From Nostoc sp. PCC 7524 (lineage in GTDB: Bacteria > Cyanobacteriota > Cyanobacteriia > Cyanobacteriales > Nostocaceae): a stretch of 64,000 nucleotides of DNA. The translations under genes were made by a program, and so were the position numbers. The notes below the pieces were generated by a model, which was given only the letters and a program-made list of their open reading frames with translations, was not told the DNA's origin and did no database searches. The stretch lies in contig NC_019684.1 of the NCBI RefSeq assembly GCF_000316645.1, forward strand, positions 2,068,501 to 2,132,500. Reading direction: 5' to 3'. Every line of letters begins with the position of its first letter. Position 1 is the first letter of the stretch. This document shows positions 1 to 64,000 of the stretch, in pieces.

Positions 1-743
1 ATTATTATTTTCGCGTGCAAACCAGTGGCTGGCATCACATCCCACCCCAGGAAAAAGTTTTAATTGTTGGTTCCCACAATGGCGGACTGGCGGCTCCTGA
101 TATGTTGATGATGATGTATGATTGGTTTCGCAGATTTGGGGTGGAGCGACCTGTTTATGGTTTAATGCACCCCAAAGTCTGGCAAGTTACCCCCCAACTA
201 GCGCAAATGGTTGCCAAGACTGGTGCTATCATTGCTCATCCTAAGATGGCTATAGCGGCTTTGCGTTCTGGAGCCAGTGTACTGGTGTATCCGGGTGGAG
301 CAGAAGATGTTTTTCGCCCGCATTCTTTGCGTAATCAAATTTATTTTGCCGGACGGCAAGGATTTATCAAACTAGCATTGCGGGAGAATGTACCGATTGT
401 CCCGGCAATTTCTTATGGGGCGCACGATACCCTGATTGTACTAGCGGATTTATACAAGATGATGCAACGCCTGCATGAGTGGGGAATGCCTTGGTTATTT
501 GATATTGATCCAGAAGTATTTCCCATTTATGTAGGTTGGCCTTGGGGATTAGCTATTGGGCCATTACCCAACATTCCCTTTCCTGTAACTATTCAAACGC
601 GGGTTTGTCCACCGATTATATTTGAACGCTATGGCAGAGATGCAGCGAGCGATCGCCAGTATGTCAATGAATGCTATGAATTAGTTAAAAGTAAAATGCA
701 GCAAGAATTAGACCAACTGGTATTACTTCACCAAAAACATTAA
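1..743 (+). CDS. Lysophospholipid acyltransferase family protein (5' end outside window)
   Basis: The reading frame is open to the left edge (reads YYFRVQTSGW from base 3), so the GTG at 15 is internal and the true start lies upstream. The visible part has the acyl-acceptor block SHNGGLAAPD, a version of the PlsC/DGAT2 catalytic His motif. It is followed by the second block VYPGGAEDVFRP, which in this family binds the glycerol phosphate or lipid acceptor. The product should transfer an acyl group to a glycerolipid at the membrane. The C-terminal end is complete (TAA at 741-743). The substrate cannot be told from sequence, and wax ester or diacylglycerol acyltransferase activity is possible. 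Family call is firm, exact reaction unknown. Confidence 0.8.
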   Translation, partial: YYFRVQTSGWHHIPPQEKVLIVGSHNGGLAAPDMLMMMYDWFRRFGVERPVYGLMHPKVWQVTPQLAQMVAKTGAIIAHPKMAIAALRSGASVLVYPGGAEDVFRPHSLRNQIYFAGRQGFIKLALRENVPIVPAISYGAHDTLIVLADLYKMMQRLHEWGMPWLFDIDPEVFPIYVGWPWGLAIGPLPNIPFPVTIQTRVCPPIIFERYGRDAASDRQYVNECYELVKSKMQQELDQLVLLHQKH

Positions 744-872
744 TTATTCAATTTTTTAGTGTAGATATTTTCAATACCTACGACGGAAGACAGAGGATAG
801 AAAATTTTCTGAATTATTCTTACTCTGCCTTCTTTTTATATTATTTGCGAATGTTTTAACTGGTCAGAAAGA

Positions 873-1112
873 TTAGCTCTTGCTAATACGTTGTGCAAAT
901 AGTTCCTTTGCCCGATCTGCTAACTTGCAATTTGTATCTTTTACTTCTTGGAAGAAGTTAGCTAAGTCTCTATCTCCAGACGCATTGGCATCTTGAATAT
1001 ATTGTTCATAAACTGCGGCACCTTCCAGTGAGTGGTACATAACACTAATTAAATCAAAGTGTTCGTTTCTAGTGCCTGTATGACACTCGGCTTTATTCAT
1101 TACTGTTGCCAT
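873..1112 (-). CDS. Small conserved helical protein, ferritin-like in character
   Basis: A 79-residue protein with a good ribosome site: on the coding strand AGGAG sits 7 bases before the ATG at 1112. The sequence is rich in Glu, Asp, Ala and Leu and predicted mostly helical, with the stretch MYHSLEGAAVYEQYIQDA followed by DLANFFQEVKD. This spacing of Glu and Tyr resembles small ferritin-like or bacterioferritin-like helical proteins seen in cyanobacteria, but a complete di-iron motif is not evident. It is transcribed alone, convergent with the acyltransferase gene. Function unknown; existence as a gene is supported by the start site and the non-random composition. Confidence 0.75.
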   Translation of the reverse strand: MATVMNKAECHTGTRNEHFDLISVMYHSLEGAAVYEQYIQDANASGDRDLANFFQEVKDTNCKLADRAKELFAQRISKS

Positions 1113-1441
1113 CTTGATACTCCTATCTTGTCCATGACATTAATACAAGACTAGGTAATTATTAACTGATTATCCTTCATGCTAAAGATAGAAGAATAGT
1201 AATATTACGAATTATCAAATTTTGCACAAAATATAGTCCAAAATTTTCCTAATTCATCCTATTTTTGCGGTTATTCATTACTGTGGAATTAGAAATGAAC
1301 TAATCAAAACTACCAGACTCAAGCATAAATTCACCAGGAAATCATTCCCTCTGATAGATAGGTAGAACAAACCTTAGCAGTTAGCTTAAATAATGGGTGG
1401 AAGCCTGAGAATTTGGCAATTTATAGTGCGGAGCAGTAACA
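1113..1441. other. Intergenic region, divergent promoters
   Basis: 329 bases between two divergently transcribed genes. It is AT-rich and must hold the promoters of both the small helical protein (minus) and the P-type ATPase (plus). No convincing hairpin, repeat array or small gene was seen. A GGAG at 1430-1433 is the likely ribosome site for the ATPase start at 1442. Confidence 0.4.
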
Positions 1442-4162
1442 ATGGCGCAGCTGCATAATCAACCTTGGACTCAGACATTAGAAGAAATTTTTGATGAGCT
1501 TGATGTCTTTGCCAACCAAGGATTGACAGAATCAGAAGTTGAACGCCGTCGCCAACAATATGGCGAAAATCGCTTGCAGGAAACCAAAGGTAAGAGTGCT
1601 TGGCAAATCTTCATTGAACAATTCAAAAGTCTGATTATCGCTATATTAGCTGTGGCAGCAGCTCTATCATTTGCCTTCAGCCAATGGATAGAAGGGATTG
1701 CTGTCTTAATTGCAATTATTATTAATACTGCTATTGGTTTTTTTACAGAATACAAAGCTATCCGTTCAATGGAGGCGCTACAAAAACTCAGCAGCACCAC
1801 AACAAAAGTCCGACGTGGGGGTAGAGTACAAGAAATTCCAGCTGAAGAACTTGTGCCAGGAGATATTGTAGTCTTGGACAGTGGTGATGCGATCGCAGCT
1901 GATTTACGTCTAGTGGCTGCATCTAATTTGCAAGTCAATGAGTCATCCCTAACAGGGGAATCGGTGCCTGTCGGTAAAAGTTTACAACCTTTAGAATCCG
2001 ACATCCCCCTAGCAGACCGCAACAATATGCTTTACAAAGGGACGGCATTAACTCGCGGGACTGGGGAAGGGGTAGTAGTAGCGACGGGGATGAACACCGA
2101 ACTAGGTCACATTTCCGAATTAGCTGCACGCGCCGGACAAGAAGAAAAAACCCCCCTCGAAAAGCGACTCGATGAATTGGGTCAGTGGTTAGTGTGGGTG
2201 ACAATTGCCATTGTGATTGTCGTGGCTATCTCTGGGATTTTGGTAGGCAGAGATATTTTTGTCATGGTAGAAACTGCGATCGCCTTAGCGGTGGGTGCAG
2301 TTCCCGAAGGTTTGCCGATTGTGGCTACAGTCGCCTTAGCGCGGGGAATGTGGCGTATGGCCAAGCGTCATGCCCTGATTAATCAACTTTCCGCCGTGGA
2401 AACTCTCGGCGCAACCAGTATCATCTGTACCGACAAAACCGGCACACTCACGGAAAATCAGATGACTATTACCCGACTGATTTTAGATTCTGGCGAAATC
2501 CAAATTACCGGGGAAGGTTTACAAACACAAGGTAAGTTTCAACGCCACCATCAACAGCTAAATCCCGCAGAAAATCAAGTTCTGCAAGCAGCATTGGAAA
2601 TTGGGGTACTATGCAACAATGCCGCTTTGCAACCGGAAGGTTCCAACGAGAGTCGGGTAATTGGCGACCCAATGGAAGTGGCATTGTTAGTTGCAGGTGC
2701 TAAAGCTGGCATTCAACGCCAACAGTTACTCTCAAAAATGCCGGAAGTGCGGGAAGAGGCATTTGATCCAGACTTGAAAATGATGGCAACGATACATCAG
2801 GTAGATAGTCAATATCGATTTGCAGTTAAAGGCGCACCCGAAGTTGTGCTGCAAGCTTGTACTCGCATCCTTACAGACTCCGACTCTAAACAGATGAGCG
2901 AACAGGAGCGCCAACAGTGGCAAGAACGAGGCAATCAACTAGCTCAAAAAGGTTTAAGAATTCTGGCTTTAGCACAAAAAACCACTGCCTCTGAGCAAGC
3001 AGACCCCTACGAAGATTTGACTTTGTTAGGCGTTGTCGGCTTATTAGACCCTCCCCGTGAAGAAGTACGTCCAGCTATTAAAGAGTGTCAAGATGCGGGG
3101 ATACGGGTAATTATGGTGACAGGCGACCAAGCAGTGACAGCCCGCAACATTGCGATCGCTGTCGGTTTAACCGATGATCCCCAGGCGGATGTAGTACAAG
3201 GTCAAGACCTAAAAAACCCCGATGAATTATCCCCACAAGCACGCCGCCGCATTGTGCAAGCTTCGATTCTCGCTAGAGTCAGTCCAGAACAAAAACTGAA
3301 TTTAGTCACTCTGCATCAACGCGCTCAGGCTGTGGTGGCGATGACTGGGGATGGTGTTAACGATGCACCAGCCTTGCGAAAAGCCGATATTGGCGTAGCA
3401 ATGGGACAACGGGGAACCCAAGTTGCTAAAGAAGCCGCAGACATGGTACTTCAGGATGATGCTTTTGCCTCGATTGTAGCGGCAGTGGAACAGGGACGAG
3501 CGATTTTTAACAACATCCGCAAGTTTACAGTTTATCTGCTTTCCGGCAATGTGGGCGAGATTATCCTAGTGGCGGTGGCTTCCCTAATCAATGCACCTTT
3601 ACCACTGCTGCCATTACAAATTCTCTATATTAATGTCGTCAATGATGCCTTTCCTGCCTTAGCTTTGGGTGTAGGGGAAGGTGAACCAGCTTTGATGAAG
3701 CGTTCACCCCGTCCATCGCAGGAATCAATTTTAACTCGCCGTCATTGGTTAGCGATCGCAGGTTATGGTTTAGTGATTGCCGCTACATTGGGTGCTGCCT
3801 TTGCGATCGCTTTAACTTGGTTAGGGATGACACAACAGCAAGCCGTCACTGTCACATTTATGACTTTAGGTTTTACCAGATTGTGGCACGTTTTTAATAT
3901 GCGCGATCGGGACTCTGGTTTACTGCGTAATGAAATTAGCCGCAATCCTTACGTTTGGGGTGCGCTTATCCTGTGTACAGGTTTATTGCTCATCGCCGTT
4001 TACGTCCCCTTGCTATCAACTGTCCTACAAACAGCTAACCCAGGCATTAACGGCTGGCTGTTAATTATCGGCATGAGTCTCATACCATTAATCATTGGAC
4101 AAGGTGTGAAACTCATCAATAGCTACAAAGGCAAGCGAAGAACATCACGCCCAAAACATTAG
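1442..4162 (+). CDS. Type II cation-transporting P-type ATPase (Ca2+-ATPase/PacL type)
   Basis: A 906-residue membrane pump with every P-type landmark. These are an N-terminal cation-ATPase domain (LTESEVERRRQQYGENRL), the actuator motif SLTGESVPV, the M4 ion-site motif AVPEGLP, the phosphorylation motif DKTGTLT with Asp331, the nucleotide-domain KGAPE, TGDQ, and the hinge [10 protein letters not shown]5 carries Asn and Glu (SGNVGEII) and M6 reads LYINVVNDAFPAL, keeping the Asn and Asp that bind Ca2+ in SERCA-type pumps. It should therefore export Ca2+ (or Mn2+) using ATP. GGAG at 1430-1433 sits 8 bases before the ATG. Ion choice is inferred from the M4-M6 residues, and Na+ transport is not excluded. 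Confidence 0.9.
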   Translation: MAQLHNQPWTQTLEEIFDELDVFANQGLTESEVERRRQQYGENRLQETKGKSAWQIFIEQFKSLIIAILAVAAALSFAFSQWIEGIAVLIAIIINTAIGFFTEYKAIRSMEALQKLSSTTTKVRRGGRVQEIPAEELVPGDIVVLDSGDAIAADLRLVAASNLQVNESSLTGESVPVGKSLQPLESDIPLADRNNMLYKGTALTRGTGEGVVVATGMNTELGHISELAARAGQEEKTPLEKRLDELGQWLVWVTIAIVIVVAISGILVGRDIFVMVETAIALAVGAVPEGLPIVATVALARGMWRMAKRHALINQLSAVETLGATSIICTDKTGTLTENQMTITRLILDSGEIQITGEGLQTQGKFQRHHQQLNPAENQVLQAALEIGVLCNNAALQPEGSNESRVIGDPMEVALLVAGAKAGIQRQQLLSKMPEVREEAFDPDLKMMATIHQVDSQYRFAVKGAPEVVLQACTRILTDSDSKQMSEQERQQWQERGNQLAQKGLRILALAQKTTASEQADPYEDLTLLGVVGLLDPPREEVRPAIKECQDAGIRVIMVTGDQAVTARNIAIAVGLTDDPQADVVQGQDLKNPDELSPQARRRIVQASILARVSPEQKLNLVTLHQRAQAVVAMTGDGVNDAPALRKADIGVAMGQRGTQVAKEAADMVLQDDAFASIVAAVEQGRAIFNNIRKFTVYLLSGNVGEIILVAVASLINAPLPLLPLQILYINVVNDAFPALALGVGEGEPALMKRSPRPSQESILTRRHWLAIAGYGLVIAATLGAAFAIALTWLGMTQQQAVTVTFMTLGFTRLWHVFNMRDRDSGLLRNEISRNPYVWGALILCTGLLLIAVYVPLLSTVLQTANPGINGWLLIIGMSLIPLIIGQGVKLINSYKGKRRTSRPKH

Positions 4163-4198
4163 GGGCTTCCAACTAAAAAAATATCCAATCGCTTTGGT

Positions 4199-4330
4199 AA
4201 GCAGGGGGAGCAGAGGAGCAGAGGAGCAGAGGTGCAGGGGAGGCAGGGGAGGCAGGGGAGGCAGGGGGAGCAGGGGAAGAGAAATCCCATGCCCTATGAC
4301 CAATCCCCAATACCCAATCCCCAATCCTAG
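4199..4330. repeat. Composite heptamer-type repeat module, G-rich then C-rich
   Basis: Begins about 37 bases after the ATPase stop. The left part (about 4203-4280) is a G-rich run of GGGGAGCA and GGGGAGGCA units. The right part (about 4299-4328) is C-rich CCCAATCCCCAATAC heptamers. The same two-armed arrangement recurs throughout the window. The arms are roughly complementary and could pair in a transcript. Confidence 0.85.
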
Positions 4331-4413
4331 TAATAAATTTTACTACTTACCTATTTACTGCTAATTAACCTAGAGCAAAATAGAATATAAAAAAACACCA
4401 AGCAAGCATACTT

Positions 4414-5628
4414 ATGTGGTCTTCAGAGGGCAAAGCAGCTGATACCGGAGCCAGTAGACAGCAACAAATCAACACAGCTTCCAACAATGGAGAGCAGGAA
4501 TCTGAACGTGAGCAAATATTTCACCTGATTGATAGCCTCCTATCCTTTGAAGCTTGTCTGTACCATCAAATTTTGCCTCTGAGGTTAGAAAACAATCAGC
4601 TATTGTTAGGGATGGTACATCCCCAAGAGAGCGGCGCACTAGATTATGTGAATCGTATTATCTCCTATCTCCATTACACGATGGTGACACAGGAAATTGC
4701 TGCCGATATCCACCGCACTACCCTTTCAGCCTACCTCAACTATAAAAATACAGCTCACATAGATCAGCAATCAACAGAACTGCTAACAATACCGGGTATT
4801 TTAGAACAGAGTCCAAATACCACAGCCAAATTGCCGGATGCTGTACCCACCCGCTCACAAGAGATGCACTCACCAAATACTCAACACTCTTCTGAACAAC
4901 CAGGAGATGTTTCTGTCAGCCCAACTGCTAAGAATTCTGTTCCACATTCTCACGTTGTTCCAACACACAAACATGAACCAGAAGAGAATGTAGTTTTCAG
5001 CGATGTGACTGTTTTACAGGTACAAGTTCCAGATATATCTACCTCTATCGAATCACTTTTACATTTACCACCTAAAAAATTACTAGAAGAACTACTAGGG
5101 CGAGTATTAACCGGAGGCATTGGTCGTCTATATTTAGAAAGACAACCCTATCAAGGCAGAATCATCTGGACTGATAATGGAGTGTTGCAGTCCGTATTAG
5201 AAAATATCCCCCTCTCACTTTTTCAAGGGGTACTCAACGAATTAAAGCGGTTTGCTGCCTTACCTGTCAGCAGGCTGGCAGAACCAAGACAGATAGAGAA
5301 AGAATGCTTATATCAACAAAGTCGTGTGTTATTGCGCGTCCGGGTGATGCCAGGAGTAAACGGCGAAGAGGCTACCCTACAAGTGCTACGAGGGGCAGCT
5401 TTAAAATTTTATCAACAGCAACAGTTAGCTCATCTGAGTCGAGATGTCATAGGCATTTCTCAACAACTCAGCTATAAATTACATGAGTTACACCAAAGAC
5501 TATTGCTAAATCCTAGCCTCAAATCTGAACAATCAGAAGCCATAGTTGCTCTCAATCGCATCGTGGAAAATCTAGACCAACAAATCAAAACCCTGGCAGC
5601 AAACCACCAGTTACCAATAGATGGTTAA
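4414..5628 (+). CDS. PilB/GspE-like protein with MshEN domain but no ATPase domain
   Basis: 404 residues. Residues about 35-110 resemble the MshEN/GspE N-terminal domain that can bind cyclic di-GMP in pilus and secretion ATPases (HLIDSLLSFEACLYHQ, LLLGMVHPQESGALDYVN). A low-complexity Ser/Pro/His linker follows (about 125-195). Residues about 215-330 resemble the PAS-like N-subdomain of PilB/PilT ATPases (KKLLEELLGRVLTGGIGRLY, NGEEATLQVLRG). The RecA-like ATPase domain that normally follows is missing: no Walker A is present, and the protein ends in a predicted coiled coil. It may be a regulatory paralog that joins a pilus ATPase or senses cyclic di-GMP without hydrolysing ATP. Domain reading is from motif patterns only. 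Confidence 0.7.
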   Translation: MWSSEGKAADTGASRQQQINTASNNGEQESEREQIFHLIDSLLSFEACLYHQILPLRLENNQLLLGMVHPQESGALDYVNRIISYLHYTMVTQEIAADIHRTTLSAYLNYKNTAHIDQQSTELLTIPGILEQSPNTTAKLPDAVPTRSQEMHSPNTQHSSEQPGDVSVSPTAKNSVPHSHVVPTHKHEPEENVVFSDVTVLQVQVPDISTSIESLLHLPPKKLLEELLGRVLTGGIGRLYLERQPYQGRIIWTDNGVLQSVLENIPLSLFQGVLNELKRFAALPVSRLAEPRQIEKECLYQQSRVLLRVRVMPGVNGEEATLQVLRGAALKFYQQQQLAHLSRDVIGISQQLSYKLHELHQRLLLNPSLKSEQSEAIVALNRIVENLDQQIKTLAANHQLPIDG

Positions 5629-5830
5629 TCCTAGTTCTGTCAGTAAAACCTCTGATTGCGATCTGATCCACAATTGTTATGTTGTAAAGGCAAGCTAGAC
5701 TATCTGATTGAGATATTCTGGTTAAATTTATTACCAATTTTTTGTAGATTTGACTGTCGGATTGGCTTTGATAAATGTCAAAATAGCTAGCTGAATTTTC
5801 TATCCCAAATTTATTATTAGTAGATATTTC

Positions 5831-6514
5831 ATGCAAACTGAGGTTTTTAGTGAAATTTTCCCTTTACTGAGTACAGCCAACCCACAAACCCTAGAATGGC
5901 TGTTCAACGTGGCAATTGAACACGAATATCCAGCCGGAAGAGCTGTGTTGATGGAAGATGCCTGGGGTAACGCAGTTTACTTCATAGTTGCTGGCTGGGT
6001 GAAAGTCCGACGCACCTGTGGCGAGGAGGCTGTAGCCTTGGCAATTTTGGGTAGGGGTGATTTTTTTGGCGAAATGGCAATTTTAGATGAATCTCCCCGT
6101 TCTACAGATGTCATCGCCCTTTCAACCGTAAAATTGCTCAGTATTTCCAGAGAACGGTTTATTCAAATCCTATTTAAAGATCCCCAGTTACATCACCGAA
6201 TGCTGCAATTAATGGTGCGGCGATTGCGACAGATCAACCAACGCTTACAAATCAGGTCTTCACCACCTGCTGTCAAACTCGCCCATACCCTAGTGAGTTT
6301 AGGTGAAAGCTATGGTTATGAGTCGGAAACAGGTAAGGAAATTTTTAACATCCCCTTTAAAGATTTAGCAGAGGTGACAGAAATTGGCATTGAAGAAACA
6401 ACTAAAATCATGGAAAAACTACATGAGAAAGGCTGGATAAAAATTGACAATACCAACCATATCATTGACCTCATCAACTTCAAACAGTTGATGAATTTGG
6501 CAGGTAAAGTCTGA
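5831..6514 (+). CDS. Crp/Fnr-family transcriptional regulator
   Basis: 227 residues. The N-terminal half is a cyclic-nucleotide-binding-type beta barrel (AVYFIVAGWVKVRRTCGEE, ILGRGDFFGEMAILDESPRS, with the phosphate-binding cassette GEMAILDESPRS). The long dimerisation helix follows (RMLQLMVRRLRQINQRLQ), then a Crp-type winged helix (FKDLAEVTEIGIEETTKIME). The cassette has Glu and Arg as in cAMP binders, but the ligand cannot be fixed from sequence. It is not NtcA, which has a different recognition helix. It stands alone after a 200-base gap, and no ribosome site is visible before the ATG. Confidence 0.88.
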   Translation: MQTEVFSEIFPLLSTANPQTLEWLFNVAIEHEYPAGRAVLMEDAWGNAVYFIVAGWVKVRRTCGEEAVALAILGRGDFFGEMAILDESPRSTDVIALSTVKLLSISRERFIQILFKDPQLHHRMLQLMVRRLRQINQRLQIRSSPPAVKLAHTLVSLGESYGYESETGKEIFNIPFKDLAEVTEIGIEETTKIMEKLHEKGWIKIDNTNHIIDLINFKQLMNLAGKV

Positions 6515-6861
6515 TGATCACTAGGTATTAGGATTTGATTTATAAATTAAATCTTAAGTTTTATCTTATGGGTTTGTTAGTATAATACCTGTGTAATTTA
6601 ATATTTATTTTATTAATGTCCTCAGAGAAAATAGTGTCCTGTTAATAAAAATTAGATCGTTCAGTCTTCAGCCTAGAACCAGGAGCCTTGCTGAGTTTTA
6701 CCCAGAGTGTCTTCAGGAGATTATCTCTGTTGTATTAACTGGCTTAAGTGTATCCCTGCGTGCTGAGTCAATATTGGTTAACTATTGACTATTGACCATG
6801 AACTATTAACTATTAACTATGGACTGACTTTTGACTCCGAACTTATCACTCTTAACTACAG
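6515..6861. repeat. Intergenic region with heptamer repeats AACTATT/GACTATT
   Basis: 347 bases without a gene. From about 6779 to 6835 it carries a run of near-identical 7-base units (AACTATT, GACTATT, GACCATG, AACTATG, GACTGAC) that ends about 26 bases before the next start codon. The rest is AT-rich and unremarkable. A related heptamer (CCATAGT) recurs in reverse at about 48322-48343. Confidence 0.7.
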
Positions 6862-8646
6862 ATGACTGAAGCAACAGCACCTCGTATCGATATTGGCGTT
6901 CAGGAAACCGTGCCGACGATTCATTACCAGGTGGCAATGCCCCAACCAGAAACGCATCTATTTGATGTGAAGTTACAAATTGTAAACCACACATCATCAA
7001 TTCTTGACTTAAAAATGCCGGTATGGACACCAGGATCATACTTGGTGCGGGAGTACGCCAAGAATTTACAAGACTTTACTGCTTTTGCAGGCGATAAGCC
7101 TTTACCTTGGCGAAAACTTAGTAAAAATCACTGGCAGATAGCCAAAGGTGATGTGTCAGAAGTAACGGTGAGCTACCGCATCTTTGCCAATGAACTATCG
7201 GTAAGAACAAATCACTTAGATGCTACCCACGGCTACTTTAATGGAGCAGCACTGTTTTTAAGACTACTGGGGTGCGAGAATCTACCTATTCGTGTTACGG
7301 TCATACCACCTCATCCTCAATGGTCGGTAACGACTCCCTTACCGACCATAGGAGAGCAGTCTAATACTTTCTATGCTGCTGATTTTGATACCTTAGTAGA
7401 TAGTCCCTTTGAGGTTGGTGAACATCAGTTACATCACTTTGAGGTGTTAGGAAAACCTCATGAATTAGCAATTTGGGGACATGGAAATTTTCAAGTACAG
7501 CCACTCATTAGGGATATTCAAAAACTGATCCAAGTGGAAGCCCAGATGTTTGGCGGTTTGCCTTACGATCGCTACATCTTTTTGCTACATTTGTTTGCTC
7601 AAGCCTATGGGGGTTTGGAGCATAAAAACTCCTGCTCTTTGATTTATCAACGTTTTGGATTTCGCACTCAGGATAAGTATGAACGCTTCTTGCAACTGGT
7701 AGCCCATGAGTTCTTTCACTTGTGGAACGTTAAACGCATCCGTCCCAAAGCTTTAGAGGTATTTAATTACGACCAAGAAAGCTACACACCGTCTTTATGG
7801 TTCTGTGAGGGAACTACCAGTTACTATGACTTGTTAATTCCTTTGCGGGCAGGAATTTATGATGCTAAGACATACTTAAATTACTGGAGTAAAGAAATTA
7901 CTAGATTTCTCACCACACCAGGGCGGAAAGTACAATCGTTAGCAGAATCAAGTTTTGATGCTTGGATTAAACTCTATCGCCCAGATGCTAATAGTAATAA
8001 TTCTCAAATTTCCTATTATTTGAAGGGAGAAATGGTTTCTTTGCTGCTAGATTTGCTCATTAGAGCGCGTCATCGCAATCAGCGTTCCTTAGATGATGTG
8101 ATGCGGCAAATGTGGCATGAATTTGGACAAGCAGAAATTGGCTACACTCCAGAACAGTTACAAGCAGTGATTGAATCTGTCGCCGGGGTAGATTTAACTG
8201 ATTTCTGTGAACTTTACATTGATGGCACTGAAGAATTACCCTTTGATCAGTACCTGATACCCTTTGGTTTGCATTTGGTGACAGAGAGGGAAGAAGAACC
8301 CTACTTTGGGCTGAAGGTAAACACAGAAAATGGCAGGGAAATGATTAAATTTGTGGAAGCAGGTTCTCCCGCCCAACTAGCAGGAATTGATGCAGGTGAT
8401 GAGTTGCTGGCGATTGGGGGAATTAAGGTAACAGCCCATCACTTGAGCGATCGCCTCAAAGATTTTCAACCAAATGATAAAATTCAGGTGACAGTTTTCC
8501 ATCAAGATGAATTGCGTACCCATATTGTCACTTTGGATCAACCACGTCCTACTAAATATCAAGTCGTACCAGTCAAGAATCCTGATCCTGCTCAACAAGA
8601 CAATTTTGCTGGGTGGCTAGGTTTTCCTATATCCACTGTTTGTTGA
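6862..8646 (+). CDS. M61-family metallopeptidase with PDZ domain
   Basis: 594 residues. It has the long N-terminal beta-rich domain typical of M61 (glycyl aminopeptidase) enzymes, then the zinc motif HEFFH (His282, Glu283, His286) followed by LWNVKRIRP. The third zinc ligand is Glu316 in WFCEGTTSYYD. Residues about 480-575 form a PDZ-type domain (EAGSPAQLAGIDAGDELLAI). No signal peptide is evident, so the peptidase is probably cytosolic. It should remove N-terminal residues from peptides. The gene is followed by a strong terminator at 8675-8719. The start at 6862 fits the family length; no Shine-Dalgarno sequence is seen. Confidence 0.92.
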   Translation: MTEATAPRIDIGVQETVPTIHYQVAMPQPETHLFDVKLQIVNHTSSILDLKMPVWTPGSYLVREYAKNLQDFTAFAGDKPLPWRKLSKNHWQIAKGDVSEVTVSYRIFANELSVRTNHLDATHGYFNGAALFLRLLGCENLPIRVTVIPPHPQWSVTTPLPTIGEQSNTFYAADFDTLVDSPFEVGEHQLHHFEVLGKPHELAIWGHGNFQVQPLIRDIQKLIQVEAQMFGGLPYDRYIFLLHLFAQAYGGLEHKNSCSLIYQRFGFRTQDKYERFLQLVAHEFFHLWNVKRIRPKALEVFNYDQESYTPSLWFCEGTTSYYDLLIPLRAGIYDAKTYLNYWSKEITRFLTTPGRKVQSLAESSFDAWIKLYRPDANSNNSQISYYLKGEMVSLLLDLLIRARHRNQRSLDDVMRQMWHEFGQAEIGYTPEQLQAVIESVAGVDLTDFCELYIDGTEELPFDQYLIPFGLHLVTEREEEPYFGLKVNTENGREMIKFVEAGSPAQLAGIDAGDELLAIGGIKVTAHHLSDRLKDFQPNDKIQVTVFHQDELRTHIVTLDQPRPTKYQVVPVKNPDPAQQDNFAGWLGFPISTVC

Positions 8647-8674
8647 GCCAATTAACATCTCTTTTGATATCTGT

Positions 8675-8719
8675 AATAAAGTCAGCCTTTAAATTCATGG
8701 GAGGCTGACTTTATTTTTA
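8675..8719 (+). terminator. Rho-independent terminator after the M61 peptidase gene
   Basis: A perfect 14-base stem, left arm 8675-8688 (AATAAAGTCAGCCT) and right arm 8702-8715, with a 13-base loop, followed by a T run. It lies 29 bases after the stop codon. This is the cleanest terminator in the window. Confidence 0.9.
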
Positions 8720-8793
8720 ACTTGTCATTTAGAAAAATAAATGTCAAAAATGTATGTAAATTCTGCAAGTTTAGGAAAAGTCAGGAAAGTACA

Positions 8794-9462
8794 ATGGCAA
8801 ACTTTGAAATTATTGAAAGAGAGAGCTTACGGTTAGTCAAAATAACTTTACAAAACGAAACGGTACGCACTGAGTCTGGTGCAATGTACTATATACGTGG
8901 CAATGTGACAATGCAATCTAAAGCCCCATCAGCAGGGGGATTTTTAAAATCTCTAGCTACAGGAGAAAATATTTTTCGTCCTACTTATACAGGTAGCGGC
9001 GAATTATATTTAGAACCATCTTTATCTGGTTATCACATTTTAGAATTAGATGGTGATGAATGGATTTTAGATAGTGGTGCTTATTGGGCAAGTGATGGCA
9101 GTATTGAAGTGGGAATTGAGCGAAATAAATTCATATCTGGCTTAATTGGTGGCGAAGGTTTGTTTCAAACCAAAGTTAAAGGTAGAGGCAAAGTTGTCAT
9201 GGTAGCGCAAGGGCCTGTAGAGGTGGTGCATTTGCGAAACGACAGATTAGTAGTGGATGGTAACTTTGCGATCGCTCGGACAACTACCTTAAATTATCGC
9301 GTTGAAAAAGCTACCAAATCTCTGTTAGGTTCTATGACCTCTGGTGAATTTTTAGTTAATACTTTTGAAGGAACTGGTACTGTGTTGCTGGCTCCCGTAC
9401 CTTATTGGCAAGTGATGATGTTACGCCAAATCACAGCAGCAATACCCAAAACGTCTAGTTAG
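8794..9462 (+). CDS. AIM24 family protein (DUF124)
   Basis: The start is set at the ATG at 8794 because AGGAAAG sits directly upstream. The longer frame from a TTG at 8722 would begin inside the terminator region. The 222-residue product is almost all beta strand with glycine turns (VRTESGAMYYIRGNVTMQSK, VKGRGKVVMVAQGP, FEGTGTVLLAPVPYWQ). These are marks of the AIM24/TIGR00266 family, named after a yeast mitochondrial protein. The biochemical role is unknown across the family. There is no signal peptide. It stands alone, 106 bases before the acetamidase-like gene. Confidence 0.85.
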   Translation: MANFEIIERESLRLVKITLQNETVRTESGAMYYIRGNVTMQSKAPSAGGFLKSLATGENIFRPTYTGSGELYLEPSLSGYHILELDGDEWILDSGAYWASDGSIEVGIERNKFISGLIGGEGLFQTKVKGRGKVVMVAQGPVEVVHLRNDRLVVDGNFAIARTTTLNYRVEKATKSLLGSMTSGEFLVNTFEGTGTVLLAPVPYWQVMMLRQITAAIPKTSS

Positions 9463-9568
9463 TAAGTATCAATACTGACTTAAAATTGCTGAAGGTGTAA
9501 GTAAGTTATCGACACAGCAACAAAACCGCTATTCTAAGCAATAATACTCAGCAAATATCATAGCGGCA

Positions 9569-10534
9569 ATGACTCATCACATCTTAAAAGCCACAAAATC
9601 AACTGTGCATCTAGGAGGTTTCTCTCACCTATTAGAACCTGCACTGACTATTGATTCTGGTGACACCATTGACGTAGAAACATACACTGGTTATTACATT
9701 TACGACAAAGCACCACCAGAGTTTCTCACGCCAGAATTTGTGGATATCTGCCAAAACCTAGCACCAGAACGAAAAATTGCCGCAGGCCCTCATTTACTCA
9801 CAGGGCCAATTTACGTACAGAATGCAGCACCAGGGGATGTTTTAGAAGTAAAATTAGAAGCGATCGCACCTCGTTTGCCAGTAGGTTTCAATGCCATTCG
9901 TTCAGGTTGGGGAGCCTTACCGCAGCACTTTACTCAACCAGCTTTGCGCTTTATTCCCTTAGATTTAGTTAATAACACCGCCGAATTTCCCAGCCATAGC
10001 GGGATTAAAATCCCACTCAAACCTTTTTTTGGCATCCTTGGTGTCGCTACTCCAGAAGATGGGCGCTCTTCTATTCCCCCTGGCTGTTACGGTGGTAATA
10101 TTGATAACCGCGAACTACAAGCAGGTTCTCGTGTATTTTTACCTGTTTTCGTTCCTGGTGCCTTGTTTTCCATTGGTGATGGACATTCAGCCCAGGGAGA
10201 CGGCGAAGTAAACGTGACTGCTATTGAAACCTCCATGAACGGCCGCATCCAAATTACACTCCGCAAAGATCTGCAACTAACAACACCCATCGCGGAAACA
10301 CCGACTGATATTATCACTATGGGATTTGCTGCCACTTTAGATGCAGCCTTAGAATTAGCTCTCAAAAATATGATTGATTTTTTAGAGCGTTTTGTAAATT
10401 TGACTCCAGAAGATGCCTACGTTTTGTGTAGTTTAGCTGTCAATTTTCGCATCACTCAAGTTGTCAATAGTCCATGCAAAGGTGTTCATGGACTGTTACC
10501 CAAAGCAATTTTGTCACCTAAAATCAGTTTATAG
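9569..10534 (+). CDS. Acetamidase/formamidase family protein
   Basis: 321 residues covering the whole FmdA/AmdA fold: an N-terminal strand-rich part (TIDVETYTGYYIYDKAP), the block GPIYVQNAAPGDVLEVKLE, and the central glycine-rich region (FGILGVATPEDGRSSIPPGC, GGNIDNRELQAGSRVFLPVF). It also has the IGDGHSAQGDGEVN motif that carries metal-binding or catalytic residues in this family. It should hydrolyse a short amide such as formamide or acetamide to ammonia and an acid. A short TauE-type permease follows 25 bases downstream in the same direction, which suggests co-transcription and possible export of the acid product. Substrate is inferred only. Confidence 0.85.
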   Translation: MTHHILKATKSTVHLGGFSHLLEPALTIDSGDTIDVETYTGYYIYDKAPPEFLTPEFVDICQNLAPERKIAAGPHLLTGPIYVQNAAPGDVLEVKLEAIAPRLPVGFNAIRSGWGALPQHFTQPALRFIPLDLVNNTAEFPSHSGIKIPLKPFFGILGVATPEDGRSSIPPGCYGGNIDNRELQAGSRVFLPVFVPGALFSIGDGHSAQGDGEVNVTAIETSMNGRIQITLRKDLQLTTPIAETPTDIITMGFAATLDAALELALKNMIDFLERFVNLTPEDAYVLCSLAVNFRITQVVNSPCKGVHGLLPKAILSPKISL

Positions 10535-10559
10535 TTCACCACAAAATTTACAGTTTTCC

Positions 10560-10931
10560 ATGTCTAATTTACTCATTCAACTGTTGCTGATTGGTTTAGT
10601 AGCTGGTGTTGCTGGTGGGATGTTTGGCATCGGTGGCGGCGCGATTATGGTACCGGCGATGGTGTTGTTATTAGGGTTAGATCAAAAATTTGCTACTGGT
10701 ACTTCCATTGCTGCCCAAATTTTACCAATTGGACTTTTAGGCGCAGCAGTTTATTATCGTGAGGGCAAAATTGATATTAAATATGCTGCAATCATTGCTC
10801 TCGGTTTATTAATTGGGAATCTGTTTGGAGCATTATTTGCTAATCAACCATTTATTACCAGTGCAACCATGAAAAAGCTATATGGCATATTTTTATTACT
10901 CATTGGTTTACGATATTTGGTAGGGCGTTAG
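10560..10931 (+). CDS. Short TauE/SafE-type membrane permease
   Basis: Start taken at ATG 10560, since the frame upstream of it overlaps the acetamidase coding region. The 123-residue protein has about four membrane helices. Its N-terminal glycine-rich stretch (LVAGVAGGMFGIGGGAIMVP) is diagnostic of the TauE/SafE anion exporter family. Typical members have about 250 residues with two such halves, so this protein is a half-size form that would have to dimerise. The position 25 bases after the acetamidase-like gene suggests one transcript. The ion it carries is unknown. Confidence 0.8.
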   Translation: MSNLLIQLLLIGLVAGVAGGMFGIGGGAIMVPAMVLLLGLDQKFATGTSIAAQILPIGLLGAAVYYREGKIDIKYAAIIALGLLIGNLFGALFANQPFITSATMKKLYGIFLLLIGLRYLVGR

Positions 10932-11040
10932 GGACTGGGGATTGGGGATTGGGGATTAGGGATTGGGGACTGGGGATTGGGGACTGGGCATGGGATTTCT
11001 CTCCCCCTGTCTCCCCTGCCTCCCCTGCACCTCTGCCCCT
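10932..11040. repeat. Composite repeat module between convergent genes
   Basis: Fills the whole gap between the permease stop and the protease stop. The left half is GGGGATT/GGGGACT heptamers starting at once after the TAG of the permease (10929-10931). The right half (about 11000-11040) is C-rich CTCCCCTGC units running into the protease stop codon. The two arms are roughly complementary and might act as a bidirectional transcription end. Confidence 0.85.
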
Positions 11041-12288
11041 TTACTGCACTCGCTGGCTAGGAAAAGCACCGGGACGTACAGCTAAATTGAGATTCTGCCC
11101 GTTGCGTCTTAATTCTAATTGCAATTGTCCACCAACTTGAGCATTTTCTACTGCCCTTTGAACGCTGGTAGCATCTGAGACTGATTGGCCATTGAGTCTT
11201 TGAATGACATCCCCAGCACGTAACCCCGCTTTTGCAGCTGGGGAATTGGGGACGACTCTCACAATTAAAACACCCTTGTCTTCATTCACAGTCAAACCGC
11301 TATTGGGGTCTGAGTTAATATTCTGCTTGATTTGAGGCGTTAAACCTACCATCTGAATACCCAAGTAAGGGTGCTGAACTTTGCCTGTAGCTATCAGTTG
11401 GTTAGAAATGCGTTGTACTGTTTTGATGGGAATGGCAAAGCCTAAGCCTTGTGCGCCTCTGATGATGGCTGTATTCATCCCGATGACTTCACCACGGGAA
11501 TTCAGTAAGGGGCCGCCGGAGTTACCAGGATTGATAGCTGCGTCAGTTTGAATATATTCAACGCGCCTATCAGGTGCGCCAATTTGATTGCTGGAGCGCC
11601 CAGTAGCACTGATGATACCTGTGGTAACTGTATTATCTAAACCTAAAGGATTACCGATCGCGATCGCCCATTCTCCTGGTTGCAGTGTATCAGAATTACC
11701 CAATGCGACTGTCGGCAAATTATCAGCCTGAATCTTGACAACTGCCACATCTGTTAATGGGTCTTTTCCTAACACCTTACCTTGGAAGTTACGCCCATCT
11801 TTGAGTATGACTCTTACTGTATCTGTACCATCAACGACATGAGCATTAGTGAGAATGCTACCATCACGACTGATAATAAAACCAGAACCAGTACCCTGTT
11901 GTACCCTCTCTTGTGGTAGTTGTGAGCCAAAGAAGCGACGGAAAAACGGATCATTAAACGCATCGGGTAAAGCAGTTCTGACCGTGCGAGAAGCTTCAAT
12001 TCGCACTACAGCTGGGCCGACTTTCTGCACCACTTGGGTAACGAAGTTAGCATCTGTAGCCTTGGGCAAAGGAGGCGCTGCATCTACTCGACTCACAGCC
12101 AAGTTAGATGCACTCTTCGTCAGTTGCTGGTTGCCAGCTAAATAACCACCTGCCAAAGTCATACCTGAGCCTAGCAGCACTAGCGATAAAGAAGCAGCTG
12201 CTCTTTTCCAAGGTGCATGATTATGGAGTTTACTATGAGCAGAAATATTATTTAATGGTTGTGATTCATCGTGTATTTGGTTTTGCAT
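11041..12288 (-). CDS. HtrA/HhoA-type trypsin-like serine protease with PDZ domain
   Basis: 415 residues. An uncleaved or cleaved membrane segment near residues 30-51 ([20 protein letters not shown]) anchors or exports the protein to the periplasm or thylakoid lumen. The catalytic triad is visible as His150 (TNAHVVDG), Asp180 (LTDVAVV) and Ser257 (NPGNSGGP). One PDZ domain follows at about 305-400 ([18 protein letters not shown]). This is the layout of the cyanobacterial HhoA, HhoB and HtrA proteases, which degrade or refold damaged proteins under light and heat stress. Which paralog it is cannot be fixed from the sequence alone. Transcribed convergently with the permease gene. Confidence 0.93.
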
Positions 12289-12388
12289 AGCTTTCTGCCA
12301 GGATATCTATGTATTTATATGTATTACTCATCTTAGATATCGTTTATGACAGTTTTGTTTCATTACTGTTGCAGGCTTATGAAAAATT

Positions 12389-12482
12389 TAGGCAATAGTC
12401 ATTAGGCAATAGGCAATAGGCAATAGTTATTCTCCTCTGCTCCCCAGTTCCCAATCCCCAGTCCCCAATCCCCAATCCCCAC
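12389..12482. repeat. GGCAATA heptamers followed by C-rich heptamers
   Basis: Lies between the divergent protease and sulfate-binding protein genes. Left, from about 12389 to 12427, are four GGCAATA units. Right, from about 12430 to 12482, are CCCCAGT/CCCCAAT heptamers. It again reads G-bearing units first and C-rich units second. The sbpA promoter must lie between here and 12569. Confidence 0.8.
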
Positions 12483-12568
12483 TTGTCAATTCCACCAATA
12501 GTCTGCAATTATCATATATACACCCATATTTATATCGGTTAACCGTAGTTTTATCAGGAGATTGTGGG

Positions 12569-13714
12569 ATGAGAATGTGGCAGCGACCTTTACAGCAATT
12601 ACAGTTAATTGCTAGGCAGAGAATATATCCTTTGAGTTTGAAATCCTTAAAAGGCTTTGTGTCACTGATGTTAGTAGGGGCAATATTGAGTATCACCCTT
12701 GCTGCCTGTTCTGGAGGTAATCAAACAAACACCACTGGCGAAGCTCCTACAGCCAACCCTGTTGCTGCCAACAAGCCCAATGTAGAACTCACCCTAGTTT
12801 CCTTTGCTGTCACCAAAGCAGCTCATGAAGCGATTATTCCTAAATTTATCGAAAAATGGAAGCAAGAACATAACCAAACTGTCAGATTTAGACAAAGCTA
12901 TGGTGGCTCTGGTTCGCAAACTCGTGCTGTGGTTGATGGGTTAGAAGCAGATGTAGTTCACTTAGCACTGGCACTAGACACTCAAAAGATTGAGAAAGCT
13001 GGATTAATTGCTCCAGGATGGGAAAAAGAAGTACCCAATAACGGTATAGTATCTAAGTCTGTAGCCGCAATCATTACTCGCCCAGGCAATCCCAAAGGCA
13101 TCAAAGACTGGGCAGATTTAGCTAAAGATGATGTTACAGTAATTACTGCTGACCCTAGAACTTCTGGTGTGGCGCGTTGGAATTTCCTTGCACTGTGGAA
13201 TGCAGGGATGAAGACAGGCGGTGATGAGGCTAAAGCCAAAGAATTTGTCACTAAAGTATATAGTAATGTCCCAATTCTCACTAGGGATGCCAGGGAAGCG
13301 ACAGACGCATTTGCTAAACAAGGACAAGGGGATGCTTTAATCAACTACGAAAACGAAGTGATCTTGGCACAACAAAAAGGTGAGAAACTAGACTACGTTA
13401 TTCCCGAAGTCAATGTTTCTATTGATAATCCCATTGCTGTCGTTGATAAGAATGTTGATAAACACGGTAACAGAGAAGTAGCCGAAGCCTTTGTCAAATT
13501 CCTCTATACGCCAGAAGCACAACAAGAGTTTGTCAAAGTAGGATTTCGACCAGTAGATGAGACAGTATCTCAAACCAAAGAAGTAAAAGATAAGTTTCCC
13601 ACAGTAAAAACTCTGGGTACTGCTCAAGATTTCGGTGGTTGGCAAGCCATTGACCAGAAGTTTTTCACCGATGGCGGTGTATTTGCTCAAATTCAAGCAA
13701 GTATAAAAAGATAG
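12569..13714 (+). CDS. sbpA: Sulfate-binding lipoprotein of the sulfate ABC transporter
   Basis: 381 residues. The start ATG at 12569 has AGGAG 8 bases upstream (12556-12560). A hydrophobic segment ends in the lipobox LAAC (SITLAACSGG), so the protein should be lipid-anchored on the outer face of the inner membrane. The mature part has the sulfate/thiosulfate-binding signatures VRFRQSYGGSGSQTRAV, DPRTSGVARWNFLALW and the C-terminal FTDGGVFAQIQ. It captures sulfate and hands it to the CysT/CysW channel encoded just downstream. The first about 30 residues, before the hydrophobic segment, are longer than usual; a second in-frame ATG at 12575 changes little. Confidence 0.95.
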   Translation: MRMWQRPLQQLQLIARQRIYPLSLKSLKGFVSLMLVGAILSITLAACSGGNQTNTTGEAPTANPVAANKPNVELTLVSFAVTKAAHEAIIPKFIEKWKQEHNQTVRFRQSYGGSGSQTRAVVDGLEADVVHLALALDTQKIEKAGLIAPGWEKEVPNNGIVSKSVAAIITRPGNPKGIKDWADLAKDDVTVITADPRTSGVARWNFLALWNAGMKTGGDEAKAKEFVTKVYSNVPILTRDAREATDAFAKQGQGDALINYENEVILAQQKGEKLDYVIPEVNVSIDNPIAVVDKNVDKHGNREVAEAFVKFLYTPEAQQEFVKVGFRPVDETVSQTKEVKDKFPTVKTLGTAQDFGGWQAIDQKFFTDGGVFAQIQASIKR

Positions 13715-13890
13715 GGATTGGGGATTGGGGACTGGGGACTGGGGACTGGGAATTGATGGTATGGCAGGCATTGGCTATATAATATACTCCCTCATCCTCC
13801 ACCCTACGGTAGGCTTACGCCGTCGTAAGAGAAGCAAGCTACATCCCCCTCATCCCCCTCATACCCTTACACCCTTACACCCTTAAATTG
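13712..13890. repeat. Composite repeat module with an embedded dispersed palindrome
   Basis: GGGGATT/GGGGACT heptamers begin directly at the sbpA stop codon (to about 13752). C-rich units (CATCCCCCT, ACCCTTACA) fill about 13840-13885 and end a few bases before cysT. Between them, 13799-13853 is a 55-base element containing the hairpin CTTACG-CCGT-CGTAAG. A copy with only a few differences lies inverted at 42678-42735. Confidence 0.85.
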
Positions 13891-13893
13891 TCT

Positions 13894-14763
13894 ATGACGT
13901 TATCTCCTTCTGCTGACATTGACCGTAACACCCCTGCTTGGAAGACATTTTTCCGTCCGTTGATTCAACTTCCCTGGACATGGCGGATTACCTTGGGATA
14001 TTTAACAGTGATGTTATTTCTCCCGATGGCGGCCATGTTTCTCAAAGCTAGTACAGAACCGCCGGCTAGATTTTGGGAAATTGCTACCAGTGATATTGCT
14101 TTGGCAACCTATAATGTGACTTTTGTTACTTCTTTGCTGGCTGCCTTACTAAATGGCATCTTTGGGACTCTGGTGGCTTGGGTGTTGGTGCGGTACGATT
14201 TTCCCCTCAAGAGAATAGTTGATGCTACTGTTGATTTACCCTTTGCATTACCGACTGCGGTAGCAGGTTTAACACTGGCAACGGTTTACAGCGATAATGG
14301 CTGGATTGGTTCTCTACTTGCGCCAATGGGGATTAAAGTTTCATTCACTCGCTTGGGTGTTTGGGTAGCGATGGTATTTATCTCGTTACCTTTTGTTGTT
14401 AGAACTGTGCAGCCTGTGTTGCAAGAAATGGAAATTGAAATTGAAGAGGCTGCTTGGTCATTAGGTGCTTCACAGTGGCAAACTTTTTGGAAAGTGATCC
14501 TACCACCCTTGTTACCTTCAATTTTGACAGGTGTGGCTTTGGGTTTTTCCCGTGCAGTTGGGGAATATGGCTCGACTGTGATTATTGCTTCCAATACACC
14601 ATTCCAAGATTTGATTGCGCCTGTGTTGATTTTTCAAAGGTTAGAACAGTATGACTATTCCGGTGCAACTGTCATTGGTGTGGTGTTATTGCTAATTTCT
14701 TTAGTGATGTTGTTAGGGATTAATTTATTACAAGCTTGGGCCAGAAGATATGACAACAAATAA
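13894..14763 (+). CDS. cysT: Sulfate ABC transporter permease CysT
   Basis: 289 residues from the ATG at 13894; a TTG two codons earlier is the only alternative and is less likely. It has six predicted membrane helices and the ABC-permease loop [22 protein letters not shown], which docks on the ATPase. The family ending [14 protein letters not shown] is present. With CysW it forms the sulfate channel in the inner membrane. No Shine-Dalgarno sequence is visible: the bases before the start are ACCCTTACA repeats. Its last 14 bases overlap the start of cysW, so the two are translated together. Confidence 0.95.
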
Positions 14764-15607
14764 GGAGTCTCAGATTAGTCCATCAAATCCCAAACAAAAA
14801 AAGAGTTGGGTTCCTACCATTTTAATTGGGATTGCGATCGCCTATTTAGCCCTAGTGCAATATATACCAGCAATTAACGTTTTTGTCCAAGCTTTCAGTA
14901 AGGGAGTAGGGCCATTTTTCGAGAACCTCAGCCGCACTGACTTTATTTATGCTGCCCAATTAACCCTTGTACTGGCATTAATTGCTGTACCTTTAAATAC
15001 AGTATTTGGTTTGTGTGCCGCCTGGGCGATCGCTCGTCATAAATTCCCCGGACGTGCTTTAGTATTAAGTATTATTGATCTACCTTTTTCTATTTCCCCT
15101 GTAGTTGCTGGCTTGATGCTGGTGCTACTCTATGGAAGGCAAGGATGGTTTGGCCCGTTTCTAGAAGGGTATGATATTAAAATTATCTTTGGCTTACCGG
15201 GGATGGTATTGGCTACAGCCTTCGTCAGTATGCCTTTTGTGGCGCGGGAAGTGATTCCTATTTTAGAAGAGTTCGGTAGCGACCAAGAAGAAGCTGCTAG
15301 AACTCTGGGAGCTAATGATTGGCAAATATTTTGGCGTGTCACCCTACCCAGTATTCGTTGGGGTTTACTCTACGGTTTAATTTTGACTAATGCCAGGGCA
15401 ATGGGTGAATTTGGCGCAGTTTCCGTTGTCTCAGGTAACATTGCTAATATTACCCAAAGTTTACCCTTGTTTGTAGAAGAAGCTTACAAACAATATGAAA
15501 CAGAAGCGGCATTTTCTGCGGCTGTACTGTTAGCATTACTTGCCGTCGTCACTTTGGTACTTAAGGAGATTGTGGAACGGAAAACGAAAATTAAAGATGT
15601 GGAATAA
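14750..15607 (+). CDS. cysW: Sulfate ABC transporter permease CysW
   Basis: 285 residues, six predicted membrane helices, with the same docking loop ([21 protein letters not shown]) and the CysW mark [16 protein letters not shown]. It pairs with CysT as the second half of the sulfate channel. The ATG at 14750 lies inside the end of cysT (14-base overlap), implying coupled translation. No ATPase gene (cysA) follows: the operon ends at the terminator at 15692-15720. The ATPase must therefore be supplied from elsewhere in the genome. Confidence 0.95.
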
Positions 15608-15675
15608 ATTAGGGATTGGGGATTAGGGATTAGGTATTTGGATGGCCATATGGCTGAGTGAATTTTTGGGAATTT

Positions 15676-15720
15676 ATGCCGAAAGGCATCGAACCTTCTC
15701 TATAGTGGGGAAGGTTTTTT
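15676..15720 (+). terminator. Rho-independent terminator of the sulfate operon
   Basis: Two hairpins in a row. The first is ATGCC-GAAA-GGCAT at 15676-15689 with a GNRA loop. The second is a 9-base stem, AACCTTCTC at 15692-15700 with its partner at 15707-15716, followed at once by a T run. It closes the sbpA-cysT-cysW operon. G-rich heptamers (about 15610-15634) lie between the cysW stop and this structure. Confidence 0.9.
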
Positions 15721-15851
15721 AATGTTGGCGCGATCGCCTATACTAAAATACGGTTCAATTCAGGATTATTGGTGTAGGAAATTAGTGTTTACAGACGCGA
15801 TCAATAGCGTCTCTACAATATAATCATGATGCAAGATAGACTTCTCAAACA

Positions 15852-16841
15852 ATGAACGGGCATTTAAGCACAAATGGTAGTAGTCTGATTCAGGCGATAC
15901 ACACGGCTGTCAAAGGTAGAGTTAGATTCAAAGTCAGTGGACTGCATCTTTCACACTCTTGCAAAAACTATATAGAATGGCGATTGTCACAGGAGAAAAA
16001 TATTCTCCAATATAGTGCTAATCATTTAACGGGCAATGTGCTGGTGATTTTTGATCCAGATTATAGCTTGAGTGCGATCGCCTCTCTTCTGCAAAATATT
16101 GTTTTAGATTACAGACAAGAAATTGCCCAACAATCTGTCAGCATAGTCCCAACACCCATACAGCTGACAGCTATACCCATACAACCACAATTAGAGCAAC
16201 TTAACAGTCAATTGATTGTAGGTTCTGCCGTGGCGACTGTCTTAGTCTTGAGCAGTGGATTAGTGTACAAAAATGGCTTTGATGAAAGCATTTTATTAGG
16301 AATCCAAAAGCTGCATACTCCCCTGCTTGATACCATCATGAAGGGTATAACTGCTTTAGGTGAACCGCTAGTTTTTGGATCAATTTGTTCTGCACTAGGC
16401 ATTAATCTCTGGTACAATCAACGCCGCCGGGAAGCCACTACCCTAGGGATGGCAACAGTGGGAGCAGTAGGTTTAAATTTATTGTTCAAAGAACTGTTTA
16501 GAAGAGCGCGTCCTGCACTTTGGGATTATATTGTTAACGCAGTTCACTACAGTTTTCCTAGTGGTCATGCGATGGTTTCCACCGCGATTTATGGATGTAT
16601 TGGCTATATTTTGGCAAAAGAATTTCCGCAATGGCGTAAGCAGATTTTAGGTTCAATCACTGTTTTAATTTGGGCAATAGGTTTGAGTCGGTTGTATTTG
16701 GGTGTACATTGGCCTACCGATGTTTTAGCTGGTTATGCCGCAGGTATTTTGTGGTTAATTGCTTGTATTCTCTATCTGGAATGGAAGCAAAAATATACTT
16801 TTTCAGGTAATTTCCAGAAGATTTTACCCGAATTAAATTAA
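15852..16841 (+). CDS. HMA-like domain fused to a PAP2-type membrane phosphatase
   Basis: 329 residues in two parts. Residues about 15-85 (AVKGRVRFKVSGLHLSHSC, LTGNVLVIFDPDYS) resemble the HMA-like domain usually found at the N-terminus of cyanobacterial P-type ATPases, here without a CxxC metal site. The C-terminal part is a PAP2/undecaprenyl-diphosphatase-like membrane enzyme with all three motifs: KELFRRARP, PSGHAM, and SRLYLGVHWPTD (acid-base His and nucleophile His). It should dephosphorylate a lipid phosphate such as undecaprenyl diphosphate or phosphatidic acid. The fusion is unusual. Substrate unknown. Confidence 0.85.
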   Translation: MNGHLSTNGSSLIQAIHTAVKGRVRFKVSGLHLSHSCKNYIEWRLSQEKNILQYSANHLTGNVLVIFDPDYSLSAIASLLQNIVLDYRQEIAQQSVSIVPTPIQLTAIPIQPQLEQLNSQLIVGSAVATVLVLSSGLVYKNGFDESILLGIQKLHTPLLDTIMKGITALGEPLVFGSICSALGINLWYNQRRREATTLGMATVGAVGLNLLFKELFRRARPALWDYIVNAVHYSFPSGHAMVSTAIYGCIGYILAKEFPQWRKQILGSITVLIWAIGLSRLYLGVHWPTDVLAGYAAGILWLIACILYLEWKQKYTFSGNFQKILPELN

Positions 16842-16951
16842 AGCAGTCGCCATATAGATTAGGACATCAAGCAATTATAAAACCGTGACACTAAGACACT
16901 TTAGAGCCTGTCACCTATCAGGGTTAGCGCCTCTCAATCCCTATTGATAGG
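16841..16951. repeat. Decayed copy of a MITE-like dispersed repeat, with downstream hairpin
   Basis: The segment from GCAGTCGCCATATAGATTAG (16843-16862) through GTCACCTATCA (ending at 16920) matches the reverse complement of the element at 51073-51176. The outer terminal repeat is lost on one side. ACCTATCA at 16913-16920 can pair with TGATAGGT at 16944-16951, giving an 8-base stem between the convergent PAP2 and AAA genes. Confidence 0.75.
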
Positions 16952-16998
16952 TAGATTCTTGCTCCCGTGTTGAGTTTGGCAGAGCCGCCAAGGGTCAC

Positions 16999-18147
16999 TT
17001 AACTCAATCTCTGCTGCAACCACAAAGCTAGTAGTGGCATCGCCAAATTATAAGCTTGCTCTGCACCGTAAATTAAACCTTTATGCTGCAAACCAGTCAG
17101 CGCACCTTGTAAGCTGCCACCTCTAGAAAGACCATGTTTTTGAATATAGTCTTTACTTTGTGGTTTTTCTGTCGGATCTAAAGCTAAACATTCCAAAAGA
17201 TGCACTTGATTGGCTGGTAGAAGCATTAACAAGGATTCGTAAGTCATCGATAAGTCTTTGAGTAATCCTTCAATGGCTTCTGTGACATCTTGTTCAGTAA
17301 TTAAACTATCAGGCAGACATGAAGTTTGTAAACGACGAATGAGTGCCATTGCATCACCAATGTGTCCTTGTACAGCATCTAAAAACAATGGAAGTGCTTT
17401 AGAACGGGAATCAAATGTTAGTCTGTGTGTGTGTAGCATTTCCCTCGCCAACACGGCTAGGATATCTCCAGCTAAGGGGGGTAATTGCACAGTTTCTAAA
17501 GGATAATTATTTTCATCTGAGTGGTAGCTTGTCTGGGCGATCGTTGCAATCAAGACATAGTTAACATGAGTGTCTCGATTGATTTTGCGCCGGAATGTCG
17601 TTTCCCATAAACTATTGCGATCCCAAGAGCGAATATGAGGGAAACTATGCAAAATCAGCACTACCCGTTTCTGTAAATCTACTGCTATGATTTGTGGCAA
17701 CTCTAACAGCATCTCAAAAGCCTGCCATCGCTGCTTTTGTCCCAGAGAACGCAACAGCCTCAGTCTTTTTTCTACATCGAAGATAAAAAACTCACTGGCA
17801 TACTGATTTACCCAGTTTTGAATTTTAGTTATTTCCCAATTTTGGCTAATAGCTTCTGCTAGCAATTGTAAAAATCTTTCCCCATCTGTAGCGCGGATAC
17901 AATCTATCTCTAGTACCACTGCTCCAACTTCTTGCGCTCCTGCCTTAACTAAGGTGCGCCTGCCACTACCAGGTACACCAGTAATTAATAAATCACCATC
18001 TACTGATAAGACTTCAACAATGCGCTGAAACTCTGCCGATCGCCCAATCAATTGCAATGGAGTAGACAAATCCAGACTCACGACTTTTTCGCCTTTGGGT
18101 TTAATCCTCACTTTAATGGCAAGCATACTCGATTTTTTGCCAACCAT
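16999..18147 (-). CDS. AAA-type ATP-binding protein with altered P-loop
   Basis: 382 residues. Residues about 30-75 carry a P-loop variant, GVPGSGRRTLVKAG, where the usual Lys is Arg. LILHSFPHIRSWDR is in the Walker B position but lacks the usual acidic pair. Both changes suggest weak or no ATP hydrolysis. The C-terminal third is helical and resembles a winged-helix or adaptor region (LSRGGSLQGALTGLQHKG). The neighbouring P-type ATPase is divergent, with start codons 109 bases apart. No Shine-Dalgarno sequence is seen at ATG 18147 or at the second ATG 18126. The specific function is not recognised. Confidence 0.7.
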   Translation of the reverse strand: MVGKKSSMLAIKVRIKPKGEKVVSLDLSTPLQLIGRSAEFQRIVEVLSVDGDLLITGVPGSGRRTLVKAGAQEVGAVVLEIDCIRATDGERFLQLLAEAISQNWEITKIQNWVNQYASEFFIFDVEKRLRLLRSLGQKQRWQAFEMLLELPQIIAVDLQKRVVLILHSFPHIRSWDRNSLWETTFRRKINRDTHVNYVLIATIAQTSYHSDENNYPLETVQLPPLAGDILAVLAREMLHTHRLTFDSRSKALPLFLDAVQGHIGDAMALIRRLQTSCLPDSLITEQDVTEAIEGLLKDLSMTYESLLMLLPANQVHLLECLALDPTEKPQSKDYIQKHGLSRGGSLQGALTGLQHKGLIYGAEQAYNLAMPLLALWLQQRLS

Positions 18148-18255
18148 TGAGAGTGATTATAGTCATTATTTAATTTTATTAGTGTCGATTTTATTAAAAC
18201 ACTAATTAATAGTGCTATTGTTTTTTTAACACTTATTCATGGAAAATAAATAATT

Positions 18256-21006
18256 ATGGTTCAAGCTGTATCTACAGTTGCTACACCAGAAGAGAGACAG
18301 CCAAATATTTGGCATTCCTTAGAAATTGAGCAAGCGATCGCACGTTTGCAAAGCGATGCTGAGGTGGGTTTAAATAGCATCAGAGCAGAACAGTTATTAA
18401 CTCAGGTGGGAACAAACGAACTCACCGCTAGGAAAACTCAACCTTGGTGGCTCAAGTTTCTGTTGCAATTTAACCAGCCACTATTGATTATTTTGTTATG
18501 TGCAGGGTTACTCAAAGCCCTCAGTGGTAGTTTAGTCAACGCCGGGGTAATTTGGGGTGTAACCACCACCAATGCCATTATCGGATTTATCCAAGAGTCG
18601 AAAGCTGAAAGTGCCATCTCTGCGTTAGCCAAAGCCATTACCACCGAAGCCACAGTCTTGCGGGATGGGCAGAAAGTCCGTGTACCTTCACGGGAACTAG
18701 TTCCTGGGGATGTAGTATTGCTGACTTCCGGGGACAAAGTACCCGCAGATTTACGCTTAATTCAAGCTCGCAACTTGCAAATTGATGAATCGGCTCTTAC
18801 TGGTGAATCTGTAGCGGTTGAAAAAGATACACGCTTATTAAAACCAGATACAGCTCTTGCAGAACGGAAAAATATGGCCTATGCGGGTGGCTTCGTCACC
18901 TTCGGACAAGGCATTGGGATTGTCGTAGCTACAGGTAACGCTACTGAGACAGGGCAAATTTCCCAATTAATGGAGCAGCATACCGATATTACTACACCAT
19001 TAACCCGCAAATTTAATAAATTCAGCCAAAATTGGCTGTATATGGTGTTAGGGCTAGCAACTCTCTGCTTTACTGTTGGCTTGAATTCTAAAGGTTGGAA
19101 TGATGCTCTTGAAGCTGCCGTTACCTTAACAGTGAGTGCCATCCCTGAAGGTTTACCGGCGGTAGTAACTGTCACTTTAGCTATTGGTGTTTCCCGCATG
19201 GCTAAACGCCATGCCATTATTCGCAAACTACCAGCTGTAGAAACGTTGGGTAGTGCAACTGTCATCTGTTCCGATAAAACTGGGACATTGACAGAAAATC
19301 AGATGACAGTGCAATCCATATATGCTGGAGGACATCAATATGTAGTCACAGGCATAGGCTATGCTCCTGATGGGGAAATTCTCATCGATGAGCAACCAGT
19401 AGATTTAAACAGCGACAAGGGTTTACAAGAATGTCTGATAGCTGGATTACTCTGCAATGATTCCCACATAGAAGCGAAAAACGGTAGATGGGTAGTGATG
19501 GGAGATCCCACCGAAGGGGCTTTGATTGCATCAGCCAACAAAGCTGGTTTTAGCCAACCTACCTTAACCGAGCAAATGCCTAGACTAGATGGGATTCCCT
19601 TTGAATCAGATTATCAATACATGGCAACTTTGCATGAAACCCCAGCAGGTACAACTATCTATGTGAAGGGTTCTGTAGAGGCGATTCTCCAACGCTGTCA
19701 CCTGATTCTCAACACCGAAGGACAACCCCACCCTCTAGACTGTGTAGAAACCTTATCACGAGCCAAAATTGAACGGGAAGTCAACATCATGGCGCGTCAA
19801 GGCTTACGAGTCTTAGCCTTAGCGAAAAAGCCTGTGGGTGATGAGCAAAATACAGTAGATCATCCAGATATTGCTGATGGTTTAATCTTCCTCGGATTGC
19901 AGGGGATGATTGATCCTCCCCGTGAAAGTGCAATGAAAGCCGTACAAGCCTGTCAAACAGCCGGGATTCAAGTAAAGATGATCACCGGAGATCATGCAGT
20001 GACAGCGCAGGCGATCGCGCGGAAAATGGGAATTAACAAAAATGGCTCAGTTCTGGCCTTTACAGGTGCAGAACTCGCCCAAATGGATAAAACCGAACTC
20101 GCCAACGTTGCAGAAGAAGGGGTAGTTTTTGCCCGTGTTGCGCCAGAACAAAAATTGCGTCTAGTAGAAGCCTTACAATCTAAAGGCGAAGTCGTCGCCA
20201 TGACTGGGGATGGTGTCAACGATGCACCAGCTTTGAAACAAGCAGACATCGGGATTGCAATGGGTGGCGCAGGTACAGAAGTAGCGAAAGAAGCTGCCGA
20301 TATGCTACTCACCGATGATAATTTTGCCTCCATTGAAGCGGCTGTTGAAGAAGGAAGAGCTGTTTATAAAAATCTCATCAAAGCCATTTGCTTTATTTTG
20401 CCTGTGAATGGTGGGGAGTCAATGACTATTTTGTTGAGTACATTGTTGGCTAGAGACTTACCCATTTTATCCTTACAAGTTCTCTGGCTCAATATGTTAA
20501 ACTCCATCACAATGACAGTGCCGTTGGCATTTGAACCCAAAGCACAAAACGTGATGCAACAATCACCACGTCATCCCAACGAACCTCTATTGTCAGGTAG
20601 CCGAGTCAAGCGAATTTTAGCAATTTCTCTGTTTAACTGGATTGTGATCTTTGGAGTTTTTGAATACATCCGACAAACAACAGGTGATTTAGCGTTAGCC
20701 AGAACTATGTCAATTAATGCTCTGATTGCTGGCAGAATATTTTATCTATTGAGTATTAGTCAGTTAATCCCCAATCTCATTGCCAAAATGGATGGGACAA
20801 TGAAAGAGAACGTTGACATTCCTGCGATCGCTTTTGGAATTATCGGCGCAATTCTCTTACAGATTGTCTTTGCTCATGTGCCGTTGATTAATGAAGTCTT
20901 TGAAACAGCACCTTTGACTTTACAACAGTGGTTGTTCTGTTTAGGCGTGGGTTCACCGATGATTTTGTGGGCTACAGTTGTGAATCGTTTAGATCCACCG
21001 AATTAA
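18256..21006 (+). CDS. Type II P-type ATPase with non-canonical M6 ion site
   Basis: 916 residues. Motifs in order: N-terminal cation-ATPase domain, [11 protein letters not shown]4 [10 protein letters not shown], phosphorylation site DKTGTLT (Asp340), [14 protein letters not shown], and [13 protein letters not shown]. It is clearly a pump of the same type as the 906-residue one at 1442. M6, however, reads [19 protein letters not shown]. The Asp that SERCA-type Ca2+ pumps use (N..D) is Ser here. M5 keeps Asn and Glu (PVNGGES). This pattern occurs in a large uncharacterised bacterial group and suggests a different ion from Ca2+, perhaps Na+ or K+. It is preceded by an AT-rich region with no clear ribosome site. 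Confidence 0.88.
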
Positions 21007-21240
21007 TGATTGCACACTTAGAGACTATTTAGGATGATATTTCTACAAGCCTTACTGTATGAGGGTTTTAAAATGTGCAAGTTGAGAGTTTTAACGGACT
21101 TAGGCTATGAGACTCGGAATTTATTCCGAGGCGGAATATAGCGTTTCCTAGTCTGCTGAGGTACTAATTTATCCGCGTTCATCTGCGTTTAATTGTTTTT
21201 TTTTATACTTCACTAGGGTAAGAAAGGCTATATCGCTTCG
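21007..21240. repeat. Intergenic palindrome and dispersed-repeat fragment
   Basis: Holds a perfect 8-base palindromic hairpin (CTCGGAAT-TT-ATTCCGAG, 21113-21130), followed by GTTTCCTAGTCTGCTGAGGTA. At about 21166-21201 is a T-rich segment containing ATCCGCGTTCATCTGCGTTT, of a type often repeated in cyanobacterial intergenic DNA (from memory). The hairpin could end transcription of the P-type ATPase gene, but no T run follows directly. Confidence 0.55.
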
Positions 21241-21264
21241 GTGCAAGATATCAGGTAAGGCATC

Positions 21265-21321
21265 TGTCGATGAAGCCGGAAGCCCACACTTCTCCTGACG
21301 GAGTAAGTGTGGGTAATTCAC
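21265..21321. mobile_element. Orphan right end of an IS200/IS605-type element (hairpin)
   Basis: GGAAGCCCACACTT is followed by a two-part hairpin. CCCACACTT (21283-21291) pairs with AAGTGTGGG (21305-21313), and inside it CTCC (21292-21295) pairs with GGAG (21300-21303) across a TGAC loop. TAATTCAC follows. This layout, GAAGCCCACAC...GTGTGGG...TTCAC, matches what I recall of the right ends of cyanobacterial IS200/IS605 elements carrying tnpB. No transposase or TnpB gene is adjacent, so this is a solo end or remnant. It overlaps the stop codon of the stress-protein gene (TGA at 21318-21320, minus strand). Confidence 0.6.
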
Positions 21322-21824
21322 CTAAATAACACGGGAGTGCTAGGCATTTTTCCTTGGATAACCATCACTGAGCAAGGGGCATGATGCAGTACGTAATTAC
21401 TCACACTACCTAAGAAAAATTCACTCAGTCCAGCCCGACCACGACGACCAAGGATAATTAAGTCGGCTGGCCAACTGCGGGCTACTTCACAAATAATTCG
21501 ACCAGCATCACCCATGTTTTGGGTAAAGCCTGTTTTGACACCTGCATTGATGGCTGTATTAGTGAGCGATCGCAACCAATCTAGTCTTTCTTGTTTTAAT
21601 TTTTCCCATTGTTGCATATAGGTATCCATCGGTTCAGACCTGACGGTGGGATAGATAGCATCTGGCTGTATAAATATAGGGCTAATATAAGGATCTTCCA
21701 ATGGTGATAGAACGTGCAGCAACATCATTTCAGCATTATTTGCTGTGGCTAAAAATACACCTTGCTCAAAAATCTGTTGACCCATTTCCGATGGGTCTAT
21801 AGCGACCAAAATTTTGTCATACAT
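21318..21824 (-). CDS. Universal stress protein (UspA family)
   Basis: 168 residues with a single Usp domain: the N-terminal strand YDKILVAIDPSEMGQQIFEQ and the ATP-binding motif GRRGRAGLSEFFLGSVSN (G-2x-G-9x-G-S/N) near residue 126-145. The ending CSVMVIQ is typical. A 30-residue insert (about 45-75) with many Pro and Tyr separates the first and second strands. It is a soluble cytosolic protein that binds ATP and helps survival under stress; its partner is unknown. Its stop codon lies within an IS605-like terminal repeat, so the last residues may have been shaped by that insertion. A paralog with the same layout is at 42110. Confidence 0.92.
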   Translation of the reverse strand: MYDKILVAIDPSEMGQQIFEQGVFLATANNAEMMLLHVLSPLEDPYISPIFIQPDAIYPTVRSEPMDTYMQQWEKLKQERLDWLRSLTNTAINAGVKTGFTQNMGDAGRIICEVARSWPADLIILGRRGRAGLSEFFLGSVSNYVLHHAPCSVMVIQGKMPSTPVLFR

Positions 21825-22515
21825 AATCCAGAGTCTCCTATCAAATAGGGAGTAGGGAGTAGGGAATTGGGAGTGGGGAAGGAGATTTATATATTTTATC
21901 TGTATTTAGCTGGCAATAATTTCTCTTCGTATTCAGGCTGATTTTCTGTCTCCTTAACTAATTTAAAAATTAGAACTTAGTACAATATTGCAGAATTTGA
22001 GATATTAAAGGTAATTTTGAGATATCTTTTCATGATTAATCTCTTTTTGATATTTGAAGTAACGTTTGAGACAGAGTAATATAGAGAAAAAGAGGTGTAG
22101 AAAAAGTGTAAAGAATTAAAAATAAATGTTAACTTAATTCAATTCAGTAATCGTCTCATACCAATATCCAAGGCTAAACTTGCTACAAATTTAGTCAGCA
22201 TAATCAGCGAAAGATAGCTAATTATTGTCAACTTAAGTGACATAGCATCTTATTAAAACCTTACACCCATTTCTAAGATAGATATGTTCTGGTTTATATC
22301 AATATTTTATTATTAACAATCTATCTTGAGCATGAAGATTTTTGCCCAAAAACTTATCAAGAATAACGCAAATAACTCATCAAGTAATTAGTTATTCACA
22401 CTAATGGGTAATTGGCACCAATATTAATAGCCATCAGCCATTCAGTTTTCATATCAGAGTAGGGAATAAAACGGTATTTTTTCACAACATTAGCACCCAT
22501 TTTTAAGCAAGAGCC
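21825..22515. other. Long AT-rich intergenic region, no gene seen
   Basis: 691 bases between divergently oriented genes. The left end (about 21846-21884) has GGGAGTA heptamers, C-rich on the strand of the stress-protein gene and directly upstream of it. The rest is AT-rich, with no hairpin with a T run, no small open frame with a ribosome site, and no tRNA-like fold seen. It must contain promoters for both flanking genes. Confidence 0.5.
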
Positions 22516-23235
22516 ATGAATAAAACACCATTATCCAACGTTGAAGAGCAAATAGTTATTTTGGAATTAGGCCCCATTCATCTGAAAGGAGAGCTGGTTA
22601 TACCTACGGATGCAGAGGGAATTGTGCTGTTTACCCATAGCGGTAGCAGCAGTCGATATAGTACGTGCAATCACTATCTTGCTCATATGTTGCGTCAAGA
22701 AGGGGGACTGGCGACTTTACTAATAGACTTACTGACAAAAGAAGAAGAAGCAATAGACCAGCGTACTAAACATTTTGGCTGTGATGTTGATTTTCTGGCA
22801 TCTCGCATAGTAGCCATAACCGACTGGTTATTAGAAAATCCAGTCACCAATAATCTAAATGTCGGTTACTTTGGAGCAGATACAGGTAGTGGTGCAGCAT
22901 TATTGGCAGCTACAACACGCCCGATGGCGGTGAAGGCGATTGTTTCCCGCAGTGGACAAACTGACTTGGTAAATACAGCACTTGCTTGTGTACAAACTCC
23001 CACTTTGTTAGTTGTGGGAGAGAACGACTTGCCTATCATCGCCATGAATGAAGATGCGATCGCACAAATTTCTACACAACACAAACAATTAGAAACTATT
23101 TCTGGTGCAACTCACCAGTTTGGAGAATCGGGAGCAATAGAAGAAGTCGGGCGATTAGCCAGTCAATGGTTTAAACATTACCTCACTTCATTTGAACCAC
23201 GAGATTTACATTTACATACGATGTCTTTGAATTGA
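22516..23235 (+). CDS. Alpha/beta hydrolase-fold protein with Asp at the nucleophile position
   Basis: 239 residues with the complete alpha/beta hydrolase order: GIVLFTHSGSSSRYS (oxyanion region), the nucleophile elbow GYFGADTGSG, an acidic residue in VVGENDLP, and the final His in ISGATHQFGE. In relatives that I recall, the elbow reads GASTG with a catalytic Ser. Here the codon at 22879-22881 is GAT, giving Asp122. The protein may be inactive as a serine hydrolase, or use Asp as haloalkane dehalogenases do. No ribosome site is obvious. FtsH is encoded next, 113 bases downstream across a repeat module. Confidence 0.82.
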   Translation: MNKTPLSNVEEQIVILELGPIHLKGELVIPTDAEGIVLFTHSGSSSRYSTCNHYLAHMLRQEGGLATLLIDLLTKEEEAIDQRTKHFGCDVDFLASRIVAITDWLLENPVTNNLNVGYFGADTGSGAALLAATTRPMAVKAIVSRSGQTDLVNTALACVQTPTLLVVGENDLPIIAMNEDAIAQISTQHKQLETISGATHQFGESGAIEEVGRLASQWFKHYLTSFEPRDLHLHTMSLN

Positions 23236-23304
23236 GGGGGGTAGGGGAGCAGAGGGGCAGGGGAGATTTTTTCCCAATAATTCTTTAATTTTGAATTTTG
23301 AATT
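23235..23304. repeat. G-rich heptamers plus AT-rich leader module
   Basis: GGGG-rich units start at the hydrolase stop codon and run to about 23266. They are followed by TTTCCCAATAATTCTTTAAT and TTTGAATTTTGAATT. A close copy of the second part stands before hoxY (about 46594-46628), and a diverged one before hoxU (about 45005-45037). Confidence 0.8.
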
Positions 23305-23348
23305 GATTTGATTTGTCTCCATAGGTCGATAAACAGGAGCCATTTACT

Positions 23349-25256
23349 ATGCCTATGAAAACTGATGGCGATCGCAACACTAAATCACCAGAGCCTAGAC
23401 AGTTTGGGGGTAGTTTTATACTCTGGGTAGCATTTTTGATATTTTTAAATGTGATTCTCTTTAGCTCACCGCGCTATCCCCAAGTACCCTACAGTGATTT
23501 TGTGTCTCAGGTGGAAGCTGGTAAGGTGGGGCGTGTAGTCATTGGTTCGGATCGCATTGAATATGAATTGAAAGCACCGTCCAATGCTGCAACATCTGAC
23601 GACAAAACTAATCGGGTGTTTACGACAATCCCACTGCCAACAGATCCAGAATTACCCCAAATTCTCCGGCAGCATGATGTTGAGTATTCTGCTCAATCCC
23701 CTAGTCGTATGGGTTGGATTTCTACCTTATTCGCCTGGATTTTACCACCATTGATTTTTCTGGGCATCTGGGGCTTTTTGCTCAGTCGGAGTCAGATGGG
23801 TGGCCCGGCAGCTTTAAACCTTGGTAAAAGCAATGCCCGCATTTATTCAGAAGGCACTACAGGGGTAACTTTCAATGATGTTGCTGGTGTTGATGAGGCG
23901 AAGGTAGAACTGCAAGAGATTGTAGATTTCTTGCAAAATGCTGCCAAATATCGGCGATTAGGGGCGAAAATCCCTAAAGGTGTCTTGTTAATCGGACCTC
24001 CAGGTACGGGCAAGACATTATTAGCAAAAGCGATCGCGGGTGAAGCGGGAGTTCCGTTTTTTAGTATCTCTGGCTCAGAATTTATTGAACTATTCGTAGG
24101 GATTGGTGCTGCACGGGTAAGAAGTTTATTTGAGCAAGCCAAGCAGCAAGCACCTTGCATCGTCTTTATTGATGAGTTGGATGCCTTGGGAAAATCTCGT
24201 GCTGGTAGTGGCCCCATGATTGGTAGTAATGATGAGCGAGAACAAACCTTAAATCAATTACTATCCGAGATGGATGGATTTAATCCTAATACTGGGGTAA
24301 TTCTCCTAGCTGCAACCAACCGTCCAGAGGTTCTAGACCCAGCTTTGCGTCGTCCTGGTCGATTTGACCGGCAAATTATGGTAGATCGTCCCGATAAAAG
24401 TGGTCGAGAAGCGATTCTAAAAATTCACGCCCAACAAGTGAAACTAGGGGATAATGTCGATTTATCTAAGTTAGCTGCCAGAACTCCGGGGTTTGCAGGG
24501 GCAGATTTAGCTAACTTGGTGAATGAAGCGGCATTATTAGCAGCCCGACGCAATCATGAAACCGTAGTCATGGCTGATTTTCATGAGGCGATTGAGCGCG
24601 TGTTAACAGGGTTAGAGAAAAAATCACGGGTTTTGAATGACACCGAGAAAAAAACCGTTGCTTATCACGAAGTTGGTCATGCCTTGATTGGGGCTTTACT
24701 CCCTGGGGCTGGGATTGTCGAAAAAATTTCGGTTGTGCCTCGTGGTGTAGGTGCATTGGGCTACACACTACAGTTACCAGAAGAAGACCGCTTTTTGATG
24801 ACAGAAGATGAAATTCGCGGCAGAATTGTGGCACTTTTGGGTGGACGTGCCGCAGAGGAGTTAACTTTTGCTAGGGCTTCCACTGGAGCGAGTGATGATA
24901 TCCAAAAAGCCACTGACTTAGCCGAAAGGTTTGTCACCCTTTACGGGATGAGTGATAAATTAGGACCGGTAGCCTTTGAGAAAATACAACAAGAATTTTT
25001 GGAAAGTTTCACCAATCCTCGCCGGGCTGTGAGTCAGAAAATTGCTGAAGCCATTGATATAGAAGTGAAAGAAATAGTCGATGGGGCGCACCAGATAGCG
25101 TTGAGGATTCTGGAGATGAATCAAGCACTGCTGGGAGAAACAGCCGAAATTTTGTTAGAGAAAGAGGTTTTAGAAGGGGAAGAACTGCGATCGCGCCTCT
25201 ACCGCGTCCAACGTCCACCAGAAATGGATGAATGGTTGCAAACAGGGCTAATGTAA
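23349..25256 (+). CDS. ftsH: FtsH ATP-dependent membrane zinc protease
   Basis: 635 residues. Two membrane helices at about 22-42 and 118-140 flank a lumenal/periplasmic domain. The AAA module has Walker A GPPGTGKT starting at residue 216, Walker B ([12 protein letters not shown]) and the second region of homology ([20 protein letters not shown]). The protease domain has the zinc motif HEVGH (His440-His444). AGGAG at 23335-23339 sits 9 bases before the ATG. FtsH hexamers extract and degrade membrane proteins, in cyanobacteria including damaged photosystem II D1 protein. The proteobacteria-type C-terminal tail is absent. Which of the usual four cyanobacterial paralogs this is cannot be fixed here. 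Confidence 0.97.
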
Positions 25257-25313
25257 TATTTTTCAGTGCGACTGCGATCGCTCTGGCTCGTATATCTAAT
25301 TAGTGAATTGGTG

Positions 25314-28300
25314 TCACTTGCTATAATTGCATAAATGCTGATTTTCTGTTTGAGCATGACTATCATTTTGTAAAAAATCCCTGGCCCAATTGCAGCCATT
25401 TACTAATAATTGTTCAAAACTAGAATTTAAATCTAACTGCCAAATAATGACTTTACCTAATGAATCAGAAGAAATTAGTTCTCGGCTATCGGAATTAAAA
25501 CTTAAACTTTTAACTCCAGCAGCGTGACCTCCTAGGGTTTGTAAAATCTCCCCTTGAGTATTCCAAAGCTTAATGGTCATATCTTCGCTGGCCGTGGCAA
25601 TTATTTTGCCATCTCTATTAAACATGACCGCGTTCACCTCACCCTCATGTCCCAGAAGAGTCAAAATTTCTTGTCCTTGTCGGTTCCAGAGTTTGACAGT
25701 TTTATCTTTACTGGCAGTGGCAATAATTTGATTATCCGGACTGAAACCCACAGCTTGTACTCCTGCCTGATGCCCTGGGAGGGTGGCTAGTTCTTCACCT
25801 TGACGATTCCATAATTTAGCAGTACCGTCTTCACTGGCTGTGGCAATCGTTTGACTATCAGGGCTAAAACTCACACTCCTCACCCCAGCTTGATGTCCCT
25901 GCAAGGTGACTATTTCTTTGCCCTGCAAATCCCAGAGTTTGGCTGTGGTATCCCAACTAGCACTGGCAATTATTTGACTATCAGGGCTAAAACTGACACT
26001 CCTAACATCTGCTTGGTGTCCTTGTAAAGTGGCTAATTCTTTGCCTGCTAAATTCCAGAGTTTAACGGTTTTGTCTCGACTAGCCGTCACTAAATATTGT
26101 TCGTCAGGGCTAAACTCAAGACTCCTGACTAAATCTTGGTGTCCTTTGAGGGCTAACTTCAGCTGTCCTTGACGACTCCAGAGTTTGGCCTTTGTATATC
26201 GCCCAGTAGTACCGAAAGTCTGGGCATCAGGACTGAAAACAACATTGCCACTGGCGGCTTCTCCCAGATTAACACTCCAGGTCATGGCTTTTGGTAATGG
26301 GGAATTATGCCGCACACTCCAAAGTCTGATGGTTCCATCCTCACCACTGCTGGCAAGAGTTTGACCATCAGAGCTAAGACTTATACCCCAGATAGCATCA
26401 GTATGACCTCGGAAAACTTGCAGTTGTTCTCCTTGACGATTCCAAAGTCTTACAGTTTTGTCCCAACCGGTAGTAGCAATGGTGTTGCCATCGTAGTTAA
26501 ATACTACACTGCTGACACTATCGGTGTGTCCTGACAAAGTTACCAGTTCTTGACCTTGTAAATTCCAAATCTTGGCGTTATTGTCTCGACTAGCTGTAAC
26601 CAGTGATTCACCGTCCTGACTGAAGTTAACATACATTACCCAATCACGGTGTCCCCTGAGTGTCTGGATTTCCCGACCGTCTTGACTCCAAATTTTAGCT
26701 GTACCGTCCCGGCTAGCGGTAGCAATCATCCCGCTTTTGTTATTAACACTAATAGCTACTACTGGTTCTTTATGGGTGGGGAACGATCGCAATTCTTGGC
26801 CTTGCAAGTTCCACAGTCGCATCGTACCATGCCATTCCATTGATGTGATTGTTTGACTATCGTCACTAAAGCCTACGCATGACACCCAATCTTGATGAGG
26901 TAAAGTAAGCAGTTCTTTGCCATCTGCTACACGCCATACTTTGACGGTTTTATCCCGGCTGGCACTAACTAACAATTTGCCATCTGAACTAAAATTGATA
27001 CTCCAGACAGCATCATCATGTCCGCGCAGGGTTTGCAGGAGTTTGCCGTCACGCTGCCATATTCTCACAGTTTTATCCCAACTGGCGGAGGCTATCTTTT
27101 GTCCATCAGGGCTAAATTTCACCCGCGTTACTACATCGCTATGCCCTGATAGGCGGTTGCGTTCTTTGACCCAATAGAGAGACTGGCGCAGTGTTTTATC
27201 TACTCGCACCTTCAGGTCTATATCTGCATGATGCCAGCCAATTTGATGTAATTTCCTACCTGCTTGTAAACTTGTTAATAAGGCATCTAAACGTTGATCC
27301 GATTCAAAAGCAGCTTCCGAGGAGAGGGTTAGGGCTTTAATTTCACCCAGGGCTACTTGGCGTTTTTGTGCTTTAGTTTGCCATGTGAGTAAACCTGATA
27401 ATCCCAACAAGCTAATAGCCACGACACCCAGAATGGATAAACTCACCAGTCCCCGCCGAATGGTTTGTTTAGCTTGGGTTTGGGCATCGAGTAAAATTTC
27501 ATTGGCTTGTTCAGAAGCGATGAGGGCAGTTTGTACGGTTTGTTTTTCTAGGGCTTCGCTAGCAGCTAAAAAACGGTAATCTTGATTGCTGAGACTCTTA
27601 CCTTCCGCCCAGGCTTGAGCATCTTTGAGGACTTGACCACGCAGGAGATATGCTTCATTCTGATAATCAGAAGCCACCCAAGCATTGAGACAGTCAGCGT
27701 AGGGGCGTAACTTTTTTAATTGTTTTTCTACCCACTCTTGATTAAATACTTCTTGATAGATGCGGTTGTAAACTTGCAATGAACCTTTTTGTTTGACAAC
27801 CAAACCAGACAAAAGTAACTCGATGGTTTCCGGAGAATCATCAGCCGGCACTGTGCCATGCTGGAGGATTTGTTGGTATAGCCCTAGTAATCTACTAGCA
27901 CGTTGTTCACTACTGAGCAAGCGATCGCGGATTGTTCTTAAATGGGGCGGTTCATCTTGGGCTGCCCAATTATCTATAATATGCGATCGCACTATAGCTG
28001 TTACTTGGTCTGCAACTTCTTCATGGGGAGTCAAAATCTGCTGCATTAACTTTTGGAGATATGGAGATGGTGATTCTATACCCGTTTCTTGACCTTCATG
28101 CCCCGATGTTTCATTAGCCGCTACTAATTGACATAGTTTTTGAGTTAAGAAAGGTTGTCCCCCCGTCCACATCAAGATTTCCTGAAGTGCCACTTGGGGA
28201 TTTTTAACTTTACTAGCCAATCCTCTGGCTAATGCTTGCACTTCATGCAGTTGAAACCCATCTAATTGAATTGCCCGACCAATATTAAAAGGTGTACGAG

Positions 28301-28871
28301 TTTTATCAGTAATCAAATCAGAGGGTGTTGCTACTCCCAAGAGGGCAAAACACAGACGTTTGTGTTCATGACAAGCCCGGATTAAAGCAAAGAAATCATC
28401 GGTATTAAATGGTAAGCTGAGGGTACTGTCAATTTCATCGAAAAAAATTACCATTGGTTGGAGAATCAACTCTGGTAAGACAGTTTGCAGCAACTCCCCC
28501 AAACGACCCACAGGAGATAAGTCTTGTCTTTCTTGCAACCAACTGCGGACGTTAATTTGACGCGCTAGTTGAAAACTCCGCACCAAACGCATAATAATAT
28601 CTGCATACCATTGATCTGCTGTGATGTTGCGGTTGCCAATTCCAGATAAATCAACTGTGGCACAGGCGACACCATCCGCTTGCAGTTGCTTGGCAACTTG
28701 GACTCGCAAACTCGACTTGCCCATTTGGCGACAGTTGAGAACATAACAGAATTGACCCGCCTGTAAAGCTTTATAGAGTTCTTTATCAGCTTGGCGGACA
28801 ACGTAACTGGGTGCATCAACGGGAAGGCGACCACCAACTTGATATTCGTAGGGTGATAACAGTTCGTGCAT
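25314..28871 (-). CDS. AAA-like STAND NTPase with 14 WD40 repeats
   Basis: 1185 residues. Residues about 1-330 are an AAA-like domain ([19 protein letters not shown] with P-loop RQMGKSS, and Walker [17 protein letters not shown]). A helical segment follows. A membrane helix lies near residue 470-490 ([20 protein letters not shown]). Then come 14 WD40 repeats ending in RIW/KLW/IIW motifs, enough for two seven-bladed propellers. Repeat 8 is degenerate. Such STAND proteins sense a ligand through the propeller and change state through the NTPase; signalling, cell-death or defence roles are proposed, and none is shown here. The AAA part is related to the protein encoded at 34183. Confidence 0.9.
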
Positions 28872-28999
28872 GGGGAAAGGTCGCGTCGTTGATCAATGGT
28901 TGACTGTCATTATTTATAGAATGTTCGCGGTGTGTTGTCGATGTAGAAAAGTTAAGGAGTTTGGGGATAGAAGGAACTTAACTTACCTGGTGAGAAATA

Positions 29000-29042
29000 T
29001 AGGGGATAGGGGACTGGGGATTGGGGATTGGGGATTGGGGAC
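29000..29042. repeat. GGGGATT/GGGGACT heptamer array
   Basis: Six or so G-rich heptamers on the plus strand, which is C-rich on the strand of the AAA-WD40 gene, upstream of its start. This is the same unit family as the other modules; no C-rich arm follows on the right. Confidence 0.85.
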
Positions 29043-29067
29043 TGTGACTTACGCAATCTAACAAACA

Positions 29068-29253
29068 TCAATGCCAGATACTGTAATTGATACCGCGATA
29101 CTTTAGTTGACTGGAGAGATGTGACTGGCGTGTAAGCACAGGACTGGGGAATTTAATTTCGGCACCGCGATACATACCTGTGCGATCGCTATTAGTAACT
29201 TTCACATCTATAGAGTTAACTTCATAGCTAGCAGCCCGATAAGTTAGTTGCAT
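29068..29253 (-). CDS. DUF4278-type small protein
   Basis: 61 residues. The pattern MQLTYRAASYEV, then GMYRGAEIKFP and the ending LKYRGINYS, matches the cyanobacterial DUF4278 family, where a YRG motif occurs at start, middle and end. On the coding strand AAGGAG lies 9 bases before the ATG at 29253, supporting translation. There is no signal peptide or membrane helix. Function is unknown. It stands between two large STAND genes on the same strand but with sizeable gaps, so it may be independently expressed. Confidence 0.85.
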   Translation of the reverse strand: MQLTYRAASYEVNSIDVKVTNSDRTGMYRGAEIKFPSPVLTRQSHLSSQLKYRGINYSIWH

Positions 29254-29499
29254 AATTCTGTTCTCCTTATTTGAGGATATCTGTGATTGATGCTTATATT
29301 TATAAGTTTTAGATAACTCATAGTCGATACAGAAAAGTTAAGGATTTCGCCAACTTAACTGGAGAAAATCAAATCTAAACTTACCTAATAAATTCATACT
29401 TTTTCTACATAGGCTCTAGAGGAAATTATCAACAGCAAACATTAATAACCCAACACAAAAAACTTAGAATTTGTTTGATTTCACTGCTTTCAATCCAAC
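29254..29499. other. AT-rich gap between DUF4278 gene and NB-ARC gene
   Basis: About 246 bases, AT-rich. Upstream of the DUF4278 gene and downstream of the NB-ARC-WD40 gene. AAGTTAAG occurs at about 29334 and at about 28948, but this is too short to interpret. No terminator hairpin was recognised. Confidence 0.35.
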
Positions 29500-32400
29500 C
29501 TATCCAGCTATCACTGCACCCAAAGCTTGTAATGTTAAAACTGTAGCTGCTGTTAATCCTCTAACACCAGCAATATTCATCCCCTCATACAGCCTTTTTG
29601 CCCTCAATAATCTCACACACTCGCCTGTGTTGGCGTTCCAAATTCTTACTGTTTGGTCTTGAGAACCACTAGCAATATATTGTCCATCTGGACTAAAGGC
29701 AATACCAGATACTAAATGTGTATGTCCATCGCAGATATGAAGGCATTTACCTGTCTTGATATCCCAAATCCGCACTGTTTGGTCGTGGGCAGCACTAGCA
29801 AGGGTATTACCGTCGGGACTAAAGGCAATCGCAAATACCCAATTGCTATGTCCTGTTAAGGTTTTGAGACATTTGCAAGTAAAAATATCCCACAGTTTGA
29901 TGGTTTGGTCGGTGCTAGCAGTGGCGCAGGTTTTTCCTGTGGGTTCAAAGACAACAGCATAAATTCGGGCGTTATGGGCGTGTATTGTTTGAATGCAGTT
30001 ATTTGTGTGGCAATCCCACAATTTTACAGTTTCGTCAGCACTGGCACTTGCTAGCATCTCTCCGTTCGGACTAAAGGCAATTCCCAGGATTTTTTCTGTG
30101 TGTCCGGTGAGAGTATGCAGACATTGACCTGTACTTTCATCCCAGAGTTTGACGGTACAATCTGCACTACCACTGGCGATGATTTTACCTTGGGGATGAT
30201 AGGCTACGGCATCTATCCAATCTTTGTGTCCTTGGAGGATTTGGCAACATTGACCTGTGCTAACTTGCCATAATCGCACTGAGGAATCTGTACTGCCAGT
30301 GGCTAAGGTCTGACTATCGGGACTAAAGGCGATACCATAAATAAAGTCTGTGTGTCCTGATAAAGTTTTGATGCACTCGCCGGTTTGCCAATCCCACAAC
30401 TTTAGGGTTTTGTCGTTACTACCACTGGCTAACAATTGCCCATCTGAACTGAAGGCAACTGGTAACGCCCAATCTGTATTTCCATACCATGTTTTCCAAC
30501 ACTGTCCTGTGTGGGCATCCCATAACCTCACGGTTTGGTCTAAACTGACACAAACTAGAGTTTTCCCATCGGGACTAAAGGCGACAGAACAGACTTCATT
30601 AGTATGACCATGTAAGGTTTTGATGCAGGTATGGGTTTGGGTATCCCACAGTTTTACGGTGTGGTCGCCGCTACCACTAATTAGGGTTTTATCTTGGGGA
30701 GAAAAGGCGACTGAATAGACTCCGTTAGTGTGTCCGGTGTAAGTTTTTAGACATTTGCCTGTGGAATAATCCCAGAATTTAATGGTGCGATCGCTACTAC
30801 CACTTGCTAAGATTCCTTCATGGGGACTAAACGCTACTGAACGCACCCCACCTTGATGTGTGTCTAAGGTATGCCAGCATTGACCATCTGGAATCTTCCA
30901 TAATTTAATGGTGTGGTCAGCACTACCACTAGCTAGGGTTTGTCCGTCGGGACTAAAAGCTACACAACGCACCCAATCTTGGTGTCCGGTGAGGGTTTGC
31001 CAGCATTGACCATCTGGAATATCCCATAATTTAATGGTGCGATCGCCACTGGCACTAGCTAAAGTTTGACTATCGGGACTAAAAGCAACGGCGAAGGTTT
31101 CATGTTCATGTCCAGTCAGAGTTTTAATACACACTCCATCCCGCACACTCCACAATTTCACCGTCTTATCAGCACCACAACTGGCTAAAATTTGCCCATC
31201 GGGACTAAACACCACACAGCGCACCCAATTAGTATGTCCCTGACAAATCAAGAGTAATTTCCCTGTGTTCACTTCCCACAGCCGCACATGACAATCAGTG
31301 TCACAGGTTGCCAACATTTGACCATCCGGGCTAAAAGCAGCAGATAAAATATTACCTAGAGTTTCAGTAAATACACAACTAGATAAATCCGCCCCTGCAA
31401 AATTCACACTATGCAGATTCACCCCTTGAAGATAAGCTTGCCAAACACTTAAACCAGAGAAGTCATAACCAGTTATGTCAACCTGTGCATGATGCAGCAG
31501 ATTGAGAATATTTCCCCCGGCATAACCTGTTTCTTGGGATGGTTGATCTCGCAGTTGAGAGAGGATTTGATTGAGATAAATAGATATGTTTTCCCAACTA
31601 CCTAACTGTATCGTCAATTCATCAATGATGGGTTGGACAATTAAACTAATTTGAGTTTCCCGCACATAATCTTTAGCTTGCGCTTTCATTAAGGCATGAC
31701 TGTTAAATAGAACAATTTGCTGATTAACTATCTCCTGACAAACACAATTAATTAATTGAAGTGTGACATACTCCATCACTACAGGTTGTTGAGTAAAGCC
31801 CGTGTTACCTTTTTCGATAAAAGAACGCCTTTGCAAAGAACTGAGTGATTCTATGATTTCTCGCGGGGGGATGTGGGCAACAAAATCAGCTTGTAACTGT
31901 GACAATGCCACTGGTTCCCGATTAATTGCTAACCAATACATGATTTCTTGTTCCAATTGGGTTAAGCGATGGAACTGTTGGTCTAGCAAGTCGCGGATAT
32001 CATCAAAAATAAACGTCCCTGGCTGAGAAATTTGGAGAAATTGGGAAATATTGCCGTCAAACATCTCCCGGATGGAAGATGCGACTATTTTTAAAGCCAA
32101 AGGATTACCACCGTAACGACTAATGAGGGTTTGCCATTCGGTGTCTGTGGCGGTAAATTTGCCTTTGAGTTGAAATAATTCCCGTCCTGGGGTATCCAGT
32201 AAACCCGTCAGTTGCAGATAACGTACAGGTAAAAGTTCCCCTTCCAACTTAGCAAGACCTTGGGGTTTCTCCCGCGAAGTTAATATCAGACAACTTTGGT
32301 GCGAAGTATCCGCAAGACATTGGAATAATTGACCGTAACCTTCATAACCTGTGCGATAACGACCAGTGCGATCGCCTGCTTGCAAAATAGACTCGACGTT

Positions 32401-33066
32401 ATCTAAAATCAGCAAACAGCGTGAGGTGCGTACACATTTGAGCAACCGCGCCATTCTGCCATCTAAATCAGTAGGTAAATTAGTTTCTTGTTGTCCAGAT
32501 AAAAATTGAATCAGTTCCGCCAAAATATCTTCTACAGGTGGAGTGTTGCGAAGACTGCGCCAAATCACATAGTTAAAGCTAGGAATGATCTCCTTTGCCA
32601 ACTTGAGTGCTAAAGTCGTTTTACCAATTCCCCCCATGCCCAGCAGTGTCACTAATCGGCATTTTTCCTGCACCACCCAGGATTTCACGGTATTTAATTC
32701 TGTCTCACGACCATAAAAAATTGAGACATCTGGTGCTGCACTCCAGTCTTGGGGGATTGGGGATTGGGGATTGGGGATTGGGGACTGGGGATTTTCTGGT
32801 TTCTCAACTACAGTTTGCCAATTGATTCCTAATACTTGGCAGTAGGCTTGAAAAGATTGAGCATTAATAGCATTTTTCCCTGCCAGGAAACGCTTCCAAG
32901 TGCCTTCAGATATCCCTGCGGCCAGAACTCCGTTTTTTTGCCAACAAACTCCTAATACTTCACTAGCTGACTCTAACCATCTAAAGTCATCAACAGACCA
33001 TCCCTTAGATACTCTGGCTTGTTTTATACTTACTAATCCTTCTGGCGAGGCTTTGAGAGTGGCCAC
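29500..33066 (-). CDS. NB-ARC STAND NTPase with 14 WD40 repeats
   Basis: 1188 residues. Residues about 1-85 resemble a small helix-turn-helix domain (GWSVDDFRWLESASEVLGV, ISEGTWKRFLAG). A Pro/Ser linker at about 91-106 is encoded by inserted heptamer repeats. The NB-ARC NTPase follows with Walker A GMGGIGKTTLA at about 142 and Walker B (CLLILDNVE). A short pentapeptide-like stretch (SGLSVWQAYLQGVNLHSV, FAGADLSSCVF) precedes 14 well-conserved WD40 repeats, two propellers. The tail RLYEGMNIAGVRGLT is shared by many cyanobacterial proteins of this kind. Start is GTG at 33066 without a clear ribosome site. Expected to act as a ligand-triggered switch, with target unknown. Confidence 0.92.
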   Translation of the reverse strand: MATLKASPEGLVSIKQARVSKGWSVDDFRWLESASEVLGVCWQKNGVLAAGISEGTWKRFLAGKNAINAQSFQAYCQVLGINWQTVVEKPENPQSPIPNPQSPIPQDWSAAPDVSIFYGRETELNTVKSWVVQEKCRLVTLLGMGGIGKTTLALKLAKEIIPSFNYVIWRSLRNTPPVEDILAELIQFLSGQQETNLPTDLDGRMARLLKCVRTSRCLLILDNVESILQAGDRTGRYRTGYEGYGQLFQCLADTSHQSCLILTSREKPQGLAKLEGELLPVRYLQLTGLLDTPGRELFQLKGKFTATDTEWQTLISRYGGNPLALKIVASSIREMFDGNISQFLQISQPGTFIFDDIRDLLDQQFHRLTQLEQEIMYWLAINREPVALSQLQADFVAHIPPREIIESLSSLQRRSFIEKGNTGFTQQPVVMEYVTLQLINCVCQEIVNQQIVLFNSHALMKAQAKDYVRETQISLIVQPIIDELTIQLGSWENISIYLNQILSQLRDQPSQETGYAGGNILNLLHHAQVDITGYDFSGLSVWQAYLQGVNLHSVNFAGADLSSCVFTETLGNILSAAFSPDGQMLATCDTDCHVRLWEVNTGKLLLICQGHTNWVRCVVFSPDGQILASCGADKTVKLWSVRDGVCIKTLTGHEHETFAVAFSPDSQTLASASGDRTIKLWDIPDGQCWQTLTGHQDWVRCVAFSPDGQTLASGSADHTIKLWKIPDGQCWHTLDTHQGGVRSVAFSPHEGILASGSSDRTIKFWDYSTGKCLKTYTGHTNGVYSVAFSPQDKTLISGSGDHTVKLWDTQTHTCIKTLHGHTNEVCSVAFSPDGKTLVCVSLDQTVRLWDAHTGQCWKTWYGNTDWALPVAFSSDGQLLASGSNDKTLKLWDWQTGECIKTLSGHTDFIYGIAFSPDSQTLATGSTDSSVRLWQVSTGQCCQILQGHKDWIDAVAYHPQGKIIASGSADCTVKLWDESTGQCLHTLTGHTEKILGIAFSPNGEMLASASADETVKLWDCHTNNCIQTIHAHNARIYAVVFEPTGKTCATASTDQTIKLWDIFTCKCLKTLTGHSNWVFAIAFSPDGNTLASAAHDQTVRIWDIKTGKCLHICDGHTHLVSGIAFSPDGQYIASGSQDQTVRIWNANTGECVRLLRAKRLYEGMNIAGVRGLTAATVLTLQALGAVIAG

Positions 33067-33286
33067 GTTTTTGGCTGGAAAACTAGGGTGTAGGAGTTTA
33101 GTGGTAGGAAGTTTTAGTCTATGAGGGTTGAGATTGGTACTTATTATACATAATTATTGTTTTGTCAAGATCAGTTTTTTAGCTTACACAGTGATCTTTC
33201 TGATCTTTCTTTGGATTGAATAATCTAGTAAACCTAAAAACATACGGCCAGACATTCCCGGTACTGGTTTTGATGGCAGGTGTTTC
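33067..33286. promoter_or_regulatory. Divergent promoter region with direct repeat TGATCTTTC
   Basis: 220 bases between the NB-ARC-WD40 gene (minus) and the MinD-like gene (plus). TGATCTTTC occurs twice in direct repeat (about 33190-33209, AGTGATCTTTCTGATCTTTC), a possible operator. It could be bound by the HTH-bearing protein at 34183, but that is only a guess. Confidence 0.35.
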
Positions 33287-34099
33287 ATGGCTAAGACGAT
33301 TGCGATTCACTCTTTTCGAGGTGGAACCGGTAAGACTAATTTAACAGCAAATTTAGCGGTAGCGATCGCTCTCCAAGGACACCGAGTTGCTATAGTTGAT
33401 GCTGACTTACAATCACCAGGTCTTCATGCTTTATTTAAACCTGATGAAATGGGTGCAGTTTATACCCTCAATGATTATTTGTGGCAACGCAGTTCTATTC
33501 GGGATGCAGTTTGTGATGTTACCTCTGATTTAGGAATTACGGGGCAGGGTAAAGTTTTTCTGGTTCCCTCTAGTGTTAATGCTGATGAAATTGCCAGAAT
33601 TGAGTACGAGGGATACAACGTTAGTTTACTCAACAGAGGATTTCAGCAATTAACTGAAGAATTAGCATTAGATTATCTCTTCATTGATACTCATCCCGGA
33701 TTGTGCCGAGAAACATTACTATCTATCGCTATCTCTGACTTACTATTTGTGATTTTGCGTCCAGATTGCCAGGATTTTCAAGGGACATCTGTAACAGTTA
33801 ATGTTGCTCGTCAATTAAAAGTTAAGAAGATGATGTTGGTAGTTAATAAGGCACCCAACCAGATGGACTTATTAGCACTGCAACAAAAAGTAGAGCAGAC
33901 TTATCAACTTACTATAGCCGGCATACTACCACTATCAGAAGATATGGTCAATCTTGGTAGCTATGGATTGTTTTGTTTACAGTATCCCCACCATTTATTG
34001 ACGCAAATGCTCAACCAAATTGCTAGTACAGCCATGACAGTCGTTTGCACTCCGGCAGTAGAAACAGATAACTTATGTGTTACGGGAGCAAAAACTTAA
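33287..34099 (+). CDS. MinD/ParA-like P-loop ATPase
   Basis: 270 residues with a deviant Walker A, FRGGTGKTNLTANLAVAIA, where Arg replaces the usual first Lys, followed by VDADLQSPGLHALF (Walker A') and YLFIDTHPGLCRETLLS (Walker B). This is the MinD/CpsD-like ParA superfamily of membrane- or nucleoid-associated switches. No amphipathic MinD C-terminal helix is evident, so it is not a cell-division MinD. It lies 83 bases before the HTH-AAA gene in the same direction, implying a two-gene unit. ATP-dependent localisation or signalling is likely, but the cargo is unknown. Confidence 0.85.
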   Translation: MAKTIAIHSFRGGTGKTNLTANLAVAIALQGHRVAIVDADLQSPGLHALFKPDEMGAVYTLNDYLWQRSSIRDAVCDVTSDLGITGQGKVFLVPSSVNADEIARIEYEGYNVSLLNRGFQQLTEELALDYLFIDTHPGLCRETLLSIAISDLLFVILRPDCQDFQGTSVTVNVARQLKVKKMMLVVNKAPNQMDLLALQQKVEQTYQLTIAGILPLSEDMVNLGSYGLFCLQYPHHLLTQMLNQIASTAMTVVCTPAVETDNLCVTGAKT

Positions 34100-34182
34100 A
34101 AAATGCAAACTTCTAGATCAGTGGGGTCATAAACCTGTAAATTTATCTGTGAAGGTGATCAGGCACACAAAAACGTCGCACA

Positions 34183-35565
34183 ATGACAAACCCTAGCCAA
34201 GAGCAAACAATTTCCTTTGAAGTAGCTTTAAGATTGGCAGATGCAGCCGTTTTTGCCAAAACCTCCCGACATTTAAAAAATATTGAAGTTGCGGTTTTGC
34301 GTGGTGCTTTACTAGGTCAAAAATACGATGAAATTGCTACAGCTAGTGGTTATACACCTGAATACATTAAGCACGATGTCGGGCCTAAATTATGGCAAAC
34401 TCTTTCATCTAGTTTGGGAGAAAAAGTCAGCAAAACTAATTTAATGGCAGTTTTGGCACAGCAAGCAACCACAGCCACCAGCCAAAAACCTGTTTTATCT
34501 GCCGTATCTCCCCAGATATCTAGCAACTTAGAACCACCAGTGGGACTCATACCACTAGAATCGGCGCTGTATGTTGAACGCCCCCCTGTAGAGTCTCGCT
34601 GTTATGAAGAGATTACCAGACTTGGTGCGTTAATTCGCATCAAAGCACCAAGTCAAATGGGGAAAACTTCCCTAATGGTGAGAATACTAGCTTATGCTAA
34701 AGAACAATCTAGCCAAAATGGGGATACTTCAGAAGTACACACAGTTGCACTCAGCTTACAACGAGCAGATAGAGCAATTTTTAGTGATTTAGATAAATTT
34801 TTGCGCTGGTTTTGTGCTGCTATTACGCGCAAACTGCATTTATCGCACCGTGTAGATGATTATTGGAGTGACACCTTTGGCAGCAAAAGTAACTGCACAG
34901 CTTATTTTGAAGACTGTGTGTTACCAGAGATTAATGGTGTTTTAGTATTAGCGTTAGATCAAGTTGATGAGGTATTCTTACACCCAGAAATAGCTGACGA
35001 TTTCTTTACATTATTGCGTTCTTGGTATGAAGAAGCAGCCTATGGAGATAGTGGCAATTCTCTCTGGCAAAATCTCCGGTTGGTGATTGTTCATTCTACA
35101 GAAGTTTATATTCCTTTAGATATTAATAAATCTCCCTTTAATGTGGGTTTAGCAATTGAGTTGCAAGCTTTTAACAAACAACAAGTTTTAGATTTAGCTC
35201 AACGTTATGGTTTGCACTTATCAGAGAGTGAACTATCTGCTTTGATAGCACTGGTTTCTGGACATCCATACCTGATACAGCAGGCACTTTATCACCTAGC
35301 GCAACAAGACCTAACTCTCAATCAATTGTTACAAACAGCCGCCACCGATGCAGGGATTTATAGTAATCATCTGCACAGACATTTACGTAGCCTGCAAGAA
35401 CATACACAATTAGCGGCTGCTTATGCACAGGTTTTGAATTCTCCCACACCAGTAGAGATAGAACAGCTGTTAGCCTTCAAGTTACACAGTATGGGACTCG
35501 TTACCCTGCTAGGAAATCAAGTAACACCCAGTTGTGAATTATATCGGCAATATTTTAAGGCCTAG
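34183..35565 (+). CDS. HTH (vMAP-type) plus AAA-like domain protein
   Basis: 460 residues. Residues about 8-90 (FEVALRLADAAVFAKTSRHL, LLGQKYDEIATASGYTPEYI) match the small helix-turn-helix domain found at the N-terminus of cyanobacterial proteins tied to vWA-MoxR conflict systems (from memory, the vMAP-M9 type). An AAA-like NTPase follows (P-loop SQMGKTSLMVR, and VLALDQVDEVF as Walker B), related to the N-terminal domain of the AAA-WD40 protein at 25314-28871. The FNVGLAIELQAF and GHPYLIQQALYHLA blocks also align with that protein. No sensor domain is attached, so the MinD-like partner or an unlinked gene may supply it. It overlaps the convergent DUF5132 gene by 11 bases. Confidence 0.78.
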   Translation: MTNPSQEQTISFEVALRLADAAVFAKTSRHLKNIEVAVLRGALLGQKYDEIATASGYTPEYIKHDVGPKLWQTLSSSLGEKVSKTNLMAVLAQQATTATSQKPVLSAVSPQISSNLEPPVGLIPLESALYVERPPVESRCYEEITRLGALIRIKAPSQMGKTSLMVRILAYAKEQSSQNGDTSEVHTVALSLQRADRAIFSDLDKFLRWFCAAITRKLHLSHRVDDYWSDTFGSKSNCTAYFEDCVLPEINGVLVLALDQVDEVFLHPEIADDFFTLLRSWYEEAAYGDSGNSLWQNLRLVIVHSTEVYIPLDINKSPFNVGLAIELQAFNKQQVLDLAQRYGLHLSESELSALIALVSGHPYLIQQALYHLAQQDLTLNQLLQTAATDAGIYSNHLHRHLRSLQEHTQLAAAYAQVLNSPTPVEIEQLLAFKLHSMGLVTLLGNQVTPSCELYRQYFKA

Positions 35566-35827
35566 CTTCAGCCGATTTCATGCGTTCTTCACCAACTTCT
35601 GCCCTTGCTTCTGCAATGATGTCTTCCCAGGTTTCACCTAAGTCTGTGAGGGCGTGTTTATTGTTTTCATACAAGGCAATTCCCTTTTTGACAATTGCTT
35701 TCGCTAAGGGTCTACCAACCCCACCTATGACTGGTAATAATACAGGGATAAGAACTATACCTACAATCCCTGTAATTCCTAATCCTTCTGCTAAATCTCC
35801 CAGGTCGGGTAAAAGTTTAACTGACAT
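35555..35827 (-). CDS. DUF5132-type small membrane-associated protein
   Basis: 90 residues. A hydrophobic N-terminal half (LGITGIVGIVLIPVLLPVIG) forms one or two membrane helices, followed by a charged helix with WEDIIAEARAEVGEE. The pattern of glycine-rich membrane segment plus Lys/Glu tail with EARAE matches what I recall as DUF5132 proteins. GGGGGT lies about 8 bases before its ATG. It overlaps the 3' end of the HTH-AAA gene by 11 bases in convergent orientation, so the pair could interfere transcriptionally. Function unknown. Confidence 0.7.
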   Translation of the reverse strand: MSVKLLPDLGDLAEGLGITGIVGIVLIPVLLPVIGGVGRPLAKAIVKKGIALYENNKHALTDLGETWEDIIAEARAEVGEERMKSAEARP

Positions 35828-35872
35828 ATTTTTAACCCCCTGTTTTACTTAATTTAATTTTAACTTAAAAAC

Positions 35873-36259
35873 TTAGTCTTCTAAATTCCAACCCAGAGCA
35901 GTGGCAACTTGACCAGCTAATTCTAACGGATTAAAGGGTTTAGCGATCGCAGTTACCATTCCTAGTTGTGAGTAACGACGGCGATCAGTAGCTTGGATTT
36001 TGGCGGTTAATAAAATCACAGGTATGTCTTTAGTAACTGGATTGGCTTGCAGTTTCTCAAAGGTAGCGATACCATCCATATCTGGCATCATCACATCTAA
36101 AAGAATGGCATCTGGTTGACAAGCTGCGGCTTGGCTAATTCCTTCTTTGCCAGAACTCGCTGTCATCACTTCCCAGCCTGCGACTGTTTCTAGGCAGATT
36201 TTGGCGACTTCTTGAATATATTGCTCGTTATCAACCACTAGAATTCGCTTGGTGTTCAT
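35873..36259 (-). CDS. Single-domain response regulator
   Basis: 128 residues, a receiver domain only: acidic pair in VVDNEQ (one Asp plus Glu), phospho-acceptor Asp55 in AILLDVMMPDMDG, conserved Thr in LLTAK, and Lys in IAKPFN. It is likely phosphorylated by the hybrid kinase encoded directly upstream, whose coding end overlaps its start by 29 bases; the pair must be co-translated. With no output domain it should act by protein contact, for example on a further phosphorelay or motility component. The CheY-like form with terminal LED fits this role. Confidence 0.93.
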   Translation of the reverse strand: MNTKRILVVDNEQYIQEVAKICLETVAGWEVMTASSGKEGISQAAACQPDAILLDVMMPDMDGIATFEKLQANPVTKDIPVILLTAKIQATDRRRYSQLGMVTAIAKPFNPLELAGQVATALGWNLED

Positions 36260-39200
36260 AACTGCTAGCCTCTTGTATGTTATGGGTAATTCGTTGCAGT
36301 AGTTCTATCACCCGTTGTTCAAATTCTTGGGTGGTGATCCGTCCTTTGGTCAAAAATTCTGTATTTCCTAGCTTAAGTCTTTTACGCTCTGATTCATCCA
36401 AATCTTGGGCTGAATATACTACTAAAGGAATGTTACACAGGCGATTATGTTGCTGTAGCCAATCTACCACTGTAAAACCGTCAATTTCGGGCAGAATCAA
36501 ATCCAGAATCAATAAATCAGGATTCACTTCTTGGCTAAGACGGATGGCTTCTCTACCTGTTCTGGCTTGGAAGGTTTCAATATCATGGCGTTCAAACAGG
36601 GTACTCAGTAAGTCTGCTAAATCAGCATCATCTTCCACAATCAAAATCCTAGCTCGCTGGGACGATTTCGCAATGACTGTTCTCAGGGAATGTAAGAGAT
36701 AGCTTTCTTGGACTGGTTTACTCACCCAATCCACAAAGTCTGCGCTTTTTTGGCTACTGCTGCTTTGCTTGTAGACACTGCAAATCACAATGGGAATGTC
36801 TTGAGTTTCGGCTCGTTCTTTCAATAATGCCATCGTTTCCCAACCATTCATCCCAGGCATGAGTAAATCTAGTAAAATCACATCAGGATGTTGGTGAGAT
36901 GCTAAGGCGATCGCATCTTCACCACTAGCTACAGTTATGACTCGATATCCCCCTCTCTCTAACAGCGTTTGTAGTTCAATGCGAATTACAGGATCATCGT
37001 CGCAGACTAAGACTAGGGGGGAGTGGGGAGTGGGGAGGGGGGAGTGGGCAATGGGGGAGGAGTCTACTAATTCTAGACTGGGGGAAACTGGTAAAATCGG
37101 TAATGTAAAGTAAAAGGTGCTGCCTTCCCCTAGGACACTTTCTACCCAAATCCGCCCACCGTGCTGTTGTACAATACTCTGACAAATGGCCAAGCCTAAA
37201 CCTGTACCGTCATGGTTGCGGGAATCGGAAGAATCTACCTGTTGAAACCGTTCAAAAATAGTCTGGAGTTTGTCAGTAGGAATACCGCGTCCAGTATCTT
37301 TGACTGTCAGTAAGATTTCATCACCGTACTGTTGACCTACCAACCAGACAGTTTTTTCCGGCGTGGAGAATTTTATCGCATTACTTAGCAAATTAGTCAA
37401 GGTCTGTACAATCCGATCTGGATCTACCCATAGTTGCACTGGTGGGCTAGAAATTGAGAGTTTTACCTGTGCTTTATTCGCTAAGGGCTGCATAATACTG
37501 ACGGCTGATTCAATCAATTCGGTCAGGTTGCAGGTTTCTCGTTCCATTTTTACCTTACCTGACTCGATGCGCTCAATGTCTAGGATGTCATTAATCAAAC
37601 GAACTAAACGCTCTGTACTATCGGTAGCAATTTGCAGCAGGCGTTTACCTTGCTCAGAGTCTGCTGACAATAAACCACTGGTGAGCATTCCCAAGGAGCC
37701 ATGTATTGAAGTCAGGGGAGTGCGGAGTTCATGGCTGACTACAGACACAAACTCATCTTTCATCCGCCCAATTTGTTTTTGCTCTGTAACATCACGCAGG
37801 ATAACTGTATAAATTACCTCGTTATTTATATGCAGTTTTGATATAGAAGCCTCTGCGGGGAATTCCGTTCCATCCTTGCGACAACCATATATTTCCCGCC
37901 GTTCTCCCATGCGCCGTGCCATGCTAGGAGATTGTCTAAAACCGGTGACGTGCTGACGGTGAGCCTCGGCAAAACGCTGGGGTAAGAGAACATTCAGGCT
38001 CTGTCCGATAATTTCTTGGGCAGAGTAGCCAAATATTTTCTCGGCTCCTTGGTTAAAGATGGTGATTTTTTGGCTACCATCAATAGAAATGATGGCATCA
38101 TCGGCAATATCTAAAATCCGGGCTAGTCTAACTTGGGAAATCCTTAGTTCTGCCTCTACGCGCTGACGTTCTTCTAGTTCAGAATGCAACTGTCGGTTGA
38201 CGTTGACTAACTCTGCCGTTCTCTCGGCGACTCTTAACTCTAGTTCATTATTAGCTGTTTGTAGGGCGGCTGCGATTTGTTTGCGATTGCTGATATCTTT
38301 GGCTGTCCCCAGCATTCGGACTGCTACACCAGATGGGTTGTAGTAGAGTTTACCTGTACCCTCAACCCAGTGAATGCTACCATCTGGCCAGACGACGCGA
38401 AATTCATGATTAAAATCAGTTTTGTGTTGTTGGGCTGTATGGAATGCTTGCTCTAACCCTGGCCAGTCTTCCGGGAAAACACAGGCTTGAAATGTTTTAT
38501 AAGAGTCATTAAAATTACCTGGCTCCAGACCAAATAACCGCGCATGACTATCAGACCATGTGATGTGGTTGGTGGTCAAGTCCCAATCCCAAATGCCTAG
38601 ATTAACTGCTTCCAGAACCAGGGCGAGACTTTCTTCACTTTCTCGCAGGGCTGTTTCAGCTCGTTGGCGATCGCGCTGATTACGTAATGCTAAAATTCCA
38701 TAGGCTAAGTCTGCTGTTAACTCTTCTAAAAGTTTCACCTCATTCACATCAAAAGCATCTGGTTCAGCAGCATAAAGATTCAACGCTCCAAAAGCTTGAC
38801 CATTAGCTAGTAAAGGTAAAGCAATAGAAGCCGCATAACCCCGACTGATAGCTTGACACCGCCAAATTTCATAACGGCTATCGGTCAAAATATTTTGAAT
38901 AATTGTAGTTTTGCCTGTACGGATGGCGCTACCTGTCGGCCCTTGACCACGAATCGTATCAGCCCAGGTAAGATGGAGAGATTGCAGATATCCATCCTCA
39001 TAGCCTGCTTGAGCCACAGGGCGAATATTCTTGAGTGTATCATGTTCCGCGTAGGCTACCCAGGCCAAGCGATAGCCCCCGACTTTGACAATAATTTCAC
39101 AAACTTGATGCAGTAAATCGTTTTCGTCTTGGGCGCGACAGAGTACCTGATTACAGTTACTCAATGTTTGCAATGTCCGATTGACTCGCTGAATTTCTGC

Positions 39201-41552
39201 TTCTACTTGTTTGTAATCGGTAGTATCTCGTGTAATTGCCAACTGCACCAAGCTACCATTTGCGGTGTTATGCAAAGGTACAGCATGAGTTGCCATCCAA
39301 CGCCGATGACCCTGACAAGTGATAATCTCGAATTCTAGACTACCTTTTTGTCCTTGACACACACTTGCATTCAGTTGGCGAAATGCTTGTTGGTACTCAG
39401 GCGCAATGAAATTATACACAGACTGCCCCACTACTGCGCCAGGGTGATCAGCTTCGAGGATCGCCAAACCGGCAGGATTGATTTCCAATATAGTCCCATC
39501 AGCCGCCACAATTTTGACACACTCTGGTTCAGCATCAAAGATGGCGCGTCCGTTGGTGAAGAAGGGAGTGGGGAGTGGGTAGTGGGGATTGGGGAGTGGG
39601 GATTGGGGACTGGGGACTGGGGACTGAGTAAAAGATTTTTCTTGTTCTCCTCTACTCCCCTGCTCCTCTGCACCCCTGCACCCCTGCTTACCTCCTACCT
39701 CCTTCTGGCTGACTCGTCGTAGCAGTTTCACCCGTTCTAGGCGATTGATAATCCGTGTTACCAGTTCTGGCCCGATGATGGGTTTGCTTACGAAGTCGTC
39801 AGCACCAACGCTGTAGACTTGATTAACGATTTCTGCGTCGCTGTGAACGGTGAGAAATAGTATTGGTAACTCGCTCCATTGGGCATCGTTACGAACTACT
39901 TGACATAGTTCTATGCCGTTAGTGTGGGGCATTTCTACATCCAGAATTAATAAATCTGGGGTTTCGGCTTTTAATGTTTCCCAAAAACGGCGAGGATCAT
40001 CTAGGGTAATGACTTTTAGCCCCCAAGGATGGAGGAGGGTTTGCAATAAGGCGAGAATTTTGGGATCGTCGTCTACAGCTAATACTTTGGCTTCGGCGTT
40101 GGGAACTTGTTGTAAAATTTGAGCGATCGCTCCCATAACCTCAGATGCAGGTTGGGGTTTCTGTAAAAAGGTGTGTTCCCCTTGACGCGCTAGTTGTAGA
40201 CGGTGCTGAAAATCTGTCTGTTCTGTGAAAACTATGACTGGTACAGGTGGTTTACATTGGGCTAGTTCTGCTAAGAAATTCAAACTATCTTCTTGATGGG
40301 CAGAAACACCAGGATTAAGTAGCACTAAACTGGGATGCTCTTGGTATAGTATGTTTCTAGCTTGCTTGAGATTGGTAGTAGTCGTCACTTGCCATTCTCC
40401 ACCAGTCGATGCTTGTGTTAACTGTTCAGCTAAAACAGCATCCCTATCAACTACCAATACCAAGGGCAGTGAATGATTCACAGATGGCGAAGATTCGGCT
40501 CCTGGTTGTTGCCCTGCAACTTCTTGGCGCAATGCTTGCACCCAATTCTGTACCTTGGTAATCTCTTTCGGAGTCCAATTTGGCTCAGATTTCAATAGCT
40601 GTTCAATTTTGCGTGCTAATTTCGAGCCTTCAGGTAAACCAAACGTCCCCAAAGATCCTGCTAAAGTATGGGCTTCTTGTCTAGCTTGCAAATGTAATTC
40701 TAAATTTAAAGCCCCTTGGGTAATAGCTAATGCTGCCTGTTCTATAACTCTAACTTGCTGATCCACCCGCCCGTAAAATTTTCGCCAAATGCCTGCTATG
40801 GCTGTCAGTGTGGTATCCGACTGAGACTTACCACCAGACTGAGATTTTTCCTTCTTCCCTGCTCCCTTGCTTTCTTCCTCTTGGGGTTTGAGTCGATAGC
40901 CAATACCATAAACTGTTTCAATTAAATCACTAGCAGCCCCCACATTTCTGAGCTTCATGCGTAAGCCTTTTATATGGGTGCGGACTGCTTCCTCACCGGG
41001 AGTATCTTCATAAGACCAAAGATGCTCTAAAATCATTGAACAGCTAAACACCCGGCGGCGATTTCGCAAAAATAACTCTAAAAGTGCATATTCTTTAGGA
41101 GTTAGTGATAGTAATTGCTCTCCATAGGTAACTTCACAACTGCTAGGGTCAAGCTGTAAATTACCACATTCTAAAATTGGTTGTGATATTGTCCCTCCTC
41201 GTCGCAACAGCGCCCGTACACGGGCAACCAATTCTTCTTCATCAAAGGGTTTGACTACATAATCATCTGCACCTGCATCTAAACCAATGGCTTTTTCATG
41301 ACTACTATCACAACCTGTTAATAACAGGATGGGCATTTGCCGCCCATTTGACCTAATTTGCCGACAAAGACTAATACCATCCCGCTTGGGCAGCATGACA
41401 TCTAAAAGAATTAAATCATAATCATAAGTTTGGATTAAATCCCAAGCCGCATCACCATCAGTTGCCACTTCCACTACATAGTTTTGATTTGTGAGAACGG
41501 CTGTCAGCGCATAAGCGTTTAATTCGTCATCCTCTACAACTAAAATTTTCAT
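36231..41552 (-). CDS. OmpR-type regulator fused to a multi-receiver hybrid histidine kinase
   Basis: 1773 residues. In order: receiver plus winged-helix DNA-binding domain (about 1-227, a complete OmpR-type regulator); HPt with His295 in AHTLAGS; a degenerate receiver (about 355-490, LVLLNPGV without the Asp); an intact receiver (about 492-610, DLLILDVEMP); a repeat-encoded linker (about 615-665); PAS; GAF; PAS; PAS; HisKA with His1274 (SHELRTP); HATPase (DTGRGIP, GTGLGL); a second repeat-encoded linker; and two C-terminal receivers. No membrane helix is present, so it is cytosolic. It could carry a full phosphorelay to its own DNA-binding domain. The downstream receiver gene overlaps its end by 29 bases. 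Confidence 0.95.
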   Translation of the reverse strand: MKILVVEDDELNAYALTAVLTNQNYVVEVATDGDAAWDLIQTYDYDLILLDVMLPKRDGISLCRQIRSNGRQMPILLLTGCDSSHEKAIGLDAGADDYVVKPFDEEELVARVRALLRRGGTISQPILECGNLQLDPSSCEVTYGEQLLSLTPKEYALLELFLRNRRRVFSCSMILEHLWSYEDTPGEEAVRTHIKGLRMKLRNVGAASDLIETVYGIGYRLKPQEEESKGAGKKEKSQSGGKSQSDTTLTAIAGIWRKFYGRVDQQVRVIEQAALAITQGALNLELHLQARQEAHTLAGSLGTFGLPEGSKLARKIEQLLKSEPNWTPKEITKVQNWVQALRQEVAGQQPGAESSPSVNHSLPLVLVVDRDAVLAEQLTQASTGGEWQVTTTTNLKQARNILYQEHPSLVLLNPGVSAHQEDSLNFLAELAQCKPPVPVIVFTEQTDFQHRLQLARQGEHTFLQKPQPASEVMGAIAQILQQVPNAEAKVLAVDDDPKILALLQTLLHPWGLKVITLDDPRRFWETLKAETPDLLILDVEMPHTNGIELCQVVRNDAQWSELPILFLTVHSDAEIVNQVYSVGADDFVSKPIIGPELVTRIINRLERVKLLRRVSQKEVGGKQGCRGAEEQGSRGEQEKSFTQSPVPSPQSPLPNPHYPLPTPFFTNGRAIFDAEPECVKIVAADGTILEINPAGLAILEADHPGAVVGQSVYNFIAPEYQQAFRQLNASVCQGQKGSLEFEIITCQGHRRWMATHAVPLHNTANGSLVQLAITRDTTDYKQVEAEIQRVNRTLQTLSNCNQVLCRAQDENDLLHQVCEIIVKVGGYRLAWVAYAEHDTLKNIRPVAQAGYEDGYLQSLHLTWADTIRGQGPTGSAIRTGKTTIIQNILTDSRYEIWRCQAISRGYAASIALPLLANGQAFGALNLYAAEPDAFDVNEVKLLEELTADLAYGILALRNQRDRQRAETALRESEESLALVLEAVNLGIWDWDLTTNHITWSDSHARLFGLEPGNFNDSYKTFQACVFPEDWPGLEQAFHTAQQHKTDFNHEFRVVWPDGSIHWVEGTGKLYYNPSGVAVRMLGTAKDISNRKQIAAALQTANNELELRVAERTAELVNVNRQLHSELEERQRVEAELRISQVRLARILDIADDAIISIDGSQKITIFNQGAEKIFGYSAQEIIGQSLNVLLPQRFAEAHRQHVTGFRQSPSMARRMGERREIYGCRKDGTEFPAEASISKLHINNEVIYTVILRDVTEQKQIGRMKDEFVSVVSHELRTPLTSIHGSLGMLTSGLLSADSEQGKRLLQIATDSTERLVRLINDILDIERIESGKVKMERETCNLTELIESAVSIMQPLANKAQVKLSISSPPVQLWVDPDRIVQTLTNLLSNAIKFSTPEKTVWLVGQQYGDEILLTVKDTGRGIPTDKLQTIFERFQQVDSSDSRNHDGTGLGLAICQSIVQQHGGRIWVESVLGEGSTFYFTLPILPVSPSLELVDSSPIAHSPLPTPHSPLVLVCDDDPVIRIELQTLLERGGYRVITVASGEDAIALASHQHPDVILLDLLMPGMNGWETMALLKERAETQDIPIVICSVYKQSSSSQKSADFVDWVSKPVQESYLLHSLRTVIAKSSQRARILIVEDDADLADLLSTLFERHDIETFQARTGREAIRLSQEVNPDLLILDLILPEIDGFTVVDWLQQHNRLCNIPLVVYSAQDLDESERKRLKLGNTEFLTKGRITTQEFEQRVIELLQRITHNIQEASSYEHQANSSG
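37014..37062. repeat. Heptamer repeat inside the hybrid-kinase coding sequence
   Basis: GGGGAGT-type units on the plus strand, C-rich in the sense of the gene. They encode the segment [12 protein letters not shown] just before the fourth receiver domain. It is in frame and lies in an inter-domain linker. Confidence 0.85.
39563..39703. repeat. Full composite repeat module inside the hybrid-kinase coding sequence
   Basis: Plus strand: a G-rich heptamer arm (39563-39625), a short AT spacer, then a C-rich arm (about 39646-39703). It is the same architecture as the intergenic modules, yet in frame and without stops. It encodes the linker with GGKQGCRGAEEQGSRGEQ and then TQSPVPSPQSPLPNPHYPL between a receiver and the first PAS domain. 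Confidence 0.9.
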
Positions 41553-42109
41553 ATTAAATTAATATTTAAGCAATAATTGAGCAAATTTTCTAACTTATAA
41601 CCCGAAATTAGTAATATTTGGAACTTAAACGTATATTAAATGATTGCTCTCTTGATTATTAATGTTAATTAACAAATATCTATATTTATCAAACTTTAGA
41701 AATAGATTTACTATGAAAATCTGCATATTTAAATTTATATTTTTATACAAAAAATAATACTAATCATAATTGTACAAAAAACATGATGGCGATCGCTATT
41801 CACAAGTTATGGCGATATTTAGCCAAAAACATCAATATCAATCATTTTTCCCCGGATTAGGCGCGAGTTACTACCTTCCTCACAAGTTCCTCAAATTGTT
41901 GTCTTATAAACAATAGTGTGGGGTGAATGAGTGCTGAGTAATGTTAACGGTAGGGCGGCGTTTAGCCGGTGCTGTTAGCTTTGTTCGGGGCGTGAGCAGC
42001 GTACTGATTCACAGATTCTAGTCTCTAGACTCTTTATTTCACTAAGACTAACTACTAAAAGAACTTAATTTAAGACCAAAAACCTCAATGAATAATGATA
42101 GAGGTCTAT
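41553..42109. other. Intergenic region, divergent promoters
   Basis: 557 bases, AT-rich in the left part, carrying one HIP1-like GGCGATCGC at about 41788. No gene, array or terminator was recognised. It must hold promoters for the hybrid-kinase operon (minus) and the stress-protein gene (plus). Confidence 0.4.
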
Positions 42110-42640
42110 ATGCTGAAAAAAATTTTAGTTGCATTGGATCGCTCGGAAACAGGACAACAAGTTTTTGAACAAGCATTAACTTTAGCCAAGGCAACACAAG
42201 CCAGTTTAATGTTGTTACACGTTTTGTCACCAGAAGAAGACGGTAGTCCTAACATCCCTATGGTATCCACTTATGACTACTATCCGGGATTAAGTGGTCA
42301 AAGCTTTGAAGTATATCAAAAACAATGGGATCGCTTTAAAGATGAAGGATTGAAGATGTTGCAATCCTTGAGTGCTAAAGCTAACACCGTAGAGGTATCT
42401 ACGGAATTTCAACAAATTCTAGGTAGTCCTGGACGCACAATTTGTAAATTAGCGACTACGTGGAACGCTGATTTAATCGTCATGGGACACAGGGGTTTAG
42501 CTGGGTTTAAAGAACTATTCCTGGGTAGTGTAAGTAACTACGTCCTTCACCATGCGCCCTGTTCAGTTCACATAGTCCATTGTCCAGATACAGCGAAAGC
42601 AACGGATACGCAAAAACGTGTAGAGGGTGTGGGGGTGTAG
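42110..42640 (+). CDS. Universal stress protein (UspA family)
   Basis: Start taken at ATG 42110 (MLKKILVALDRSETGQQVF), because GAGGT lies 4 bases upstream and family members begin with this strand. The ATG at 42095 would add five residues. The 176-residue protein shares its layout with the one at 21318: a long Pro/Tyr insert after the first strand and the ATP motif GHRGLAGFKELFLGSVSN. It is a soluble ATP-binding stress protein. The repeat module and the hox operon follow in the same direction, and read-through into hoxE is possible but no evidence shows it. Confidence 0.92.
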   Translation: MLKKILVALDRSETGQQVFEQALTLAKATQASLMLLHVLSPEEDGSPNIPMVSTYDYYPGLSGQSFEVYQKQWDRFKDEGLKMLQSLSAKANTVEVSTEFQQILGSPGRTICKLATTWNADLIVMGHRGLAGFKELFLGSVSNYVLHHAPCSVHIVHCPDTAKATDTQKRVEGVGV

Positions 42641-42820
42641 GGGAATAGGGGAGCAGGGGAGCAGGGGAGCAGAGGGGATGAGGGGGATGTAGCGTCAGCT
42701 TCTCTTACGATGGCGTAAGCCTACCCGCAGGGTGGGAGACAAGGGAGAGTCTTCCCAATCCCCAGTCCCCAATCCCCAGTCCCCAGTCCCCAGTCCCCAA
42801 TCCCCAATCCCTCATTCCTG
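42636..42820. repeat. Composite repeat module with embedded palindrome, upstream of hoxE
   Basis: G-rich units from the stop codon of the stress protein to about 42690. Then the 58-base palindromic element (42678-42735) that matches 13799-13853 in reverse. Then CCCCAGT/CCCCAAT heptamers (about 42756-42812) ending about 35 bases before the hoxE start. The hox promoter is expected here or just upstream. Confidence 0.88.
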
Positions 42821-42846
42821 TAATTTTGAATTCGGAGTGTAGCGAC

Positions 42847-43359
42847 GTGACAGCAACTTCACCACCACATCATGCTCATCCCAGTGGGGATAAACGCTTG
42901 AAGATGCTAGATGCAACTATCAAGCGTCATCAATATCAACAAGATGCACTGATTGAAATTCTCCATAAAGCTCAAGAACTGTTTGGCTACCTGGAAAATG
43001 ATTTACTGCTGTATATCGCCCATAACCTGAAACTGCCACCTAGTCGGGTTTATGGGGTGGCAACTTTCTATCATTTGTTTTCTTTAGCACCACAAGGTAC
43101 TCATAGTTGTGTGGTGTGTACAGGTACAGCTTGTTACGTAAAAGGCGCACCAGCAATTTTGGCAAATTTGGAAAAATCTACGCAAATTCACGCTGGTGAA
43201 ACTACTGCTGACGGTCAATTATCACTACTCACAGCTCGTTGTTTAGGTGCTTGTGGAATTGCCCCGGCGGTGGTGTTTGATGGCACAGTGTTAGGCCATC
43301 AAACCCCGGAATCTGTTTGCGATCGCGTGGAAGGATGGCTCAAACATGGAACTGACTGA
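42847..43359 (+). CDS. hoxE: Bidirectional hydrogenase diaphorase subunit HoxE
   Basis: Start set at GTG 42847 (MTATSPPHH), with GGAG 9 bases upstream; a TTG at 42826 is the longer alternative. The 170-residue NuoE-like protein has the thioredoxin-fold [2Fe-2S] ligands as CTGTAC (two Cys) and CLGAC (two Cys). It links the HoxFU diaphorase to further electron partners in the cyanobacterial pentameric hydrogenase HoxEFUYH. Its last 14 bases overlap hoxF, so the two are translated together. Confidence 0.95.
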
Positions 43360-44947
43360 ACTATTAGAAATCGCTCGCCAAGAACGTTCCCAAACTAAAC
43401 CAATCCAAATTCGTTGTTGTACGGCGGCTGGGTGTCTTTCTGCTAACTCGCAAGCGGTTAAGGAAAAATTAGAAGAGTCCGCCAAAGCAGAGGGTTTGGA
43501 GAAAGAAGTACAAGTCTCTGGCGTGGGCTGTATGCGCTTGTGCTGTCAGGGGCCTTTAGTGGAAGTTGAGAAAATGGGGACTGAGAAAGATACCCTGTAT
43601 GAAAAAGTTACTCCTGAAGATGCACCTGCAATTATTGACACGCTCAAAGGACAAGAGTCAACGCTGTCGGTAGTGAACTTAGACCAACCATTTTTTACAT
43701 CCCAAAAGCCGATTGTATTAGAAAACAGTGGTAAAGTTGACCCCGATCGCATTCAATCTTACATTGCCACTGGTGGTTATCAAGCTCTATACCATGTTCT
43801 CAGGGAGATGACATCGGCGGAAGTTGTAGACACAATTAGCCGCAGTGGTTTACGGGGACGTGGTGGTGCTGGTTATCCCACGGGTTTGAAATGGGCAACG
43901 GTAGCTAAAGCTCAGGGAGAGCGCAAATTTGTTATCTGTAACGCCGATGAAGGTGATCCCGGCGCATTCATGGATCGGAGTGTGTTGGAAAGTGATCCCC
44001 ATCGGGTGTTAGAGGGAATGGCGATCGCAGCCTATGCTGTGGGTGCAAGTCAAGGTTATATCTATGTCCGAGCAGAATATCCCACCGCCATTAAACGCTT
44101 ACAAACTGCCATTCATCAAGCCCAACGCCTCGGTATTTTAGGTAGTCAAATTTTCGAGTCTCCCTTTGATTTCAAAATCGATATCCGCATTGGTGCAGGA
44201 GCTTATGTTTGCGGTGAAGAAACGGCTTTAATGGCTTCTATCGAAGGTAAACGCGGCTTACCTAGTCCCCGTCCCCCCTATCCGGCGGAATCTGGTTTAT
44301 GGGGACATCCCACCTTAATTAACAATGTGGAAACCTTTGCTAATATTGCACCCATTATCCGTAAAAGTGCGGACTGGTTCGCTAGTATCGGTACTGCCAA
44401 AAGCAAAGGGACAAAAGTATTTGCGCTAGCAGGCAAAATCCGCAACACAGGTTTAATAGAGGTGCCAATGGGTACTTCCTTAAGGCAAATAGTAGAAGAA
44501 ATGGGTGGCGGTATTCCCGATGATGGTATTGCTAAAGCAGTACAAACAGGTGGCCCCTCTGGGGGATGTATTCCCGCCTCCGCCTTTGATACTCCTGTAG
44601 ACTATGAATCCTTAACCAGCCTGGGTTCGATGATGGGTTCTGGTGGGATGATCGTTATGGATCAAACTACCAACATGGTAGATGTTGCCCGCTTCTTCAT
44701 GGAATTTTGCATGGATGAATCCTGCGGTAAGTGCATTCCGTGCCGGGTAGGAACTGTGCAGTTACATGGATTATTAACCAAAATTAGCGAAGGTAAAGCA
44801 TCACACGCGGATTTACAACTCCTAGAAGAACTATGCGACATGGTGAAGCACACCAGCTTATGCGGTTTAGGCCAGTCTGCGCCCAATCCTGTCTTTAGTA
44901 CCCTGCGGTACTTTCATGATGAGTATTTGGCTTTAGTTAAGGAGTAG
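43346..44947 (+). CDS. hoxF: Bidirectional hydrogenase diaphorase subunit HoxF
   Basis: 533 residues, NuoF-like. The N-terminal part has a thioredoxin-like [2Fe-2S]-type Cys set ([14 protein letters not shown]). Then the NADH and FMN region ([41 protein letters not shown]), and a C-terminal [4Fe-4S] motif CGKCIPC with a further Cys in TSLCGLGQ. It binds NAD(P)H and FMN and passes electrons to HoxU. Overlaps hoxE by 14 bases. A G-rich repeat begins right at its stop codon. Confidence 0.97.
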
Positions 44948-45056
44948 GGGAGATGAGGAGGATGAGGGGGATGAGGAGGATAAGGGAGCGGGGGAGCAGA
45001 GGAGATATTTCCCAATAAGTCTTGACTTTTGACTTGTTTATGCCCCAATCCCCAAG
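44945..45056. repeat. G-rich repeat and AT-rich leader module before hoxU
   Basis: GATGAGGGG/GATGAGGAG units from the hoxF stop to about 45002, then ATTTCCCAATAAGTCTTGAC followed by TTTTGACTTG, a diverged copy of the module before ftsH and hoxY. A short CCCCAATCCCC follows at about 45042-45052. Confidence 0.8.
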
Positions 45057-45086
45057 CGTAACAGACTAAAGTATTGGATACGTATC

Positions 45087-45803
45087 ATGACCGTAAAAAC
45101 ACTAACAATCGATGGTCAGATGGTCAGCGCCCGTGAGGAAGAAACGGTATTACAGGCGGCGCAAGCAGCTGGGATTCATATTCCTACACTGTGCCATTTA
45201 GAAGGTGTGGGAGATGTGGGTGCTTGTCGGCTGTGCTTGGTAGAAATTGCTGGCATGAATAAATTACTTCCGGCTTGCGTGACCAAAGTTACCGAAGGGA
45301 TGGAAGTGACTACTAAGAGCGATCGCCTGCAAAATTACCGCCGCACCATCGTAGAAATGTTGTTTGCCGAAGGAAATCACATCTGCTCGGTGTGTGTTGC
45401 TAACGGTAACTGTGAACTGCAAGACTTAGCCATTGAAATGGGTATGGATCACGTACGTTTAGCCTACCATTTCCCCGATCGCAAAGTTGATTTATCTCAC
45501 GATCGCTACGGCGTAGACCATAACCGTTGTGTTCTTTGTACGCGTTGCATCCGTGTATGTGACGAAATTGAAGGCGCACATACCTGGGATATGGCAGGGA
45601 GGGGAACAAAATCCCACGTCATCACCGACTTAAGCCAACCTTGGGGAACCTCCCAAACTTGTACCTCCTGCGGCAAATGCGTCAGTGCTTGCCCCACAGG
45701 TGCATTATTTTACCAAGGTTCCAGCGTCGGCGAAATGAAACGCGATCGCGCCAAACTTGATTTTTTAGTTACCGCACGGGAAAAACAGCAATGGAATCTT
45801 TAG
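45087..45803 (+). CDS. hoxU: Bidirectional hydrogenase diaphorase subunit HoxU
   Basis: 238 residues, similar to the N-terminal part of NuoG. It has a ferredoxin-type [2Fe-2S] site (CHLEGVGDVGACRLC plus a later Cys in ACVTK). The middle part has Cys residues in HICSVCVANGNC. Two [4Fe-4S] ferredoxin motifs follow (CVLCTRCIRVC and CTSCGKCVSACP). It carries electrons between HoxF and the hydrogenase HoxYH. The start ATG has no Shine-Dalgarno sequence, which is usual in this operon. G-rich heptamers begin at the stop codon. Confidence 0.97.
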   Translation: MTVKTLTIDGQMVSAREEETVLQAAQAAGIHIPTLCHLEGVGDVGACRLCLVEIAGMNKLLPACVTKVTEGMEVTTKSDRLQNYRRTIVEMLFAEGNHICSVCVANGNCELQDLAIEMGMDHVRLAYHFPDRKVDLSHDRYGVDHNRCVLCTRCIRVCDEIEGAHTWDMAGRGTKSHVITDLSQPWGTSQTCTSCGKCVSACPTGALFYQGSSVGEMKRDRAKLDFLVTAREKQQWNL

Positions 45804-45905
45804 GGACTGGGGATTGGGGACTGGGGACTGGGGATTGGGGACTGGAAAGCACTTCTCCCTCATCTCCCCCTACTCCCTCATCTCCCCCCACTCCCCCATC
45901 CTCAC
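45804..45905. repeat. Composite repeat module between hoxU and the DUF3122 gene
   Basis: GGGGATT/GGGGACT heptamers directly after the hoxU stop (to about 45845), then C-rich CTCATCTCCCCC units (about 45853-45905). The C-rich arm ends 8 bases before the AGGAGG of the next gene. Confidence 0.9.
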
Positions 45906-45926
45906 CCACACCAGGAGGTGAATTTG

Positions 45927-46520
45927 ATGACGAAAATCAGACGAAAACCGAAACAGTACAACAGGAACAGCAAAATTCCGCACCTGTTTTCTATGTGTCT
46001 GTCTCCGACTTCTTTAAAAAGTCTATTTTGGTGGCTACTCTTGTTGGGGATTCTGACGATTTTTATGTTCCTGGGTTTAGGAAGTCTCTATACAGAAACA
46101 GTCATTGCAGCTGTCGAGCCACAAGAAACAGCCACAGCAGAACTTCTTTATCGCTCACAGACAAGATTAGATGATCAATCAGGAAAGGTTTGGCAAGTTG
46201 TCCTGTTTAAGCAAGTGTATCCCGGTGAAGGAGAAACTTTAAATCTGCGGTTGGTAGGGTTTCCCGGTTCCGCCGAACTCATCCATCCCCAACCCTTAAA
46301 AATTACCACCGCGACAGGCAAAGTCTTCTCTGCTGCTGATGTGTTCTTAAATGAAGCACCAGCACCAACCATCGGGCAGTATGACTTAAAAGCTATCTTG
46401 CCAACTTTACCAACAGAACCTCTAGTCTTGAGCATACCCCAACCCGGCGATCGCTCCATCAATATCTCTGTACCCCTGCGTGTTGTCCAAGAATGGCAAA
46501 GTCTGGGGAGTAGGGAGTAG
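45927..46520 (+). CDS. DUF3122 family protein in the hox operon
   Basis: Start at ATG 45927, with AGGAGG at 45913-45918 eight bases upstream; a GTG at 45918 overlaps that ribosome site and is less likely. 197 residues: an N-terminal membrane anchor or signal (FWWLLLLGILTIFMFLGLGS) and an exported beta-rich domain (GKVWQVVLFKQVYPGEGETL, LRLVGFPGSAEL). This matches what I recall as DUF3122, a cyanobacterial family of unknown role. Its last residues SLGSRE are encoded by the start of the following G-rich repeat. It lies between hoxU and hoxY, which suggests a periplasmic or lumenal role linked to the hydrogenase, not shown here. Confidence 0.82.
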   Translation: MTKIRRKPKQYNRNSKIPHLFSMCLSPTSLKSLFWWLLLLGILTIFMFLGLGSLYTETVIAAVEPQETATAELLYRSQTRLDDQSGKVWQVVLFKQVYPGEGETLNLRLVGFPGSAELIHPQPLKITTATGKVFSAADVFLNEAPAPTIGQYDLKAILPTLPTEPLVLSIPQPGDRSINISVPLRVVQEWQSLGSRE

Positions 46521-46640
46521 GGAGTGGGGAGTGGGGGGAGATGGGGAAGTGGGGGGAGATGGGGGAGATGAGGGAGTGGGGGGAGATGGGGGAAATTTTT
46601 CCCAACAATTCTTTAATTTTGAATTTTGTGGGCGCAAGCC
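46502..46640. repeat. G-rich repeat and AT-rich leader module before hoxY
   Basis: GGGGAGT/GGGGGGAGAT units start inside the last codons of the DUF3122 gene and run to about 46592. TTTTTCCCAACAATTCTTTA and TTTTGAATTTTG follow (to about 46628), nearly the same as the module before ftsH. hoxY starts at 46666. Confidence 0.85.
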
Positions 46641-46665
46641 TTGTCGTAGACTATTTTGAATTATT

Positions 46666-47211
46666 ATGTCTCGCTTGAAATTAGCAACAGTATGGTTAGG
46701 TGGCTGTTCTGGCTGTCATATGTCCTTTCTAGATTTGGACGAATGGCTGATTGATTTAGCCGCACAGACAGATGTAGTTTTTAGTCCCTTTGCTGATATT
46801 AAAAAATATCCAGAGGGTGTAGACGTGGTATTGGTAGAAGGTGCGATCGCTAATGAAGAACACTTGCAAACCATCCAGATTGTCAGGGAGCGTTCTAAAA
46901 TCTTAATTTCCTTTGGTGACTGTGCTGTAACTGGTAATGTGACAGCTTTACGCAATCCTGTAGGTAATGCGGAAACAGTCCTACAACGTTCTTACATCCA
47001 AACAGCTGATCTTTATCCTCAGATTCCCCAAGAACCAGGTATTGTCCCCCCATTACTAGATCGGGTAACACCTGTACATACTGTAGTACCAGTTGACATT
47101 TATTTACCCGGCTGTCCCCCCTCAGCCACACGCATCCGCGCCGTTTTAGAGCCATTATTACGAGGAGAAAAACCACACTTAGAAGGACGTGAATTTATCA
47201 AGTTTGGGTAA
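46666..47211 (+). CDS. hoxY: [NiFe] hydrogenase small subunit HoxY
   Basis: 181 residues. Near the start it has VWLGGCSGCHMSFLDLDEW, with the Cys pair that binds the proximal [4Fe-4S] cluster. The further ligands are in SFGDCAVTGN and YLPGCPPSA. It is the short form typical of NAD-linked hydrogenases, with a single iron-sulfur cluster. It passes electrons from HoxU to the NiFe site in HoxH. A G-rich array follows right after the stop codon. Confidence 0.97.
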   Translation: MSRLKLATVWLGGCSGCHMSFLDLDEWLIDLAAQTDVVFSPFADIKKYPEGVDVVLVEGAIANEEHLQTIQIVRERSKILISFGDCAVTGNVTALRNPVGNAETVLQRSYIQTADLYPQIPQEPGIVPPLLDRVTPVHTVVPVDIYLPGCPPSATRIRAVLEPLLRGEKPHLEGREFIKFG

Positions 47212-47255
47212 GGGGGGACTGGGGACTGGGGATTGGGGACTGGGGATTGGGGAGG
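47212..47255. repeat. G-rich heptamer arm after hoxY
   Basis: GGGGACT/GGGGATT units start at the hoxY stop. The matching C-rich arm is at about 47622-47662, on the far side of the 21-base tandem array, just before the CBS-CP12 gene. Confidence 0.85.
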
Positions 47256-47280
47256 GAGAGAAGAAGAGAATTAAAAACTA

Positions 47281-47611
47281 AAATTTTCTGTTCTGAAGCC
47301 AAAGTTTCTCGTTCTGAGCCTGAAGTTTCCTGTTCTGAGCCTGAAGTTTCCTGTTCTGAACTCGAAGTTTCTGGTTCTGAACTCGAAGTTTCCTGTTCTG
47401 AACTCGAAGTTTCTCGTTTTGAGCCTGAAGTTTCTCGTTCTGAACTCAAAGTTTCTCGTTCTGAGCCTAAAGTTTCTCGTTCTGAACTCAAAGTTTCTCG
47501 TTCTGAACCTGAAGTTTCCTGTTCTGAACTCAAAGTTTCCTGTTCTGATCTCAAAGTTTCTCGTTCTGAACTCAAAGTTTCCTGTTCTGATCTCAAAGTT
47601 TCCCTACCTTC
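47281..47611. repeat. 21-bp tandem repeat array, about 15 units
   Basis: The block AAAGTTTCTCGTTCTGAACTC and close variants recurs with an exact 21-base period: the first well-formed AAAG(TTTC) starts at 47301 and the fifteenth at 47595. A weaker unit precedes it from 47281. Because 21 is a multiple of three, frames through it stay open on both strands (plus strand heptads such as EVSCSEL), but no start site or conserved product supports translation. It lies between hoxY and the CBS-CP12 gene. Confidence 0.92.
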
Positions 47612-47704
47612 TCTTCTCTTATATCCCATCCCAGTCCCCACTCCCTACTCCCCACTCCCATCAATCAGCTAGCCTTTTTTAATTTTGAATTTATCGGGGT
47701 AATT

Positions 47705-48319
47705 ATGTTAACAGCAGCAGACGTGATGACAAAAGATGTGGCGACTATTCGCAGTTCCGCCACTGTAGCCGAAGCAGTAAATTTGATGCGTGCTAGAGAC
47801 TGGCGAGCCTTAATTGTAGATCGTCGCCATGAACAAGACGCTTACGGCATTATTAGCGAGAGCGACATTGTATATAAAGTTATTGCTTATGGTAAAGACC
47901 CTGGTAAAGTCAGAGTCTACGAAATCATGACCAAGCCTTGCATCTCAGTCAATCCCAACCTAGGTATAGAATACGTAGCTCGATTATTTGCTGACTATAA
48001 TTTACACAGAGCGCCTGTAATCCAAGGGGAGTTATTGGGTATCATTTCCCTCACAGACATTTTGGCTCAAAGCAAATTCCTAGAACTACCTCGAACAGTT
48101 GTATTAGAGCAAGAATTACAAGACGAAATTCAAAAAGCCCGTGCTATTTGCGCCCAAAAAGGTGTTCGTTCCGAAGAATGCGCCGCCGCTTGGGATGTTG
48201 TCGAAGAACTGCAATCAGAAATCGCCCACCAAAGAGCCGAGAGAATTAGCAAAACCGCCTTTGATGAATATTGCGACGAATACCCCGAAGCACTAGAAGC
48301 AAGACTTTATGAGTGCTGA
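47705..48319 (+). CDS. CBS-CP12 fusion protein in the hydrogenase operon
   Basis: 204 residues. Two CBS domains (about 1-62 and 70-128: VMTKDVATIRSSATVAEAV, IMTKPCISVNPNLGIEYV) that should bind adenine nucleotides. A CP12-type tail follows at about 135-204: an N-terminal Cys pair (Cys149, Cys159 in ARAICAQKGVRSEEC) and the hallmark AWDVVEELQSEIAHQRAE. The C-terminal part is YCDEYPEALEARLYEC. CP12 links GAPDH and phosphoribulokinase to redox state in the Calvin cycle. The usual second C-terminal Cys is Ala199 here, and a Cys is instead the last residue (Cys204). CBS-CP12 fusions are known in cyanobacteria from the literature. Placement inside hox suggests nucleotide- and redox-dependent control of the hydrogenase. 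Confidence 0.88.
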   Translation: MLTAADVMTKDVATIRSSATVAEAVNLMRARDWRALIVDRRHEQDAYGIISESDIVYKVIAYGKDPGKVRVYEIMTKPCISVNPNLGIEYVARLFADYNLHRAPVIQGELLGIISLTDILAQSKFLELPRTVVLEQELQDEIQKARAICAQKGVRSEECAAAWDVVEELQSEIAHQRAERISKTAFDEYCDEYPEALEARLYEC

Positions 48320-48321
48320 GT

Positions 48322-48415
48322 CCATAGTCCATAGTCCATAGTTATTCTCCCCATCTTCCCCATCTCCCCCTGCTCCCCTGCCCCCCCACTCCCCACTCCC
48401 CACTCCCCACTCCCC
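48322..48415. repeat. CCATAGT heptamers and C-rich array abutting the hoxH start
   Basis: Three CCATAGT units (48322-48343), then CCCCATCT and CCCCACT units up to base 48415. The hoxH ATG follows with no bases to spare, so there is no Shine-Dalgarno sequence. Confidence 0.9.
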
Positions 48416-49867
48416 ATGTCCACAAGAATTATCATCGCTCCCGTTACCCGCATTGAGGGACACGCCAAAATTAGTATCTACCTGGACGATACTGGACAAG
48501 TTAGCGATGCTCGGTTTCATGTCACCGAATTTCGAGGATTTGAAAAGTTTTGTGAAGGTCGTCCTCTGTGGGAAATGCCCGGAATTACGGCGCGTGTCTG
48601 TGGTATTTGTCCAGTGAGCCACTTGTTGGCTTCAGCGAAAGCAGGCGATCGCATCTTATCTGTTACCATACCAAAGGCCGCCTCTAAACTGCGTCGGCTG
48701 ATGAATTGGGGGCAAATTATTCAATCCCATGCTTTGAGTTTCTTTCACCTCACCGCCCCAGATTTATTGCTGGGAATGGATAGCGATCCCGAAAAACGTA
48801 ATGTTTTTGGCTTAATCGCTGCCGAACCAGAGTTAGCCCGTGGTGGTATTCGTTTGCGCCAATTTGGGCAAGAAATTATTGAATTATTGGGAGGTGCGAA
48901 AATTCACCCGGCTTGGGCTGTTCCTGGGGGAGTGAGAGAACCCCTCACACCAGAAGCACGTACCCACATTCAGCAACGGATTCCAGAAGCACGCGCCACT
49001 ATCATTAATGCTTTGGGTGTATTTAAGCAGTTACTCGCAGATTATCAAAGAGAAGTCCAAACCTTTGGTAATTTCCCTAGCTTGTTTATGGGTTTAGTTA
49101 CCCCTGATGGTTTATGGGAAACTTACGATGGCTATATTCGCTTTGTTGATAGTGGCGGTAATATTATTGCCGATAAACTTGATCCTACCCGCTATCAAGA
49201 GTTTATTGGGGAAGCAGTGCAACCGGATTCTTACTTAAAATCACCCTATTATCGCCCCTTGGGATATCCAGACAGTGACGGACGTTGCCGTTTAGATAGT
49301 GGGATGTATCGAGTCGGGCCGCTAGCACGTTTAAATGTTTGTAGTGCGATCGGTACACCTTTAGCTGATCAAGAATTACGGGAATTTCGTCAACTAGCTC
49401 AAGGTGCTGTAACATCATCATTCTTCTATCACTATGCCCGCTTAATTGAAATTCTCGCCTGTATTGAATCTGTGGAAATCTTATTAGATGACCCTGATTT
49501 ACTATCAAATCGATTGCGTGCAGAAGCAGGAGTGAATCAATTAGAAGGTGTTGGGGTGAGTGAAGCACCACGAGGTACATTATTCCATCATTATCAAGTT
49601 GATGAAAATGGCTTATTGCAAAAAGTCAATTTAGTGATTGCCACTGGTCAAAATAACCTAGCGATGAATCGCACCGTTGCCCAAATTGCCAGACATTTTA
49701 TTCAAGGGTCAGAAATTCCAGAAGGAATGCTCAATCGTGTTGAAGCTGGAATTCGTGCTTTTGACCCCTGTTTAAGTTGTTCAACTCATGCCGTCGGACA
49801 AATGCCATTGCAAATTCAATTAGTCGCCGCCGATGGCAGTGTTGTTGATCAAGTTTACCGACAATAA
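48416..49867 (+). CDS. hoxH: [NiFe] hydrogenase large subunit HoxH
   Basis: 483 residues, matching the family from residue 1 ([15 protein letters not shown]). The first NiFe-ligand pair is RVCGIC (Cys62, Cys65). The second is DPCLSCSTH (Cys452, Cys455, His458). The 25 residues after His458 (starting AVGQMPLQ) are the peptide removed by a HoxW-type protease once nickel is inserted. No hoxW or hyp genes are in the window. Translation starts directly at the end of a C-rich repeat. The convergent NACHT gene ends 1 base downstream. Confidence 0.98.
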
Positions 49868-49868
49868 A

Positions 49869-50843
49869 TTATGTCTCAGAATTGCTTCTGGATAATTCCC
49901 ACATTTGGAAGGCTTGGGTAAAGTCTAAGTCATCCAAAAAGTTACCATCTGTAGGGGATAAATGCTGGTACTGAATACATATGTATGCAAGATATAAGGG
50001 AATCCTAGCCAAATTCCTAGCTTTTTCATTGGTTGTTGTTTGTAGCAATCTCCAGAGATTATTACCTGCGATCGGGTCTAAATTTTGCGGAAAATTAAAC
50101 CACCGACAAATAAAATCCCGAATTTGGCGATCGTTAAAATTAGCTATTTCCCTTTCTTTAAAACTAGAAAATCTATTTCGATAAATGTGCCTATACTGAG
50201 TACGGCAGGATAAAATAAAGCGGTTTTGACCGTACCTATCGATAAAATCTTGAATGTGATTTATACCTTGCTGTCTATTATATTCATTGCTTTCTTGCCT
50301 CTCTGGAATCAAATCTATGCCATCAATTAATATAAGTAAATTTCCTTGTTCAAGTGCTGTTTGTGTGAACTCCCTAGGATATAAAAACTGGGCATCAATA
50401 AATTTTTTCTCAATCATATTGAAAATGTTGTTATCGGGCATTTTTAGTCTCTGTACATCAACAAACACCGGAATTACTCTGTGTCCAAAATTACCTTCTC
50501 TTCCTCTTAAACTTTCTAGTCCGACATATTTTAAATATGTGGACTTTCCAGTACCAGGTTGACCAAGGACAATGAGGTGTTTTGTATCACGTACAATTTC
50601 TATACTTGATTGCCGATTTTCGCTAGAATTTCCAGTTAAAAACTCCATCGGCACATAGACATTATTCAGAATGAATGGCTCCCACATTTCAAATATTTTG
50701 ATGAAAGAGTTAGCCTGTTCAAATTTACTTCGATATTGAGCAAGCAACATCAATACAATAATTATTCTAGGTGTACCATGGGCAAACAGTGTTCTTCCAC
50801 TACGTAACAAAACTTTCAAGATTTCAGCAATTAAGTCTTGCAT
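49869..50843 (-). CDS. Short NACHT-type NTPase, probably C-terminally reduced
   Basis: 324 residues. Walker A GQPGTGKSTYLKYV, Walker B NLLILIDGIDLIPE and sensor FILSCRTQ mark a NACHT NTPase. The region RIPLYLAYICIQYQ, ending in FQMWE, corresponds to the helix that in full NACHT proteins leads into a winged helix and a sensor repeat domain. Here the protein stops directly after it, so either the sensor part was lost or this is a compact form. The N-terminal about 70 residues are unlike known effectors. It ends 1 base from hoxH in convergent orientation. Confidence 0.82.
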   Translation of the reverse strand: MQDLIAEILKVLLRSGRTLFAHGTPRIIIVLMLLAQYRSKFEQANSFIKIFEMWEPFILNNVYVPMEFLTGNSSENRQSSIEIVRDTKHLIVLGQPGTGKSTYLKYVGLESLRGREGNFGHRVIPVFVDVQRLKMPDNNIFNMIEKKFIDAQFLYPREFTQTALEQGNLLILIDGIDLIPERQESNEYNRQQGINHIQDFIDRYGQNRFILSCRTQYRHIYRNRFSSFKEREIANFNDRQIRDFICRWFNFPQNLDPIAGNNLWRLLQTTTNEKARNLARIPLYLAYICIQYQHLSPTDGNFLDDLDFTQAFQMWELSRSNSET

Positions 50844-51072
50844 ATTTAACTTATCGGTTTAGAAATGAATAATTCTTAGTCTATCCATAATTTTGTTTTT
50901 TGAAAAAAAATGAGCAATTTTTACTATTAGCTAATTTAAGATAAATATTATATTTGTGATAGTGAAATTTAATAACCCCGATTCATCCAAGAAATCAGGG
51001 TTATCTAGTATTGCCCATTATTTAAAATAAACACCACATTATTTTAGTTTATGGTGAACATTTTCTGGTTGA
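50844..51072. terminator. Intergenic hairpin, possible terminator
   Basis: ATAACCC-c-GATT (50972-50983) pairs with AATC-a-GGGTTAT (50993-51004), an 11-base stem with one mismatch and a 9-base loop. It may end transcription of the minus-strand operon that stops at 51237, but only a weak T run follows on that strand. The rest of the gap is AT-rich and holds the NACHT promoter. Confidence 0.4.
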
Positions 51073-51176
51073 TTATATAGCAGGGGACAGGTGATAGGTG
51101 ACAGAATTGAAAGCCTTTCATTGTAAAGGTTTTAGGATTGTTGGATGTCCTAATCTATATGGCTACTGCTATATAA
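51073..51176. mobile_element. 104-bp MITE-like element with perfect terminal inverted repeats
   Basis: TTATATAGCAG (51073-51083) and CTGCTATATAA (51166-51176) are perfect 11-base inverted repeats. The interior carries GTGATAGGTGACAG and GATGTCCTAATCTATATGG. A second copy, reversed and decayed, is at 16841-16951. No open frame is inside, so mobility would need a transposase from elsewhere. A MITE called Nezha was described from this cyanobacterial group; identity with it was not tested. Confidence 0.75.
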
Positions 51177-51236
51177 AACAATCAGGAGTAAACTTCTGAC
51201 TAAATACTGCAATTTCATCATTAAGTTTTCAGTCAA

Positions 51237-52871
51237 TTAGCTATGACTAATTACTGGCAACAAAACCTGAGAACTATGTTCACCACCACAACTAATAGTC
51301 AGGGTAATTATTTGAGAACTTAGTAAACTATCACTACTTAATACTGAACTATTCCCGGAGTTCATAACATAGGCTGGATAACAAGCTGCACTCAAACTTA
51401 AACGCAAAGCATTACCTTGAGCAATTCGCACACAAGTTGTTTGTAATTGAATTTTTCTAGTGATGTGGTTAATTCCGTCTTTGCAGTGTAGATAACCTTG
51501 CGTAATGTTGTACACTTTACCATCAGGATATACCTGCGATAGTACGGCAGATAAATCATAACTGGGTTGGTCTGCAACACATGATATTTCTACAAAAGTA
51601 TCCCCGATTAAATGTAAATCTGTAGTTAAAGGTTCAGTGGTGTAAGTTAACACATCGGAACGACAATCAAGATGCGATCGCTCAAACACACCCGCCGATA
51701 TTGTCCCATGACCACCTACAGATGGCACTGGCCGCCAAGGGTCATGGACTAATATATCTTGGGCATTGAGCATGGGGCATTGGGGACTGGGTATTAGAAT
51801 TCCAGCATCTTCTCGGATACTGGCTAGTCCCGTGGTTGACAAGAAGTAAAATTTCTGATTTGGTGTAGGTAGGCTGGGAAAATCGCGCCAAATGTTGCTA
51901 CCCATTTCAAACAAGCGCACCGGCGACTCATCTAATAAACCTGTATCTATACCTTTAAGAAACTGATCAAACCAGCGAATCTGCATTTGATCTACGGGGC
52001 TAGCGGCTGTGTTACCAAAATCAGCTTCGCCTACTCTGCGCCCCCAAGGTAGATGCGCCCAAGGGCCAATTAATAAATTTTGGGGTGTACTGGCGCAGGC
52101 TACCATATCTTTATATAAGTGCAACGTACCGCGCAGGTAAGTATCAAACCATCCGCCGATATGAAACATGGGCAAATCAACGCCGTGGAAATAGCTTTTG
52201 GGTGAGAGTTCTTGCCAGTAGTCATCAGGTTCGGGATGGGCTACCCAGTCGTGATAAAACGATTCTGGTGCGAGTTTCTGAAGAATTTCGGGATTATTTA
52301 CAGGTAAATTGCGAGAGGCAGCAAATAATGCTTGATAGGCTGCTTGATCACCACGTAAACGGGCTGTTTCCGTTGCTAATTGAATTGCCCAAGCTAAATT
52401 AGTTTGCAAACAAAATGCGCCACCTTCATAAGCCCAATCTGTGTATAAATCATAGCCAATCATCGCTGGGCAGATGGTTTTTAGGGCTGGTGGTTTAGCT
52501 GTGGCTGCATATAATTGCGTCATTCCCTGATAGGAAAAACCATACATTCCCACTTTTCCATTACTACCAGGAAGACTTGCAGCCCAATTGATTGTATCTT
52601 CACCATCAGTAATTTCGTGGGCAAATAATTTAAATTCGCCGTCAGAAGTCCCCCGCCCCCGTACATCTTGAATCACGACAATATAACCGTGGGCAGCGTA
52701 CCAACTCGGATGGGCATAGACAACAGTAGAAGCGATCGCTCTACCATAGGGTTGTCGCATTAATAATACTGGAAACTTGCCTACTGCATCGGGACGGTAG
52801 ATATCTGCATCTAGGCGCACACCATTGCGGGTGTACATAGAGGCAGTTTGTTTGGGGAGGACTTTGAGCAT
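51237..52871 (-). CDS. CocE/NonD family hydrolase (S15 peptidase-like)
   Basis: 544 residues. An alpha/beta hydrolase with nucleophile elbow GMYGFSYQGMTQ, the oxyanion region VIQDVRGRGTSDGEF, a helical cap, and the C-terminal jelly-roll domain of X-Pro dipeptidyl-peptidase/cocaine-esterase enzymes. It should hydrolyse an ester or amide, possibly an acyl group on a peptide or glycan. A short heptamer repeat at 51761-51795 encodes SPQCPM inside it. It is the last gene of the minus-strand operon and starts 30 bases after the phosphotransferase gene. The substrate is unknown. Confidence 0.9.
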   Translation of the reverse strand: MLKVLPKQTASMYTRNGVRLDADIYRPDAVGKFPVLLMRQPYGRAIASTVVYAHPSWYAAHGYIVVIQDVRGRGTSDGEFKLFAHEITDGEDTINWAASLPGSNGKVGMYGFSYQGMTQLYAATAKPPALKTICPAMIGYDLYTDWAYEGGAFCLQTNLAWAIQLATETARLRGDQAAYQALFAASRNLPVNNPEILQKLAPESFYHDWVAHPEPDDYWQELSPKSYFHGVDLPMFHIGGWFDTYLRGTLHLYKDMVACASTPQNLLIGPWAHLPWGRRVGEADFGNTAASPVDQMQIRWFDQFLKGIDTGLLDESPVRLFEMGSNIWRDFPSLPTPNQKFYFLSTTGLASIREDAGILIPSPQCPMLNAQDILVHDPWRPVPSVGGHGTISAGVFERSHLDCRSDVLTYTTEPLTTDLHLIGDTFVEISCVADQPSYDLSAVLSQVYPDGKVYNITQGYLHCKDGINHITRKIQLQTTCVRIAQGNALRLSLSAACYPAYVMNSGNSSVLSSDSLLSSQIITLTISCGGEHSSQVLLPVISHS

Positions 52872-52901
52872 AGATAAAAACCAAAAATGCAGAAATTTGA
52901 A

Positions 52902-53861
52902 TTACAAATTAAGAATTATCTTGAGGCGCTGTTCGCATATTTGTAATAATGTTGGGGTAAAAGAACGACGTTCTGAAAATTGGGTACTGATATAAATATG
53001 TCGTACTAAAGTTAGGATAGTATAGGATGCAATGGCAGCGTGAAATTTATCGCTTGTCAGCTGAATAAATCTTGCAGTTAGAGCATTTTCCCAATCGCAT
53101 AATGCTGCTGAATTACCAAAAGTGCGAAGGCTATATTCTTGAATATGACCGAGGAAGTTACCAATATCAAGTGCCGGATTACCTTCACAATATAAATCTA
53201 AATCAATCAGATATAAACGAGAACCATTAATAATCACTTGATCAGGATAAAAATCACGGTGAATACCACAGCGTTTTGGTTCTGGTGTATTTTGTCCTAA
53301 ATGATCACATTTTTCTAATATGCGCTCTAAGCGTTCTTGCCATTCTGGATATTGTTGTATGACTAAAGGAATGCGCTCATGTAAGATTCGCAGTTCATCG
53401 GACATCCTATGAGAACGACGGGGAGGAATATTAGTTTGGTGAAGTTTATGGGCAGCTTCCGCAATGCGTCTTGCGATGAAAATACCGTTTTTCTGCCCTA
53501 GAAGTTGAGTAGCGATCGCTCCTGCAACTTTGCGCTGTAACCACATTTGCCATTCAGGAATTATCCCTACAGGTTCAGGTACAGAAATACCATCAGCACT
53601 ATCATCAGCAAATCCTTGTTCCCACAAAGATTTCTGTAACTCATAACTATGAAAATCTGTTCCCTTAGCGCGGACTTTACCAATTAGCGTCATTATTTGC
53701 CCAGAAGCATCAATCAATTCATATTCAATCAAACAACGCCGCCCAACTTTGTGACGAATAACTTCCACCTTTTGAACACGAAAACTTTGAGCGATCGCCA
53801 AACACCTACTAAAACATTCCTCCACCTGCAACGGATCAATCGCCGCCGACAAAAAAGGCAT
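52902..53861 (-). CDS. APH/ChoK-like phosphotransferase
   Basis: Start taken at ATG 53861 (MPFLSAAIDPL). The GTG at 53891, giving 329 residues, lies within a dispersed repeat and is less likely. The chosen product has 319 residues. The kinase motifs are HRDFYPDQV (catalytic Asp in the HxD motif) and LYLIDLDLY (metal-binding DxD), as in aminoglycoside/choline phosphotransferases. It should phosphorylate a small molecule or sugar. It sits between an ABC exporter and a hydrolase in a glycosyltransferase operon, so its substrate may be part of the glycan or glycolipid made there. Nothing indicates antibiotic resistance. Confidence 0.85.
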   Translation of the reverse strand: MPFLSAAIDPLQVEECFSRCLAIAQSFRVQKVEVIRHKVGRRCLIEYELIDASGQIMTLIGKVRAKGTDFHSYELQKSLWEQGFADDSADGISVPEPVGIIPEWQMWLQRKVAGAIATQLLGQKNGIFIARRIAEAAHKLHQTNIPPRRSHRMSDELRILHERIPLVIQQYPEWQERLERILEKCDHLGQNTPEPKRCGIHRDFYPDQVIINGSRLYLIDLDLYCEGNPALDIGNFLGHIQEYSLRTFGNSAALCDWENALTARFIQLTSDKFHAAIASYTILTLVRHIYISTQFSERRSFTPTLLQICEQRLKIILNL

Positions 53862-53890
53862 TTTAGAATCAGTAATTAACCTTGCTAACA

Positions 53891-53940
53891 CTCAGCGTAC
53901 CTCCGCGCTCACCTCAGCGCCCCTCTGCGTTAAAAAACTC
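53891..53940. repeat. Dispersed repeat bridging the phosphotransferase and ABC genes
   Basis: CTCAGCGTACCTCCGCGCTC, then ACCTCAGCGCCCCTCTGCG and TTAAAAAACTC. This belongs to a common cyanobacterial intergenic repeat type (from memory). It supplies the last about eight codons and stop of the ABC exporter gene (FFNAEGR and TGA) and the alternative GTG of the phosphotransferase. Confidence 0.7.
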
Positions 53941-55755
53941 CTTCCTCTCTACATCCTCAAAACCCTCATTTCGCATCTCATACAAAGCCGCATAACGCCC
54001 ATTCTCTGCCATCAATTCCAGATGAGAACCTTGTTCCACCACCTGCCCATTTTCCATATAGAGAATGATACTGGCACGAGTAGCCAAACCAAGGTCATGA
54101 GTAATTAAAAAAGTCGTGCGATTTTGTGACAACCTTTGCAACGCATCAATCACAACCTTCTCATTACCCTTATCTAAGCCAGTAGTAGGTTCATCTAAAA
54201 TCAGAATAGGGGCTTGACGAATAGCCGCACGAGCGATCGCAATGCGTTGGCGTTGCCCCCCGGAAAGTGTCGCACCGCGTTCTCCTACCAGGGTGTCGTA
54301 TCCTTGCGGTAAAGCTTGGATAAAATCATGAGCATTAGCTAAACTAGCCGCTTCGACAATTTCTCCATCAGATACCCCAGCAATCCCATAAGCAATGTTT
54401 TCCCGAATAGTAGCGGCAAATAACAGACTATCTTGCAAAACTACACTAATTTGCGGACGTAAAGATGCCAACGTGTAATCTCTAATATCTCTACCATCAA
54501 TCATCACCCGCCCCATTGTTGGGTCATAAAGCCGCAATAATAGACTTACTAATGTAGATTTACCACCACCGGAAGTCCCCACAATTGCTACTTGTTGTCC
54601 CGGTTGAATGTTTAAATTGATATCTTGCAGTAGAACTTGCCCTGATTCATAGGCAAAGTGAACGTGATCAAAACAGACTGCACCTCGGAAAATCGGGGCT
54701 GGGATTGCACCCGGTAAATCACGGACATCAGGCTGTTGATTTAATACATCTAAAATTCGCTCACCAGAGGCAGCAGCTTTAGCCAGTCGTCCGATGTATT
54801 TAGCAAAGTTCTGAACTGGTTTAAAAGCATTTTTAAGATAGGTAAGAAATACCAGTACATCACCAGGGGTTAAAGTATTTCGCAATGCCAGCCAAGAGCC
54901 GTACCATAAAACAATTGCTGTTCCCAAGGCAATCACAGCATCTACAGTACGTTCTAAGTGAGCCGCCAACCGTTGAGTTTTGACGCTTTCTTTGAGACTA
55001 CGCTGATTTTGTTGAGCAAACACCCCTGCAAAGGCATCTTGCAACGATAGGGCTTTCACCAGTTTAATGGCAGCAATTGACTCAGCCGCCGTTGCCGCCA
55101 CAGCACCTTCTTGTTGGCGTTGCTTTAATGAAGACTCTCGAATTCGCTGGCTGAGTCGATTAGTCAGTAACCAAAACAACGGTAGGGTGAATAGTGACAG
55201 TAGGGTGAGACTGGGATTCATCCAAAACATCACCCCCATCATGCCCAACAGGGTAAGTATACTAACTACTAGGGGTAATGCTGCCGTAATCATAATTTCT
55301 TGCAGACGGCTAGCATCGCTACTCACACGCACAATTAAATCACCGCTACGAGCTTTGGTGTGATAAGCCAAAGACAAATTTTGCAGATGACGATATAAAT
55401 GATTACGCACCTCAGCCATGACTCGACTGCCGACTGTTGCTAGTCCGACGGTACTCCAATAGGCAGCAAAGGCACGTAATCCGGTAATTACAAGAACTGC
55501 CACGGCTGAAAGTGTCAGTAGTGCCATTGGTTCTAGTTGTGTAATTACTGGAGTATTATTTAGCTGATTTTTACGTATTAATACATAATCAAAAACAAAT
55601 TTCAGAGGCCAAGGTTCTAACACCCGTAGTCCGACATCTGCGATGAGAGCGATCGCAGAAATTAACAGGAGTCCATATTGTTGGCGAAGATAAGGCCAGA
55701 AATAACTCAGCACTCCCCACAACCCAGGAACAGCTTGTTTGAGGGGTTTTGACAT
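53914..55755 (-). CDS. MsbA-type ABC exporter (half transporter with fused ATPase)
   Basis: 613 residues. About six membrane helices in the first about 330 residues, then an ATPase with Walker A GTSGGGKST, signature LSGGQRQR, Walker B ILILDEPTTGLD and the H-loop THDLGL. Works as a dimer, exporting a lipid, lipid-linked sugar or peptide from cytosol to periplasm. The last about eight residues (KEFFNAEGR) come from the dispersed repeat at 53891-53940. The preceding glycosyltransferase ends directly at 55756, so the two are co-translated and the exporter probably moves the glycosylated product. Confidence 0.95.
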   Translation of the reverse strand: MSKPLKQAVPGLWGVLSYFWPYLRQQYGLLLISAIALIADVGLRVLEPWPLKFVFDYVLIRKNQLNNTPVITQLEPMALLTLSAVAVLVITGLRAFAAYWSTVGLATVGSRVMAEVRNHLYRHLQNLSLAYHTKARSGDLIVRVSSDASRLQEIMITAALPLVVSILTLLGMMGVMFWMNPSLTLLSLFTLPLFWLLTNRLSQRIRESSLKQRQQEGAVAATAAESIAAIKLVKALSLQDAFAGVFAQQNQRSLKESVKTQRLAAHLERTVDAVIALGTAIVLWYGSWLALRNTLTPGDVLVFLTYLKNAFKPVQNFAKYIGRLAKAAASGERILDVLNQQPDVRDLPGAIPAPIFRGAVCFDHVHFAYESGQVLLQDINLNIQPGQQVAIVGTSGGGKSTLVSLLLRLYDPTMGRVMIDGRDIRDYTLASLRPQISVVLQDSLLFAATIRENIAYGIAGVSDGEIVEAASLANAHDFIQALPQGYDTLVGERGATLSGGQRQRIAIARAAIRQAPILILDEPTTGLDKGNEKVVIDALQRLSQNRTTFLITHDLGLATRASIILYMENGQVVEQGSHLELMAENGRYAALYEMRNEGFEDVERKEFFNAEGR

Positions 55756-56913
55756 TTATCTTCTTACCCCCAAATTGAGTCCGGCTAGATTGAGAATTTG
55801 TTGAGCGATCGCATCCCAGGTATGATTGTCCATCACCTTTTGGCGAGCCGCTTCTCCTAAACGCTGGCGCAGAGTAGGCGATCGCCATAATGTTTCTAAA
55901 GCCTCTGCCAAGGCGATCGCATCACCTGGGGGACAGAGAATGCCATTCACCCCTGTATCAATTAAGTCTGCCAACTGCCCGATTTGGCTAGCAACTACAG
56001 GCAAACCAGCCGCCATATATTCATAAACTTTCAACGGTGAGAAGTAAAAATCAGATTGTGCTGGGTAGGGTGCCACAGCGACATCCATTCTTGCTAATAA
56101 TTTGGGGACGGCATCAGGATTTACCGCCCCGGTAAATTGAGTATGGGAATCTAAGCCGTATGCAGCTAATTCAGCTTCCAGATTCTCTTTTTCCGGGCCA
56201 TCACCCACAATTAAAAGTTTAGCTTCAGGAACACTTTGACGCAGTTGAGCAAAAGCTGCCGTGAGAATTGGTAATCCATGCCACGGTTTCAATGAGCCAA
56301 CAAATCCCACTGTCAAGGTTTCTGGTTGAGTAGCAGGACGAAGGGCAGGGAAGCGGGTAGGATTGACACCATTAGGGATCACATGAACTTTGCTACTGTC
56401 CACATAATTCATTAAGTAAGTTTTTACTGCCTCAGAAACAGCGATGAGTGTTGTAGCAGCTGCAAACACCCGATTGGCTACTTGTTCTGCACTTTTGCGA
56501 TCAATTAAACCGCGATGCTTTGCCTGTTCTGTAATCAGAGGTGAATTCACTTCTAATAATCCGGGAATTCCCATAGCTTGAGCAAATTCCATGGCGCTAT
56601 AACTCCAAAGAGAATAACGCTCATAAATTAAGTCAAAAGAGCCAAACTTCTGCAAATCTAGACGCAAATCCCGATTCATCCCCAAAGCAACTTGCTCTCT
56701 TACCGCCCGTTCTAATTTGGGGATTGTTGGGAGTTGATGAACTACAACACCAGCTAAATCTGTGGGGACTTCTCCCCCAAAGCGAGTAGCAAACAATTCC
56801 ACTTGGCAACCTTGCCCTTGCAATGCGCGTATTACTTCCTGCACATGAATAGAACATCCCTTCTGCCCAAATACAGGAATTCCCCCATCAGCACAAACAT
56901 AAGCAACTCTCAC
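55756..56913 (-). CDS. Family 4-type glycosyltransferase
   Basis: 385 residues, GT-B fold. The N-terminal part has GGIPVFGQKGCSIHVQE, with the acceptor glycine loop. The C-terminal part has VGFVGSLKPWHG, LLIVGDGPE and the donor-binding EYMAAGLPVVAS, which includes the family's conserved Glu. It transfers a sugar from a nucleotide donor. No membrane segment, so cytosolic or peripheral. It sits 0 bases from the exporter gene and 3 bases from the next glycosyltransferase upstream. Confidence 0.93.
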   Translation of the reverse strand: MRVAYVCADGGIPVFGQKGCSIHVQEVIRALQGQGCQVELFATRFGGEVPTDLAGVVVHQLPTIPKLERAVREQVALGMNRDLRLDLQKFGSFDLIYERYSLWSYSAMEFAQAMGIPGLLEVNSPLITEQAKHRGLIDRKSAEQVANRVFAAATTLIAVSEAVKTYLMNYVDSSKVHVIPNGVNPTRFPALRPATQPETLTVGFVGSLKPWHGLPILTAAFAQLRQSVPEAKLLIVGDGPEKENLEAELAAYGLDSHTQFTGAVNPDAVPKLLARMDVAVAPYPAQSDFYFSPLKVYEYMAAGLPVVASQIGQLADLIDTGVNGILCPPGDAIALAEALETLWRSPTLRQRLGEAARQKVMDNHTWDAIAQQILNLAGLNLGVRR

Positions 56914-56916
56914 CCT

Positions 56917-58203
56917 TCACACCTCCTGAACTAATTTGGCAGCAGTTTTCAGATCCTTGTATTCTCCTTGACAGGTTGGCGCGAAAAATAAACCCCGTAA
57001 TATCCCAGCATTACGATGAATATCAAACTCAGACTCAATTAACTGCCTAGCCTGAGTTGACAACTGCACGCGCAAAGCTGAATCAGTCAGCAGTTTCCTA
57101 AGTGCGATCGCTAATTCCTCTGCATCATGTTGCGGTACAATTAATCCCGTCTCCCCATTCTGCACCAATTCAGGAATCCCAGTCACATCGGTACTCACAC
57201 AAGGTGTTCCCAATGCCATTGCTTCTAGTAAAACTGTAGGTAATCCATCCCGATTGCCATCTTTTCCAATCACATAAGGCGCTGCAAACACAGCAGCTTG
57301 CTGCACCAATTGAAATACATCATTTTGGGGACGTGGCCCGATAATTTCCACAGTCGATAGCAGTCCTAAATCTTGAATTTGTTGGCGCAGCACAGGTTCT
57401 AATGATCCTGTACCGACAATTTGACATTGAAACTCACAATTTAATCGCTTCAGGATGGCGCAAGCATCAATCAAAACAGATAGCCCTTTCTTCTCAATGA
57501 ATCGCCCGACTGAAATAATTAAGGGGGGACGTTCAGCCGGAGAAGAATATTGTAATTGCCGCAAATCTAAGCCGTTGTAAATACGCTGAACTTTGTTTGC
57601 CGCTACACCATAGGTATTTTGCAAATAATTAAGGTTGTAATCACTAACAGTCACAACAGTAGCCGCATCTTTCAGCTTGCGTTCCATGTCTGCAAATTCA
57701 ACGCTTTCATGAAAGATATCTTTAGCATGGGCTGTAAAGGTATAGGGAATGCCTGTAAAGTGAGATGCTAACCGAGCTACACTGGTGGCAACAGTACCAA
57801 AGTGAGCGTGTAAATGAGTGATGCCTTTGAGTCGCGCTTCTCGTGCTAACCATGCAGCTTGGTAGACGGTGCTGGCTTGTTCACCTTGAGCAATTGCCAA
57901 CTTGGGCCAAAAGTCTGGAATAACTTTACTTGCTTCTTGTAATTCTGCCCAAAAATAGCTAGCAGCTGTAGGCGCAAGACTATTGAGTGATTCGCTCACC
58001 CGTCCTTGAATTGGCTTTTTAATGTAGGTTACAGGCGCACGCACTTGGGAAATAATATTTTGAAAGTGAGTATCAGATGGTGGCCTTAACGCAAAAATTT
58101 CCATATTTAAGCCAGCCGCTTCATGAGCCAAAATTTCATTGACTACAAAGGTTTCCGAATAGCGAGGATAACGTTTGAGAACGTAACCAACACACATGGT
58201 CAT
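56917..58203 (-). CDS. Family 4-type glycosyltransferase
   Basis: 428 residues, GT-B fold. It has the N-terminal stretch YPRYSETFVVNEILAHEAAG, typical of colanic-acid-type and exopolysaccharide transferases, plus ISVGRFIEKKGLSVLIDA and VLLEAMALGTPCVSTDVTG (conserved Glu near the donor). It uses a nucleotide sugar to extend a glycan or glycolipid. It is 3 bases from the next gene and 32 bases from the previous one, in one operon. Donor sugar is unknown. Confidence 0.93.
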   Translation of the reverse strand: MTMCVGYVLKRYPRYSETFVVNEILAHEAAGLNMEIFALRPPSDTHFQNIISQVRAPVTYIKKPIQGRVSESLNSLAPTAASYFWAELQEASKVIPDFWPKLAIAQGEQASTVYQAAWLAREARLKGITHLHAHFGTVATSVARLASHFTGIPYTFTAHAKDIFHESVEFADMERKLKDAATVVTVSDYNLNYLQNTYGVAANKVQRIYNGLDLRQLQYSSPAERPPLIISVGRFIEKKGLSVLIDACAILKRLNCEFQCQIVGTGSLEPVLRQQIQDLGLLSTVEIIGPRPQNDVFQLVQQAAVFAAPYVIGKDGNRDGLPTVLLEAMALGTPCVSTDVTGIPELVQNGETGLIVPQHDAEELAIALRKLLTDSALRVQLSTQARQLIESEFDIHRNAGILRGLFFAPTCQGEYKDLKTAAKLVQEV

Positions 58204-58235
58204 AATTTATAATTCTGTCTGCAATTTTGAATTCT

Positions 58236-59528
58236 TTAAGAGGCTTGTTTTGATGAATGATCAGCACAGGTGAGTATTTCATTTACGAATTGGGGAATGC
58301 GGGTGAGTCCGTTGAGATCGACACAGTTACGGACTTGTGGGGGTGGTACTTCCTGCATTAACCAGTCTGTCAATGCTTGAGATGTTAGGTGGTGTGGGTG
58401 CAGTACATCAACTAAGCCTAATGACTGTAAGCGTTCAGCACGGATTAATTGTTCTCGCCGAGGTTGGATGCGGGGGACAATGAGCGATCGCTTCTGAAAT
58501 GACAGCAGTTCACAAGTGGTGTTGTAACCACCCATCGCAATGACGCGTTCGGCTCGATTTAGTAATAGCGTTGGTTCAGGTAAATATTCCAATACGCGCA
58601 AGTTGGAACGTTGAGCCGCATAGTTTTGCACTCGTTGTCTTACTTCTGGCGGCATAAACGGCCCTGTTAAGATGATGCCGTTCATCTCTGGTGGTAGCTC
58701 CGCATGAGCAAATGTTTCTGCTAAATGCGCTCCGTCTTGTCCACCTCCCACTAAGCACAATACTAATTTTTCCGATGGCAGATGCAGCGATTTAAATGCC
58801 TGAACGCTTTCGGCATTCACGCACTTCAGCCGCCTACGCTGGTCAAAATAGCCAGTGTAGCGGAATTTGGCCATAGTTTTTGGCTGGAAACGATATTCTT
58901 TTCTCAGGTCATAGATAGCTGGATCACCATACACCCATACCGCATCATAGTAGGTTTGAATCGCTTCTTCGTTAGCTTCTCGCTTCCACTCTCGACGTAC
59001 AGAAGCGGGTTCATCTAATACATCTCGTAAACCGAGAATGCAGTGGGTTTTTTCTTGGGTACGTAAGTAATCTAGGGTGGGATCTAGCTCTCTGACTGCT
59101 CCTCGCGGTACATTATCTACAATGAAAATATCAGGTTGAAAGGCTTTGATGGTGGTCAGAATAACTTGCGATCGCAGTGTAATAATCTCCTGCAATGACA
59201 AATTTAATCGTCGTGCTTGATATCTTCCATCCACATTTTTGTACAAAGCAGGTAAAGTCAAACAATCCACCCCAGGAAGTGTGTGTACATTGCTACCATC
59301 TTGGATGCCACTAATCATCAAAACATCAGTTTCTAGGGGTGAACATCCTAATGTTTGAGCAATCAACAAATTGCGGCGTTTGTGTCCCAGCCCCATTGTG
59401 TCGTGGGAATATAAAGCAATGCGCCATTTACGAACATTACTAAATAAATTACCGATATCTGAAGACTCTAAGCCAGCTAATGTTCTTTCTATTTCTCTAG
59501 ATTGGGTGAACCAGTTGTTCATATGCAC
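58236..59528 (-). CDS. MurG-like GT28-type glycosyltransferase
   Basis: 430 residues. It begins with LYSHDTMGLGHKRRNLLIA (the acceptor-binding GxGH motif of MurG-type enzymes). The C-terminal part is RVIAMGGYNTTCELLSFQKR followed by RREQLIRAERLQSLGL (donor binding). This combination is seen in bacterial putative glycosyltransferases of exopolysaccharide clusters. The first gene of the operon; its promoter lies in the 382-base gap to 59910. Possible start: the second Met, two codons later. Confidence 0.88.
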   Translation of the reverse strand: MHMNNWFTQSREIERTLAGLESSDIGNLFSNVRKWRIALYSHDTMGLGHKRRNLLIAQTLGCSPLETDVLMISGIQDGSNVHTLPGVDCLTLPALYKNVDGRYQARRLNLSLQEIITLRSQVILTTIKAFQPDIFIVDNVPRGAVRELDPTLDYLRTQEKTHCILGLRDVLDEPASVRREWKREANEEAIQTYYDAVWVYGDPAIYDLRKEYRFQPKTMAKFRYTGYFDQRRRLKCVNAESVQAFKSLHLPSEKLVLCLVGGGQDGAHLAETFAHAELPPEMNGIILTGPFMPPEVRQRVQNYAAQRSNLRVLEYLPEPTLLLNRAERVIAMGGYNTTCELLSFQKRSLIVPRIQPRREQLIRAERLQSLGLVDVLHPHHLTSQALTDWLMQEVPPPQVRNCVDLNGLTRIPQFVNEILTCADHSSKQAS

Positions 59529-59910
59529 TCCTGACCAAGTAATTTGTTATGCCCTACGAAATTTCGCTAGGTAATTTGTATTAATTCTGGGTTTCAGTCT
59601 TTTTATTTAATAGTTGGAAATTTTGCATTACCTCTTGCGCGTAGGTTGGACAGGTGCAAAAGTTTTAAGTAATTAGGGAACACTTTTTTCAAAAAAATAA
59701 ATTTGTAATTACTGTAACAACCTGAGTTTTCTTAGAATATCGAATATTTATTGAATAGGTATGAAAAGTAGATGAGACTTTTCTCATGTGAGATTGAGTA
59801 TGAATTTGCTAAAAATACTTTGAAAGAATGATGTCTATTTTAGATAACATAATTTGTTGGCAATAAAATATCAGTTAAACCAGTTTTTTAGATGATGAAT
59901 AGAGATTAAC
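59529..59910. other. Divergent promoter region, glycosyltransferase and kinase genes
   Basis: 382 AT-rich bases between the start codons of the MurG-like gene (minus) and the histidine kinase gene (plus). No hairpin, array, tRNA or small gene recognised. Both operons must be read from here, so the kinase/regulator pair might control the glycan operon. Confidence 0.4.
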
Positions 59911-61512
59911 ATGACAGCAAATCAGAGACAAGGCACTGGCAATGGGCGCAGTTTTGCCATTAAAATCACTCAGTTATTGACAGTCGGGCGGCAAATTTTT
60001 AGAGAAGCACGCACCCGGATTTTGCTCTGGTACTTACTGATTTCAGGAATAACCTTTCTCATTGCCATTCCCGCATTTCGTTACCAACTCTACCAGCGCA
60101 TTGATGAGCGTGTGCGTCAGGATATGGAAGCAGATATGAAAGCTTTCAAAGTGTTGATGAAGGGCAAAAGATTAATAGCAGAGAATACATTCACTCATAA
60201 TGAGCCACCAAAAGATTCTCAGCAATGGAATATGTTGCTTTCTGAAGATGAACAAACTACCCCCCTAGCCTCCATAGAAGACTTACAGAAGCTGTTTCGG
60301 TCTTATCTATTGTATCGATTACCAGAAGATGAATCTTATTTCATTACTTTTATAGATGGTGAATTTTACGAATCTAGTCCTAGCGCACGCCCCAAACCTT
60401 TAGCCAGAGACTCAATACTCATGAAACGGTGGGCAGAACAAACCCAACCAGAGCAGGGAGAAACAGAATTTTCTGACCTGAATGCCCAAAATATTCTTTA
60501 CTTAGTTGAACCTGTTACCATTCAAGGACAAGTCCGAGGAGTCTTTGTTGTTGCCCACAACACCACCGGAGAAAGGGTAGAAGCTCTAGAAGCAGTTAGT
60601 GTGATTATGGAAGTTTTCATCTTGGTGTTTGTGGTGTCGTTAATCCTGACTTGGTTAGCTGCGGGGAGGATTATGGCTCCCCTACGGACGATGATCACCA
60701 CGGCTCATGCCATTAGTGAATCAGATTTAACTCAGCGTTTACCAACACGCAGTAGGGGAGAACTAGGAGAATTGGCAAAAACCTTCAACGAAATGATGGA
60801 CAGGCTAGAAGCAGCCTTTGCTACTCAACGGGAATTTGTCAACGATGCGGGACATGAACTGCGAACTCCCATCACCATCATTCGCGGACATCTGGAACTG
60901 ATGGAAGATGATCCCCAAGAACAGCAGGAAACTCTGGCACTGGTTATAGGAGAACTAGACCGCATGAGCCGTTTAGTGGATGATCTAATTTTGCTGGCAA
61001 AAGCAGAACGTGCAGACTTTTTACAGGTAACAACGGTAAATGTGGCAGAGTTAACCCAAGAGTTATTTGTCAAAGCTCAAGCACTAGCACAGAGGGACTG
61101 GCAACTGGATGCTGTGGCGAAAGGTCAAATTGTGGTTGACCGCCAAAGAATTACCGAAGCTGTGATGAATCTAGCGCAAAATGCTACTCAGCATACTGGG
61201 GAGAGTGATAGTATTTCCATAGGTTCAGCGATCGCCAAAGGCAAGGTGCGGTTCTGGGTACGCGATACAGGTGAAGGCATTCCCCTTGTGGATCAAAAAC
61301 GCATCTTTGAACGCTTTGCCCGGACTTCTAATAGTCGTCGTCGTTCCGAGGGTGCAGGGTTGGGGCTGTCCATAGTGCGTGCGATCGCCCGGTCCCACGG
61401 TGGACAAGTATTAGTTCGCAGTCAGTTAGGAAAAGGTTCGATGTTTACTATCGTTGTACCACTCGATCCACCGCCAAAAGTGAGTAGCTATGCCCAACAT
61501 TCTCATTGTTGA
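59911..61512 (+). CDS. Membrane-bound histidine kinase
   Basis: 533 residues. First membrane helix at about 38-58 (LLWYLLISGITFLIAIPAF), then a periplasmic sensor region, second helix at about 232-252, HAMP domain (about 253-305, AAGRIMAPLRTMITTAHA), HisKA with His315 (GHELRTP), and HATPase (MNLAQNATQHT, DTGEGIP, GAGLGLSIV). It signals to the OmpR regulator, whose gene overlaps its end by 23 bases. The periplasmic region has no recognised domain. Confidence 0.95.
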   Translation: MTANQRQGTGNGRSFAIKITQLLTVGRQIFREARTRILLWYLLISGITFLIAIPAFRYQLYQRIDERVRQDMEADMKAFKVLMKGKRLIAENTFTHNEPPKDSQQWNMLLSEDEQTTPLASIEDLQKLFRSYLLYRLPEDESYFITFIDGEFYESSPSARPKPLARDSILMKRWAEQTQPEQGETEFSDLNAQNILYLVEPVTIQGQVRGVFVVAHNTTGERVEALEAVSVIMEVFILVFVVSLILTWLAAGRIMAPLRTMITTAHAISESDLTQRLPTRSRGELGELAKTFNEMMDRLEAAFATQREFVNDAGHELRTPITIIRGHLELMEDDPQEQQETLALVIGELDRMSRLVDDLILLAKAERADFLQVTTVNVAELTQELFVKAQALAQRDWQLDAVAKGQIVVDRQRITEAVMNLAQNATQHTGESDSISIGSAIAKGKVRFWVRDTGEGIPLVDQKRIFERFARTSNSRRRSEGAGLGLSIVRAIARSHGGQVLVRSQLGKGSMFTIVVPLDPPPKVSSYAQHSHC

Positions 61513-62158
61513 AGATGAACCCCGGATTGCCTCATTTATTCAAAAAGGATTGCGATCGCAAGGATTCACAACCACAGTAATTGCAGATGGGCGATATGTG
61601 CTGGATGTATTGCAAAATGGAACGTTTGACTTGTTAATTTTGGATCTAGGGTTGCCTGGCAAAGACGGTTTCCAAGTCCTCGAAGAATTACGCGGACAAG
61701 GAGAAGACTTACCTGTGATTATCCTCACTGCCCGGAGTGATATTCATGATAAGGTTGCTGGACTAGAAGGGGGTGCAGATGATTATGTTACTAAACCTTT
61801 CCGCTTTGAAGAATTACTGGCGCGGGTAAGGTTGCGGTTACGGAGTGCCAGACCTGTTAGAGATGCCCAAGAGTTTACCTTGATAGCTGGTAATGTGATC
61901 CTAAACTTGCGGACTCGACAAGTAAAAATAGGCGATCGCCTCATCGAACTACCTGCCCGTGAATTTGCAATGGCAGAAATGTTTTGCCGTCATCCAGGAC
62001 AAGTCATCAGTCGAGAACAACTTTTAGATTACGTTTGGGGTTACGACTATAATCCAGGTTCTAATATTGTTGATGTGTACGTGGGTTATCTCCGTAAGAA
62101 ACTAGGCAGCAAACTGATTGAGACAGTCAGGGGCATGGGTTATCGCTTGCGAACATAG
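61490..62158 (+). CDS. OmpR/PhoB-type response regulator
   Basis: 222 residues. Receiver domain with phospho-acceptor Asp52 (LLILDLGLPGKDG), Thr in ILTAR and Lys in VTKPF, then a winged-helix DNA-binding domain (LPAREFAMAEMF, GSNIVDVYVGYLRKKLG, VRGMGYRLRT). It should be phosphorylated by the kinase encoded just upstream; the 23-base overlap implies coupled expression. Regulated genes are unknown. Confidence 0.96.
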   Translation: MPNILIVEDEPRIASFIQKGLRSQGFTTTVIADGRYVLDVLQNGTFDLLILDLGLPGKDGFQVLEELRGQGEDLPVIILTARSDIHDKVAGLEGGADDYVTKPFRFEELLARVRLRLRSARPVRDAQEFTLIAGNVILNLRTRQVKIGDRLIELPAREFAMAEMFCRHPGQVISREQLLDYVWGYDYNPGSNIVDVYVGYLRKKLGSKLIETVRGMGYRLRT

Positions 62159-62243
62159 TGCTGAGTATGTATTTTTTCTCCCCAGTCTCCAGTTCCCAAT
62201 CCCTGACAGGAACGGATTTAACTCTATCTGGGTCGTAATTCAG

Positions 62244-63383
62244 ATGAAACAGCACAAAAATTTCGATGAACTGGCTTTTGACCAGTCTAATAGCCCCTTG
62301 CCATCAAGTAACTCAAATCCAGATACCAGCAATTTGAAGTATTGGTTCAGTCGTCTTAAGGTTGGTCAAAAGATTGGCATTGGATATGGGCTGCTGTTGA
62401 GTATCGCCGTACTGGGAACTAGCATTGGGTTTCTAATTGCGGATCATTACCAGAAACAAGCGCAAAAACGAGAGGAAGCGGCAATTGAAGAGTTATATCA
62501 GATGTACCAACTCAAAACCATTGTGTTTCGTGTTCGTACCAATCAACACAAGCTGATTTTATACATGGATCAACCAAAAAGATGGCAAGGACAATATGCT
62601 CTGTTACTTAAGTATGTTGAACAAGCTAAACAAGTTTGGTTTGAATTCAAAGCTAACTACAGTATTGAGAACCCGATTATATATGATTCTGTAATCGAAC
62701 AAAAAGCCGTTCACCGTTTGTTACAAACTCACAAAGGTTTTGATACTTACTTACAGCGTACAGAGGCTTTGTTTCGAGGTAACAATCCCCATCAATTATC
62801 ACCAAACGAGGTTAAAGCGGGACAAACCCAACTGTTCAATTTCATGCACAGCTCGTCAATGTTTATGATTGATGATTTTCTTGATGATATTACAAATCTT
62901 GTGGAAGTCATATCTGAGGAGTATCAACAAGCAAAGTGGGAACTGCGACGAGCAGAGAAATTACGGCTATATGTCATTATCGGGAGCCTATCATTATCAA
63001 TTGCGATCGCCACATTACTAGCAATTTACACCAGTCGCACCATTGCTCATCCTATTCAAACTGTCACCCACGTTGCTCAACAAGTGATAGAAGAATCTAA
63101 TTTCGATTTGCAAGCCCCCATAACAACTAATGATGAAGTGGGGATATTGGCTGCTTCCCTCAATCGTCTGATCCTGGAAGTTCAGCAACTCATCAAAGTC
63201 CAAACTGATGCTAACGAACAACTAGAAGTATACAGCCAGGTGTTGGAAGAAAAAGTATGTGAACGGACACGGGAGTTAAATGATAAAAATATCAGTTTAG
63301 AGTTGGCATTAGACGAATTGCGGCGTACTCAAGCGCAACTCGTAGAAACTGCGAAAAATGACCAGAAAAAAACAAATAACTAA
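62244..63383 (+). CDS. Two-helix HAMP sensor protein without kinase domain
   Basis: Start taken at ATG 62244; the frame upstream of it runs through the end of the regulator gene and a C-rich repeat. 379 residues. Membrane helices at about 45-66 (IGYGLLLSIAVLGTSIGFLI) and 241-263 (LYVIIGSLSLSIAIATLLAI) enclose a helical extracytoplasmic domain. A HAMP domain follows (about 264-315), then a coiled coil ending RTQAQLVETAKNDQKKTNN. In usual kinases this coiled coil leads into HisKA; here TAA follows. It may act as an adaptor or accessory to the kinase at 59911, or be a truncated kinase. No remnant kinase frame was seen after it. Confidence 0.82.
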   Translation: MKQHKNFDELAFDQSNSPLPSSNSNPDTSNLKYWFSRLKVGQKIGIGYGLLLSIAVLGTSIGFLIADHYQKQAQKREEAAIEELYQMYQLKTIVFRVRTNQHKLILYMDQPKRWQGQYALLLKYVEQAKQVWFEFKANYSIENPIIYDSVIEQKAVHRLLQTHKGFDTYLQRTEALFRGNNPHQLSPNEVKAGQTQLFNFMHSSSMFMIDDFLDDITNLVEVISEEYQQAKWELRRAEKLRLYVIIGSLSLSIAIATLLAIYTSRTIAHPIQTVTHVAQQVIEESNFDLQAPITTNDEVGILAASLNRLILEVQQLIKVQTDANEQLEVYSQVLEEKVCERTRELNDKNISLELALDELRRTQAQLVETAKNDQKKTNN

Positions 63384-63398
63384 TACTTGGGCATCGAG

Positions 63399-64000
63399 CT
63401 ACTTGGCAATAAAATCAAATAGATGGTGCGCCATTTGTAATTTAGAACAAGGTGAAATTTTTACTTGCCGTCCTTGACTATCTAAAAATATGGCTTGGTT
63501 ATTTTCACTGCCAAAACCACTATTAGGTTGATCAATCGGATTGGCTACAATTACATCTAATTGTTTTCTCTGCAATTTTTCCATTGCTGGCGTGACAATA
63601 TCCCCGGTTTGAGCCGCAAAACCAATTAACAACTGATGGGGTTGTTTGTGTTGTGCTAATTGAGCCACTATATCTGGTACTGGTTCTAAGGGTAAGGTTT
63701 GGGGGAGCGATCGCTTGGGTAATTTCTCTGGACTATAATCTTTGGGCTTGACATCAGCAACAGCCGCAGACATGACAATGACATCTGCATGAGGCAAATA
63801 TTCCCACATTACCTGCTGCATTTCCTCCGCACTAATTACCGGAATTGCTTGCACTCCCAAGGGTATATCCCAATTAGCTACCCCATGAACTAAGGTAACA
63901 TTTGCGCCTCGATGTAGGGCGGCTTGTGCTAAAGCTAACCCCATTTTACCTGTCGAGGGATTGCCAATAAATCGCACTGGGTCAAGATACTCTCGCGTTC
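63399..64000 (-). CDS. coaBC: CoaBC, CoaB (phosphopantothenate-cysteine ligase) part, truncated by window edge
   Basis: The frame runs off the right edge, reading [22 protein letters not shown] at 63977 is internal. Visible is the CoaB half: [12 protein letters not shown] (CTP-binding), [24 protein letters not shown] and VANPID, near-universal in this enzyme. It joins cysteine to 4'-phosphopantothenate using CTP, the second step of coenzyme A synthesis, with the CoaC half at the missing N-terminus doing the following decarboxylation. It ends 15 bases after the sensor gene, convergent with it. Confidence 0.94.

Follow-up and report, generated by a model that had tools for sequence, protein, structure and literature searches.

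The N-terminal cysteine pair of CP12 is the half of the protein that serves phosphoribulokinase (PRK), and the adenine-nucleotide-type motif of CBS domains reads G-h-h-S/T-x-S/T-D. The structures of the Microcystis CBS-CP12 protein are reportedly those of Hackenberg et al. 2018, a study said to place CBS-CP12 genes in several neighbourhoods, some of them unrelated to photosynthesis, among which hox may be included; the Microcystis gene presumably adjoins a thioredoxin gene, and the eight-class scheme of CP12 proteins is said to be that of Stanley et al. 2013. Both the CBS-CP12 fusions and a class without the C-terminal cysteine pair are already known (PMC3906501). The relevant sections of that paper set out the eight classes, including the CP12-N-CBS class, and report modelling in which CBS-CP12 fusions are unable to bind GAPDH (PMC3906501). 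The sections of PMC9406205 and PMC9514657 on a Microcystis relative describe an AMP-binding hexamer that restrains PRK without a GAPDH-CP12-PRK complex, and in the same sections the Synechococcus 7002 CBS-CP12 failed to replace canonical CP12 in Synechocystis (PMC9514657/PMC9406205), which leaves the role of CBS-CP12 in vivo putative.

The role of the cyanobacterial bidirectional hydrogenase and its tie to carbon metabolism are still debated, and a passage of PMC4517062 calls its function unclear. In Anabaena/Nostoc sp. PCC 7120, the entries for alr0765 in PMC4915528 list this gene under the bidirectional hydrogenase directly after hoxY (alr0764) as a "hypothetical protein" and within the hox expression cluster, with responses of +1.0 (hoxY +0.7) to a low-calcium shift and 0.0 (hoxY -0.9) to high calcium. 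Since the high-calcium response differs, alr0765 tracks hoxY in low calcium only; judging from its position, it is probably the orthologue of the gene described here. Further, one row of Table 1 of PMC12727194 is a CBS/CP12 cluster, number 41, whose 58 CBS genes (CP12 in 24%) neighbour genes for the large subunit of [NiFe]-hydrogenase. Among the sources, CBS/CP12 and hydrogenase genes are joined in this table row only, and not in the relevant sections of PMC3610870, PMC2674450, PMC8400943, PMC4060947 and PMC9514657.

Here we describe a CBS-CP12 gene in the hox operon of Nostoc sp. PCC 7524. The window is the whole stretch of DNA that was analysed, 64,000 nucleotides long, and positions below are those of the window; loci and genomes of the comparisons carry L and G numbers.

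Gene order of the hox locus

On one strand, the window carries USP, hoxE, hoxF, hoxU, DUF3122, hoxY, CBS-CP12 and hoxH in this order, with repeat arrays in the gaps:

42095..42640, + strand, universal stress protein (USP) gene (Pfam Usp)
42826..43359, + strand, hoxE (NCBIfam NF005747, 288.3 bits against a cut-off of 224)
43346..44947, + strand, hoxF (Pfam Complex1_51K and NADH_4Fe-4S, gene order)
45087..45803, + strand, hoxU (NCBIfam NF005745, 432.3 bits against a cut-off of 333)
45918..46520, + strand, DUF3122 protein, an accessory gene in the hoxU-hoxY interval (Pfam PF11320, 159.9 bits)
46666..47211, + strand, hoxY (Pfam Oxidored_q6, position)
47276..47602, no strand assigned, 21-bp tandem repeat of 15.6 copies with 83% matches in the hoxY/CBS-CP12 gap
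47705..48319, + strand, CBS-CP12 fusion protein (ATG start, 204 aa, ORF list; CP12 with the N-terminal cysteine pair only)
48416..49867, + strand, hoxH (Pfam NiFeSe_Hases, gene order)
42754-42811, 45803-45845, 47214-47253, 48319-48342 and 48384-48416, intergenic, 7-bp-unit arrays

HoxE and hoxU were identified by NCBIfam equivalog cut-offs, and hoxF, hoxY and hoxH by Pfam domains together with gene order. No intrinsic-terminator-like sites were found across positions 46600-50000 of the window, and CBS-CP12 is probably co-transcribed with the hox genes.

The 21-bp tandem repeat occupies most of the gap between hoxY and CBS-CP12 and creates spurious ORFs on both strands. The 7-bp-unit arrays (e.g. 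GGGGACT, CCCCACT, AGTCCAT) lie in several intergenic gaps of the operon, and at one of these gaps a repeat word extends into the CBS-CP12 stop. Immediately past hoxH lies a convergent NACHT-type NTPase gene (49869-50843, - strand, Pfam PF05729); NACHT genes are frequently defence genes.

Domains and cysteines of the CBS-CP12 protein

The features of the window protein are as follows:

47705..47884, + strand, CBS domain 1, approximately residues 1-60 (Pfam)
47915..48067, + strand, CBS domain 2, residues 71-121, the best Pfam stretch, with LGIISLTDI
48104..48313, + strand, CP12 domain, residues 134-203 (Pfam PF02672, 94.8 bits)
48149..48181, + strand, N-terminal CP12 cysteine pair Cys149-Cys159 (sequence)
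48272..48274, + strand, Cys190, single remnant of the C-terminal CP12 pair; the partner site 199 is Ala (48299-48301)

Pfam matched CBS in two stretches (91.3 bits) followed by the CP12 domain, which places the protein in the CBS-CP12 fusion family; its closest PDB sequence match is 5nmu, and its fold is that of the solved CBS-CP12. The preliminary description had proposed a CBS-CBS-CP12 reading frame at 47705-48319 between hoxY and hoxH, with Cys149/Cys159, AWDVVEEL, Ala199 and Cys204 as the last residue, and the ORF list, Pfam, the gene order and the sequence (which also carries Cys190 and ends in EARLYEC) bear it out. Both CBS domains contain the adenine-nucleotide-type motif, GIISESD in domain 1 (within YGIISESDI, residues 47-55, a nucleotide-type motif) and GIISLTD in domain 2, so matched by sequence, and the binding is putative.

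For comparison, a sample was drawn by similarity to the window protein, which gave 201 profile matches, 191 of them spanning CBS and CP12; 167 rows were left after identical proteins were merged and fragments of <170 aa dropped. Four genes stand outside these rows, namely two hox-interval genes, L176 (CP12 lost, end WCSG) and L233 (broken frame, end EARMYDS), and two unlinked CBS-CP12 genes with the WCSG end that the later pattern search brought up in G130 and G198, and L277 was counted as hox-interval although its contig ends past the gene. In CBS domain 1, G48 and D54 are present in 167/167 rows and S/T51 in 166; in CBS domain 2, G112, S/T115 and D118 are all present in 167/167.

The N-terminal pair Cys149/Cys159 is complete in 161/167 rows, with both cysteines replaced in five, a gap in one and a single cysteine never, which fits the expectation for a working disulfide. 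Cys199 is present in just 9/167 rows, with a gap there in 20; therefore the missing second C-terminal cysteine, which had earlier been regarded as a "broken" pair, is usual among these rows rather than an oddity of the window protein. With the N-terminal pair and the AWD_VEE core present and the C-terminal pair missing, the protein falls in the CP12-N-CBS class, and by itself it is an ordinary member; owing to Ala199 it is not a canonical CP12, a GAPDH/PRK linker with both cysteine pairs. A thioredoxin gene lay near CBS-CP12 in 3/167 rows (WC[GAP]PC rule, <=1.5 kb), none of them hox-linked, a weak neighbour test with only 1.5-4 kb of flank at many unlinked loci.

The window genome also encodes two stand-alone CP12 genes. 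Its second CBS-CP12 (L131, C2:1354661-1355245) is 49% identical to the window protein, and the CP12 part of L131 is without the N-terminal cysteine pair.

Occurrence of CBS-CP12 inside hox operons

Among the 80 closest loci (the best of 262 loci encoding a relative in the named-genome collection), 40 have hoxY, CBS-CP12 and hoxH in this order on the same strand, one has hoxY and then the contig end, and 39 have neither. The second sample covered the order evenly with 148 genomes, of which 77 have HoxH and 70 a close CBS-CP12 (E 1e-75); for the 76 HoxH genomes besides the window genome, hoxH was fetched with flanks of up to 8 kb and searched with profiles. Between hoxY and hoxH, at least 16/77 hoxH loci of the order, window included, carry CBS(-CP12), a lower bound because contig ends clip several loci (e.g. 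L173, L207, L233). Six hoxH loci are without hoxY in the fetched stretch (L177, L220, L223, L230, L235, L237), and G187 (L337), with hoxY, an RT-like ORF, CBS-CP12 and then the contig end, was excluded from the 16. The 16 gap genomes span eight family codes (f1, f7, f8, f20, f24, f25, f30, f31). Four further loci of the 77 have CBS(-CP12) 3.6-3.9 kb downstream of hoxH.

Of the 70 order genomes in which a close CBS-CP12 (E 1e-75) is encoded, 58 showed none in the neighbourhood of hoxH or hoxY. Gap genomes G040, G057 and G058 carry a second CBS-CP12 away from hox, and their hox copy is therefore a paralogue. Moreover, hoxEFUYHW of Nodularia spumigena (Nostocales) is reported without extra ORFs (PMC3610870), a point against a general position in hox. 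The hoxY/hoxH neighbourhood that the preliminary description had emphasised thus recurs (40/80 closest loci and at least 16/77 hoxH loci of the order), and it is missing from 39/80; the position inside hox is conserved in many cyanobacteria, real, and not obligatory.

There are further instances of CP12-type genes at hox operons: CP12-only ORFs without the N-terminal cysteine pair lie ~1.1-1.4 kb upstream of hoxE at L182:1924-2301 (G174) and L199:15490-15867 (G190). A short CP12 ORF lies ~550 bases downstream of hoxH at L212:9977-10276 (G136). In G187, the hoxY/CBS-CP12 interval holds a reverse-transcriptase-like ORF (L337:11389-13116), by eye of group II intron type, and the hoxF-hoxU interval a gene that by eye is hybrid-cluster-protein-like.

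Conservation of CBS-CP12 without hydrogenase genes

The HoxH search covered 38 genomes of the 39 unlinked loci, L046 being left out, and HoxH was absent (E 1e-30) in 19/38, some of these genomes being drafts. Nine Nostocales loci hold CBS-CP12 where hox genes were not found. At eight of them (L035, L036, L039, L041, L046, L052, L055, L063) the genes USP, DUF3122 and CBS-CP12 stand in a row, and no hox genes were found in the 12.8-20.6 kb fetched around them, while their hox-bearing kin have USP, hoxE, hoxF, hoxU, DUF3122, hoxY, CBS-CP12 and hoxH; the DUF3122 reading frame is short in L035. The ninth, L061, has DUF3122 and CBS-CP12 without USP between the same flanks as its hox-bearing relative L051, and at L096 a more distant USP and DUF3122 likewise lie upstream of CBS-CP12.

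In the tree, L039 and L061 are nested within hox-linked relatives (SH-aLRT 99 and 91) with which they have flanking genes in common, and from this nesting and these flanks we conclude that hox loss occurred in place. The two other hox-less groups reflect either hox loss or a later gain of CBS-CP12. HoxH is absent from the genomes of L035, L036, L041 and L061 (4/8 searched genomes of hox-less loci); the genomes of L039, L052, L055 and L063 have HoxH elsewhere, and the 1.5 kb fetched to each side of that hoxH held no CBS-CP12.

CBS-CP12 is under strong purifying selection at the hox-less loci: dN/dS was 0.055-0.138 (9 pairs, 7 loci), with 0.076-0.098 for L061 against three hox-linked sibs, and 0.050-0.220 among hox-linked copies (20 pairs). 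Because the gene is kept under such selection without hox, it has a job independent of this hydrogenase; it is not confined to the company of hox, as the gene of an obligate Hox accessory protein would be. These loci, in which all five hox genes are gone and the regulator stays, separate the functions of hydrogenase and regulator with no experiment needed.

Proposed function of the hox-operon CBS-CP12

We propose, with a probability of roughly 0.45, that the window protein is an adenylate-sensing, thiol-switchable brake on the Calvin cycle, acting on PRK, that is co-made with the fermentative hydrogenase and is not a part of it. With its CBS motifs and N-terminal CP12 half in place and its C-terminal pair missing, it may be expected to act in the same way as the Microcystis CBS-CP12, presumably again as a hexamer. 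The CBS pair would bind AMP or another adenylate at low energy, and the CP12 half, through the Cys149-Cys159 switch, would hold PRK inactive; a GAPDH complex would not be expected. Expression from the hox operon would place this brake in the dark or anoxic cell, where the bidirectional hydrogenase would meanwhile dispose of fermentative electrons, and NAD(P)H and ATP would be spared from CO2 fixation. CBS-CP12 would then be neither a structural nor a maturation part of the hydrogenase, and together with USP and DUF3122 it would form an accessory regulatory set outlasting the loss of hoxEFUYH.

Of the two roles offered in the preliminary description, that of linking carbon fixation with H2 metabolism is the best reading, and a dedicated hydrogenase regulator is unsupported. 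That description had held that orthologues occurring equally often away from hox would speak against it, and about half do so (39/80 loci away from hox, 19/38 genomes without HoxH).

The WCSG tail and other explanations

Direct regulation of the hydrogenase is an unlikely alternative, in which the protein would bind HoxEFU/HoxYH and tune electron flow by adenylate and thiol state, with the C-terminal -WCSG of many lineages as a docking or redox contact. The occurrence of CBS(-CP12) between hoxY and hoxH across eight family codes speaks for it, as does the tail outside the Nostocales clade: the full-length hox-interval rows end in WCSG in 8/8 cases (L277 beside its contig end), compared with 0/85 other rows, in the similarity sample alone. 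With L176, which has lost CP12 and ends in YENWCSG (genome G139, CBS pair in the hox gap), and L233, hox-linked and with a broken reading frame ending in EARMYDS, WCSG is found in 9/10 hox-interval members outside this clade; L233 counts against the reading.

Over the 148 genomes, the WCSG codon pattern, which misses some codon choices (e.g. L227), occurred at 34 places compared with 5 for the reversed control, and 33 of the 34 were read (G126:C87 was left out; G161:C34 has TGG instead of a stop). Thirteen of the 33 are ends of ORFs of >=170 aa, and 13/13 of these are CBS-pair proteins, nine with CP12 and four without. Eight of them have a hox position, the one of G187 after hoxY at the contig end and the others in the gap. 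The other five are away from hox, contrary to direct regulation: they are CBS-CP12 proteins in G130 and G198 and CBS proteins without CP12 in G121, G189 and G053, and the 7.5-15 kb fetched around them held no hox genes. HoxH is present in 12/13 genomes with a long WCSG ORF as against 77/148 overall, in favour of direct regulation; both this comparison and 8/8 versus 0/85 count related genomes, three of one genus, and the tree-based paired test of linkage against tail had too few independent pairs (4 pairs on starred branches, median p 1).

NWCSG is the ending of three CBS-pair proteins that lack CP12 and are encoded away from hox, at L294:2921-3445, L336:7254-7790 and L335:237-761; those of L294 and L336 directly adjoin a CBS-CP12 gene.

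Tail and hox linkage do not go together in the Nostocales clade (WCSG in 9/48 hox-linked rows and 13/26 other rows), and 8/12 searched genomes with an unlinked Nostocales WCSG gene have no HoxH. The window protein itself is without the tail, though its gene lies between hoxY and hoxH. In addition, CBS(-CP12) is unseen in the gap or after hoxY at 60/77 hoxH loci, some of them clipped or without hoxY, and the purifying selection on CBS-CP12 in loci and genomes without HoxH likewise argues against direct regulation. Outside Nostocales, the hox-interval rows keep Asp164 of the AWD core in only 2/8 cases; because this motif has diverged, these relatives may have another partner, and direct hydrogenase control may be most plausible for their WCSG forms. 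Cys190 is missing in 6/8 of the same rows, so the tail cysteine is not its usual partner.

It is likewise improbable that CBS-CP12 is a passenger, i.e. one of a stress or energy set (USP, DUF3122, CBS-CP12) that uses the hox promoter solely to be co-expressed and acts on something other than PRK or hydrogenase. The persistence of the USP-DUF3122-CBS-CP12 row at eight hox-less loci, the position of CBS-CP12 away from hox in most order genomes, and distant USP genes (39-50% identity) on the same strand and <1 kb from unlinked CBS-CP12 at L081, L096, L097, L108 and L294 are consistent with it. However, promoter sharing alone hardly explains the strict hoxY-hoxH gap position in eight family codes, and the N-terminal CP12 cysteine pair is strongly conserved.

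More speculative still, and rather improbable, is that an adenylate sensor of their own resides in many cyanobacterial hox operons, a CBS pair with or without CP12 ending in a conserved -(D/E)(N/D/E)WCSG, whose terminal peptide would serve as a separable tag, for docking or redox contact, towards the hydrogenase or a partner in its assembly; the Nostocales branch to which the window protein belongs would have inherited the position, swapped the tail for an ordinary CP12 ending and stayed a Calvin-cycle brake. On this reading, one operon would set CO2 fixation and H2 metabolism together. The hox-linked WCSG forms outside Nostocales and the Nostocales hox-linked clade are separate in the best tree, and the test does not reject a single clade (p-AU 0.265). 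The -WCSG ending is a short motif open to mutation.

Origin of the terminal cysteine

The last codons of the window gene lie in a repeat word:

48311..48321, + strand, dispersed repeat word GAGTGCTGAGT, which encodes Glu203-Cys204 and supplies the TGA stop

This 11-base intergenic word has 3 exact copies in the window and 7 with <=1 mismatch, compared with 0.90 expected, and the longer word GAGTGCTGAGTSMT has 26 copies elsewhere in the window genome compared with 0 for the reversed control. A cysteine at the last residue was found in 0/80 closest loci, in 0/120 homologues among those listed of 3127 matches (one representative per 90% cluster, so that a sister strain sharing this ending could be hidden), and in 1/167 CBS-CP12 rows, the window protein itself; Cys204 is thus private to the window genome among the sequences compared. 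In the DNA alignment, L032 reads ...TAT GAT CTT TAG GAG TGC TGA GT... and the window ...TAT GAG TGC TGA GT..., so that the run of the gene into the repeat reads either as the deletion of 9 nt compared with L032 or as a replacement; a gap-sparing alignment would require about five substitutions in six bases. The simplest explanation of Cys204 is that it came as a side effect when a small deletion struck the stop codon, and a sequencing error may also be its source.

Being repeat-encoded and private, Cys204 gives no support to a meaningful displaced cysteine, and the Cys190-Cys204 disulfide advanced earlier is rejected. That Cys190 and Cys204 would restore a two-disulfide CP12 is very improbable: both are present and numbered 14 apart, and the -WCSG cysteine of 206-aa Nostoc relatives is likewise numbered 204, but the last-residue cysteine is in none of the 120 listed homologues, the tail 201-204 is modelled at low confidence (mean pLDDT 51), and 6/8 hox-interval WCSG rows outside the Nostocales clade are without Cys190.

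Comparison with known systems

A literature search, with the 2013 and 2018 CBS-CP12 papers outside it, returned, in the parts of the sources it covered, no discussion of a hox-operon CBS-CP12, of the WCSG ending or of the retained three-gene set. The hydrogenase vicinity of cluster 41 in the 2025 all-genome neighbourhood survey (PMC12727194) agrees with that of the window gene, the cluster being known by description from a single table row, with no word in the sections concerned on gene order, cyanobacteria, a tail or a function. Like the CP12-N-CBS class as outlined in PMC3906501, the window protein has the N-terminal cysteine pair, AWD_VEE, no C-terminal pair and an N-terminal CBS part; unlike that outline, which names no operon setting, it adds a private last cysteine. 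The Microcystis aeruginosa CBS-CP12 (PDB 5nmu, 5npl, 5nvd) has, by alignment, a cysteine where the window protein has Ala199, and the window gene differs from it in lying in the hox operon. An operon-resident adenylate-sensor fold joined to a Calvin-cycle inhibitor would be a concrete and testable molecular link, and it is the operon-resident CBS-CP12 lineage that sets this case apart.
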